Shown here piece by piece: positions 1-46,280 of a stretch of DNA of 46,280 nucleotides. The notes beneath the pieces are model-generated. The model was given only the letters and a program-made list of their open reading frames with translations, did not search any database and was not told the origin of the DNA. The position numbers and the translations under genes were made by a program. Position 1 is the stretch's first letter. Every line of letters begins with the position of its first letter. Origin of the DNA: Opitutaceae bacterium UBA2377 (lineage in GTDB: Bacteria; Verrucomicrobiota; Verrucomicrobiia; Opitutales; Opitutaceae); assembly GCA_002344205.1 (NCBI GenBank), contig DDSZ01000042.1:45166-91445 (forward strand). The letters run 5' to 3'.

Positions 1-33
1 GGAGCCGGAGTTGCCGAGGATGGCCGTGCGCAT
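1..33 (-). CDS. P-loop NTPase/kinase-like protein, N-terminal fragment cut by the window edge
   Basis: Reading the minus strand from an ATG at 33-31 gives MRTAILGNSGS before the window ends. This matches the start of small adenylate-kinase-like P-loop proteins (topology-modulation or shikimate-kinase-like), whose first strand runs straight into a Walker A loop of form GNSGSGKST. Only eleven codons are visible, so the lysine and serine/threonine of the loop are not seen. The gene lies 50 bp downstream of the doxX-like gene on the same strand, and a 7-bp hairpin sits just before its ATG. The family call is an inference from the first residues only. Confidence 0.5.
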   Translation of the reverse strand, partial: MRTAILGNSGS

Positions 34-34
34 G

Positions 35-57
35 GCCGGAAACCTGCGGCTTCCGGC
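35..57 (-). other. Small hairpin directly upstream of the edge gene
   Basis: A 7-bp inverted repeat, GCCGGAA at 35-41 and TTCCGGC at 51-57, encloses a 9-nt loop. On the minus strand the loop contains GCAGG, a possible Shine-Dalgarno-like element, and the ATG of the P-loop gene follows after one base. It could affect translation of that gene or be a weak stop for the doxX-like gene. There is no T-tract, so a rho-independent terminator is unlikely. Confidence 0.3.
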
Positions 58-83
58 TGCGGTGCCAAGTCCGATTGCCGGGA

Positions 84-545
84 TCAGGCGGCCGGGGCGG
101 ACGGCTTCCTTTCGCCGAAAACCACCCGGTCGAGTGAGAGCGGGCCGCCGCCGCTGATGGCGATCACAATGAGCAGGAACAGCACGAGCGCCGAAAACTC
201 CAGCGACTGGCCGAGCGCGAAAAGCCCGTCCTGGCGGTGCACGATGAACACCGCGCCGGCCAAGATGGGCACCTGCACGAGGGCGGCGATGCGGGTCAGG
301 AATCCGATCGCCAGCAGGATGCCACCCACGAAATGGGCCAGCGCGACGTAGTGCAGCAGCAGGCCGGTGGCGAGCCAGTCGCTGCCGGTGCGGGAAAGCA
401 TGTCGAGGACGAAGTCGGTGCGGATGTTGAACACCAGCATGACGCCGCGGGCGAGCAGCCCGAGGCCGAGGTAGATGCGGATGCAGTCGAGCCAGGCGTC
501 GCGGCGGGCTTCCGCCCACGGGATGAGGGCATGCAGGGGTGGCAT
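84..545 (-). CDS. DoxX family membrane protein
   Basis: This 153-residue protein has four predicted hydrophobic segments (about residues 23-41, 60-82, 86-105 and 113-131). A glycine-rich first helix (IYLGLGLLARGVMLVF) and the motif HFVGGILLAIGFLTRIAAL resemble DoxX/SURF4-like quinone-related membrane proteins. Members are often linked with redox or oxidative-stress functions, but the substrate is unknown. The length is normal for DoxX. The start is the ATG at 545, which follows a plausible promoter at 611-640. It is the only gene between the VOC-family gene upstream and the edge P-loop gene downstream. The specific function cannot be assigned. Confidence 0.75.
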   Translation of the reverse strand: MPPLHALIPWAEARRDAWLDCIRIYLGLGLLARGVMLVFNIRTDFVLDMLSRTGSDWLATGLLLHYVALAHFVGGILLAIGFLTRIAALVQVPILAGAVFIVHRQDGLFALGQSLEFSALVLFLLIVIAISGGGPLSLDRVVFGERKPSAPAA

Positions 546-610
546 GGGAATCTCCGGGTTGAGGTTGGGGAAACGCCACCGGAGCGCGGGGTGCGATCCG
601 GCGCGGCCGG

Positions 611-640
611 AGAGTAGCGCCGCGGGGCCGGGGTGGTCAA
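611..640 (-). promoter_or_regulatory. Candidate promoter of the doxX-like gene
   Basis: On the minus strand TTGACC (640-635) and TACTCT (616-611) are separated by 18 bp and lie about 65 bp before the doxX-like ATG at 545. The -35 box matches 5 of 6 consensus positions, while the -10 box matches only three. This is a pattern match in GC-rich DNA. Confidence 0.3.
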
Positions 641-673
641 CGGCGGAGAGGCGCCGCCGGGCGCGGGCCGGTT

Positions 674-1033
674 TCAGCCTTTTTTGGACTCGGTGCCGAA
701 GCCGATGCGGTTGCCGTCGGGATCAAGCACGCAAAAATCCCGCATGCCGTAATCATAGTCGCGCGGCGGGGCCTCGGCCGCGATGCCTTTGGCGGTGAGG
801 GCGCGGTGATACTCGTCCACTTCGTCGCAAAACAGATAAACCGAACCCGACCCGGCCGGCTTGGCGTCGGGGTTCCCAACCTGGGAGAGGTGGATCTGCA
901 CCGGGCCGTATTTAAGCCCGACATAGTTGCCGAAACGGAACTCCTGCTCGAAGCCCAGCCCATCCAGATAGAAGCGCAGCGAGCGTTCGAGGTCGGTGAC
1001 CATCAGCACCGTGGCGGCAGCGTGGGCTTGCAT
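674..1033 (-). CDS. VOC (glyoxalase/bleomycin resistance) superfamily protein
   Basis: This 119-residue single-module vicinal-oxygen-chelate protein begins ATVLMVTDLERSLRFYLDGLGF, the typical first beta-alpha unit. It ends with FCVLDPDGNRIGFG, the classic C-terminal VOC signature. The first half has LKYGPVQIHLSQ and the second VYLFCDEVDEYHRAL, giving the expected paired beta-alpha-beta-beta-beta folds. VOC proteins include glyoxalases, dioxygenases and resistance proteins, and nothing here fixes the substrate. It is transcribed in the same direction as the mannosidase 45 bp upstream, so the two may share a transcript. The start is the ATG at 1033. Confidence 0.8.
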   Translation of the reverse strand: MQAHAAATVLMVTDLERSLRFYLDGLGFEQEFRFGNYVGLKYGPVQIHLSQVGNPDAKPAGSGSVYLFCDEVDEYHRALTAKGIAAEAPPRDYDYGMRDFCVLDPDGNRIGFGTESKKG

Positions 1034-1078
1034 GCGGTGAGGCTGGATACTCGCTGGAATGTGCTCAAGCGCCCAAGT

Positions 1079-3229
1079 TCATTCCGGCCAGCCGGGCTGG
1101 TCCTTGAAAGGGCGGTGGGGCATGCCGCGGGTGAGGTCGGCGGCGACGGGCGGTTGCTGCAGGTGCAGGGCGTGGCGGTCGAGTTCGCCGGCCGTGACCT
1201 TGCCGGCGGGGAAGTAACGGAAGAGGAAGGTGTGTTCGCCCTGGTCCTGCCAGGCGTAGTGTTCGAGCTTGGGCGGCAGGATCCTCGGATCGTGATGGGC
1301 GAAGGGGCAGGAACGCAGCAGGGTGAGGTGGACCTCGCGTTCGTCGCCGCTGACGGCGAACACCTCGGGTGCCACCACGCCGGCGCGGGTGTGATCGGCG
1401 AGCCTGAGCAGGGAACGGTCGCGCAGCGGGAGCTCGCGGCCATCGCTGGCGCGCGGCAGGCCACCGCCGGGAATGCCGTCTTCGCGTGAGGTGATGGCGG
1501 CGCCGGGAGCCCAGGAGAGGCGCAGGAGGCGGTGATGCTCGTGCCAGGTGACGCGCAGGCGCAGTTCGTAGAAATTCTGCCCGCGGTAGCGGCGCCAGTC
1601 GGCGCAGAGACGACTGGCGCCGATGCGGCCGGTCAATCGCCAGAGCTGGCGCAGCGGCCCGCGTTCGATGAGCTCGGGTTCATCCCAGTGGGCGTGGTCG
1701 AGCTGCGGGCCGGCGAAGCGGTCGAGACCGTGCGACCAGGTGTCGGATTTGTCCTCGATCAGGCGCAGCTCGGGCAGCGGACAGTCGGCGCCGTCCGGCG
1801 TGCGGAGCGTGCCGCGGCCGTCGGCGGCGACGGTGAGAGTGAAGTCCGGCGCGGCGCCCTTGAGCGCGGCCGTTTTGCCCGTGAGGTTGCGGGCGATGCG
1901 CACGGTGCCCAGTGCGCCGGGCGTGAGATCAAGGGGGAAGAGCACCCGCATGGTGTCGGGCATGAGCGTCTCGGGCTCGATGAGCTGGTGCGGCACGAGG
2001 CGGCCCCGCTCGTCGAGGAGGCACCAGTCGGGTTTCCAGTGCGTCCATTCGAGCCACGGCTCGTGTTCGACGAAGCCGGAGAATTTTGCGGCGGTGTAAT
2101 TCGCAAACACCATCCGCTGACGGCGATCGGGCGGCAGGGCGTGGACGCTGCGGCGGAAGGTTTCGCTGAGGATGGTTTCGGCGGCGGCCTTGGCACCGGC
2201 GAGCTGGTCGTCGGCGGCTTTGGCGGCGCTGGGGGTGCAACTGCCGCCGAGCGTGTCGTGGAAGGAGTTGAAGCAGAGATTCTCCCACGCGGCTTGGAGC
2301 GCGGGCGCGGCAGCCTTGCGTTCCGCGGGTTGGGCCCGGGCGAGGGCTTCGCGGGCCTGGGCGAGGTGGTTCTCGGCGCGGCGGACGCCGAGCTTCACGG
2401 GCCGGTGCGTGGTGTAGCAGCCGATGGCGTGCATCTGCAGCTCACCGGTGACGAGGGGCAGGTGTTTCACCTGCGGCGCGAGGGCGCGGAAGAATTTCTC
2501 CGGCGAGGAGAAAACCAGGCGCGCGCCCGGGATGGCGTTTTGGTTTTCGCGGACCCAGCGGATGATGTGCTCGTTGGGGCCGCCGCCGTGGTCGCCGACG
2601 CCAAGAAAGCTCATGGTGTGCGTGACGCCGTCCGGCAGGCCTTCGAGCGAACCGGCGACATGCTCGAGCGTAGGCGGGACGATCGTGCAGTAGCCGTGCG
2701 GGATGCGGAAGGTGTTGACGACCTTGCCGCCGGGCCGGCCGCGCCAGCGGAAGACGCGGGCGGGCAGGGTCGCCTCGTGCGCCATCGGACGCATGAAAAC
2801 GTAGCTGTCCTGACCATGGGCCGCCATCACATCGGGCAGCGCGGCGGTGTGGCCGAAAGAATCGACGTTGTAGCCGATGCGGGGAAAGCGCCCGAGGTGC
2901 TTTTTGAACCAAGCGCGGCCGAGCTCGATCTGCCGGTGCATGTTTTCGAGCCCGGGGAGGTTGCAGTCGGGCTGGATCCACCAGCCGCCGACGACGGACC
3001 AGCGGCCCGCGCGGATGTGGGCCTTGATGCGGCGGAAGAGCGCGGGATCGTGGCGGCGCACCTGCTCATAGACCCAGGCCTCACCGCGGGTGAAGATGAT
3101 GTCGGGGTGACGATCGAGCGTGTTGCACATGGTGTAACATGTGTTGAGGCATTCATCGACGCCGGCGGTCCAGGGCCAGAGCCAGACCGGGTCGAGGTGA
3201 GCGTTAAGGACGATGTGAATCGTGCGCAT
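1079..3229 (-). CDS. Glycoside hydrolase family 38 alpha-mannosidase
   Basis: This 716-residue protein is a likely retaining zinc-dependent alpha-mannosidase. The N-terminal NAHLDPVWLWPW places the zinc ligands at His11 and Asp13. GYNVDSFGHT contains the probable catalytic nucleophile and ligand Asp123, and NSFHDTLGG supplies His324, the fourth expected ligand. These four positions match the GH38 pattern. The later half fits the mid-helical and C-terminal beta domains. No signal peptide is seen, so it is probably cytosolic. It lies downstream of the PhyH gene on the same strand (255-bp gap) beside an AraC regulator, which suggests a carbohydrate-use locus. The exact linkage specificity is unknown. 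The start is the ATG at 3229. Confidence 0.9.
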   Translation of the reverse strand: MRTIHIVLNAHLDPVWLWPWTAGVDECLNTCYTMCNTLDRHPDIIFTRGEAWVYEQVRRHDPALFRRIKAHIRAGRWSVVGGWWIQPDCNLPGLENMHRQIELGRAWFKKHLGRFPRIGYNVDSFGHTAALPDVMAAHGQDSYVFMRPMAHEATLPARVFRWRGRPGGKVVNTFRIPHGYCTIVPPTLEHVAGSLEGLPDGVTHTMSFLGVGDHGGGPNEHIIRWVRENQNAIPGARLVFSSPEKFFRALAPQVKHLPLVTGELQMHAIGCYTTHRPVKLGVRRAENHLAQAREALARAQPAERKAAAPALQAAWENLCFNSFHDTLGGSCTPSAAKAADDQLAGAKAAAETILSETFRRSVHALPPDRRQRMVFANYTAAKFSGFVEHEPWLEWTHWKPDWCLLDERGRLVPHQLIEPETLMPDTMRVLFPLDLTPGALGTVRIARNLTGKTAALKGAAPDFTLTVAADGRGTLRTPDGADCPLPELRLIEDKSDTWSHGLDRFAGPQLDHAHWDEPELIERGPLRQLWRLTGRIGASRLCADWRRYRGQNFYELRLRVTWHEHHRLLRLSWAPGAAITSREDGIPGGGLPRASDGRELPLRDRSLLRLADHTRAGVVAPEVFAVSGDEREVHLTLLRSCPFAHHDPRILPPKLEHYAWQDQGEHTFLFRYFPAGKVTAGELDRHALHLQQPPVAADLTRGMPHRPFKDQPGWPE

Positions 3230-3298
3230 GGGTGGGGGAGAAAGGGCTGAAAGACGGAAAACTGAAGGGCTGAAACCGGAAGGAAAACGGAAACGGAG

Positions 3299-3334
3299 TT
3301 AACCACTTATCCGCACTAATAAACACTGATCCGG
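3299..3334. repeat. Degenerate intergenic repeat, copy 1 (AACCAC...CAC...ACAC...GATCCGG)
   Basis: The stretch TTAACCAC-TTATCCGCAC-TAATAAACAC-TGATCCGG has CAC-ending units about 10 bp apart. It resembles the element at 5854-5884 (AACCACAGATTGCAC-AGATTGACAC-GGATGG). Both lie between genes in A/T-richer patches. I read them as members of one degenerate dispersed family; the comparison is by eye. Confidence 0.35.
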
Positions 3335-3395
3335 AGGAGTCGGGCGAAAGGATTCGCCAGGGGCGCATCGTAACTCGTTCTCGCTCGTCAGGACC

Positions 3396-3447
3396 AAGCT
3401 AGTCGAGCTTCAGGAGAACGATTAAGATTACGAGGAACGAAAACGAT
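3396..3447. other. Intergenic patch with short inverted repeats
   Basis: The 255-bp gap between the mannosidase and PhyH-1 genes has no ORF of its own. It holds AAGCT-agtcg-AGCTT (3396-3410). It also holds CGTTCTC (3376-3382) paired with GAGAACG (3414-3420), and a purine-rich run with repeated ACGA units (3414-3447). These may be remnants of a dispersed element or part of the mannosidase leader. No clear promoter boxes were found. Confidence 0.25.
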
Positions 3448-3484
3448 GCCGGATACAGACGGGCGAACTTCCCGTGCACGGCAC

Positions 3485-4261
3485 TCAGGTGGTGACCGAG
3501 TTGGCGATGGCGCGGCTCATCCGGTGGTTCCAGCCACGGAGGGTGAGGCGGGCATTGGGGTGGCCGTTGCCGGCCTCGATCTCGTCGTCGCCGGCGTGCA
3601 TCTGCACGAGCATGTTTTTCCGCAGCTGGCGGGAGCGGTTGTGCTTTGAGCCGTGGAGGGTGAAGTAGTGGAAGAAGAGCACATCGCCGGGTTCGGCCTC
3701 GAGCACGGTCGCATTTTCCAGCGGATATTGGTCGAGCAGGTCGCAGGGTTCCTGTCCGCTCGTGTGGGCGGCACGGCCGAGCTTGTGCGAGCCGGGATAG
3801 ACGCGCAGGCAGCCCATCTCGTCGGTGGCTGCGGAGACATGGATGGAGGCGGCGATCATGGTGTCCTTGACCGAGGGGAAGTAGGACCAGTCCTGGTGCA
3901 TCGAGAAGGGCATCCCATCCTCGCGCGGTTTCTGGATGAGCTTGGTGTGGTGCAGGATGATGTCGGGCCCGAGGATGGCCTCGGCGATGTCGAGCAGGCG
4001 CGGCGACTGGATGGCTTGCAGCCAGACGGCGGAGAAGCACTGCACGTTGTGGGTGTGCGTGATGAAGCTCTTTTCACCGCCGGCCTTTTTCTGCCGCTCG
4101 CCGGTCCACTGCGTGGTGAGCTCGCCGGTGCGGGCGAGTTGGCGCACGATGCGGTCGTAATCGCGCTCCATGGCCTTGATCTCGGCCGGGCGGTAAACGC
4201 CGCGGGCAAAGTAGTAGCCGTTTTTCTTGAAAAATGTCCGGATGGATTGGGCGGTGGGCAT
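3485..4261 (-). CDS. Phytanoyl-CoA dioxygenase (PhyH) family protein, copy 1
   Basis: This 258-residue Fe(II)/2-oxoglutarate-dependent dioxygenase-like protein shows the HxD iron-binding pair in FSMHQDWSYF (His122, Asp124). The distal His203 is in FTLHGSKHNRS, with Arg209 or Arg212 nearby as the likely 2-oxoglutarate anchor. The frame stays open upstream to 5266, but the ATG at 4261 (MPTAQSIRTFFKKNGYYFARG) fits the family N-terminus, and the longer frame overlaps the AraC gene antisense. It is divergent from that AraC gene with 90 bp between starts, so the regulator probably controls it. PhyH proteins beside AraC genes occur often in Verrucomicrobiota and Planctomycetota, and their substrates are mostly unknown. 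Confidence 0.88.
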   Translation of the reverse strand: MPTAQSIRTFFKKNGYYFARGVYRPAEIKAMERDYDRIVRQLARTGELTTQWTGERQKKAGGEKSFITHTHNVQCFSAVWLQAIQSPRLLDIAEAILGPDIILHHTKLIQKPREDGMPFSMHQDWSYFPSVKDTMIAASIHVSAATDEMGCLRVYPGSHKLGRAAHTSGQEPCDLLDQYPLENATVLEAEPGDVLFFHYFTLHGSKHNRSRQLRKNMLVQMHAGDDEIEAGNGHPNARLTLRGWNHRMSRAIANSVTT

Positions 4262-4314
4262 GGGGAGGGTGAGAAATCGAGCCGGCTTCGCCGCCGGGGG
4301 GAAAGAAAAAGCGG

Positions 4315-4346
4315 TTGTCGGATTTCTGCACTTGTTGTCTGATTTC
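4315..4346. promoter_or_regulatory. Direct-repeat operator candidate for AraC-1
   Basis: TTGTCGGATTTC (4315-4326) and TTGTCTGATTTC (4335-4346) match at 11 of 12 positions and start exactly 20 bp apart, close to two helical turns. AraC-family dimers commonly bind direct repeats with about this phasing. The second half-site ends 5 bp before the araC-like ATG (4352), which would suit autoregulation and control of the divergent PhyH gene. Confidence 0.5.
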
Positions 4347-4351
4347 AACAC

Positions 4352-5194
4352 ATGGGAAACAGCATCAATGCCCTCGACTGGCCGCAGGTGGCTGCACCCG
4401 TGCTGCGCAATGGCGGGCGTTTTCCCATGCCGGAGCATGACCCCGGGGTTGAGTATGTCTCCGGCGGCACGGTGGCGCTGCACTTGTATGATTACACCGC
4501 CCGTTTGTGGTTGGGTGACCGGCTGGTGCGGCTGCAACCGGGGGATTTCACGCTCACGCCCGCGCAACTGCCGACGCGCTATGCCTTGGATGGCACGGGC
4601 TATCATCTTTGCGTGCACTTTGAGACTTTGCCGGCAGGCAAATCTCCTTTGCACCTGCCGTTGCACTGGCGACCGGGCCCCCAAGGGCGGTGGTTGAACG
4701 AGCGGCTGCAGGAGATCATCCACCTGCACCGGCTTGCGGAAGGCGACAGTCCAGAAGCGAAGCTTGCGCGACTGGCGGCGTCCACCGCGTTGCAAAGCCT
4801 GTTGCTTACCGTGGCGGTGGCAGTGCGTTCGCGCGCGCCGGCTTCGGCGGCGCAGGCGGCGACGCGGGTGGACGGGGTGCTGGAGCAGGTGCGGCGGCAA
4901 CTGGATGAACATTATCGTGAAGCCCTGGATGTGCCGGCCTTGGCGCATCGTGCCGGGGTTAGCCAGAATCATCTGTCGCGCAAATTCCGGGCGCGCCACG
5001 GGATGACGCTGCAACGTTATGTGCTCAACCGGCGCGTGGAGCTGGCGCGGCATTTGTTGGCCGCGACGCGGCTGCCGTTGAAGGCGGTGGCGATCGAGGC
5101 GGGGCTGGGGAATCCGCAGTATTTCCACCGGCAGTTCCGCGCGATCGTCGGACACAGCCCGAGTGTCGAGCGGGAGCTGGCGATGCGGACCTGA
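4352..5194 (+). CDS. AraC family transcriptional regulator, copy 1
   Basis: This 280-residue protein has an N-terminal cupin-like ligand domain (about residues 35-95, with LVRLQPGDFTLTPAQLP). A C-terminal AraC double helix-turn-helix follows (about 180-275). The first HTH is LDVPALAHRAGVSQNHLSRKF. The second is LPLKAVAIEAGLGNPQYFHR, followed by FRAIVGHSP, a variant of the usual 'F+...G.SP' ending. It is divergent from PhyH copy 1, and a direct repeat sits just upstream. The likely role is sensing a sugar or related metabolite and switching the PhyH and mannosidase genes; the ligand is unknown. The start is the ATG at 4352. Confidence 0.9.
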   Translation: MGNSINALDWPQVAAPVLRNGGRFPMPEHDPGVEYVSGGTVALHLYDYTARLWLGDRLVRLQPGDFTLTPAQLPTRYALDGTGYHLCVHFETLPAGKSPLHLPLHWRPGPQGRWLNERLQEIIHLHRLAEGDSPEAKLARLAASTALQSLLLTVAVAVRSRAPASAAQAATRVDGVLEQVRRQLDEHYREALDVPALAHRAGVSQNHLSRKFRARHGMTLQRYVLNRRVELARHLLAATRLPLKAVAIEAGLGNPQYFHRQFRAIVGHSPSVERELAMRT

Positions 5195-5266
5195 GCGGCC
5201 CGCCCGGCGAACCGGGGTTGCGTGCTTTCGGACGAGATCGGGCGCGCACGAGGCGCGCGCCAGCAA

Positions 5267-5839
5267 TCACATGCCGCGGGCTTGGAAGGCGCGGCTGAGT
5301 TCCTGCATGAAGGCCTGCGCATCCTCGGGGGCGGGGCGGTAGCCGGGCTGGCTGACCTGCGTGAAACCGGGGCGGCCCTGATGGTCCACGATCCACTTGC
5401 CGGTGACGCCGTCGCTGAAGGTGACGCTGCCGCTGGCGAGCGCGCCGGGAATGAGGGTGACCTTGTCAACCTCGACGGTGACGTTGCCGGCGGCGGGCGG
5501 AAGGTCGTCCATGCCTTCGTCGGCGAATTCCTCGCCGGGCGGGAGTTCGTCCTCGCTGCCGCCGAGGCCGAGCTTTTCCTTGGCCTTGTCGAGGAAGCCT
5601 TTCTTCTCGGCCCGTGCGGCCGGAGGGGTGGGGGCGGCGGGCTTGGACACGTCGCTGGTGTCCACCTTGGGAGCGGGGTCCTTGAGGGCGAGATCAAGGT
5701 CGTCCACGAGGAAACGAACGTCACGGTAGGTCAGCGCGATCTTGAACTCATCGGCGAGCCGCTTTTGGACGAGGGAGAGGTTGGCGCCGGCGGCGACCCA
5801 GGTGGCGACGGCGGCTTTTTGTTCAGGTGTGAGAGTCAT
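5267..5839 (-). CDS. Hypothetical protein with N-terminal helical and C-terminal beta domain
   Basis: This 190-residue protein has no family I can name. The N-terminus (MTLTPEQKAAVATWVAAGAN) is helical and looks like a small HTH-like or coiled segment with LSLVQKRLADEF. It is followed by a Pro/Ala/Lys-rich linker (KPAAPTPPAARAEKKGFLDKAKEKLG) and an acidic stretch. The C-terminal part has beta character: VTVEVDKVTLIPGALASGSV, then FSDGVTGKWIVDHQGRPGF. It lies 86 bp downstream of dnaA on the same strand. A TTG 12 bp upstream would give a slightly longer product; the ATG at 5839 is preferred. No signal peptide is present, so it is probably cytosolic. Confidence 0.7.
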   Translation of the reverse strand: MTLTPEQKAAVATWVAAGANLSLVQKRLADEFKIALTYRDVRFLVDDLDLALKDPAPKVDTSDVSKPAAPTPPAARAEKKGFLDKAKEKLGLGGSEDELPPGEEFADEGMDDLPPAAGNVTVEVDKVTLIPGALASGSVTFSDGVTGKWIVDHQGRPGFTQVSQPGYRPAPEDAQAFMQELSRAFQARGM

Positions 5840-5853
5840 GGTTAAAATCAATC

Positions 5854-5884
5854 AACCACAGATTGCACAGATTGACACGGATGG
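5854..5884. repeat. Degenerate intergenic repeat, copy 2 with perfect 9-bp tandem
   Basis: AACCACAGATTG-CACAGATTG-ACACGGATGG holds a perfect tandem of CACAGATTG at 5858-5866 and 5867-5875, followed by a third degenerate unit. It sits between dnaA and the downstream hypothetical gene. Its layout matches the copy at 3299-3334. Confidence 0.45.
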
Positions 5885-5925
5885 AAAGAGGTCATCCCTA
5901 CCGGCCGCCTTACCCCCGGTGCGCC

Positions 5926-7320
5926 TCAGCGGGAGAGCTGGGCCTTGAGGAAGTCCACGCTGCTGCGGGTGGTGGCGTCCTGCTCCATCATGTTGTCCAC
6001 GGCCTTGCAGGCATGGATGACGGTGCCGTGGTCGCGGCCGCCGAAGGCGTCGCCGATTTCCTGGAGGGAATGCTTGGTCAGCGTGCGGGCGAGATACATC
6101 GCGATCTGGCGGGGGATGGCGATATTGTTGGGCCGGCGCTTGCTCGTCATGTCGCTGTGGCGGATCTGGTAATGGTCGGCCACGCGTTTCTGGATGGTCT
6201 CCATCGTGAGCATGTTCTGCGCCTGCTCCATGAGCACGTCCTGCAGGAGCATCTCGGTGCTGGCGAGGTCGAGCGTCTTGCCGGTGAGGGCGGAGTAGCT
6301 GGCGACCTTGATGAGGGCGCCCTCGAGGCGGCGGATGTTCTTGGAGATGTTCTGGGCGATGAAGGTGACGACGGCATCGGGCAGATTGGCCTTCAGGGAG
6401 GCGGCCTTGCTGCGGAGGATGGCCACGCGGGTCTCGAAGTCGGGTGCCTGGATGTCGGCGGGCAGGCCCCACTCGAAGCGGGAGACGAGGCGGGATTCGA
6501 GTTTCTGGATCTCGCTGGCGCGGCGGTCGCTGGAGAGGACGATCTGCTTTCCGGACTCGAAGAGGTCGTTGAAGGTGTGGAAGAACTCTTCCTGGATGCG
6601 CTCTTTGCCGGCGAGGAACTGCACGTCGTCGATCAGCAGCACGTCCACGTGGCGGTAGCGCTGGCGGAACTTGGTGAGGCTGTTCTCCTGCAGGGCTTGG
6701 ATGAACTCGTTGGTGAACTTTTCCGTGGAGAGGTAGGCGACGCGTGCGTCGGGGTTCTGGCGGATGATGGCGTGCCCGATGGCATGCATCAGGTGGGTCT
6801 TGCCGAGGCCGGTCTCGCCGTAGAGGAAGAGGGGATTGTAGGCCTGCGCGGGGGCCTGGGCGACGGCGAGGGCGGCGGCGTGGGCCATCTGGTTGTTGGC
6901 GCCGACGACAAAGGTCTCGAACGTGTTACGGGCGTTCAACGAGCCGGCGACAGCGCCGCGATCGTCGTAACGCGGTCCGCGCTTGGCGGATTGGCGGGTG
7001 CGGACCGGGGTGGCGGGCTCCGCGGCTGCCGGAGCGGGGGTGGCGGAGGACTTGTGGGCGCTGAGATCGGACTTCCGCAGGGAGACGTTGACCATGCGGC
7101 CGGCATTGAGCCGCAACCGCTGGGTGATGAGGTCCAAGTAGTTGTCGTGAATCCAGATGGACGCGAAATCGTTGGGCACGCCGAGCGTGATGCTGTCCTC
7201 CGTGGTCTCGAGGCACACCAAGGGCTCGAACCACATTTGGAAAACGTCTTCCGGGAAAAGTGACTTGAAGTCACATTTGACGGTTTCCCAGAGACTGGGG
7301 GGCAGGGAAAGAGAGGGCAT
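5926..7320 (-). CDS. dnaA: Chromosomal replication initiator protein DnaA
   Basis: This 464-residue protein has the full DnaA architecture. Domain I (about residues 5-85, starting SLWETVKCDFKSLFPEDVFQ) interacts with the helicase. A Pro/Ala-rich linker spans 90-120. The AAA+ domain has Walker A GETGLGKT (168-175) and Walker B LLIDD (228-232). The C-terminal DNA-binding domain has the signature GGRDHGTV (427-434). It binds DnaA boxes at the origin to open DNA. The length is typical. Upstream lies a 497-bp non-coding region with a perfect DnaA box 20 bp before the start codon, which suggests autoregulation and possibly the origin itself. The start is the ATG at 7320. Confidence 0.98.
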   Translation of the reverse strand: MPSLSLPPSLWETVKCDFKSLFPEDVFQMWFEPLVCLETTEDSITLGVPNDFASIWIHDNYLDLITQRLRLNAGRMVNVSLRKSDLSAHKSSATPAPAAAEPATPVRTRQSAKRGPRYDDRGAVAGSLNARNTFETFVVGANNQMAHAAALAVAQAPAQAYNPLFLYGETGLGKTHLMHAIGHAIIRQNPDARVAYLSTEKFTNEFIQALQENSLTKFRQRYRHVDVLLIDDVQFLAGKERIQEEFFHTFNDLFESGKQIVLSSDRRASEIQKLESRLVSRFEWGLPADIQAPDFETRVAILRSKAASLKANLPDAVVTFIAQNISKNIRRLEGALIKVASYSALTGKTLDLASTEMLLQDVLMEQAQNMLTMETIQKRVADHYQIRHSDMTSKRRPNNIAIPRQIAMYLARTLTKHSLQEIGDAFGGRDHGTVIHACKAVDNMMEQDATTRSSVDFLKAQLSR

Positions 7321-7340
7321 GGGCTGACAGAAAAGCGTTT

Positions 7341-7349
7341 TTATTCACA
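7341..7349 (+). promoter_or_regulatory. DnaA box (perfect consensus)
   Basis: TTATTCACA matches the consensus TTATNCACA exactly and lies 20 bp upstream of the dnaA ATG, a usual place for autoregulation. Confidence 0.55.
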
Positions 7350-7622
7350 CTGGGTCCCGGCGGGGGCTCACGACACGTTGGAGGGACCGATTCCTCGCTT
7401 GCTGGCAGCAACAAAATTTGGGTCAGGCCATCACGGAGACAGGGGCGGGGGAAGGTATGATATAAGACATTGATGGCCAATGGATACGAAGGGCGTTTGC
7501 ACCAAGGCGGAGAAGGGAGTCACTTTTGACGTGTGAAAGAACCAGCCGAAGCTGAAAAGGTCTGACTGAGCGCGCAGTAACTGTGAACCCAAAAATCATT
7601 TCAAGGCGAACTTTCTGACAAG

Positions 7623-7631
7623 TTGTTCACA
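7623..7631 (+). promoter_or_regulatory. DnaA box (one mismatch)
   Basis: TTGTTCACA differs from TTATNCACA at one base and lies inside the A/T-rich part of the dnaA-ispG gap. Confidence 0.4.
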
Positions 7632-7746
7632 TGCGATCTGAGCATAACTTTTTGCGTTTTTTGGTTGCCACAAAATGTCCGGTCCGGGGGCCCGGCGGCG
7701 GGGTTTTGTAGTGTGACAATTAATACACCGCGGCGGGTGGATTTAC

Positions 7747-7780
7747 ACAGGTGACGGCCGCGTTACGGACAGGTGACGGC
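7747..7780. repeat. 12-bp direct repeat, 22-bp period
   Basis: ACAGGTGACGGC occurs at 7747-7758 and again at 7769-7780, a start-to-start distance of 22 bp (about two turns). It lies 38 bp beyond the ispG stop, within the candidate origin region. It could be an iteron-like or regulator-binding site. Confidence 0.45.
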
Positions 7781-7817
7781 GTGGAAATTTGGATACGCTC
7801 GGATGCCAGCGGGAAAC

Positions 7818-9827
7818 TTACGTGGGCTCCGTCCAGCGGCCGTGTTCCTTGATCAGCGCGATGAGGCGGGCGTCGGCTTCGGCCTGGGGGACGTTGTATT
7901 GGACGCAGTTTTTGCCGACGTAGAGGTTGATCTTGCCCGGGGCGCCGCCCACGTAGCCGAAATCGGCATCGGCCATTTCGCCGGGGCCGTTCACGATACA
8001 GCCCATGATGGCGAGCTTCACGCCCTTGAGGTGGCCGGTCTGCGCGCGGATGCGCTGGGTTGTGGTCTGGAGGTCGAAGAGGGTGCGCCCGCAGCTCGGG
8101 CAGGCGACGAACTCGGTTTTGGAAATGCGCGCACCGGCGCCTTGCAGGATGTTGTAGGCGAGCTTGGTGGCGCGGACGGAGTCGGATTCGGTTTCGATGG
8201 AGACGAAGTCCCCGAGGCCGTCGCAGAGCAGGCCGCCCGTGAGGAACGAGGCTTCGAGGAGCTTGGAGAGGAAATCTGCGCCCGGCCGCACGGCGGTGGC
8301 GGGGGTGTTGCGAATCCAGATGGGTGCGCGCGAGCCGATGCGGCGCAGGGCCTCGGCGAGCAGGCGATAGGCACCGGTGGCGTGGCCGTGGCTTGAGTCG
8401 GGGCGGGCGGCGCCGGTGCCGGGAAGCGTGAAAATGAAAGCGGTGTCGCCGAGTTGGCGGAGGGTGTCGGCCAGCGCCGCCAAATCGGCGGGGGCGATCT
8501 CGGCGGCGAGGGTCAGTTGGTGTTCACGGGCGAACTGGGCGAAGGCGGTGAGGGCGGCGGCTTCGGCGGGAGCGAAGCCACGGAGCAGCACGGTGCCGGC
8601 GGGAAGAGTGGCGGCGTGGGCTTTGAGGTTGGCGATCGTCAGCGCGGGGGCCAGCTCGAGCACGAGAAACGACGGTCCGGCAGACTTGAGCGCGGCGAGA
8701 TCGGCGGTGCTTGTGATTGGGACGAGCAGGCCTTCGGCCGGCGTGTCTTTGAGCAGCTGCGGATGGCGGAGGGCGGATTGTGGATTGGTCAGCTCGGCCA
8801 GCGTGGTGCGGGTGATGACGCGCGGGGGCTGTTCGGGCCCGACGGTGATTTTGTCGGCGAGATGAACGGTTGCCGTTTCCCGGCGGACAAAGTGGTAGGG
8901 ATCGATGGAGTCGGCCAGCGGCGGCTCGTCCCTGCCTTCGGCCCACAACGACATCGCCTTGGTGGCGATGGCCTGGGCGACGGGGATCTCGTAAACCGAA
9001 TCCTCGGTGAGCGACACGCGGATGGTGTCGCCGAGGCCGTCGAGGAGCAGGCTGCCGATGCCGATGGCGCTCTTGATGCGGCCGTCCTCGCCGTCGCCGG
9101 CTTCGGTAACGCCGAGGTGCAGCGGGTAGTGCATGGCTTCCTGCGCCATGCGCTGCACGAGGAGGCGGTAGGCCTGGATCATGACCTTCGGGTTGGAGGC
9201 CTTCATCGAGAGGATGAGCTGGCGGAAGCCGTGGGATTCCGCGATGCGCAGGAACTCGAGGGCACTCTCGACCATGCCGAGCGGCGTGTCGCCGTAGCGG
9301 TTCATGATGCGGTCGGAGAGCGAGCCGTGGTTGGTGCCGATGCGGAGCGAACGGCCGAGAGTCTTGGCGCGCAGGACCAGCGGGCTGAAAGCCTCGTGCA
9401 GGCGCTGGAGTTCGCGTTCGTAGTCGGCGTCGGTGTATTCCTTGACGGCGAATTTCTTCTTGTCGGCGTAGTTGCCGGGATTCACGCGCACCTTCTCGAC
9501 GTGCTCGACGGCCTCCATCGCGGCGGAAGGGAGAAAGTGGATGTCGGCCACGAGGGGGATGTGGCCGAAGCCAGCGGCGGTGAACCGGGCGCGGATATCC
9601 TTGAGGCACTTCGCGGCGGCGACGTTGGGCGCGGTGATGCGGACGATCTCGCACCCGACCTCGGCGAGGGCGATGGACTGCCGCACCGTGGCGGCGATGT
9701 CCTGCGTGTCGCTCGTCGTCATGGATTGGACGCGGATCGGATTGTCACCGCCGACGCCGACGGAGCCGACCTTCACCTCCACGGTGCGGCGGCGGACCGT
9801 ATGGAAACGTGAAACGCAGTAGGACAT
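7818..9827 (-). CDS. ispG: 4-hydroxy-3-methylbut-2-enyl diphosphate synthase, long form (IspG/GcpE)
   Basis: This 669-residue protein makes HMBPP from 2-C-methyl-erythritol cyclodiphosphate in the MEP isoprenoid pathway, using a [4Fe-4S] cluster. The N-terminal TIM barrel starts with NPIRVQSMTTSDTQDI. The C-terminal domain carries the cluster ligands Cys576 and Cys579 (CPSCGR), Cys610 (MGCIVNGPGE) and Glu617. Most bacterial IspG proteins are about 360-420 residues. The extra central segment (about 330-570) makes this the three-domain form seen in plants, Chlamydiae and Bacteroidetes. It is the last gene of the uppS-cdsA-dxr-rseP-ispG run, 3 bp after rseP. The start is the ATG at 9827. Confidence 0.95.
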   Translation of the reverse strand: MSYCVSRFHTVRRRTVEVKVGSVGVGGDNPIRVQSMTTSDTQDIAATVRQSIALAEVGCEIVRITAPNVAAAKCLKDIRARFTAAGFGHIPLVADIHFLPSAAMEAVEHVEKVRVNPGNYADKKKFAVKEYTDADYERELQRLHEAFSPLVLRAKTLGRSLRIGTNHGSLSDRIMNRYGDTPLGMVESALEFLRIAESHGFRQLILSMKASNPKVMIQAYRLLVQRMAQEAMHYPLHLGVTEAGDGEDGRIKSAIGIGSLLLDGLGDTIRVSLTEDSVYEIPVAQAIATKAMSLWAEGRDEPPLADSIDPYHFVRRETATVHLADKITVGPEQPPRVITRTTLAELTNPQSALRHPQLLKDTPAEGLLVPITSTADLAALKSAGPSFLVLELAPALTIANLKAHAATLPAGTVLLRGFAPAEAAALTAFAQFAREHQLTLAAEIAPADLAALADTLRQLGDTAFIFTLPGTGAARPDSSHGHATGAYRLLAEALRRIGSRAPIWIRNTPATAVRPGADFLSKLLEASFLTGGLLCDGLGDFVSIETESDSVRATKLAYNILQGAGARISKTEFVACPSCGRTLFDLQTTTQRIRAQTGHLKGVKLAIMGCIVNGPGEMADADFGYVGGAPGKINLYVGKNCVQYNVPQAEADARLIALIKEHGRWTEPT

Positions 9828-9830
9828 GGC

Positions 9831-11270
9831 CTACGGTTGGTCCGGCTCGGCCGGGGGCTCCGCAGGGGCGGCCGGTTCGGCCCGGTTGGCCTGCACATCG
9901 CGCACGACGCGACGAACGTCGAAGAAGCTCACATAGATGATCATCGTGAAGAGCAGGATGATGAAGGTGCTCTGCGCGGTCATGATGAAATTGGCGGGGA
10001 GGGCGCGGCCGCGCAGCCGGGCGAGGGTGGCGAAGAGCATCTGGCCGCCGTCCAGCACGGGGATGGGCAGAAGGTTGAAGATGGCGAGGTTGATGTTCAC
10101 GAGGATGGTGAACATAAGCACGGCCCGGATGCCGGCCTCGGCCGCACTATGGAATATGCGCACGATGCCCACGGGGCCGGCAACCTTGGACAGGCCGATG
10201 TCGGACTGCGGGTTGATGAGGCTGCCGAGGGTGCGGAACGTCATCACGACATGGTCGTTGACCTGGGCGAAGGGCGTGGGGTGCACCAGCGAGAAGCCGC
10301 GCACGAAGGTCAGGCCGAGCGTGATGTCGGCGTCGGCGGGGCGCGGCGGCACGGTGAGGTCGATCTCTGCGCCAGTGCGCCGGACCCGGACGGCGAGAGG
10401 GGCTCCGACTCCGGCCTCGAGCACATCGCGATAGGTATCGATGCCGTGGATGGGCGTGCCGTTGATGCTGACGAGTTCGTCGCCCGGCAAAAAGCCGGTC
10501 GTGGCGGCGGGGGTGCCATCGGTGATGGCATGAACCATGATTGAATAGCTGGCGGCGATGCCGACGCGGCGGAATTTTTCGTCGCCCGAGAGGAGCGGAT
10601 AAACGGGCACCTCGCGCAAGGCGGCGTCGCGCTCGATGGTGAACACCGCCATGGGCTGGCCGGTGGCGGTGCGACCGGAGCCCGTGACGAGCGTCTGCAT
10701 GAGCTGCATCCAGTCGTTCACCGCGATGCCGTCGATTTTGCGCACGGTGTCGCCGACCTGCAGGCCGGCTTGGCTGGCCGGGCTGGGCACGCGGGAACCG
10801 TCGGGCAGCTCCAGCGTCGGACTGACGTAGCCGATACGGGTCGTGGCCATGTCGCTGCTCATGGGCTGGCCGATGAACCAGATGATGGTGGCGAGCAGGA
10901 GGGCGAAGAGGACGTTAAAGGCCGCGCCGGCAGAAAACACGATCATCTTGGTGGCGTAGCTGATGGGCGGGAGTTGCTCCGCGTCGGTCTCGCTCTCGCC
11001 CTCGATGGCGCGGAGATCGGCGAGCTGCGGCAGACTGACGTAGCCGCCGAGCGGCAGCCAGGAGACGCGGTATTCGACGCCATCCTTCCCGCGCCAGCCG
11101 AAGATCTTCGGCCCGAAACCGATGGAGAAGCGCTCGACCTTCACGCCCCGGCGGCGGGCGGCGAGGAAGTGGCCGAGCTCGTGGACAAAGATCGACCCGC
11201 CGAAGAAGAGGACGACGAGGAAGATCGACCAGACGTTGGAGAGGAGGGCTTGGAAGAGATCGGAGGACAC
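9831..11270 (-). CDS. rseP: Site-2 zinc metalloprotease RseP family
   Basis: This 479-residue membrane protease has HELGH at residues 30-34 in the first transmembrane helix. The second zinc-site motif, NLLPIPVLDGGQML, is near residue 405. Two PDZ-like regions lie between them, with GLQVGDTVRKIDGI and GFLPGDELVSINGTPIHG. Such proteins cut anti-sigma factors or signal peptides within the membrane. It starts with GTG at 11270, 3 bp after the dxr stop, and is followed by ispG after 3 bp, so translation is probably coupled. The C-terminus ends in a Pro/Ala/Glu-rich tail. In E. coli, rseP likewise sits in an uppS-cdsA-rseP cluster. Confidence 0.93.
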   Translation of the reverse strand: MSSDLFQALLSNVWSIFLVVLFFGGSIFVHELGHFLAARRRGVKVERFSIGFGPKIFGWRGKDGVEYRVSWLPLGGYVSLPQLADLRAIEGESETDAEQLPPISYATKMIVFSAGAAFNVLFALLLATIIWFIGQPMSSDMATTRIGYVSPTLELPDGSRVPSPASQAGLQVGDTVRKIDGIAVNDWMQLMQTLVTGSGRTATGQPMAVFTIERDAALREVPVYPLLSGDEKFRRVGIAASYSIMVHAITDGTPAATTGFLPGDELVSINGTPIHGIDTYRDVLEAGVGAPLAVRVRRTGAEIDLTVPPRPADADITLGLTFVRGFSLVHPTPFAQVNDHVVMTFRTLGSLINPQSDIGLSKVAGPVGIVRIFHSAAEAGIRAVLMFTILVNINLAIFNLLPIPVLDGGQMLFATLARLRGRALPANFIMTAQSTFIILLFTMIIYVSFFDVRRVVRDVQANRAEPAAPAEPPAEPDQP

Positions 11271-11273
11271 AGG

Positions 11274-12458
11274 TTAAATTTTCGCGTTATGACTTTCGAT
11301 TTTTGTCTGCGCAACCCGGCGGGCTTCGGCGTCGATGGCCAGGACATCGGCGAGGCCCGCGGGTTCATGGTTGGGCACGGCGGCGAGAGTCTGTTCCACC
11401 ACGTGCGGAATCGCAAGGAAGGGAATGCGTTCGGCGAAGAACGCCGCGACGGCGATTTCATTGGCGGCGTTGTAGATGGCGGGGGCGGTGCCGCCGGCCG
11501 TCATCACCTGCCGGGCGAGGCGCAGCATGGGGAAACGGGTTTCGTCCACGGGCCGGAATTCCAGCGACAGCAGCTTGGTGAAGTCCAGCGGCGCCTCCAC
11601 TCCCGGCGCGCGCTCGGGATAGAGCAGCGCATGCTGGATGGCAAAGGTCATCGAGGGCGGGCTCAGCTGGGCCAGCATGGCGCCGTCCTGGTATTCGACG
11701 AGGCAGTGCACGATGCTCTGCGGATGCATGACCGCCTGGCATTGCTCGGGCCGCAGGCCGAACAACGCCTGGGCTTCGATCAGCTCAAGGCCCTTGTTGG
11801 CGAGGGTGGCGGAGTCGGCCGTGATTTTCGGCCCCATCGCCCAATTCGGGTGTTTGAGTGCGTCGGCCGGCTTCACGTCGCGGAGTTTCTCCACCGGCCA
11901 GTCCCGGAAGGCGCCGCCGCTGGCGGTGAGCAGGATGCGGCGGACGCCCGCCTGCGGGTGGCCCTCGATGCACTGGAAGACGGCGTTGTGCTCGCTGTCC
12001 ACCGGCAGCAGCCGCACGCCGTGGGTCCGCGCCGCGGCCATCACAAACTTGCCGGCGAGCACGAGGATCTCCTTGGAGGCGAGCGCCACGGTCTTTTTGG
12101 CCGCGATGGCGGCGAGCGTGGGCTCAAGCGCGGTCGTGCCGACGACGGCGACGAGCACGAGGTCGGCTCCGGCGAGGCGCGCGAGTTCGTTGAGGCCGGG
12201 CAGGCCGCAGTAAAACTGGGTGCCGGGACGGAAGCGCCCCGATTTTTTGGCGGCGGCGTGCGCGGCCTCGTCGAACAGCCCCACGTGTGCCACGCGGTGC
12301 AGGTCGGCGATGCCGGCGAGTTTTTCCCAACCGGCGCGCGCGGCAATGCCGACGAGCTCAAGCTTGTCGGGGTGGGCGGCGATGACGCGCAGCGCGCTTT
12401 CACCGATGGAGCCGGTGGCGCCGAGCAGGACGACGCGTTTCCTAGAGGACATGGTCAT
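11274..12458 (-). CDS. dxr: 1-deoxy-D-xylulose 5-phosphate reductoisomerase
   Basis: This 394-residue enzyme converts DXP to MEP with NADPH, the first committed step of the MEP pathway. The N-terminal Rossmann motif VVLLGATGSIGESALRVI is followed by ALASKEILVLAGKFVM and VDSEHNAVFQCIEG, the metal and substrate loop. LTASGGAFRDWP and HPNWAMGPKITADSATLANKGLE are the conserved central motifs. The frame is open farther upstream, but the ATG at 12458 overlaps the cdsA stop codon (TGATG), which favours translational coupling. An alternative ATG lies at 12452. The length fits the family. Confidence 0.96.
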   Translation of the reverse strand: MTMSSRKRVVLLGATGSIGESALRVIAAHPDKLELVGIAARAGWEKLAGIADLHRVAHVGLFDEAAHAAAKKSGRFRPGTQFYCGLPGLNELARLAGADLVLVAVVGTTALEPTLAAIAAKKTVALASKEILVLAGKFVMAAARTHGVRLLPVDSEHNAVFQCIEGHPQAGVRRILLTASGGAFRDWPVEKLRDVKPADALKHPNWAMGPKITADSATLANKGLELIEAQALFGLRPEQCQAVMHPQSIVHCLVEYQDGAMLAQLSPPSMTFAIQHALLYPERAPGVEAPLDFTKLLSLEFRPVDETRFPMLRLARQVMTAGGTAPAIYNAANEIAVAAFFAERIPFLAIPHVVEQTLAAVPNHEPAGLADVLAIDAEARRVAQTKIESHNAKI

Positions 12459-13288
12459 CAGGCCAGACGGAAGAGCAGGTAGCCCAGAGGCGCGACGAGC
12501 AGGAGGCTGTCGCTCAGGTCGAACATCCCGCCGATGCCGGGAATCAGCGCCCCGGAATCCTTGCTGGCGGCCTGGCGCTTGATGATGGACTCGACGAGAT
12601 CCGAAACAATGGCGACTCCGGCCACGGGTGCGGCCAGCAGGGCGGCGACAAGCGGCGTCAGGTGCGCGGGGAAATGATCGCGGGCGAGCCACGCGATGAG
12701 CGCGCCCACGCCCATCGAGACGAGGATGCCGCCCGCGGCGCCCTCCCAGGTTTTCTTCGGACTGATCTGGGGGGACATCTTGTGCCGGCCGAAAGCGAGG
12801 CCGGAGAGCAGGGCGCCGACATCGCAGAACTTCGCGGTGGCGATGAGCCAGAGCGCGAGCAGCAGCCGGCCGTCGGCCGAGATCGTGTCCCCGGGCAGCG
12901 GGGTCAGGATCCGGGTGAAATAGCTCAGCATGAACGACACATAAACGAGTCCGAAAAGGGTGGAGCCGAGCGCGCCCACGCGGTCCTGGCCCCCGCGCTC
13001 GCCGAGGATGCGGATCGCAAAAATGATGACCGCCAGCGCCAGGGTGTGGCCGATGGGAATGCCGAAGCGCGCCTGCAGCCAGGGCTCGAGGGTGATGAGC
13101 CCGCCGAGCAGCAGCCCGAGCTGGTCAAAAGGTTTGTAGCCCGCGCCGCGCATGAGCTGGTAAAACTCCCGGAGCGTGAACACCGAAATGAGCGCCACCA
13201 GCACAAGCGCGCCGGTGGTGCGGAAAAACCAGAGGGTGCCGAAGATGATCGCCCAGAGCAGGACAGTGCTGAAAATGCGTTTGGCCAT
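12458..13288 (-). CDS. cdsA: Phosphatidate cytidylyltransferase
   Basis: This 276-residue integral membrane enzyme makes CDP-diacylglycerol from phosphatidate and CTP for phospholipid synthesis. It has about seven hydrophobic segments. The C-terminal CDP-DAG synthase signature is SDLVESIIKRQAASKDSG, then ALIPGIGGMFDLSDSLLL. The signature's usual HGG is IGG here and the usual DR is DL, a variant also seen in other phyla; the KR...KD residues and D..DS remain. It sits between uppS and dxr on one strand, and its stop overlaps the dxr start. The start is the ATG at 13288. Confidence 0.92.
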   Translation of the reverse strand: MAKRIFSTVLLWAIIFGTLWFFRTTGALVLVALISVFTLREFYQLMRGAGYKPFDQLGLLLGGLITLEPWLQARFGIPIGHTLALAVIIFAIRILGERGGQDRVGALGSTLFGLVYVSFMLSYFTRILTPLPGDTISADGRLLLALWLIATAKFCDVGALLSGLAFGRHKMSPQISPKKTWEGAAGGILVSMGVGALIAWLARDHFPAHLTPLVAALLAAPVAGVAIVSDLVESIIKRQAASKDSGALIPGIGGMFDLSDSLLLVAPLGYLLFRLA

Positions 13289-13389
13289 GTTAGGAGGAAA
13301 ATCTCAAAGGCCAAAGGGCCAAACGCCAAAGGTCGGAGCGAGGGGAAATTGAGCAAGTTTTGGCATCGGGCCTTGCGGGGTGTTGCGCT

Positions 13390-14136
13390 TCAAGCCGTGA
13401 CCTTTGGCTTCACCTGCTCGCTCGTCAGGCCGTAGCGGCGTTCGCGGCGGGCGTATTCGGCGATGGCGGCGGCGAGGTCGGCCTTGCCGAAGTCGGGCCA
13501 GAGCACGGGGGTGAAGACGAATTCCGCGTAGGCACCCTGGAGGAGCAGGAAGTTGCTGATCCGGGTCTCGCCGGAGGTGCGGATGATTAGATCGGGGTCG
13601 GGCAGGCCGGCGGTGTAGAGGTAGCGGCTGAAAGTTTCCCAAGAGGTCGCGTTTGGCTCCACTTGGCCGGCGGCCACGGCGGCGGCGTAGGCCCGGGCGG
13701 CGTCGGCCACCTCGGTGCGCGCGCCGTAGTTGAGCGCGAGGACGAGGGTGTAGTCGGTGAAATGCGCGGTCTCGGCAATGGTGTGGTTGAGATGCTTTTG
13801 CACGCCGGCGGGCAGTTGGTCGGTGCGGCCGATGGTGCGCAGGCGGATGCGGTTCTTGATGAAGGTGCCGAGTTCTTTTTGCAGGTAATATTCCAGCAGG
13901 CCCATCAGGGCGCCGACCTCGTCCTGCGGGCGTTTCCAATTTTCCACGGAGAAGGCGTAAAGGGTGAGCGTGCGCAGGCCGAGTTCGCGGCCGGCGTCGG
14001 TCACCGCCCGGACCGTCTCGACGCCGCGGCGGTGGCCCTCGATGCGCGGCAGCCCGCGCTGCCGGGCCCAGCGGCCGTTGCCATCCATGATGATGGCGAC
14101 GTGCGACGGCGTATTCTCGGGACTGGGGAGGCTCAT
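13390..14136 (-). CDS. uppS: Isoprenyl transferase (undecaprenyl diphosphate synthase)
   Basis: This 248-residue cis-prenyltransferase joins isopentenyl units into the lipid carrier for peptidoglycan. VAIIMDGNGRWARQRG gives the catalytic Asp18, and GHRRGVETVR follows. RTSGETRISNFLLLQ and AYAEFVFTPVLWPDF are the C-terminal substrate and metal motifs. The length is typical. It heads the minus-strand run uppS-cdsA-dxr-rseP-ispG, so the isoprenoid supply genes dxr and ispG sit with an isoprenoid consumer. Its start (ATG at 14136) is 68 bp from the divergent pterin dehydratase gene. Confidence 0.97.
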   Translation of the reverse strand: MSLPSPENTPSHVAIIMDGNGRWARQRGLPRIEGHRRGVETVRAVTDAGRELGLRTLTLYAFSVENWKRPQDEVGALMGLLEYYLQKELGTFIKNRIRLRTIGRTDQLPAGVQKHLNHTIAETAHFTDYTLVLALNYGARTEVADAARAYAAAVAAGQVEPNATSWETFSRYLYTAGLPDPDLIIRTSGETRISNFLLLQGAYAEFVFTPVLWPDFGKADLAAAIAEYARRERRYGLTSEQVKPKVTA

Positions 14137-14204
14137 GGAATGGGCGATTCAGGGCGGGGGGCGGGGCTTTGACAAGCCGGGAGGCGACGCGCAACCTGCC
14201 GGCC

Positions 14205-14501
14205 ATGCGCACCCCACCCCTGACACCGGAAGAAATCACCGCGGCGCTGGCCGGACTGCCCGGCTGGACGTTTGAGCGCGACGCGCTGGCCAAGGAATTC
14301 AAGTTCGGCGGTTTTCGCGACGCGCTGGCCTTCATGGTGCGCGCCGGCTTCGAGGCCGAGGCGCTCGATCACCACCCGGAGTGGGCCAACGTTTACAACC
14401 GCGTCGCCGTGCGGCTGAACACCCACGACGCCGGCGGGAAGGTGACCGCGAAGGACGTGGAACTGGCGCAACGCTTCGAGAAGATCAGTTGGGTGGAGTG
14501 A
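14205..14501 (+). CDS. Pterin-4a-carbinolamine dehydratase (4a-hydroxytetrahydrobiopterin dehydratase)
   Basis: This 98-residue protein has the complete PCD/DCoH pattern. DHHPEWANVYNRVAVRL holds the two active-site histidines, TH holds a third, and GGKVTAKDVELAQRFE closes the motif. The enzyme dehydrates the carbinolamine formed by aromatic amino acid hydroxylases, or acts in molybdopterin-related chemistry; no hydroxylase gene is nearby. The frame is open from an ATG at 14169, but MRTPPLTPEEI at 14205 matches the family start. Its end overlaps the convergent downstream gene by 17 bp. Confidence 0.93.
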   Translation: MRTPPLTPEEITAALAGLPGWTFERDALAKEFKFGGFRDALAFMVRAGFEAEALDHHPEWANVYNRVAVRLNTHDAGGKVTAKDVELAQRFEKISWVE

Positions 14502-15039
14502 CGAAAGCCGGATACTGGTCGGCGAAGCGCACCCACGTGTCGCTGGTAATTTCGGGGGCGTTGCAGCGCACAATGTTCAGGGTGACCTGCAGCTCGATGA
14601 GCGCCTTGGCGAAGGCGGCCTTGCGGGATTTGTCGCCTTTGAGCACCGCTTTGCGCAGGGCGGTCGTCGTCATTGGTTCGATGCGGACCAGTTCGTAGAT
14701 TTTCCGGGCCAGCGGACTACATGCCGCGACGGGGCGGTGAAACTTCGGGTAGTGTTCCCGGCGCAGGTAATCCAGGGTCATGAGCACGGTTTTGCCTCCG
14801 GTCCCCTTGCCGTAGAAGATCTCGTCGGGGAAATCGGCGGGGAGCTGGTTTTTCCAGGTCCAGACCGCACCTATTTTTTGGCCCCAGCCCTTCTCGCCGG
14901 GCTGCTTTTCCGGCAGGTCCACGACATCCCAGAGATTGGGCAGATCCAGTTTCTTGTCGGCGAACACGAGGCAGAGGCCGGTTTTCCGCACATAAGCGAG
15001 GGCCTGCTTGAGGGTGCGAATGTGGGGTTTTGGCTTCAC
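14485..15039 (-). CDS. AlkZ-related hypothetical protein
   Basis: This 184-residue protein has the pattern KTGLCLVFADKKLDLPNLWDVV, then IGAVWTWKNQLPADFPDEIFYGK and LMTLDYLRREHYPKF. This resembles short proteins annotated as AlkZ-related, distant relatives of winged-helix DNA glycosylases. I recall the family from its LW-W.WK-YGK layout and cannot confirm it here. The C-terminal helical half (MTTTALRKAVLKGDKSRKAAF) looks like a winged-helix fold. It starts with GTG at 15039 and converges on the pterin dehydratase gene with a 17-bp overlap. Its function is unknown. Confidence 0.6.
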   Translation of the reverse strand: MKPKPHIRTLKQALAYVRKTGLCLVFADKKLDLPNLWDVVDLPEKQPGEKGWGQKIGAVWTWKNQLPADFPDEIFYGKGTGGKTVLMTLDYLRREHYPKFHRPVAACSPLARKIYELVRIEPMTTTALRKAVLKGDKSRKAAFAKALIELQVTLNIVRCNAPEITSDTWVRFADQYPAFVTPPN

Positions 15040-15071
15040 GCGGCGGATAGCTTAAACACAGGGAAACAAAT

Positions 15072-15521
15072 TCACGCGGGTGAAGACAAGGTCAGGTTCT
15101 TGCGGTAGACGGCCTCGGTTTTTATATTTGTGTAGCCCAAGGCGGGATAGAACGAATGGCTTTCCATGCGTGTCACGTTACTGAACACCACGACAGCTTC
15201 GGCGCCGATTTTCTTTGCCCATGCTTCGGCCTCATTGACCAGCATGCGGCCGACACCCTGCCGACGATGAGTTTCCGCCACCACCAAACCCGTGATCTGG
15301 ACCCGAAAACCTGAAGCGAGGGTGTCAAAGCAATGGGCGGTCAACCAACCGCACGGACGTTGCTGCGCATCCTCGGCCAGGAAAACGCGCTGATCTTCAC
15401 GCGGGAGAACCCGCCGTAAACGCTGGCTCATCACGACCGGATCCGCCGGGTAGCCCAAGACAGCGGCCAATGCCGCGATGGCCGCCGCGTCATCGATCTT
15501 GGCGCGACGTATCACAATCAT
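15072..15521 (-). CDS. GNAT family N-acetyltransferase
   Basis: This 149-residue protein has the GNAT fold. It starts MIVIRRAKIDDAAAIAALAA, has ITGLVVAETHRRQGVGRMLV with the acetyl-CoA loop RRQGVG at 86-91, and ends with FYPALGYTNIKTEAVYRK. It likely acetylates a small molecule or protein amine, but the acceptor is unknown. It shares a strand with the AlkZ-related gene (32-bp gap), and the CE7-type esterase gene ends about 22 bp away on the same strand. The start is the ATG at 15521. Confidence 0.88.
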   Translation of the reverse strand: MIVIRRAKIDDAAAIAALAAVLGYPADPVVMSQRLRRVLPREDQRVFLAEDAQQRPCGWLTAHCFDTLASGFRVQITGLVVAETHRRQGVGRMLVNEAEAWAKKIGAEAVVVFSNVTRMESHSFYPALGYTNIKTEAVYRKNLTLSSPA

Positions 15522-15543
15522 CGTGTTGGCCGTTACTGCTCCT

Positions 15544-16509
15544 CTACAGACCTCGCATGAAATTGAAGGTGCGGTCGGTTTCGCCAGGGAGGCCCTCGTG
15601 ACCGTAGTCGGGATAGATGACGGTGCGCTTCTTCGATTTGATCTTGTTGAAGGCGGCGAATTGCGAGGACGGCGGGCAGATGGTGTCCATCAGGCCGACA
15701 TACATGAGCACCTCGGCCTTGATGCGCGGGGCGAGGAACTGGCAGTCAATATAGCCGAGCTTGGTGAAGATCTCCTTATCGCGCTCGTGCCGCGGATCAA
15801 ACATCCGGAAATAGTAGGACAGCTCCTCGTAGGCCGCCTTGGCCTGGTCCATTTCCCAGACGCGCTGGTAATCGCAGAGAAACGGAAAGATCGGCGCGGC
15901 GCGCCTGATGCGGGGCTCGAGCGCGGCGCAGGCGAGGGTAAGCGCGCCGCCCTGCGACCCGCCCATGGCGCCGACGCGCTTTGCATCTACCTCGGGAAAG
16001 CTCATGACCACACGGGCGAGCTGGGCGGTATCGAGAAAAATCTGGCGGAAAAGCAGCTTGCGCGGGTCGGGATCGTCGAGGCCGCGGATGATGTGGCCGG
16101 TGCGGGTGGTGCCCTTGACGCCGCCCGGGTCCTCGGAGCGACCGCCCTGGCCGCGGGCGTCCATCGCCGCGACGCAGAAGCCCTCGCCGGCCCAGGCGAG
16201 CTTCGCGGTGAAATCGCCGCCATTGCCGCTATAGCCGTGGAACTGGAGCACGGCGGGGTTTTTGCCGGCCGATTTTTTCGGGCGCACATACTTGGCGTAA
16301 ATGCGGGCGCCGCCGACACCGGTGAACCACAGGTCAAAGGCTTCGCTGTGCCGTGGGGTAATGGCTTTGGACGGGACCAGCTCAGGCTTGGGATCGGTGG
16401 CGTCGAGTTCGCGCAGGGCGGCATCCCAGTAGGCGTCGAAGTCGGCCGGGCGCGGGTTGCGGCCCCGGTATTTGCGGAGTTCAGGCAGGGGTTTGTCGAT
16501 GAGGGGCAT
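15544..16509 (-). CDS. Acetylxylan esterase / cephalosporin-C deacetylase-type (CE7) alpha/beta hydrolase
   Basis: This 321-residue protein shows the CE7 pattern. MDARGQGG is at 117-123, and the nucleophile elbow GGSQGG has Ser185. Asp275 is in VGLMDTICPPSS and His304 in YPDYGHEG, completing the triad. These esterases remove acetyl groups from xylo-oligosaccharides and other acetylated small molecules in the cytosol. No signal peptide is seen, in agreement with cytosolic CE7 enzymes. Its neighbours are a GNAT protein and an M48 protease, with no glycan cluster immediately around. The start is the ATG at 16509. Confidence 0.9.
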   Translation of the reverse strand: MPLIDKPLPELRKYRGRNPRPADFDAYWDAALRELDATDPKPELVPSKAITPRHSEAFDLWFTGVGGARIYAKYVRPKKSAGKNPAVLQFHGYSGNGGDFTAKLAWAGEGFCVAAMDARGQGGRSEDPGGVKGTTRTGHIIRGLDDPDPRKLLFRQIFLDTAQLARVVMSFPEVDAKRVGAMGGSQGGALTLACAALEPRIRRAAPIFPFLCDYQRVWEMDQAKAAYEELSYYFRMFDPRHERDKEIFTKLGYIDCQFLAPRIKAEVLMYVGLMDTICPPSSQFAAFNKIKSKKRTVIYPDYGHEGLPGETDRTFNFMRGL

Positions 16510-16512
16510 TTT

Positions 16513-16525
16513 TGGATTTTCGATT
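16513..16525 (-). repeat. Short dispersed intergenic motif AATCGAAAATCCA
   Basis: On the minus strand the bases read AATCGAAAATCCA, which differs by one base from AATCGCAAATCCA at 31605-31617 between mreB and mreC. It lies in the 39-bp gap between the CE7 esterase and the M48 gene. Both may be copies of a small dispersed element. Confidence 0.3.
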
Positions 16526-16548
16526 TTGGAGTGGGGATTCTGCCAGAA

Positions 16549-17733
16549 TCAATGCCGGTGTAGCTTGACTGTGCCGCTGCCGTGCACCGTGCAAGTGGCT
16601 TGGTAGCCGTTTTCCATTCGCTGGGCAGAATATTCGCCATGGGCGGGACAGACGGGCATTGCTTGCAGATATTTATCCTCGCCTACGATATCATCGAACG
16701 AAGCAGGCGGTTGGCCCTGCTCAAGCTCATACTGATCCAAAGCCGCGCCGATCATAAGCCGGTTGTTGTAGCAGGCTTTCTCGAGAGAGGATTCTCGGAC
16801 TTTCTGAAAGGCAGGAATCGCCATCGCCGCCATCAGACCTATGATCACGATCACAATCAGTGCTCCCGAGGCTCCTCCCCCGCCGAAGTTTCCGCCGGGC
16901 ACGAACAGGGCCAAAAAATAGGCCAGTGGATTGCGTGGGGCGCGACGTGCAGGCTCCCCGCTTTGTATCGCGCGCAACTCACGAACCCGACGCGACAGAG
17001 TGGGATACGGCGACGTCAGCTCATGTAATGAGACGAAAAATCCACGTTCCTCTTCGTGCTGGCTGGCAAACACCTCGGCATCCAGCATGCGCCCCTGCTC
17101 CTTGCCGCCGGATAGGGTAAGCATGGCCCGCAAAGATCCGGACATATCCTGCGCGGCAAATGCACCGAAGCGATCGCATGAAATTTCCCAAGCACGACGG
17201 TAAGCCGGTCCCAGCAACGGACAAAACAGTCCCGGAGCAAGCAGAACCTGCTTAAGCACATGCTTGCTTTTCAGGTGACCGATTTCATGTCCCAAGATGA
17301 ATTTCATTTCCGGCGAATCTGGACCCACAGCTTCCAACATATCGGAATAAACCACCACGAAATCGCGGCCCGCGAAGCGTGTGGCAAAGGCGTTCAGCAA
17401 TCCGCCTGACTGAAGGACATACAACTGGGGAACGCGGATGACGCCGAGCTGCTGGCATACATCAAGAAAAGTGGCGTGAAGCTGGGGTAATTGCCGTTCG
17501 CTTACCCTGACTGCTTCAGCTCTGAGGTATGCGGCCAGCAGGCCGTGTCCCAGCCAGAGAAACAACCCGATGAACAGGGCATAAAATATGCCGATAATGG
17601 TGAGCGCCAAACCGACCCAGACCACCAAAGAAACTATCAAAACAAAGGCAAAATAGGTGTTCTCCTTAGGAATGCGAAGCTGGCTGGGGCTCAGATCAAT
17701 AGCGGCTTGCTGCGTCGGGTCGGATGAGGACAT
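16549..17733 (-). CDS. M48 family metalloprotease fused to a type IV pseudopilin-like domain
   Basis: This 394-residue protein begins with two hydrophobic segments (about 26-50 and 52-70). An M48 protease domain follows, with HEIGH at 149-153 and the third zinc ligand Glu183 in AWEISCDRFG. After a Gly-rich linker (about 278-290), the C-terminus has a long hydrophobic helix (289-309, ALIVIVIIGLMAAMAIPAFQ) leading into KVRESSLEKACYNNRLMIGAALDQYELEQG. It ends with AMPVCPAHGEYS. This tail matches the pseudopilin/GspG-like domains common in Verrucomicrobiota, but the prepilin cleavage motif is absent. The usual length for M48 alone is about 280-300, which supports a fusion. The start is the ATG at 17733. 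Its role is unknown. Confidence 0.85.
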   Translation of the reverse strand: MSSSDPTQQAAIDLSPSQLRIPKENTYFAFVLIVSLVVWVGLALTIIGIFYALFIGLFLWLGHGLLAAYLRAEAVRVSERQLPQLHATFLDVCQQLGVIRVPQLYVLQSGGLLNAFATRFAGRDFVVVYSDMLEAVGPDSPEMKFILGHEIGHLKSKHVLKQVLLAPGLFCPLLGPAYRRAWEISCDRFGAFAAQDMSGSLRAMLTLSGGKEQGRMLDAEVFASQHEEERGFFVSLHELTSPYPTLSRRVRELRAIQSGEPARRAPRNPLAYFLALFVPGGNFGGGGASGALIVIVIIGLMAAMAIPAFQKVRESSLEKACYNNRLMIGAALDQYELEQGQPPASFDDIVGEDKYLQAMPVCPAHGEYSAQRMENGYQATCTVHGSGTVKLHRH

Positions 17734-17888
17734 GGGGTTGGGTTTATTTGTAGGGGAATGGTAGTTAGCCGGAACCAATAGGCAGCTTGTGCAGCACGCA
17801 CGGATTCGGACGAAAAGTTGCCGGGTTGCAAGCCGGGTATAAGCGGATTCGGATTGTCTCGGGAGGCGGGGGGCGCGTGAGTTTCACC

Positions 17889-18587
17889 ATGAAAGTAGCG
17901 TTTATCAGCGGCACGAGCATCGTGAACTCCAACCTCTTCGCGGCCTGGGCCGTGAAGACGATCCGGACCGAACACGGCGAGGTGACCTACAAGACGCAGG
18001 GCGATTTTGCCCTCATCAACCGCCACGGCTACGCCTTCCCTTTGCCGCCGCACTCGATCAACTACCGCGCCAACATCCGCGCGCTGGCGGATCTCGGCTT
18101 CAAGGATGTCGTGTCGCTCAACTCCGTGGGCTCGCTGAAAAAAGAGCTGTCGCCGGGGACTTTCGTGTCGTGCAGCGACTACGTGGGCCTCCAGCAGGGA
18201 CCGGCGACGTTTTACGACCAGGAGCTGAAGGGCGGGGCGCCGGGCATCGCCAACAATCTCATCCCGCTGCTGGTTGAAAAGCTCGCGCCGGAATTCACGA
18301 TTCATGCGGGCAAGGTCTATGTGCAGATGCGCGGGCCGCGTTTTGAGACGAAGGCGGAGATCCGCATCGTGCAGCATTGGGGTGACGTCATCGGCATGAC
18401 CGCGGCGCACGAGGCCGACCTGTGCACGGAGGCGGGACTCAACTACAACAGCCTCGCGCTGATCGACAACTACGCGAACGGCCTTGAAGGCACGGAGATC
18501 GACTTCGCCAAGTTCAAGGACCTCGTGAAAGACAACCAGGCGAAGGTGAACCGGCTGTTCGCGCGCATGCTGGAGATTTTGGGCTGA
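17889..18587 (+). CDS. MTAP/PNP family nucleoside phosphorylase
   Basis: This 232-residue protein resembles methylthioadenosine or purine nucleoside phosphorylases. It begins MKVAFISGTSIVNS, a phosphate-site start, and has LNSVGSLKKELSPGTFV. The signature YVQMRGPRFETKAEIR (MRGPRFET at 147-154) is followed by VIGMTAAHEADLCTEAG. LALIDNYANG places an Asp (193) where the base is bound. It likely cleaves purine nucleosides, possibly methylthioadenosine in methionine salvage. The frame is open upstream to 17787, but the ATG at 17889 fits the family. It is divergent from the M48 gene and stands alone. The exact substrate is uncertain. Confidence 0.85.
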   Translation: MKVAFISGTSIVNSNLFAAWAVKTIRTEHGEVTYKTQGDFALINRHGYAFPLPPHSINYRANIRALADLGFKDVVSLNSVGSLKKELSPGTFVSCSDYVGLQQGPATFYDQELKGGAPGIANNLIPLLVEKLAPEFTIHAGKVYVQMRGPRFETKAEIRIVQHWGDVIGMTAAHEADLCTEAGLNYNSLALIDNYANGLEGTEIDFAKFKDLVKDNQAKVNRLFARMLEILG

Positions 18588-18601
18588 ATCGGTCCGCTCG
18601 C

Positions 18602-19771
18602 TCAGGGTGTGACGCCGACTTGCTGCCAGAGCGGGCGCAGGTCCACGACGCGGCCGGTGTCGAGCGCCTCGTCCACGCCGTAGCAGCTGACCGCGGAACG
18701 CAAGCCGTCCTCGAGGGTGGCCAGCGGAGGGGCGCCATCGAGCATCGTATCGGCGAGATGGCTTGCCATGCGCGTGTCGCCGCCGAGGTGACCCTCGCTG
18801 CTGGCGGCGACGTCGATCAATTCGGGTTTGCTGGTCTGGCTGACACTCTGGGTCTCGATCCGGCCGGTGATGGCGTCAACCCGCAACGTGCCGGCCGTGC
18901 CGAGATAATACATGCGGCGCTCGAGGATGGCGGCGTGGCAGTTGGTGTGGAAGCTGGCGCGGGCGCCCGAGGCGTATTCGAGGATGGCAACCTGGTTGTC
19001 CACGATGCTGGAACCCTCGGAGAATGGATCCACATCCTGCGGGTCATACCACAGCTTGAAGGGGGCGTTGCCTTTGGCGTCGGGGCCGAGCTTGTCGGCT
19101 AGGTGGCGGTGCTCGGGGCGGAAGATGTCCTTGCCGCCGAAGCTGGCGGCGCGCACGGGCAGGCTGCCGAGGATCCAGTTCACGAGGTCGTAGTCGTGGC
19201 AGCATTTTTCCAGGAGATGCGTGCCGGCCTTGGCGCGGTCGCGGCGCCAGTTGCCGTGGATGTAGCCGCCGTGGTTGAAGCCGAGGGTCTCGTTGAACTC
19301 GAAGGAGACGGGCCGGCCGACGACGCCCGCCGCGAAAAGCTCCTTCACCTTTTGGTAGAGCGGCGTGTAACGCAGCACGAGGCCGAAGAAGAAACGGAGG
19401 TTGGGCGCAGCGGCGACCGCGGCGCGCAGGCGCAGGCAGTCGGTCAGGGTGGTGGCGAGCGGCTTTTCGCAGAAGACATGCTTGCCCGCAGCGAGCGCCG
19501 CAATGGCCTGGTTCACGTGAAAGCAGTTCCATGAGCCGATCATCACCCAGTCCACGTCGCTCTCGCGCACGAGCGCCTCGGCGCTCGGGTAGGTGCGGGC
19601 GTTGCTGCCGAGGTAGCGCTGGGTCTCGGTTACGGAGCCGGGAAAGGGATCGAACATCGCGGTGACTGCGAGATGCCGGCCCTTGGGCGAATCGAGCAGG
19701 TGTTTGGCGACGCCGCGGATGCGGCCACCGCAGCCGATGAGACCGATGCGGATGGTGGGGGAGGTGGACAT
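18602..19771 (-). CDS. Gfo/Idh/MocA family oxidoreductase
   Basis: This 389-residue NAD(P)-dependent sugar-type dehydrogenase-like protein starts TIRIGLIGCGGRIRGVAKHL, a Rossmann dinucleotide site. The EKP motif is in AAGKHVFCEKPLATTLTDC. The active-site region has HLLEKCCHDYDLVNWILG, where HDYD matches the catalytic HD of many members. It probably oxidises a sugar or inositol-like compound. The frame is open to 19846, but the ATG at 19771 fits the family start. It is convergent with the phosphorylase and divergent from a second oxidoreductase gene. Its place near sugar-isomerase and PhyH genes suggests carbohydrate catabolism. Confidence 0.9.
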   Translation of the reverse strand: MSTSPTIRIGLIGCGGRIRGVAKHLLDSPKGRHLAVTAMFDPFPGSVTETQRYLGSNARTYPSAEALVRESDVDWVMIGSWNCFHVNQAIAALAAGKHVFCEKPLATTLTDCLRLRAAVAAAPNLRFFFGLVLRYTPLYQKVKELFAAGVVGRPVSFEFNETLGFNHGGYIHGNWRRDRAKAGTHLLEKCCHDYDLVNWILGSLPVRAASFGGKDIFRPEHRHLADKLGPDAKGNAPFKLWYDPQDVDPFSEGSSIVDNQVAILEYASGARASFHTNCHAAILERRMYYLGTAGTLRVDAITGRIETQSVSQTSKPELIDVAASSEGHLGGDTRMASHLADTMLDGAPPLATLEDGLRSAVSCYGVDEALDTGRVVDLRPLWQQVGVTP

Positions 19772-19874
19772 GGGTGAGGTGGGCGAACAGCAGAACGATT
19801 TGCGCGGACTGGGAAACTCAAAAAACCAGCAGGCTGCGCTGGCCAACGGTCACGGCGCCTGACAGGTTTGCCGC

Positions 19875-20705
19875 ATGAGCAAAACCATCGGCGTAATCGG
19901 TCTGGGCATCATCGGCGGCACTTGGGCCGGGCATTACCACGCGGCGGGCGTGCTGCGTGGCACGTGGAACCGCACGGTGCAAACGTCGGCCCCGCAGTGG
20001 CAGGACTCACCCGAGGCGGTGGCCACGGCGGCGGAGGTGGTGCAGATCGTGGTCGCCGATCCGCCCGCGGTGGAGTCCATCCTCGCACGAATTCTGCCCG
20101 TGCTCGGCAAGAGCCAGGTGGTGGTGCAGTCGAGCACGATCGATCCGGCAAGCAGCGCGAAGTTTGCCGCGTTGGTCACGGCGCGGGGCGCGCGCTACTT
20201 GGAAGCGCCGTTCACCGGCAGCAAGCCGGCGGCGGAGCAGCGGCAGACGGTTTTCTATCTCGGGGGTGAGGCGGCGTTGATCGCGGAACTGGAGCCATTG
20301 CTCAGTCTGATCTCCGCGACCCGTCTGCACATCGGCACGGGCGAGCAGGCGGCGACGCTTAAGCTGGCGATGAATCTCAACATTTCCGCGCAGATGGAGG
20401 CGCTGTGCGAGGCCCTGACGCTGGCGCGGCGCGCGGGCGTGAGCGACGATGCTTTCTTCGGCGCCTTGGCCAAGAACGTGAGTTATTCGGGCGTGACGAA
20501 ACTCAAGGAGCCGAAGCTGCGGGCCGGCGATTACGCGCCGCAATTCTCGGTCAAGCACATGGCCAAGGACATGCGGCTGGCCTCGCGCATCAATGGCTGC
20601 GAGGATTTTCCCGTGCTCGATGCCGTGCGCCACCGCCTCGTCGAGGCCGAGCGCGCCGGCTATGCCGACGAGGATTTTTCCGCGCTGATGAAACTGCTCA
20701 AGTGA
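19875..20705 (+). CDS. 3-hydroxyisobutyrate dehydrogenase-like NAD(P)-dependent oxidoreductase
   Basis: This 276-residue protein starts MSKTIGVIGLGIIGGTWAGH, with the GLGIIG dinucleotide loop. EAPFTGSKPAAEQRQTVFYLGG contains the substrate-binding motif of the beta-hydroxyacid dehydrogenase family. LKLAMNLNISAQMEALCEAL has the usual catalytic Lys and Asn. The family acts on beta-hydroxyacids such as 3-hydroxyisobutyrate, tartronate semialdehyde and gluconate relatives; the substrate is not fixed here. It is divergent from the Gfo/Idh gene with 103 bp between starts, and its stop overlaps the small minus-strand ORF by 8 bp. Confidence 0.9.
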   Translation: MSKTIGVIGLGIIGGTWAGHYHAAGVLRGTWNRTVQTSAPQWQDSPEAVATAAEVVQIVVADPPAVESILARILPVLGKSQVVVQSSTIDPASSAKFAALVTARGARYLEAPFTGSKPAAEQRQTVFYLGGEAALIAELEPLLSLISATRLHIGTGEQAATLKLAMNLNISAQMEALCEALTLARRAGVSDDAFFGALAKNVSYSGVTKLKEPKLRAGDYAPQFSVKHMAKDMRLASRINGCEDFPVLDAVRHRLVEAERAGYADEDFSALMKLLK

Positions 20706-20916
20706 GCGGGGCCGTGGCGGTGTCGGTTTGGTAAAGCCGGGTGTCGCTGAAGATGTCGGTCCAGACAGCGGTGTCGGTGAACTCTTCCGGCAGGTGCTGC
20801 TGGAGGAGGGCATCACGACCGGGATGCCAGGCCTGATCCACGCGGAGGCCAAAGCGGCGGAGGGACTGATACCGTGGTATCCGGAGCGGAAGTTTTTCCT
20901 GCTCGGCCAACACATC
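20698..20916 (-). CDS. Small hypothetical ORF or gene fragment downstream of AraC-2
   Basis: A frame on the minus strand gives about 72 residues ending VWTDIFSDTRLYQTDTATAP. It has G/C-rich third positions and an amino-acid mix like real protein. It is in the same frame as the AraC-2 gene, 21 bp beyond its TGA (20938-20940); a GTG at 20916 or TTG at 20913 could start it. Its end overlaps the convergent oxidoreductase stop by 8 bp. I do not recognise it. It may be a small gene or the 3' end of a decayed gene. Reading through the stop would add a matching frame to AraC-2, but AraC proteins do not normally carry such an extension. Confidence 0.4.
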   Translation of the reverse strand, partial: DVLAEQEKLPLRIPRYQSLRRFGLRVDQAWHPGRDALLQQHLPEEFTDTAVWTDIFSDTRLYQTDTATAPLT

Positions 20917-20937
20917 ACCCGCGCTGCGTTGGACGGA

Positions 20938-21786
20938 TCAAAGTCGACCGGGCGAAGGCGCGCCTGCGGAGAGGGCCGGGTCCTGCCACCGGCGGGAGCG
21001 CGGGGAACAGCCGTAGGCGGTCCTGAACACACGATGAAACTGCGGGTAGCTGCCGAACCCGGCGGCGAGCGCGGCGTCGAGCATCGTGAGCCGCTGCCCC
21101 GTGCCGTAGAGCTGAAAAAACCGGCCCAGCCGCAGCCGGTTGCGAAACTCGACCAGGCTGGTGCCGGTCTGTTGCTTGAACAGCCGGCTGAGACGGGCCG
21201 CGCTCAGACCAGTGTGCCGGGCGAGTTCGCGGAAATTTGCCGGTGCGGTTTCATCCTGCAGGCACCGGGCCGCCTTTTCGACGGCAGGGTGGACATCCTC
21301 GATGGGAATGGCGCTGGCCTGCTCGAAGGCGTGCCAAGCCGTCAAGAAGGCGTAGCCGAGCCCGGCGTTGAAGTGCGCCGCCTGATCCTTGCTGGCGTGA
21401 ACCTCCGTGAGCAGGGCATCCAACCGCTGCAGATGTTTCATCGGCAGCCGCCGGCAGCATTCACCGCTGGCGGTTTCCCGACAGAGAGGCTGCTGGTTGG
21501 GATCGGTCGCAATGCCGGCCAGAGCTTCCGGCCGGAAGACGCCGATCCACATTTCAAAATCAGCAGTCTCCTGCACGAGCACGTGATGCTGGGCGGGGTA
21601 TAGCCAGATGAGGTCGCCCCGGCGCATCGCATATTTTTCGTTATCCAGCAGGTAAATGCCGGCGCCCCGGGTGACGACGTTGAACTCCAGCTCGGCGTGG
21701 TGGTGATACGTGTGCCGCCACTCCTGAAAACGATAGTGCCAGAGATTGCCCTGCCAGTTTGACGGGAGATTGAGCGCGGCGAACAC
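20938..21786 (-). CDS. AraC family transcriptional regulator, copy 2
   Basis: This 282-residue protein has a cupin-like N-terminal domain (WRHTYHHHAELEFNVVTRGAG; ligand region about 20-95). Its C-terminal AraC double HTH spans about 165-262: FRELARHTGLSAARLSRLFKQ, then MLDAALAAGFGSYPQFHRVF. A short Pro/Ala-rich tail follows. The frame is open far upstream, but a GTG at 21786 (MFAALNLPSNWQGNLWHYRF) fits the family start and avoids overlap with the divergent PhyH gene, 75 bp away. This repeats the AraC/PhyH arrangement at 3485-5194 in the opposite orientation. It probably controls PhyH copy 2, with an unknown ligand. Confidence 0.85.
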   Translation of the reverse strand: MFAALNLPSNWQGNLWHYRFQEWRHTYHHHAELEFNVVTRGAGIYLLDNEKYAMRRGDLIWLYPAQHHVLVQETADFEMWIGVFRPEALAGIATDPNQQPLCRETASGECCRRLPMKHLQRLDALLTEVHASKDQAAHFNAGLGYAFLTAWHAFEQASAIPIEDVHPAVEKAARCLQDETAPANFRELARHTGLSAARLSRLFKQQTGTSLVEFRNRLRLGRFFQLYGTGQRLTMLDAALAAGFGSYPQFHRVFRTAYGCSPRSRRWQDPALSAGAPSPGRL

Positions 21787-21861
21787 GGCGACAAAAAGTG
21801 ATAGGATGATGCCGGAAAACGAGAAGAATTCCCGGAGGCATTCCGGTAGCGTAGCGGCACC

Positions 21862-22671
21862 ATGTCCCTCGTCACCCCGACACAACGCGAACTCTATCAT
21901 CGTGAAGGCTACATGATCCTGCCGGGAGTCATCCCGCCGGACATGCTCACCATCCTGCGGGAGGAGTGCTCCTACTTTCTCGGTTACAAGGATTCGATGA
22001 TGGATGCCAAGGGCATCGCGGTGGAAGGCATCAACCACCGCGGCAAACGCTATTTCATCAGCAACTATTACCGGCTCAGCAGCCGGATGCGGAGCTTCAT
22101 CTTCAGTCCCATGATGGCGGAGATCGCGCAGGCCGCGCTGGGGCCGGACGTTTATTTGTTCAACGAACAGTGGGTCGTGAAAAATGCTGAGCAGGGCATG
22201 AAGTTCAGTTGGCACCAGGACAGCGGCTACGTGAAGTGGAGTCACCCGGAGGTGGCGCACCCGCCGTATCTGACCTGCTGGTGCACGCTGGATGACGTGA
22301 GCGAGGCCAATGGCACGGCGTATATCCTGCCGCATTCGCGCGGCGGCACGGCCAACCGCATCATCGACCACATCCAGGAGCCCGGCACCCACGACCTCGT
22401 CGGTTATCAAGGGGACGATCCGGGCGATCCGGTGATCGTGCCTGCCGGCAGCATCGTGGCTTTCACCAGCTACACCTTGCACCGCAGCGGTCCCAACCTG
22501 ACCAACCGCATGCGCCGGATTTATCTGCCGCAATACTCGTCAGCCCCGATCGGCGGCGATGACATCAAGGCATGGGCGATGGCGGTGCCTTTCGTTAAGG
22601 ACGGGAAGGTCATCTATGATGCGGCAAACGACCTGCCGGAGAAATACGGCCCGCTGCCCGTAAAAAAGTAA
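21862..22671 (+). CDS. Phytanoyl-CoA dioxygenase (PhyH) family protein, copy 2
   Basis: This 269-residue Fe(II)/2-oxoglutarate dioxygenase-like protein has the iron pair His118 and Asp120 in FSWHQDSGYVKW. The distal His207 is in TLHRSGPNLTNRMRR, with Arg216 as the likely 2-oxoglutarate contact. It shares the family with PhyH copy 1, but the sequences differ widely, so they are not recent duplicates. It is divergent from AraC copy 2, and its end lies 42 bp from the end of a convergent TIM-barrel gene (22714). The substrate is unknown. The start is the ATG at 21862. Confidence 0.9.
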   Translation: MSLVTPTQRELYHREGYMILPGVIPPDMLTILREECSYFLGYKDSMMDAKGIAVEGINHRGKRYFISNYYRLSSRMRSFIFSPMMAEIAQAALGPDVYLFNEQWVVKNAEQGMKFSWHQDSGYVKWSHPEVAHPPYLTCWCTLDDVSEANGTAYILPHSRGGTANRIIDHIQEPGTHDLVGYQGDDPGDPVIVPAGSIVAFTSYTLHRSGPNLTNRMRRIYLPQYSSAPIGGDDIKAWAMAVPFVKDGKVIYDAANDLPEKYGPLPVKK

Positions 22672-22713
22672 CCCCTCGGCGAATCAGCCCTTGGGCGGCA
22701 GGTGCGGACCTGC

Positions 22714-23652
22714 TCAGCCCACCAATCCGCGCAGATACGCGATGTCGTGCGCGAGATTTTGCTCCTGTTGCGCAGCGAGGGCTGTCAGCTCCTTCGGGGA
22801 CAGGTCGTCGAGCCGCAGGATGAGTCCCGCTTGGGCGGCCTCGGCGGGAGTGGCGTAAGCGGGGACGCCGGGGTAAGCGTGCGGCGGCCGGAGGTCGGTG
22901 CGTTTGAAGGGATTGAGGACCGAGGCGTAGCCGGTGGTGTCCTGAATGAGGAGGCGGTCGAGCGGGCTGGCGCGGCGGATTTCTGTGATGATGGCCGGCA
23001 GATCGATGTCGCCGGCGCCGAGGGGCACGCCGATGCTGTAAACCGCGCCGGCCACGCGGGCGAGCCGGTGGTCCTTGAGGTGGGTGGTGAAGGCGCGCGG
23101 GGCGAGTGCGCGGGCGGCGGTGAGCGGGTCGCCGTAAACGACGAGATCGTTACCGGTATCGAGGCAGGCGCCAACGAAAGGATCGTCGAGTGTGTCGAGC
23201 AGTTCGCGCAGCTCGGCGGCGGTCACATCCTCGTGGTTCTCGATCGCGATGCGCACCCCGAGCCGGCGGGCGAGCGGCAGCACCTCCTCCATGGCCGTGC
23301 GCGTCTCCCCGATCGTGGCCGCGAGCGTGCCGTGAAAACCGATGACGGTGCGCAGCACATCGGCGCCGATGGCGGCGGCGAGTTCGAGCTGCCGAGAGAC
23401 CAGCGCTGCGTCCGTGGCATGGCCGCCGCCGATTTCGGCGAAGAAGCCCTTTTGCGCGAGGGCCTGCCGCACGCGGCGGAGATGGGCGGCATCGGTCGGC
23501 TCGCCCGACAGGAAGCGGCCGCGGGGGCCGTTGATGTTGATTTGCAGGCCGGAAAGACCCCGGGCCGCCATCCAGTCGAGCGTGCGGAACAGGTCATAGG
23601 CACCCGCCGCGAGGGCGATGTGGAAAGAAAAGCTGTCGAGGCCGAGCCGCAT
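22714..23652 (-). CDS. Sugar phosphate isomerase/epimerase-like TIM barrel protein
   Basis: This 312-residue protein of the xylose-isomerase-like TIM-barrel fold has [31 protein letters not shown] and [10 protein letters not shown]. These contain the Glu, Asp and His residues that bind a metal in this family (E-x-H, D-x-G-N, H-x-K-D). Other parts are [17 protein letters not shown] and [14 protein letters not shown]. It probably isomerises or epimerises a sugar or inositol-type compound. The frame opens farther upstream, but the ATG at 23652 ([11 protein letters not shown]) fits the family. It is convergent with PhyH copy 2 and divergent from the MoxR operon. Together with the nearby oxidoreductases it suggests sugar catabolism. 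Confidence 0.87.
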
Positions 23653-23745
23653 GACGCGAGAAATGCAAGCCGGGCCGGGCGAGTCAAAGCCGGACGCGCC
23701 TTTCCGTTTGCGCGGGGAGACCGGTTGACTACGGTGGTCGACCAT

Positions 23746-24717
23746 ATGAGCGACTTCGTGCAAGCCGGGCAAATCTCAGCGGCCAAGGAGATGGTGGAGC
23801 GGATGCGCGCCAACATGCGGCAGACGATCAAAGGCAAGGACGAGGTCGTCGAGCAGGTGCTGGTGTGCGTCGTTGCCGGCGGGCACCTGCTGATCGAGGA
23901 CCTGCCGGGCGTCGGCAAGACGACGCTGGCCTATTCGCTGGCGCGCTCGATGGACTGTGATTTCTCCCGCGTCCAGTTCACCAGCGACCTGCTGCCGGGG
24001 GATGTGACCGGGGTGGCGATCTACGACGAGACGGTGAAGGAGTTCGTCTTCAAGAAAGGGCCGGTCTTCGCCAACGTGGTGCTGGCCGATGAAATCAACC
24101 GGGCGACGCCGAAGACGCAGTCGGCGTTGCTGGAAGTGATGGACCGAGCGCGGGTGACCGTGGATGGCGTGGCCCATCCGGTAGGCGCGCCGTTCATGGT
24201 TTTCGCAACGCAAAACCCGGTGGACTACGAAGGCACCTTTCCGCTGCCGGAGAGCCAGATGGACCGCTTCCTGATGCGGCTGCAGATGGGTTATCCGGAG
24301 TCGGGTGACGAACTGGAGATCCTCCGCTCGACCCGCGCAGGCTACGATGCGATCCGGCTCAACGCCGTGGTGACCCGCGAGGATGTGCTGAAGCTGCAGG
24401 CCCTCGCCGGCGAGGTCTTCGTGGAGGAAAGCGTGCTCGATTACATCCTCAAGATCGTGACCGCGACCCGCACCGAGGCGGATTTCCGCGCCGGGGTGAG
24501 TGTGCGCGGCGGGTTGGCGTTGCGCACGGCGGCGCAAGCCCGGGCGCTGGTCTATGGCCGCGATTTCGTGCTGCCGGACGACGTGACCGCGCTGGTGGCC
24601 CTCGTTTTTGCGCATCGGCTGGGCCTCGCGCGGCCCACGAGCGATGCACTGGAGGAACGGCGGGCGGTGGCGGCGGTGCTCAAGCGGATCGTGGCGGCGA
24701 TTCCGTTGCCCGTCTGA
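23746..24717 (+). CDS. MoxR family AAA+ ATPase
   Basis: This 323-residue ATPase has LPGVGKTTL (Walker A around residues 53-60), [20 protein letters not shown] (Walker B Asp-Glu) and the sensor region [24 protein letters not shown]. It ends with a winged C-terminal lid with [18 protein letters not shown]. MoxR proteins act as chaperones for protein complex assembly. The long open frame upstream is not used; [14 protein letters not shown] at 23746 is the family start. It leads an operon with a DUF58 protein (25 bp later) and a DUF3488/transglutaminase protein, a well-known gene set in many bacteria. Confidence 0.95.
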
Positions 24718-24742
24718 GCCCTGCCGGCGGGGCAAACCACCA

Positions 24743-25963
24743 ATGGCAAAAACCCAGACGCCAAAATCCACCGGCGCGAAGGCACGGCGTTTTACCTGGA
24801 ACCGGCTGCTCTGGTCCCTGATTTATCCGCGGCGCAAGCATCGCATCGTGTTCACGCCCGCCGGCCTGCTGCTGACGCTGCTCGCGCTGGGCATCGGCAC
24901 GGCGGCCTACAATTCGGCGAACAACATCCTGTTCATCACGCTTTCGCTGCTGCTCGCCTGCCTCATCCTGAGCGGGGTGTTGTCGTGGCTGAATTTTTCA
25001 CGGGTGAGCTGGCGCCTGCAGGCGGCACCGCCGTGGCGGGCGGGGCTGCCCACCGTGGCCGCCATCAGCCTCGCCAACCGCAAGCGCTTCCTGCCCACCT
25101 ATGGATTGTGGTTCGAGGTCGCGCTCCGGGCGGAGGCCGCGCAACCGGCAGGACCGGCCAGCACCATCACCGCGAGCAACCGGGACGTGCGTGCGGCGCT
25201 GGCCCGCGGCCGGCAGGCCGACGCAACCACGCGACTGCACCTGCGCACCCGGCTGGATCCCTTGGGCGAGGCGCAGGTCGAGTGGCCGCTCACGCCGCCG
25301 CAGCGCGGGCGCTGGCGGGTCGAGCTGCGGGCGGTGGGCTCGCTGTTTCCCTTCGGTTTCATCGGCAAGAGCTTTGCCACCGGCGAGGAGCAGAGCATCA
25401 TCGTCTGGCCGGCGCCGGTGGAATACCGGCGGCATGGCGCCGGCGGTGCCCGGCGCCAAAGCGGCGAGGAGCAGCGCGCGCGTGCGGGCAGCGGCGGCGA
25501 TCTGCTGGCGTTGCGCCGCTACGCCGCGGGCGACTCGCACCGGCTGATCCATTGGAAGGCCAGCGCCCGCACGGGGCAGTTGCTCGTGCGCCAGTTTGCG
25601 GAGGATACCTCCGAAGGTTATTGCATCCGCTTCCAGAGCGACGCGTCGCGCTGGGGACAGCCGGAACAGTTCGAGCTGGGTTTGAGCTTGGCGGCCACGC
25701 TGGCGGAAGACTGGTTCCGGCAGGGCCGGCTGGACGGGGTCGCGCTGGACGATGCACCGCTGCTGCCGGTGCGGAGCTTGCATGATCTGGAGGCATGGCT
25801 CGACCGGCTGGCCCTGCTGCCGCCCCTGACGACAAACGGTGGGGCGACCGGGACGGGCGAGCCGCCGGCCGGCCGTCAACAACGCAACCTGGTGAACATC
25901 GCGCCCGACGGGGTGCGGGGCGTCGCCGCCTATCTCGACGGTGAAAAGACGGCCTCAGCTTAA
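24743..25963 (+). CDS. DUF58 domain-containing protein
   Basis: This 406-residue protein has an N-terminal basic patch and two hydrophobic segments (about 43-63 and 65-85). A long extracytoplasmic-type beta region follows. The DUF58 core is SGGDLLALRRYAAGDSHRLIHWKASARTGQLLVRQF, around residues 248-290, whose R-Y-GD-R-IHW-SA pattern is the family hallmark. Its biochemical role is unknown. It is located between a MoxR ATPase and a transglutaminase-like protein, and its stop overlaps the next gene by 23 bp, which points to coupled translation. The start is the ATG at 24743. Confidence 0.92.
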   Translation: MAKTQTPKSTGAKARRFTWNRLLWSLIYPRRKHRIVFTPAGLLLTLLALGIGTAAYNSANNILFITLSLLLACLILSGVLSWLNFSRVSWRLQAAPPWRAGLPTVAAISLANRKRFLPTYGLWFEVALRAEAAQPAGPASTITASNRDVRAALARGRQADATTRLHLRTRLDPLGEAQVEWPLTPPQRGRWRVELRAVGSLFPFGFIGKSFATGEEQSIIVWPAPVEYRRHGAGGARRQSGEEQRARAGSGGDLLALRRYAAGDSHRLIHWKASARTGQLLVRQFAEDTSEGYCIRFQSDASRWGQPEQFELGLSLAATLAEDWFRQGRLDGVALDDAPLLPVRSLHDLEAWLDRLALLPPLTTNGGATGTGEPPAGRQQRNLVNIAPDGVRGVAAYLDGEKTASA

Positions 25964-28145
25964 CCACGACGAGCTGCACCAGCTCCGTTGGCTGCTCGGC
26001 GGCGGCCTTGTGCTGCTGTCCACGGCGACGGTCTTCTACATGGAGATCGATGCGTGGACGCTGATGTTCGTCACGGCGGCGGCGGTCGGCGCCGTGATGT
26101 TCTGGCCGACGCTGCCGGCCCGGGTGCCGGCTTGGGTGCACCGGCTCGCCTTCCCGGTGATCGTGGCGTTTTTCCTCGGCGATCTTTACCTCACGGGCGA
26201 ACTGCTGCCGCCGATCGTGCGGCTCGACATCCTGCTGCTGCTTTACCGCGGCATCAGCTACCGCCAGCGGCGCGATGACCTGCAGATCATCGTGCTGGGC
26301 CTGTTTCTCGTGGTGGTGGCGGGCGTGCTCTCGGTGTCGCTGGTCTTTGCGCTCCAGATCGTGGCGTTCACCGCCTGTGCGCTGGCGTTCCTGCTCAACC
26401 TGACGTTGGCGGACGCTTCCGGCGTGAAGGCCGCCGGCGATGCCGGCCGGGGGCCGCCGCCGTGGGCGGTGCAGGTGCAATGGGGCCGTTTGTTCCGGCG
26501 CCTGCGGGAGGTGCTCGACTGGCGCGTGGTGACGCTGGGCGCGCTGCTGTTCGCGGGCGTGGTGGGCGTGTCGGCGCTGCTGTTCCTGGCGATCCCGCGC
26601 TTTCAACTGGAGAACAGCCTGTTCCTGGAGCGGTTCATGACGCGGAAGGCGCGGACAGGGTTTTCCGACTCGATCAAGTTTGGCGACGTGACGGACATTC
26701 TGCAGGACAACAGCCTGGCGCTGAGCGTGGACATCACCGACCCCACGCAGGTCCCCGCGCAACCCTACTGGCGCATGGTCGTGCTGGACGAGTATCGCGA
26801 CGGGACCTTCCGGCTTTCGACGGCGCTGCGGGCGGCGACGTTTTCACCGGAGCGGGGCGATGTGCAACTGCGCGGCGTGGCGCGCGCGCAGCCGGAGGAA
26901 CCGGTTTACTGGACCTTCTACCTGGAAGCCGGGGTGAGCCGTTACCTGCCGTTGACGGGCCGCTTTGTGCAACTGCGCTTCCGCGAGCGGCAGAACTTTC
27001 GCTTTGCCGACCGGCTGGGGCTGGTGGTGCTGCGCGATGAGCCGGTCTCCATGACGGCTTACCGGGTTGAAGGGCTGATGGCGATGGATGTCATCCCGGA
27101 CCGACAGATGGGGGCTTGGCTGGAGCGGGCGACCGAGAGCGGCGCGGAACAGACCAGCGCCGCGCTGAAATTGGAACTGGGTGCGGATGATCTCGGCCGG
27201 CTGGCGCGCGTGGTGGCGGAGATCAAGGCCGGCATGGAGCCGGACGTGGAGGAATTCAGCCGCCGGGCGGTCGCCTGGTTGCAGGCGCGGCACCGTTACT
27301 CGTTGCAGTCGCGGGCGCCGCCGGGGGCGGGTGATCCGCTGGTGCGCTGGCTCGACTCAAGCGAGCCGGGACATTGCGAGCTTTATGCCGGAGCGCTGGT
27401 GCTGCTCGCCCGTCAGGCCGGTTATCCGGCCCGCATCGTCACGGGTTTCAAGGGCGGCTCATGGAACGGGTTCAGCAACAATTTCACCGTGCGGAATTCC
27501 GACGCGCATGCGTGGTGCGAAGTCTACGATGCCGCCGTTGCGGGCTGGCGCCGCGTGGATCCGACGCCGGGCGGCAGCGCGGATACCGGGAGTGATACGA
27601 CCGCGGCGGGCGCCGCCGGGGAGCGGCGGATTGACCGGAGCTGGTCGGCGCGTATCGACAGTCTGCGGGTGTTTTGGTATCGCCGGATCGTGAACTTCGA
27701 TTCGCGCACGCAGGAAGAAGCGCTGCGCGCGGTGAAGAGCGCCACGCAGGAGTCCGGGCGCCGGGTGCGGGCGGCGTTGGAAGATGCACTGGCGCGGCTG
27801 AAAGCCTGGATGGCCGAGCCGTGGGATTTGCGCCGACTGCTGCAGCTCGCCGGCGGGGCGGCGGCCGCGGTGGCTCTGGCCTGGCTGCTGCGCAATGCCC
27901 GGCTGGCGTGGCGGGATCGTGGAATGTTTTGGCGGCGGCGGACGGCGCAGGATCCGGTGCGGCGCGAGGCCGGCCGCTGGCTCGGGCGACTGCAAGGATT
28001 GCCGGTGGAACCGGCATTGCGGGCGGATTTGGAGCGGCTGCGCTACGGCCCGTTGGCGGGCCGCCCGCCGTTGGCGCCGGTGGTGCGACGTGCGCGCCAA
28101 GCCTGGCGGGCGCGGCACGAGGCGCGGATCACTCGGGAGAATTAA
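25941..28145 (+). CDS. DUF3488/transglutaminase-like (TgpA-type) membrane protein
   Basis: This 734-residue protein has an N-terminal membrane part with five or six helices (about residues 20-220) and a periplasmic transglutaminase-like domain. The triad is Cys479 (GHCELYAG), His523 (SDAHAWCEV) and Asp540 (RVDPTPG). A C-terminal membrane helix lies near 632-650, followed by a cytoplasmic tail. The layout matches TgpA of Pseudomonas. It starts with GTG at 25941, overlapping the DUF58 gene by 23 bp, and ends with a 17-bp overlap against convergent mrdA. It works with the MoxR and DUF58 proteins, probably in envelope protein modification, but the substrates are unknown. Confidence 0.92.
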   Translation: MKRRPQLNHDELHQLRWLLGGGLVLLSTATVFYMEIDAWTLMFVTAAAVGAVMFWPTLPARVPAWVHRLAFPVIVAFFLGDLYLTGELLPPIVRLDILLLLYRGISYRQRRDDLQIIVLGLFLVVVAGVLSVSLVFALQIVAFTACALAFLLNLTLADASGVKAAGDAGRGPPPWAVQVQWGRLFRRLREVLDWRVVTLGALLFAGVVGVSALLFLAIPRFQLENSLFLERFMTRKARTGFSDSIKFGDVTDILQDNSLALSVDITDPTQVPAQPYWRMVVLDEYRDGTFRLSTALRAATFSPERGDVQLRGVARAQPEEPVYWTFYLEAGVSRYLPLTGRFVQLRFRERQNFRFADRLGLVVLRDEPVSMTAYRVEGLMAMDVIPDRQMGAWLERATESGAEQTSAALKLELGADDLGRLARVVAEIKAGMEPDVEEFSRRAVAWLQARHRYSLQSRAPPGAGDPLVRWLDSSEPGHCELYAGALVLLARQAGYPARIVTGFKGGSWNGFSNNFTVRNSDAHAWCEVYDAAVAGWRRVDPTPGGSADTGSDTTAAGAAGERRIDRSWSARIDSLRVFWYRRIVNFDSRTQEEALRAVKSATQESGRRVRAALEDALARLKAWMAEPWDLRRLLQLAGGAAAAVALAWLLRNARLAWRDRGMFWRRRTAQDPVRREAGRWLGRLQGLPVEPALRADLERLRYGPLAGRPPLAPVVRRARQAWRARHEARITREN

Positions 28146-30096
28146 AGGCGATGGCGCGGGCCGGAGCGGCCTGTTTTTTCTCCCACCACTGCTTGAGGAC
28201 GGCCTGCACCACCGGGCCGGCGTAAAGTCCGCCCGCGACTTCCTCGCCCGGCGTGTCACCCTCGACCATGACGGCGAGGGCGATCTCGGGCCGCTCGGCG
28301 GGCGCAAAGCAGATGAACCAGGCGAAGTTGACGTTCTTGCCGCCCTCGGCGCGCTTTTGGGCGGTGCCGGTCTTGCCCGCGATGGTCAGGCCGGGGATGC
28401 GCATGAAGGGCGTGGTGAGGATGCGGGCGGTGCCGGTGGGTGAGACGACCTGCTCCATGCCCTGGAGCAAGGTGGCGTAACCGGCGGCGGTGAGGCCGAT
28501 GGCATCGCTGCGCTGCGGCGTGCGGCCCGGCTCATGCAGCAGGGTGGGGTTGGTGACCGTCTGGCCGCGGGCAACGGAGGCGGCAAAGGTTGCCATCTGC
28601 AGCGGGGTCACGATGAGGTCGCCCTGGCCGATAGAAAAATTGGCGGTGTCGCCGGGAAACCAGCGCTCGTTGCGCCGGCGCTGTTTCCACTCCGGATCGG
28701 GCACGAGCATGTGGCGGGTTTCGTGCGGCAGCTCGATGCCGGTGGGCTGGTCGAGATGGAAACGGCGCGCCTCCTGCGCGATAAGCTCGGGACCGATCTC
28801 AAGGCCGTATTTGTAGAAGAAGGTGTTGCAGCTCTTCTCGATGGCTTGGACGAGGTTGATTTCGCCGCGGTCGCGGTGGTTGTTGCAGACGAAGGTGCGG
28901 TTGCCGACCCGGAAGGTGCCGGTGCACTCGACGGTGGCATCGGGCTCGATCGCGCCGCTGCGCAGCCCGGCGATGGCGGTGAGGATCTTGAACGAGGAGC
29001 CCGGCGGGTAAATGCCCTGGATGGCGCGGTGATACCAGGCGCCGGCCTCGTTGATCACGGCGGCCTTGGCGTGACTGAGGCGCGGGGTGAAGTCGTTGAG
29101 ATCGTAGTCGGGCTTGCTGGCGAGGGCGAGCACCTCGCCGGTGGCGACATCGAGAGCGACCGCGGCGCCGGCCATGCCGGTCCGGACCAAGGCCTGCTCG
29201 GCGGCGAGCTGCAGGTCGATGTCGAGGCTGACCGTAAGATTGCCGCCCTGCACGGGCAGGCGGCGCTCAATCGGCGGGTTGATTTTGTAGCCCGACGGAT
29301 CGACGCGGAAAATCGTGCCGCCCGGCTCGCCCTGCAGGAGGGAATCGTATTGGCGTTCGAGGCCGGAGCGGCCGACCGCGCCCTTCATCTTGAAAGTGGT
29401 GAGATCCTCGCCGGGAAAATCCTGCGCCTCGAAATCCGGGTCGATGCCGGTGTAGCCGAGCGTGTGCGCGGCGGCACTGCCGTAGGGATAATGGCGGGTG
29501 CTGGAGGTATAGACTTGCAGCGGGGAGCGCACGGGCAGGCTTTCGATGAGCCGGGCGTAGTCCTCCGCCGTGAGGTCGTCGATGAGGGTGTAGGGGATGA
29601 GCCGCTCGCGCAGAAAATGCCGGCGCAGTTCGGTGGCGTTGACGCGTTCGTCGCGGCGCAGGACATCGTTGACCTGGTCGAGGTAGCGCTGGACGACGCT
29701 GTTGCGGGCCAGCAGGTCCATCTGGGCGGCACTGGGCAGGTCGCGGTCACCGGACTCGCGGTAGTTTTTGCGGATGCGGATGTATTCGTCGCGAAACTCG
29801 CGGCGAAGTTCATCCAGGTAGAGCACGACGGCGAAGCGCGGCCGGTTGCCCACCAGCAGCCGGCCGTCGCGGTCGTAAATGTTGCCCCGCGGTCCGGGCA
29901 CGAGGATGCGGCGGTGGCTCTGCATGCGTTCGCGTTCCTGGTGCACGTCGGCCTTGATGAACTGCTGGTAGGCGAGCCCGCCGGTCAGCACGAACAGCAG
30001 CAGCGCGATGAGAGGATAAAAGATGACGATGCGCAGATCGTAGCCCTTGTGGGACTCGACGAGGTTGCCCGATTGATCTGCGAGGTTGCCGGCCAT
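28129..30096 (-). CDS. mrdA: Penicillin-binding protein 2 (MrdA/PbpA family transpeptidase)
   Basis: This 655-residue class B PBP has an N-terminal membrane helix (about 22-45), the dimerisation domain with LVPGPRGNIYDRDGR, and a transpeptidase domain. Its motifs are SSFK (367-370), SCN (422-424) and KTG (575-577). It cross-links peptidoglycan during cell elongation in the rod complex with MreB, MreC and MreD, whose genes precede it on the same strand. The length is typical of PBP2. It starts at the ATG at 30096, 9 bp after mreD, and ends with a 17-bp overlap with the convergent transglutaminase gene. It is a normal member with no missing motifs. Confidence 0.96.
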   Translation of the reverse strand: MAGNLADQSGNLVESHKGYDLRIVIFYPLIALLLFVLTGGLAYQQFIKADVHQERERMQSHRRILVPGPRGNIYDRDGRLLVGNRPRFAVVLYLDELRREFRDEYIRIRKNYRESGDRDLPSAAQMDLLARNSVVQRYLDQVNDVLRRDERVNATELRRHFLRERLIPYTLIDDLTAEDYARLIESLPVRSPLQVYTSSTRHYPYGSAAAHTLGYTGIDPDFEAQDFPGEDLTTFKMKGAVGRSGLERQYDSLLQGEPGGTIFRVDPSGYKINPPIERRLPVQGGNLTVSLDIDLQLAAEQALVRTGMAGAAVALDVATGEVLALASKPDYDLNDFTPRLSHAKAAVINEAGAWYHRAIQGIYPPGSSFKILTAIAGLRSGAIEPDATVECTGTFRVGNRTFVCNNHRDRGEINLVQAIEKSCNTFFYKYGLEIGPELIAQEARRFHLDQPTGIELPHETRHMLVPDPEWKQRRRNERWFPGDTANFSIGQGDLIVTPLQMATFAASVARGQTVTNPTLLHEPGRTPQRSDAIGLTAAGYATLLQGMEQVVSPTGTARILTTPFMRIPGLTIAGKTGTAQKRAEGGKNVNFAWFICFAPAERPEIALAVMVEGDTPGEEVAGGLYAGPVVQAVLKQWWEKKQAAPARAIAFNSPE

Positions 30097-30105
30097 GCGT
30101 GGTGC

Positions 30106-30618
30106 TCACAAGAGGCGCCGCGGGGTCGCGCCCGCAAGCACCAACGCACGTTCCTGCAGGGCAAAAAACCACGGGGCGACCAGGGCGATGAGGACTTGCG
30201 AGCACACGAGGTCGAGGATCAGCCGCGGCCACATCGTCCCGGGGGCGGGGCCGCGGCCAATCAGGAGGAAGGAAAGGACAAGAAAAAGCCCGAGATTGGC
30301 CAGCAGGGCGATGATGACGCGGGTGCCGGTTTGGTCGCGGGGCACGCGGTCGCGCACATGGAAGATGACGGCGTGGGCCGCCCCGAGCAGGAACAGATGG
30401 GTGCCGGGCGTGATCCCGGTGCCGGCCTCGAGCACGAGGCTGAGGGCGGCGGTGACCAGCAGCCCGCTGCGCAGCGGGAGATGCAGGGCCCCATAGGTCA
30501 CGAGCAGGCCGCCGGCGAAGACATGGACGTGCCAGACCGCGAGATAATGGTTCAGCAGCGCCACGAGCGCCCAGAGCAGGAGCATCGTGGCAAAAATGAC
30601 CGGGGCGGGGCGGCGCAT
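30106..30618 (-). CDS. mreD: Rod shape-determining protein MreD
   Basis: This 170-residue protein is made mostly of hydrophobic helices (about 5-6) in the pattern of MreD: VIFATMLLLWALVALLNHYL, LRSGLLVTAALSLVLEAG and LLANLGLFLVLSFLL. MreD is a membrane part of the elongasome. Its sequence is weakly conserved, so the call rests on size, membrane topology and the position between mreC and mrdA. The start is the ATG at 30618. It ends 9 bp before the mrdA start. Confidence 0.88.
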   Translation of the reverse strand: MRRPAPVIFATMLLLWALVALLNHYLAVWHVHVFAGGLLVTYGALHLPLRSGLLVTAALSLVLEAGTGITPGTHLFLLGAAHAVIFHVRDRVPRDQTGTRVIIALLANLGLFLVLSFLLIGRGPAPGTMWPRLILDLVCSQVLIALVAPWFFALQERALVLAGATPRRLL

Positions 30619-30713
30619 GGCGTTTTAGGCGGCAAGATTGCGGCACCGACCCTCAATCCTGATCAGGGTTCTCAAAATGCACGGGCATGATGCCGGCAGC
30701 TTTGCCGCGGCGC

Positions 30714-31544
30714 TCATGACGGATCCAGCGGGACGAGCACGGTGACCTCGGTGAGTTCGCTCAGGCGGGCGTCGAGGACGACTTCGCCGGTCTTGAAAAG
30801 GCCGTCGGTGCTGGGCTCGACCTTGGTGACCTGGCCGATGTAGAGGCCGGCCGGGAAAACGCCGCCGAGGCCGGAGGTGACGAGGCGCCGCGGCGCGCCG
30901 GGGCTGGCGAAGATGTCGAGCGGCACGAACTCGATCGCCCCGCGCGGGGTGGCGAGGGTGGGGTTGATGCCGCCCTGGAAGCTCACGGGGCGCTGGTCGC
31001 CCTCGAAAGCAGCGGCGAGCCGGATGGCCGGGCTACTGATGAGTTCCACGACAGCGGTGTAGGCATGGACCTCGGTGACGCGGCCGACCACCCCGCCGGT
31101 GAAAACCACGGGCGCACCGACCGGGATGGCGTGGTTGCGGCCCTTGCGGATGACGAGCCGCTGCCACCACCCGGAAAAATCACGCCGCACGACGCGGGCG
31201 TGCTCGAAACGATAACCGGCGGGCGGCGGCAGGCGGAGAAGGTCCTCCAGCCGGCGGATCTCACCGAGGAGCTCCGTGTTTTGCTGGCTGGCGAGTTCGA
31301 AGGAGGCGTTGACCCGGGCGAGGTCGCGGCCCGCGGCGATAAGCTCCGACTTGGAGTGCACGCGCAGGCCCCAGTATTCCTGGAGGTCGCGCAGGTAGGA
31401 GGTGCTGACCATGACGGGTGCCTGCAGCTCGAAGAAGCTGGCGCGGAGGAGGCCCTTGACGGCGACGGGCAGGAAGAGCCAGACGGCGACGACGAGGCCG
31501 AGGGTGAGAAAGGGCCGGGCTTGGTCGAAACGTTGGGAGGGCAC
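30714..31544 (-). CDS. mreC: Cell shape-determining protein MreC
   Basis: This 276-residue protein has an N-terminal membrane helix (FLTLGLVVAVWLFLPVAVKGLL), a coiled-coil segment (about 50-95) and two beta domains with KGRNHAIPVGAPVVFTGGVVGRVTEV. VTSGLGGVFPAGLYIGQVTKV is the conserved MreC end motif. It links the cytoskeletal MreB to periplasmic wall enzymes. It starts with GTG at 31544, and the 96-bp gap to mreB holds an 11-bp inverted repeat. It is followed by mreD after 95 bp. Confidence 0.95.
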   Translation of the reverse strand: MPSQRFDQARPFLTLGLVVAVWLFLPVAVKGLLRASFFELQAPVMVSTSYLRDLQEYWGLRVHSKSELIAAGRDLARVNASFELASQQNTELLGEIRRLEDLLRLPPPAGYRFEHARVVRRDFSGWWQRLVIRKGRNHAIPVGAPVVFTGGVVGRVTEVHAYTAVVELISSPAIRLAAAFEGDQRPVSFQGGINPTLATPRGAIEFVPLDIFASPGAPRRLVTSGLGGVFPAGLYIGQVTKVEPSTDGLFKTGEVVLDARLSELTEVTVLVPLDPS

Positions 31545-31565
31545 GGCGAAAAACTTGCGATTACA

Positions 31566-31614
31566 ATTTGCGATTGAGCGGGCGCTGGGCCCCGGGGCGG
31601 ACGCAATCGCAAAT
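31566..31614. repeat. 11-bp inverted repeat between mreB and mreC
   Basis: ATTTGCGATTG (31566-31576) and CAATCGCAAAT (31604-31614) are perfect inverted copies around a 27-nt G/C-rich spacer. The second arm includes most of the AATCGCAAATCCA motif, which has a near-copy at 16513-16525. It could be a transcript-level control point between mreB and mreC, or a mobile-like dispersed element. It lacks a T-tract, so it is not a typical terminator. Confidence 0.5.
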
Positions 31615-31640
31615 CCAGAAGACCGAAAGCGTAATCCGAA

Positions 31641-35131
<3,491 letters not shown>

Positions 35132-35133
<2 letters not shown>

Positions 35134-35158
35134 AAAGGCGCGCCCGGATCGGCGCGCC
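35132..35158 (-). terminator. Rho-independent terminator after tatA
   Basis: GGCGCGCC at 35151-35158 and 35137-35144 form an 8-bp stem with a 6-nt loop. On the minus strand this is followed by TTTTT (35136-35132). It lies 24 bp past the tatA stop and touches the end of the convergent antiporter gene. Confidence 0.75.
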
Positions 35159-35182
35159 GGAAAGACAGCGATGCGGGACGGC

Positions 35183-35413
35183 TTAGTTCGAGCCGCCGCC
35201 CTTGCCGGCATCGATTTTTTTCGCTTCGGCGGCCGGCGATTCCGGCTCCTCCTTGGTCGCCTTCTTGAACTCCTTGATTGATTGGCCGAGCCCCTTGGCG
35301 AGGCCGGGCAGCTTGGAGCCGCCGAAAAGCACGAGCAGGATGATCAGAATGACCACCAGCTCGGTCGGTCCGAGGCCAAAAATGGCCGCGAGGATGGCGG
35401 GCGAAGTTTCCAT
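35183..35413 (-). CDS. tatA: Twin-arginine translocase subunit TatA/TatE
   Basis: This 76-residue protein has the TatA layout: a short membrane helix (ELVVILIILLVLFGG, about 17-32), then the amphipathic helix GSKLPGLAKGLGQSIKEFKKA and a Lys/Glu/Ala-rich tail. The FGG-LPGLAKGLG hinge is the family hallmark. It forms the pore for folded-protein export. It lies downstream of rpoD on the same strand with 47 bp between; no tatB or tatC is nearby. The start is the ATG at 35413. Confidence 0.93.
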   Translation of the reverse strand: METSPAILAAIFGLGPTELVVILIILLVLFGGSKLPGLAKGLGQSIKEFKKATKEEPESPAAEAKKIDAGKGGGSN

Positions 35414-35460
35414 GGTTCGAAGCTAGACCGGTGTCCGGAACTGTAAAGCGGGAAAGCGGC

Positions 35461-37302
<1,842 letters not shown>

Positions 37303-37326
37303 GATGTAAAGGGACGGGGCCGATGC

Positions 37327-39189
37327 TCAGGACGGGAGGGCGAAGCCGACCGGCTGGCGGAGCAGGCGTTGGATTTCGGAACGTTCTTTTAAGAGTGAAA
37401 TTGGGTCAGAATTACTGTCCGCACCGGGGTTGGCTAAAGCAAGTTCTATTTGCCGCAGGCGTGGTTCCAAGGCCCGGGCGCGCAGCAGACGGAGCCCTTC
37501 TTGGGCGACTTTGCCGGGATCATCGAAATTGGGGGTATCGAAGAGGAGCGAGGCGACAAGCGATTTTTCCTCAGGGGTTTCCAAAAGTGAGTCCAAATGA
37601 TCCCGCCCGGGCCAGTGGCCGTGCTCGAATTCGCCGAGGAAACGGTTGAGCAGCACACCGGCCGTGTGGCCGGTATCGATCCAATCGTGGGGCAGGGCGT
37701 GGCTGAGCGGCTGGCCGACGGCTTCAAAATGCAGGCAGAGCAGGAGCAGGTGCAATTCCGGGGTGACGCCGGGGGTGCCCGGCGTTTTCGCGGGCGCGGC
37801 GTCCGGAGTCGGGCGTTGGGCTTGCTGGCGGGCGGAGCGGACGGTCTGGCTCTGAAAATCCCGCTGGAGGGCGGCGAGGGGCAGTTGCAAGTGGCGGGCG
37901 GTCTCCGCCAGAAAGCCGGCCCGGGTGACCTCGGATTCCGCGGCGAGGATGAATTCCATCACGGTTTGCGCCGCCCGGGATTTTTGTTCGGAGCCGGATT
38001 GATCGGGCGCGGGCAGGGCCGTGTGGCAGGCAAAGGCCATGGCGGACATGGCATCGCGTTTCAGCTCGGCATAGACGGGGAGGCCGCGTTCCAGGAACAG
38101 CACGTCGGGATCCACCTTGTCGGCGCCGGCGAGTTGCAGAAAACGCACTTCCAGCCCGGCCTTGAGCGCCATGGGCAGAAAACGGAGCGCGGCCTTCTGC
38201 CCGGCGGCATCGCTGTCGAAGAAGCACTCGACCTGGGTGTGATAGCGGCGAAGGAGGACGAGCTGCGTCTCGGTGATGGAGGTGCCCTGCGGGGCGATGG
38301 CGGTCTTGAGCCCGACGCTCCAGCAGCGGAGGGCGTCGAGTTGGCCCTCGACGAGGACGAACGGGTGCCCTTCGCCGGCGTGGCTGCGGGCGCGGTCGAG
38401 ATTGAAGAGCAGGTTGCCCTTGGTGAAGATGGGCGTCTCGGGCGAGTTGACGTATTTGGCCTCCCGCGCGGGATCGTCCGCCGGGGTGAGGTCGGTCTGG
38501 CGGGCGGTGAAGGCCACGACGCGGCCCTGATGGTCGCGGATGGGAATCATCAGCCGGCCGCGGAAGCGGGGCTTCAATGAACCGAGCCCGATGACGGCAC
38601 CCTCGCGGATGAAAAACAGCCCGCACTGGCGCAGGGCGTCCTCGGAGAATTTGCGTTTCAGCAGCAGCGCCCCGAGGCCGTCGTCGGCCGGCGCGGCGGC
38701 ACCGATTTTGAATTCCTCGGCGAGTCCGGGCGTGAAGCGGCGCTTCTCCGCCCAGTAGGTGCGCATGAATTCACCGGCCGAACCGCCGCCCTTGTAGGCT
38801 TGGTGGTAGTGCTCGGTCGCGAGTTCGTGGATCTCGAAAATCTCCTGCCGCAGCGAGCGTTCCTCCCGGCTGGGACCGCCGGAGCCTTCCTCGTATTCGA
38901 TGACGATGCCGAAACGCTGGCCCAGCGCCTCCACGGCCTCGGTGAAGCCGAGCTGCTCGGTTTCACGCACAAAGCTGATCAGGTCGCCGGCCTTGCCGCA
39001 GCCAAAGCATTTGTAGAAACCCTTGTCCGGGTCCACGTGGAAGGACGGAGTCTTTTCCTGATGAAAAGGACAGAGACCCTTCAGCCGTGTGCCGCCGGCC
39101 TTGCGCAGCGTCACTACCCGGGACACGACGTCGCCGAGGTTGACCCGCAGCTTGAGGTCACGGACACAGGTGGGCTTGATGGCGGGCAT
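37327..39189 (-). CDS. dnaG: DNA primase DnaG
   Basis: This 620-residue primase has a CHC2 zinc finger, with Cys40 and His43 in LCPFHQEKTPSF and Cys61 and Cys64 in YKCFGCGKAGDL. The primase core has IPIRDHQGRVVAFTARQ. The TOPRIM domain has FVLVEGQLDALRCWSVGL (the usual EGYMD here EGQLD) and ECFFDSDAAGQKAAL. A helical C-terminal region follows that likely binds the helicase. It makes RNA primers for replication. It is followed by rpoD, 24 bp away. Its ATG at 39189 is divergent from a DUF362-like gene, with 109 bp between the starts. Confidence 0.97.
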   Translation of the reverse strand: MPAIKPTCVRDLKLRVNLGDVVSRVVTLRKAGGTRLKGLCPFHQEKTPSFHVDPDKGFYKCFGCGKAGDLISFVRETEQLGFTEAVEALGQRFGIVIEYEEGSGGPSREERSLRQEIFEIHELATEHYHQAYKGGGSAGEFMRTYWAEKRRFTPGLAEEFKIGAAAPADDGLGALLLKRKFSEDALRQCGLFFIREGAVIGLGSLKPRFRGRLMIPIRDHQGRVVAFTARQTDLTPADDPAREAKYVNSPETPIFTKGNLLFNLDRARSHAGEGHPFVLVEGQLDALRCWSVGLKTAIAPQGTSITETQLVLLRRYHTQVECFFDSDAAGQKAALRFLPMALKAGLEVRFLQLAGADKVDPDVLFLERGLPVYAELKRDAMSAMAFACHTALPAPDQSGSEQKSRAAQTVMEFILAAESEVTRAGFLAETARHLQLPLAALQRDFQSQTVRSARQQAQRPTPDAAPAKTPGTPGVTPELHLLLLCLHFEAVGQPLSHALPHDWIDTGHTAGVLLNRFLGEFEHGHWPGRDHLDSLLETPEEKSLVASLLFDTPNFDDPGKVAQEGLRLLRARALEPRLRQIELALANPGADSNSDPISLLKERSEIQRLLRQPVGFALPS

Positions 39190-39298
39190 GAACGGGCGCG
39201 GCGGTGCGGAAAGAATGCACTTTCATCCCGGCGCAGGGACTGTCAAGTTTCGCGGCTCCCGCAGGAAACATCCGCGGTTTCCAGGCGACATATTCTCC

Positions 39299-40321
39299 AT
39301 GCGTTTTTGCAAACTCCCGGTCCTCTTTCTTCTCGCCTTCGCCTGCGTGCAGGCGGCTCCGTCCGCCCCGGCACCCACCGAGCCGGTGTGGGTGGCCGCA
39401 CTGCCGGGCTTCGGCGAGGAAGCCTACCGGCAGCAGGTCGAGGCCCTGATCACCGCCTACGAGGGGGCGACCGGCCACCGGCTCGTCCCCGGAGCCAAGG
39501 GCAAGGTCGGGCTGAAGATCTACGCCGACTCGGGCCCCGGCATGGCCACGCCGATACCCTTGGTGAAAGCGGTCATCAGCGCGCTGGTGCGCCGGGGGTT
39601 TGAACCGCAGAACGTTTTCCTCGTGGGCCTGAACCAGCTCCGGCTCCGCATGACCGGCTACCTGCCGTCGCTCGTCTCGGGCGATTCGCCCTTCAAGGGC
39701 CATCAGGTGTATGTGCTCGAGTCGGGGAAGTTTTACGACCCGGTGTGGTTTTACGACAGCCCGCTGCCCGAGCGCTTCAACCCCATCTTTGCGGAAGCCC
39801 GGGCCGGCGCCGCGGCCGAGGCCGCGGACAAGGACGAAGACCGCAAGAGCTTCTTGGCGACCCCGCTCTTCCTCGACGCCGATTTCTGGATCAACCTGCC
39901 GGTTTACACCGACCACCCGACGCTGGGCATCAACGGCGCGCTGGTGAACGCCACGCTGTGGAACGCCTCCAACACCTCGCGCTTTTTCCGCAGCCCGGCC
40001 TCGGCGCCGGCCGCCGTGGCGGAGATGAGCGCGATCCCCGAGCTGCGCGAGACGTGGGCCTTCTCCATCGTGAGCCTGCAGCACTACCAGTTTGTCGGCG
40101 GCCCCTACTTCAACTCGCTCTATTCCGTGTCGGAACCCGTGCTTTGGCTGAGCCGCGACCCGGTCATGCTCGACGCGCTGATGCTTGAGCGCATCAACCG
40201 CCAGCGGCGGCTGACGGGCTTCAAGCCGGTCTCCGAGGATATCCGCACGCTGGAATTCGCCGAGATGCTCGGGGTCGGCTCCACGCAGACGGCGGCGGTG
40301 CGGAAGCTGCGGGTGGACTGA
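39299..40321 (+). CDS. Secreted DUF362-like protein
   Basis: This 340-residue protein has a signal peptide (MRFCKLPVLFLLAFACVQA, likely cut after AQA-type small residues about 18-20). The mature part has GKVGLKIYADSGPGMATPIPLVKAVISALVRRGFEPQNVFLVG and DFWINLPVYTDHPTLGINGALVNATLWNASN. This KVGLK-TP-LV-AV-L--G pattern resembles DUF362 proteins. No Fe-S cluster motif is seen. The function is unknown. The frame opens at 39089, but the signal peptide start at 39299 is clear. It is divergent from dnaG and followed by nuoA after 46 bp in the same direction. Confidence 0.75.
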   Translation: MRFCKLPVLFLLAFACVQAAPSAPAPTEPVWVAALPGFGEEAYRQQVEALITAYEGATGHRLVPGAKGKVGLKIYADSGPGMATPIPLVKAVISALVRRGFEPQNVFLVGLNQLRLRMTGYLPSLVSGDSPFKGHQVYVLESGKFYDPVWFYDSPLPERFNPIFAEARAGAAAEAADKDEDRKSFLATPLFLDADFWINLPVYTDHPTLGINGALVNATLWNASNTSRFFRSPASAPAAVAEMSAIPELRETWAFSIVSLQHYQFVGGPYFNSLYSVSEPVLWLSRDPVMLDALMLERINRQRRLTGFKPVSEDIRTLEFAEMLGVGSTQTAAVRKLRVD

Positions 40322-40367
40322 TAAAACCGCTTGCGGCCCCGCCGGCTCTTCGCGCAAGTTTTCCCCG

Positions 40368-40739
40368 ATGCCTTCCGACTACCTGCCATTCCTCATCCAG
40401 GCCGTGCTGGCCGCGGGGATTGCCGCCGTGATCATCGGCGCGAGCCACCTCATCGGCCAGCGCACCCGGCGCAACGCCATCAAGGACTCCGCCTACGAGT
40501 GCGGCGTCCCGGCCGAAGGGCTGGTGCGCACGCGCTTCTCGGTGAAGTTCTACGTCACGGTGATGCTCTTCATCCTCTTCGACATCGAGGTGGTCTTCCT
40601 CATCCCGTGGGTCTTCATCCACCGCGAATTTCTGGCCAACCACATCCCGATCCTCGGCCCCGTGCTGTTCTTCATCGGCGTGATCGTGCTCGGGCTTTTC
40701 TACGAGGTGCGCAAGGGCGCGCTGGAGTGGGAGCGCTGA
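40368..40739 (+). CDS. nuoA: NADH-quinone oxidoreductase subunit A
   Basis: This 123-residue membrane protein matches NuoA: three hydrophobic helices (about 6-28, 64-86 and 92-113), DSAYECGVPAEG with the conserved Cys, then RFSVKFYVTVMLFILFDIEVVFLIPW and YEVRKGALEWER. It is one of the seven membrane subunits of complex I. Unusually it is alone: no nuoB or other nuo gene follows, and the next gene is an EIIA/DAC fusion. The other subunits must be elsewhere. The start is the ATG at 40368. Confidence 0.93.
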   Translation: MPSDYLPFLIQAVLAAGIAAVIIGASHLIGQRTRRNAIKDSAYECGVPAEGLVRTRFSVKFYVTVMLFILFDIEVVFLIPWVFIHREFLANHIPILGPVLFFIGVIVLGLFYEVRKGALEWER

Positions 40740-40760
40740 CGCCCGCTGTGCGGGAATTCC

Positions 40761-40775
40761 CCAAACGCCCAAGGG
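40761..40775. repeat. Intergenic motif shared with the uppS-cdsA gap
   Basis: CCAAACGCCCAAGGG here is close to CCAAACGCCAAAGG at 13319-13332 (uppS-cdsA gap). Both lie between genes in short gaps. It may be part of a dispersed element; seen by eye only. Confidence 0.25.
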
Positions 40776-40829
40776 CCAGATTCCAACCCCACCCGCACCT
40801 TGGAATTTTTCGCCTGGAGTTTTTAGGCA

Positions 40830-42170
40830 ATGCGGCTTGAAAAAATCATCGCGCGCAGCCGCGTCGTGGACCTGCACAGCGTCACCCTCGAGGGCGCGCT
40901 GGAGGAGCTGTTGGCGGCCTGCGTGGACAATTTCCCGGACCTGAAGCCCGAGGCGTTGCTGCGCGGCCTGCTGGCGCGCGAGAGCACGATGACCACTTAC
41001 CTCGGCCTCGGCGTCGCGCTGCCGCATGTCCGGGTGAAGATGAACCGCCGCTACGTGCTCGCCATCGGCCGCAGCCGCGCGGGCATCCGGCACGACGGCG
41101 CGAAGGACGATGAGCGGGTGCGCCTCATCTTCATGCTCATCGCGGGGCAGAAGGCGCGGGATTACCTGCAGGTGCTGGCCTCCATCGCCCGGCAGGTGCG
41201 CGAGCAGGAGTTGGTGGACAATCTCGTGGGTGCGCCCGATCTCGACGCCCTGCACGAGCGGCTCCTCGGCGGCTTCGGCGGCATCCGCCCGGTGCAGGCC
41301 CAGCAGAACCGGATCAACCGGCTCATGTTCAACGAGGCCGTGCGCGTGGCCCGGGGCGCGGAGTGCGGCGCGATCATGGTTTTTGGCGACACCTTTGTGG
41401 GCGGCATCCAGGCGGGCGTGCTGCCCGCGCGGTTCAAGACCATTCTCGTCACGCGCAATCCCATCGAGCCCAGCGAGGACCACCGTGAGTTTGCCGAGAC
41501 GATCCAGGTGCGATCCTTCTCCACCCAGCGCATGGCCCAGTTGCGCAGCGCCATCCTGGTCGCGCTCACGCGCGGCATCGTTACCTTTTCCGACCGGATC
41601 TGCTGCCTCGGCGGCGTGACGGGCAGCAACCAGTTCGACACCCTGGCGGTCGTGGACATCGAGCGCGAATTCCAGTCGCTCATCAAAGGCGACAGCGAAC
41701 TGCTGCCTGCCGATGTAAAGCCGGAGGTGCTCGAGCGGGTGATCGCCGTCGCGACCGAACTTGCGGTCGAGGGCCGCGAAGGCCGGCCGGTGGGCTGCTT
41801 CTTTGTCGTGGGTGACACCGAGCGTGTCACCAAGCTCAGCAAGCCCTTGGTTCTTAATCCGTTCCACGGTTACAAGGAGGAGGATCGCAACATTCTCAAT
41901 CCGTTCATGGACGAGACCGTGAAGGAGTTTTCCTCGATTGACGGGGCCTTCGTTATCAGGGGCGACGGGGTGGTGGAATCCGCCGGCAGTCTCATCCAGG
42001 CGGTTGATAATGAACGCACGCTGCCGAGCGGGCTGGGCAGCCGGCATGCCGCGGCCGCGGCCGTGAGCGTGGTGGCCGAGTGCATCGCGATCGTCGTTTC
42101 GTCCAGCACCAGTCAGGTGATGCTTTTCCGCCGGGGAGTGATGCTGCAATTGACCGAGAAACGGCGCTGA
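40830..42170 (+). CDS. PTS EIIA-like / PK-C-like / diadenylate cyclase (DAC) domain fusion protein
   Basis: This 446-residue protein joins three parts. Residues 1-145 are a PTS EIIA type-2 (fructose/nitrogen) domain with the phosphorylation-site His66 in LGLGVALPHVRVK. Residues about 155-290 resemble a pyruvate-kinase C-terminal-like fold (RLMFNEAVRVARGAECGAIMVFG). Residues about 300-440 resemble a DisA_N/DAC domain, with DGAFVIRGDGVVESAG (DGA at 371-373), then GLGSRHAAAAAVS (Arg405, His406) and CIAIVVSSSTSQVMLF. Known DACs have RHR, and here the third residue is Ala. It may make c-di-AMP under PTS control. The PK-C/DAC pair recalls archaeal DacZ (established knowledge). Function not tested. 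Confidence 0.8.
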   Translation: MRLEKIIARSRVVDLHSVTLEGALEELLAACVDNFPDLKPEALLRGLLARESTMTTYLGLGVALPHVRVKMNRRYVLAIGRSRAGIRHDGAKDDERVRLIFMLIAGQKARDYLQVLASIARQVREQELVDNLVGAPDLDALHERLLGGFGGIRPVQAQQNRINRLMFNEAVRVARGAECGAIMVFGDTFVGGIQAGVLPARFKTILVTRNPIEPSEDHREFAETIQVRSFSTQRMAQLRSAILVALTRGIVTFSDRICCLGGVTGSNQFDTLAVVDIEREFQSLIKGDSELLPADVKPEVLERVIAVATELAVEGREGRPVGCFFVVGDTERVTKLSKPLVLNPFHGYKEEDRNILNPFMDETVKEFSSIDGAFVIRGDGVVESAGSLIQAVDNERTLPSGLGSRHAAAAAVSVVAECIAIVVSSSTSQVMLFRRGVMLQLTEKRR

Positions 42171-42305
42171 GGCGCTGGGCGAGCAGGGATGGGGCGGGCC
42201 CGCCTGTTGCGGAGGGGCACTTATGCATCGGAAATGCAGACGCAAATTTGTGGTTGCTCCGCCCCGGCCGGCGGCTTTGCTCTGCCCCTTCAACCATTTA
42301 TAACC

Positions 42306-42470
42306 ATGCAAGAAGTCGTCACCTTGGAATGCACCGAAGCCCGCAAAGAGGGCAAACCCGTCTCGCGCTACCTCACCAAGCGCAACAAGAAGACAGTTAC
42401 GGAACGCATTGAGAAGAAGAAGTATAACCCCTTCCTCAAGCGTCATACCCTCCACAAGGAGATCAAGTAA
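42306..42470 (+). CDS. rpmG: 50S ribosomal protein L33 (bL33), Cys-poor form
   Basis: This 54-residue protein matches bL33: [20 protein letters not shown], then [20 protein letters not shown] and [14 protein letters not shown]. The last part, [13 protein letters not shown], is the family signature. The zinc-binding Cys pairs are absent (only one Cys), so it is the C-minus form that needs no zinc. The open frame runs upstream to 42189, but the ATG at 42306 gives the normal length. It has its own strong terminator 30 bp on. It stands alone between the DAC fusion and a small convergent gene. Confidence 0.92.
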
Positions 42471-42499
42471 CCGGGAGGGTTTTCCCTTCTGACAACGCA

Positions 42500-42525
42500 A
42501 AGCCGGGCGATTCGCCCGGCTTTTT
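42500..42525 (+). terminator. Rho-independent terminator after rpmG
   Basis: AAGCCGGGC (42500-42508) pairs with GCCCGGCTT (42514-42522) with loop GATTC, and T's run to 42525. It lies 30 bp past the rpmG stop. The stop codon of the small minus-strand gene lies in the same T-tract at 42524. Confidence 0.85.
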
Positions 42526-42778
42526 ATTTGCGTTCGAAAGGACTCACAGTGGCGGTCGCATGGCCGCCCTGCTGGCGGCGGGCGGCACGCCAGCCTTCGC
42601 GGTGTTTGCGGATCCAGTCCAGCAGCGCGCGTTCAAAGCCGATGTCGTAGCCGAGCCGTTCCGACTCCAGCCATTTGTGTTTCAGGATTTCCTCCCGCTC
42701 CGCCAGAAACTCCTGATAGAGGCTCGACTGCTTGACGAAGTCGCGGGATGCCTCGGGTTCTGGTGCGGGTGATGTCAT
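42524..42778 (-). CDS. Small conserved-looking hypothetical protein
   Basis: This 84-residue protein is helical and charged: SSLYQEFLAEREEILKHKWLESE, then RLGYDIGFERALLDWIRKHREGWRAAR. The aromatic and charged layout resembles a small conserved protein of Verrucomicrobiota, but I do not recognise a family. No signal peptide or membrane helix is seen. It is convergent with rpmG and shares its terminator area. The Mrp gene start is far upstream on the same strand, with its stop 67 bp away, so it may be co-transcribed downstream of mrp. The start is the ATG at 42778. Confidence 0.65.
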   Translation of the reverse strand: MTSPAPEPEASRDFVKQSSLYQEFLAEREEILKHKWLESERLGYDIGFERALLDWIRKHREGWRAARRQQGGHATATVSPFERK

Positions 42779-42844
42779 GCCGGAATCGAAAAACAGAAGA
42801 ACGGCCGCCCGGTCGCTGTCAATGCCTGCAATGTTGCAAAAAAT

Positions 42845-43933
42845 TCACGCGCCCGTGGCGCGCACCGGGTCGAGCCGCGCCAGCAGGGTCTCGGCGATTG
42901 TGCGGAAGACCATGGCGGCGGGGTGATCGGGCGCACCGACGACCAGCGGCCGGCCAAAGTCGCCGCCTTCGCGGATGGCGGGCACCAGCGGCACCTGCCC
43001 CAGCAGGCCGGTGCCGAGTTTTTCCGCCAGCGCTGTGCCGCCACCGGCGCCGAAGAGTTCGTGGCGTTGGCCGGCGGGGTCGGTGAAGTAGCTCATGTTT
43101 TCCGCCACGCCGAGCAGCGGCACGTTGACCTTTTGGAACATCAGGCCGCCCTTGCGCGCCACGTTGGTGGCCGCGGGCTGCGGGGTGGTCACGAGCACCG
43201 CGCCGTCGAGCGGCAGCGTCTGCACCAGCGAGAGCTGCGCGTCGCCGGTGCCCGGCGGCAGGTCGATGAGAAGCACGTCGAGTTCGCCCCAGCGCACGTT
43301 CTGCACGAACTGTTGGACGGTCTTCATGATCATCGGGCCGCGCCACACCACCGGCGTGTTGTCGTCCACGAGGAAGCCCATGCTCATCACCTTCACGCCG
43401 TGGTGCTCCATCGGGATCAACATGGCCGCGGGGCCGTCGCCCTCGACCTCGGGCCGGCCCGACAGGCCCATCATCAGGGGCACGCTCGGCCCGTAAATGT
43501 CGCAATCCATCAGGCCGACGCGGCCCGGCCGCCCCTTGGCGGTGAGCACCTGGGCCAGTGCGCAGGCGAGATTCACGGCGAAGGTGCTCTTGCCCACGCC
43601 GCCCTTGCCCGAGGCGATGGCCACGGAGTGCCGGATGCCCTTGGGCGCCGTCCCGGTGGCGGCGCCACCGGCGGCCGGGGCGGCCGCCTTCGGCGGGGTC
43701 ACGGCCACATCGACGATGATTTCCTGCACGCCCGGCAGCGCGCGGAGGCATTTTTCCACCTCGGTCTTGAGGTGGAGCGGGATCTTCGGGTCGCTCGTCG
43801 TGAGGGCAAGCGAGACCTTGGCGGTGGCGCCCGTGAGGGCGGCGGAGCGCACCAGGCCGAACGACACGATGTCGCGGCTGAACCCGGGATACTTCACCTG
43901 CTTGAGATGTTCTTTGATGGCGTCGGAGGTCAC
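42845..43933 (-). CDS. Mrp/ApbC family iron-sulfur carrier ATPase
   Basis: This 362-residue protein has an N-terminal MIP18/DUF59-like domain (about 3-80), a short Ala/Pro linker, and a deviant-Walker P-loop ATPase domain with IASGKGGVGKSTFAVNLA (Walker at 108-117). LMDCDIYGPSVPLMMGL and VLLIDLPPGTGDAQLSL follow. It ends with GVAENMSYFTDPAGQRHELFGAGGG. Such proteins carry Fe-S clusters to apoproteins. The usual CxxC pair after ENMSYF is missing here. The best start is a GTG at 43933 (MTSDAIKEHLKQV); the longer frame to 44026 lacks family sense. It is divergent from a TolB-like gene. Confidence 0.92.
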   Translation of the reverse strand: MTSDAIKEHLKQVKYPGFSRDIVSFGLVRSAALTGATAKVSLALTTSDPKIPLHLKTEVEKCLRALPGVQEIIVDVAVTPPKAAAPAAGGAATGTAPKGIRHSVAIASGKGGVGKSTFAVNLACALAQVLTAKGRPGRVGLMDCDIYGPSVPLMMGLSGRPEVEGDGPAAMLIPMEHHGVKVMSMGFLVDDNTPVVWRGPMIMKTVQQFVQNVRWGELDVLLIDLPPGTGDAQLSLVQTLPLDGAVLVTTPQPAATNVARKGGLMFQKVNVPLLGVAENMSYFTDPAGQRHELFGAGGGTALAEKLGTGLLGQVPLVPAIREGGDFGRPLVVGAPDHPAAMVFRTIAETLLARLDPVRATGA

Positions 43934-44040
43934 GATGGGCGAAAAAATTGGGAACCGGAGGGGAAATAAAGTTGTTATGCCGTGTGGGGGTGTAAATAGA
44001 AATGCCCCAGCCGTCATCACCTTCAAGTCCCGCTGTTTCC

Positions 44041-45231
44041 ATGCATAAACTTTCGCGCTGGTTTTTGTTGTTTTCCATTCTGCTCGCTCCGGCCTACGCC
44101 CAGCGGGCCATCGGCCCGGTGGAGGTCACCGCCGACACCCAGGCCATCGCCGTGCGGGTGTCCTCGACCTCGCCCGAGCTCAACGCCCTCGCGCAGCAGG
44201 CCTTCGGCGCGCACGGCCGCTACCGGCTCGTCGCGAGCGGCTTCCAGCATGACATCCGTTTCACGCCGGGCGGCGCCACGGCCGTGCGGGTGGATATCAA
44301 CCGCGGCGATGGCAGCTCGGTGCACAGCGAGACGGTCACCGGTGCCACCGCGCGCGAGGCGCTGTTGCGCGCCGCCGACATCGCGGTCGAGCGCACCAAC
44401 GGCCTCGGCCTGCGCGGATTTTTTGCGGCGCGGCTGGCCTTCATCGGCGAGCGCACCGGCCGCAAGGAGGTCTATACTTCCGATCTGTTCTTCGGCGAGG
44501 TGCGGCAGATCACGCGCGACAACGCCCACGCCTTCGGCCCGCGTTGGTCGCCCGACGGCACGCGGCTGCTCTACACCAGCTATTACAAGTCCGGCTTTCC
44601 CGATATTTTTCAGATCGACCTTAACACCTACCAGCGCACGACCTTCGTGAGCTTCCGCGGCACCAACAGCGGCGCCACCTTCAGCCCCGACGGCCGGCAG
44701 GTGGCGATGGTGCTCAGCGGCGAGGGCAATCCCGAGATCTACGTCAGCGATGCGCAGGGGCGCAATGTGTCGCGCCGCACCCGCACGGATGCGGTGGAGG
44801 CGTCGCCGAGTTGGTCGCCGGATGGCGGCCGCCTGGTGTTTACTTCCGATGCCGCCGGCGGTCCGCAGCTTTACATCATCCCGGCGACGGGCGGCACGAT
44901 GCAGCGCGTGCCGACCAACATCAGCCGCTACTGCACCGAGCCGGACTGGAGCCGCGCCAATCCCAACAAGATCGCCTTCACGGCGCGCATCGGCAGTGGC
45001 TTCCAGATCGCGGTGCATGATTTCAGCAAGGGCAAGAGCGAGCAGGTTTCCCGTGCGCCCTTTGACGGCGTGGAGCCGGCGTGGCTCGCCGACGGCCGCC
45101 ATCTGGTCTTCACCGTGCGCGACCGCAACAGCAGCCGGCTCTTCATCCTCGACACCGAGACCGGCCGCAACGTGGCCATCAGCCCCGCCAGCTTCGGCAG
45201 CGTCATGCAGGCCGGCGTTTTGAATCGCTGA
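44041..45231 (+). CDS. tolB: TolB-like protein with PD40 beta-propeller repeats
   Basis: This 396-residue protein has a signal peptide (MHKLSRWFLLFSILLAPAYA) and an N-terminal region (about 25-125) like the TolB domain. A propeller follows with repeated W-S-PDG motifs: FGPRWSPDGTRLLYTSYY, GATFSPDGRQVAMVLSG and ASPSWSPDGGRLVFTSD. It fits the periplasmic Tol-Pal partner TolB. No pal or tolQRA genes are beside it, so the name is based on sequence layout. The frame opens at 44002, but the ATG at 44041 matches the signal peptide. It is divergent from the Mrp gene and ends at back-to-back terminators with the sod gene. Confidence 0.85.
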   Translation: MHKLSRWFLLFSILLAPAYAQRAIGPVEVTADTQAIAVRVSSTSPELNALAQQAFGAHGRYRLVASGFQHDIRFTPGGATAVRVDINRGDGSSVHSETVTGATAREALLRAADIAVERTNGLGLRGFFAARLAFIGERTGRKEVYTSDLFFGEVRQITRDNAHAFGPRWSPDGTRLLYTSYYKSGFPDIFQIDLNTYQRTTFVSFRGTNSGATFSPDGRQVAMVLSGEGNPEIYVSDAQGRNVSRRTRTDAVEASPSWSPDGGRLVFTSDAAGGPQLYIIPATGGTMQRVPTNISRYCTEPDWSRANPNKIAFTARIGSGFQIAVHDFSKGKSEQVSRAPFDGVEPAWLADGRHLVFTVRDRNSSRLFILDTETGRNVAISPASFGSVMQAGVLNR

Positions 45232-45237
45232 GCACCC

Positions 45238-45262
45238 GGCCGTTTGTCCGGCCCTGATTTTT
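45238..45262 (+). terminator. Short terminator after tolB-like gene
   Basis: GGCCG (45238-45242) and CGGCC (45249-45253) form a 5-bp G/C stem, followed by CTGATTTTT (T's 45258-45262). It lies 6 bp past the stop. Weak in stem length but in the right place. Confidence 0.5.
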
Positions 45263-45270
45263 CCGCAACG

Positions 45271-45303
45271 AAAAAGCGCCGCACCCCGATGGGTGCGGCG
45301 CTT
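45271..45303 (-). terminator. Strong terminator after superoxide dismutase gene
   Basis: A 13-bp perfect stem, AAGCGCCGCACCC (45274-45286) with GGGTGCGGCGCTT (45291-45303), has a 4-nt loop. On the minus strand T's follow (complement of 45271-45275). It lies 29 bp past the sod stop codon at 45333. Confidence 0.85.
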
Positions 45304-45332
45304 CGTTGGAGCAATCCGGATGGCCCGGAAAA

Positions 45333-45965
45333 TCAGGCGATGGCGGTGAGGTAGTTTTTCTCGGCGGCGTCCCAGTCCACCACGTTCCAGAAGGCGGCGA
45401 TGTAGTCGGGCCGGCGGTTCTGGTAATTGAGGTAGTAGGCGTGTTCCCAGACGTCGAGCGCGAGGACGGGCTTGCCCTCGATACCGGCGACGGCCTTGCC
45501 CATCAGCGGGCTGTCCTGGTTGGCGGTGGAGCCGACGGCCAGCTTCTTGTCCGCGGTGACGACGAGCCAGGCCCAGCCGGAGCCGAAGCGGGTGGCGCCC
45601 GCCTTGGCGAAGTCTTCCTTGAACTTGGCGAAGCCGCCCAGTTCCGCATCGATGGCGGCGGCGAGCTTGCCCTTGGGGGCGCCGCCCTTGCCGGGGCCGA
45701 GGATCGTCCAGAAAAAGGCGTGGTTGCTGTGGCCGCCGGCGTTGTTGCGGATGCCGCCGCGGATGGCCTCGGGGACCCGGGAGAGGTCGGCGATCAGGGC
45801 GTTGACGTCCAGCGCGGCGAGCGCGGCGTGGTCCTTCAGCAGATTGGTGGCGTTGGTGATGTAAGCCTGGTGATGCTTCGAGTGGTGAATTTCCATCGTC
45901 TTCGCATCGATGTGCGGGACGAGGGCGTCGTAAGCGTAGGCAAGTTTCGGGAGTTCGTAGGCCAT
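45333..45965 (-). CDS. Superoxide dismutase (Fe/Mn family)
   Basis: This 210-residue enzyme disproportionates superoxide. Metal ligands are His27 ([14 protein letters not shown]), His82 ([12 protein letters not shown]), Asp171 and His175 ([14 protein letters not shown]). The GGHSNH and [10 protein letters not shown] patterns resemble the Mn-type (SodA) more than the Fe-type, but metal choice cannot be read with certainty. The length is normal and there is no signal peptide, so it is cytosolic. It is followed by its own strong terminator, and tadA lies 66 bp upstream on the same strand. The start is the ATG at 45965. Confidence 0.96.
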
Positions 45966-46031
45966 GATATCGGATGGATTGGGATTAACCTCGTTCGAGG
46001 AAGGGCAACCCTACACCACCTCGCCGGTGCG

Positions 46032-46280
46032 TCAACTTTCGCCTGTGTCTTCCGCGTCACGTTTTGCCCTGAAAAACGCCTGGAGCAGTCCGCGGCACTC
46101 TTCCTCCAACACGCCCCCGGCGGTGATTGTGAGGTGGTGGTTCACGCGGGGCAGGGCATTGAGATCGGTGGCCCCGCCGAGGCAGCCCATCTTGGGGTCC
46201 GGCACGGCGTAGCAAACCCGTTGCAGGCGAGACATTAACGTCGCCCCGGCACACATCGGGCAGGGCTCCTTGGTCACGTA
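46032..46280 (-). CDS. tadA: tRNA-specific adenosine deaminase TadA, C-terminal part
   Basis: The minus strand gives YVTKEPCPMCAGATLMSRLQ running from the window edge to a TGA at 46032. PCPMCAGA is the second zinc half-site of TadA-type deaminases (two zinc Cys). The first half with the catalytic HAE lies outside the window, so this is a partial gene. TadA edits the wobble adenosine of tRNA-Arg to inosine. A relative such as guanine deaminase cannot be fully excluded from this fragment. It ends with an 80-residue C-terminal region that looks normal. Confidence 0.8.
   Translation of the reverse strand, partial: YVTKEPCPMCAGATLMSRLQRVCYAVPDPKMGCLGGATDLNALPRVNHHLTITAGGVLEEECRGLLQAFFRAKRDAEDTGES

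Follow-up and report, generated by a model that had tools for sequence, protein, structure and literature searches.

The window, i.e. the whole stretch of 46,280 nucleotides that was analysed, carries on its forward strand a single open frame at 40830–42170, which runs from ATG to TGA and encodes 446 aa. According to the Pfam searches, three domains follow one another in this frame, each above its family cut-off. The N-terminal domain is a PTS_EIIA_2 domain of the EIIANtr type (40830–41270; Pfam residues 14–145, 66 bits), and the C-terminal domain is a diadenylate cyclase (DAC, DisA_N) domain (PF02457; 41763–42140; residues 312–437, 70 bits). Between them, immediately before the DAC domain, lies DacZ_P (PF21755; 41307–41675; residues 160–282, 96 bits), whose predicted fold matches the C-terminal domain of pyruvate kinase (PK-C). 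All three are on the forward strand, and their order, EIIA–DacZ_P–DAC in one frame, defines the fusion family. The initial annotation had read the locus as one 446-codon frame with an EIIA head, a PK-C-like middle region and a DAC end, and each part of this reading was confirmed by the profiles or the fold; the middle region has a Pfam name of its own. His66, the predicted phospho-acceptor, is located in the sequence ALPHVR (codon 41025–41027, forward strand) and is aligned with the PH motif of EIIANtr. In the DAC domain, the DGA motif occupies residues 371–373 (41940–41948) and the GLGSRH motif residues 401–406 (42030–42047). According to the alignment with LmCdaA, SSST replaces SEET at residues 424–427 (42099–42110, like the two other motifs on the forward strand).

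A frame of this kind could in principle be an artefact, produced by two genes overlapping by chance or by an assembly join. The search returned 79 public genome loci, titled Opitutaceae, Opitutales, Opitutae/Opitutia, Puniceicoccaceae, individual Opitutaceae genera or just Verrucomicrobia. All 79 match the fusion over its whole length, and in one of them (L063) the frame is interrupted. In a phylum sample of 288 genomes, the full-length fusion was found in 41 of the 43 genomes of the same order, the misses being G132 and G176. Nothing was found in favour of the artefact, and these results refute it as nearly as can be.

Outside the order, a full-length relative is present in four of 245 genomes, with 32–33% identity, and partial matches were detected in two further genomes (G144 and G275). 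The remaining out-of-order matches, among the matches listed, cover the EIIA part, and a few of them extend to residue 224. The best 120 of 3098 homologues (the window copy included) share the same three Pfam domains. A search from one distant member gave, in the best 120 of 2223 proteins, EIIA and DAC in all 120 and DacZ_P as well in 114; some of these proteins are named Spirochaetia/Spirochaetales or Chitinispirillaceae/Chitinivibrionales. Within the Opitutales, the family f15 is uneven. The fusion was matched in 17 of its 41 genomes, and the 24 genomes with no fusion match include all sampled members of the genera g46 and g181. EI and HPr are retained in nearly all of these 24. One Opitutales genome (G202, locus L137) was found to carry a second DAC protein of 296 aa, which is made of DacZ_P and DAC with no EIIA and has the cation motif SES.

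The DAC class DacD is said, in an earlier review, to contain EIIA. In the accessible part of a 2019 paper, Opitutae proteins are given as class DacD, with Lacunisphaera limnophila, Puniceicoccaceae, Coraliomargarita and Opitutae bacteria as representatives (PMC6741144). These representatives belong to the group in which the EIIA–DacZ_P–DAC fusion is the usual DAC here; the likeness is one of taxon listing in the accessible part of that paper, rather than of accessions compared letter by letter or of a stated domain layout (PMC6741144). The fusion family is thus likely to be class DacD. The initial annotation had called such a system little-described, and this description does not hold. Pfam has a dedicated DacZ_P family, and JGI protein names among the best 120 of 3098 homologues already put the fusion into words. 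Since the 2019 class, as far as its accessible description goes, also lists Opitutae, the layout was already known. The fusion design is conserved in the Opitutales and is already catalogued. As for experimental work on the fusion, none was found in a literature search, for which most subscription journals lay outside the coverage.

The gene immediately upstream is nuoA (40368–40739, forward strand; PF00507, 99 bits). In 73 of the 79 loci it adjoins the DAC gene and has the same orientation, with a median gap of 48 bp (range 10–224), and the two genes are likely co-transcribed. Of the six other loci, one is cut short by the end of its contig, and five have no nuoA despite sufficient room. The pairing of a complex I subunit gene with a DAC gene is thus order-wide. 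Further upstream, a 410-aa frame with no Pfam match (39089–40321, forward strand) is kept ahead of nuoA in 58 of the 79 loci. Downstream lies the rpmG frame for ribosomal protein L33 (42189–42470, forward strand; PF00471, 57 bits over frame residues 43–93), whose true start is likely near 42306, so that nuoA and rpmG flank the fusion gene as first annotated. A terminator-like hairpin with a T tail follows rpmG (42499–42523, forward strand); four such sites occur in the region, against 2.2 expected by chance. The promoter scan found none.

In the Opitutales neighbourhoods, no operon link between the fusion and PTS genes was found, and the conserved neighbour is nuoA. Outside the order, in G189 and G277, the fusion is located near a zinc-ribbon–EIIA gene and an amino-acid-permease–EIIA gene, and G189 has EI nearby as well. 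In two out-of-order loci (L194 and L195), pnt transhydrogenase genes, a 281-aa zinc-ribbon–EIIA protein, a radical SAM gene and an amino-acid permease carrying EIIA at its C-terminus are grouped with the fusion, together with EI in L195; in L194, pnt and radical SAM were assigned by eye. The other two of the four distant neighbourhoods viewed (G070 and G040) show no such cluster, as judged by eye from the frames listed.

The own genome of the window protein is 3.46 Mb in 51 contigs and is 94.85% complete. According to the profile searches, the fusion is its sole DAC (11 of 14 control genomes were positive). The genome has one EI, one HPr and one HprK, and two EIIA_2 domains, one of which is the fusion gene. 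No PF02378 EIIC was detected, the EIIC search being limited to PF02378 (7 of 14 control genomes were positive). Such a gene content corresponds to a regulatory PTS. Among the 38 genomes searched, EI was detected in 35, HPr in 36 and HprK in 36, and the own genome was positive each time. The HprK control missed Bacillus subtilis, which has HprK, and HprK absences would therefore mean little. Both the His of HPr and its KSIMGLM Ser site are retained in all 20 sequences read, and the active-site TSH of EI is present in 13 of 13. A second EI occurs in several relatives, within frames of 825–914 aa that score for HPr as well. These long frames suggest a sugar-type PTS, and thus the PTS is not purely regulatory across the order.

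The best PDB relative of the EIIA domain, in both sequence and fold, is EIIANtr (PtsN) of PTSNtr. The conserved His and Arg are shared, and the own genome has EI and HPr with no PF02378 EIIC. Several differences are also observed. EIIANtr is free-standing, whereas the EIIA of the window is fused to a cyclase. The residue after the His is Val in 85 of 103 fusions, whereas it is Gly in the EIIANtr structures compared. HPr kinase is present in the window genome, which was counted as a further difference from PTSNtr. The initial annotation had proposed that c-di-AMP synthesis could be coupled to PTS phosphorylation. This idea is strengthened because the fusion is the sole DAC, EI, HPr and HprK are present, PF02378 EIIC is absent, and none of the 103 distinct Opitutales sequences outside f15 lacks His66; the activity of the enzyme and the phosphorylation of His66 we infer.

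The conservation of the EIIA head is nevertheless uneven. In the 103 distinct Opitutales sequences, defined as those outside the fast-evolving family f15, Arg50 accompanies His66 in 102. In f15, His66 is retained in 10 of 17 genomes and lost in seven. In the 120 distant proteins, the His66 position is kept in 80 and changed in 40, of which 36 have Gln. According to a tree that held five of the seven His-less f15 proteins, the losses fall on two or more independent branches of the Opitutales and in one distant clade. Gating of the cyclase by the PTS predicts that His66 and the PTS are lost together, and this prediction failed: EI and HPr were found in all seven f15 genomes that lack His66, and the HPr His and the EI TSH are intact. 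Loss of the PTS therefore does not account for the loss of His66. These losses, in which the remaining protein is kept, are what would be expected if the DAC domain makes c-di-AMP and the EIIA head acts as a structural or protein-binding module, or as a partner sensor, with no phosphorylation of His66. We regard this explanation as unlikely. In the Opitutales outside f15, His66 is invariant and Arg50 nearly so, and the f15 losses lie in a fast-evolving, long-branched part of the tree, whose details are unsure. The sequence comparison suggests that phosphorylation of His66 probably dates back to the ancestor and that some lineages can do without it.

The combination of DacZ_P and DAC is reportedly that of the DacZ superfamily (Galperin 2023). 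The window protein shares both domains (96 and 70 bits) and the PK-C fold of the middle region with this superfamily, and adds the N-terminal EIIA. Against the haloarchaeal DacZ equivalog (NCBIfam NF041371), it scores 115 bits for a cut-off of 430, and it is therefore a relative and no member. CdaA has membrane segments and DisA has extra domains, whereas the fusion has N-terminal EIIA and PK-C-like domains. The fusion has IDGA where CdaA has HDGA, according to the accessible text of the CdaA paper (PMC12974146).

The DAC domain carries the DGA and GxRHxA motifs of catalytic DAC proteins, whereas the SEET cation motif is replaced by SSST. Asp371, Gly372, Gly403, Arg405, His406 and Ser424 are invariant in the 103 distinct Opitutales sequences, and Asp371, Arg405, His406 and Ser424 are also kept in 120 of the 120 distant proteins. 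CdaA of Leptospira cannot do without the counterparts of Asp371 and Arg405, and a change of the counterpart of Ser424 lowers the conversion by about half (PMC12974146); the residues were matched by motif and spacing. The initial annotation had taken RHA in place of RHR, and VSS in place of VSE, as signs that the activity could be altered. The former is rejected as a sign of decay, because Ala is the norm at position 407 (97 of 103 distinct Opitutales sequences). The latter change is genuine and runs through the fusions of the whole lineage, and its importance had been underrated, as SEET is described in the accessible text as cation-coordinating (PMC12974146).

In the LmCdaA alignment, the SEET Glu corresponds to position 425. 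This position is Ser in 87, Ala in 13, Gly in three and Glu in none of the 103 Opitutales fusions, and is Ser, Ala or Thr in f15. In the 120 distant proteins, it is Gln in 63, Glu in 56 and Met in one. On the tree, which has long branches and a midpoint root, the residue at 425 mostly sorts by clade. The SEET Glu is retained in the EIIA-less DAC of L137, in contrast to all Opitutales fusions examined. We know of no characterised DAC with an SSST-type cation site. Either the enzyme tolerates this change, or the DACs of the Opitutales are altered. In the latter case, the domain would have lost or changed its catalysis and would act as a regulatory sensor that binds ATP or c-di-AMP, or would make another product. 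The cation-coordinating role given to SEET in the accessible text (PMC12974146) and the replacement of its Glu throughout the Opitutales fusions speak for such an altered domain. We nevertheless consider it quite unlikely, since the DGA Asp, GxRH and Ser424 are unchanged in 103 of 103 sequences, the own genome has no other DAC, and c-di-AMP riboswitches are still present in two relatives whose fusion is known to be of the SSST form.

The c-di-AMP riboswitch (RF00379) was detected under stricter filters in 10 of 57 genomes, including two of four congeners, and six were confirmed. No RF00379 match was found in the own genome, and no RNA family reached its gathering score in the window or in five own-genome loci. 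The six frames scanned downstream of the riboswitches (L201–L206) are one TrkH, in a congener, one K_trans (Kup), three AA_permease_2, the family in which we would place KimA-like K+ importers, and one Band_7. The last of these, a Band_7/SPFH frame at L202, is not what would be expected as a c-di-AMP target. Two of the ten riboswitch genomes (G007 and G313) are known to have the fusion, and in each of them it retains His66 and shows SSST. Because the riboswitches precede K+-transporter genes in relatives, two of which are known to have the fusion, the sequences argue that c-di-AMP is made in this lineage and is tied to potassium.

A second candidate output lies in the window itself. A CPA2-type Na_H_Exchanger with two TrkA_C domains is encoded at 32734–35133 (forward strand), and its end lies some 5.7 kb ahead of the DAC gene. 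The four TrkA_C proteins of the own genome, one of them cut by a contig end, were compared with the RCK_C c-di-AMP signature as given in the accessible text of its publication; none fits, the best agreeing at 4 of 7 positions (PMC10117811). The antiporter was therefore not used as evidence for a c-di-AMP target. Its tail was found in six of the 79 relative loci, a count that says little because the 6-kb flanks mostly stop short of the antiporter.

The reading that we prefer, with slightly more belief than doubt, is that the protein is a soluble c-di-AMP synthase whose output is set by phosphorylation of His66 through the EI–HPr chain. HPr would phosphorylate His66, and this would change the activity of the DAC domain, which would cyclise ATP to c-di-AMP, by way of the middle domain. 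The middle domain might also bind a metabolite, as the pyruvate kinase C domain does. The c-di-AMP produced would then turn down potassium uptake. Unphosphorylated EIIANtr acts on K+ systems in Proteobacteria. By analogy with EIIANtr, our guess is that activity is higher in the unphosphorylated form, which is expected when the PEP-to-pyruvate ratio is low. Several observations were counted against this PTS-gated synthase: SSST, the losses of His66 with no loss of the PTS, the lack of a riboswitch match in the own genome, the lack of an RCK_C fit there, the second, sugar-type EI of several relatives, and the lack of an operon link with PTS genes in the Opitutales neighbourhoods viewed.

A broader picture may be drawn tentatively, and we hold it as a possibility on the doubtful side. 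The PTS of the Opitutales would be a fuel gauge with a second-messenger output, in which phosphorylation of the EIIA head of the usual DAC sets the c-di-AMP level, and riboswitches shut or open K+ transporters. The SSST cation site would work, and the head would have been freed from phosphorylation repeatedly. If this is true, the proteins in which His66 is replaced by Ser, Asn, Cys or Gln are natural locked variants.

To our knowledge, it is not known how most diadenylate cyclases are controlled. For this family, the sequence names a likely input, namely PTS phosphorylation and hence PEP and pyruvate, and the relatives name a likely output, namely c-di-AMP riboswitches ahead of K+ transporters. 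The loss of the SEET Glu across the Opitutales fusions amounts to a natural experiment on the residues that are indispensable in a DAC. The literature connects potassium with PTSNtr in some Proteobacteria and with c-di-AMP in Firmicutes. Here the PTS and c-di-AMP are joined in one protein, and a connection between carbon state and potassium can therefore be tested directly. The fusion would likely let the fuel state of the cell steer its potassium balance.
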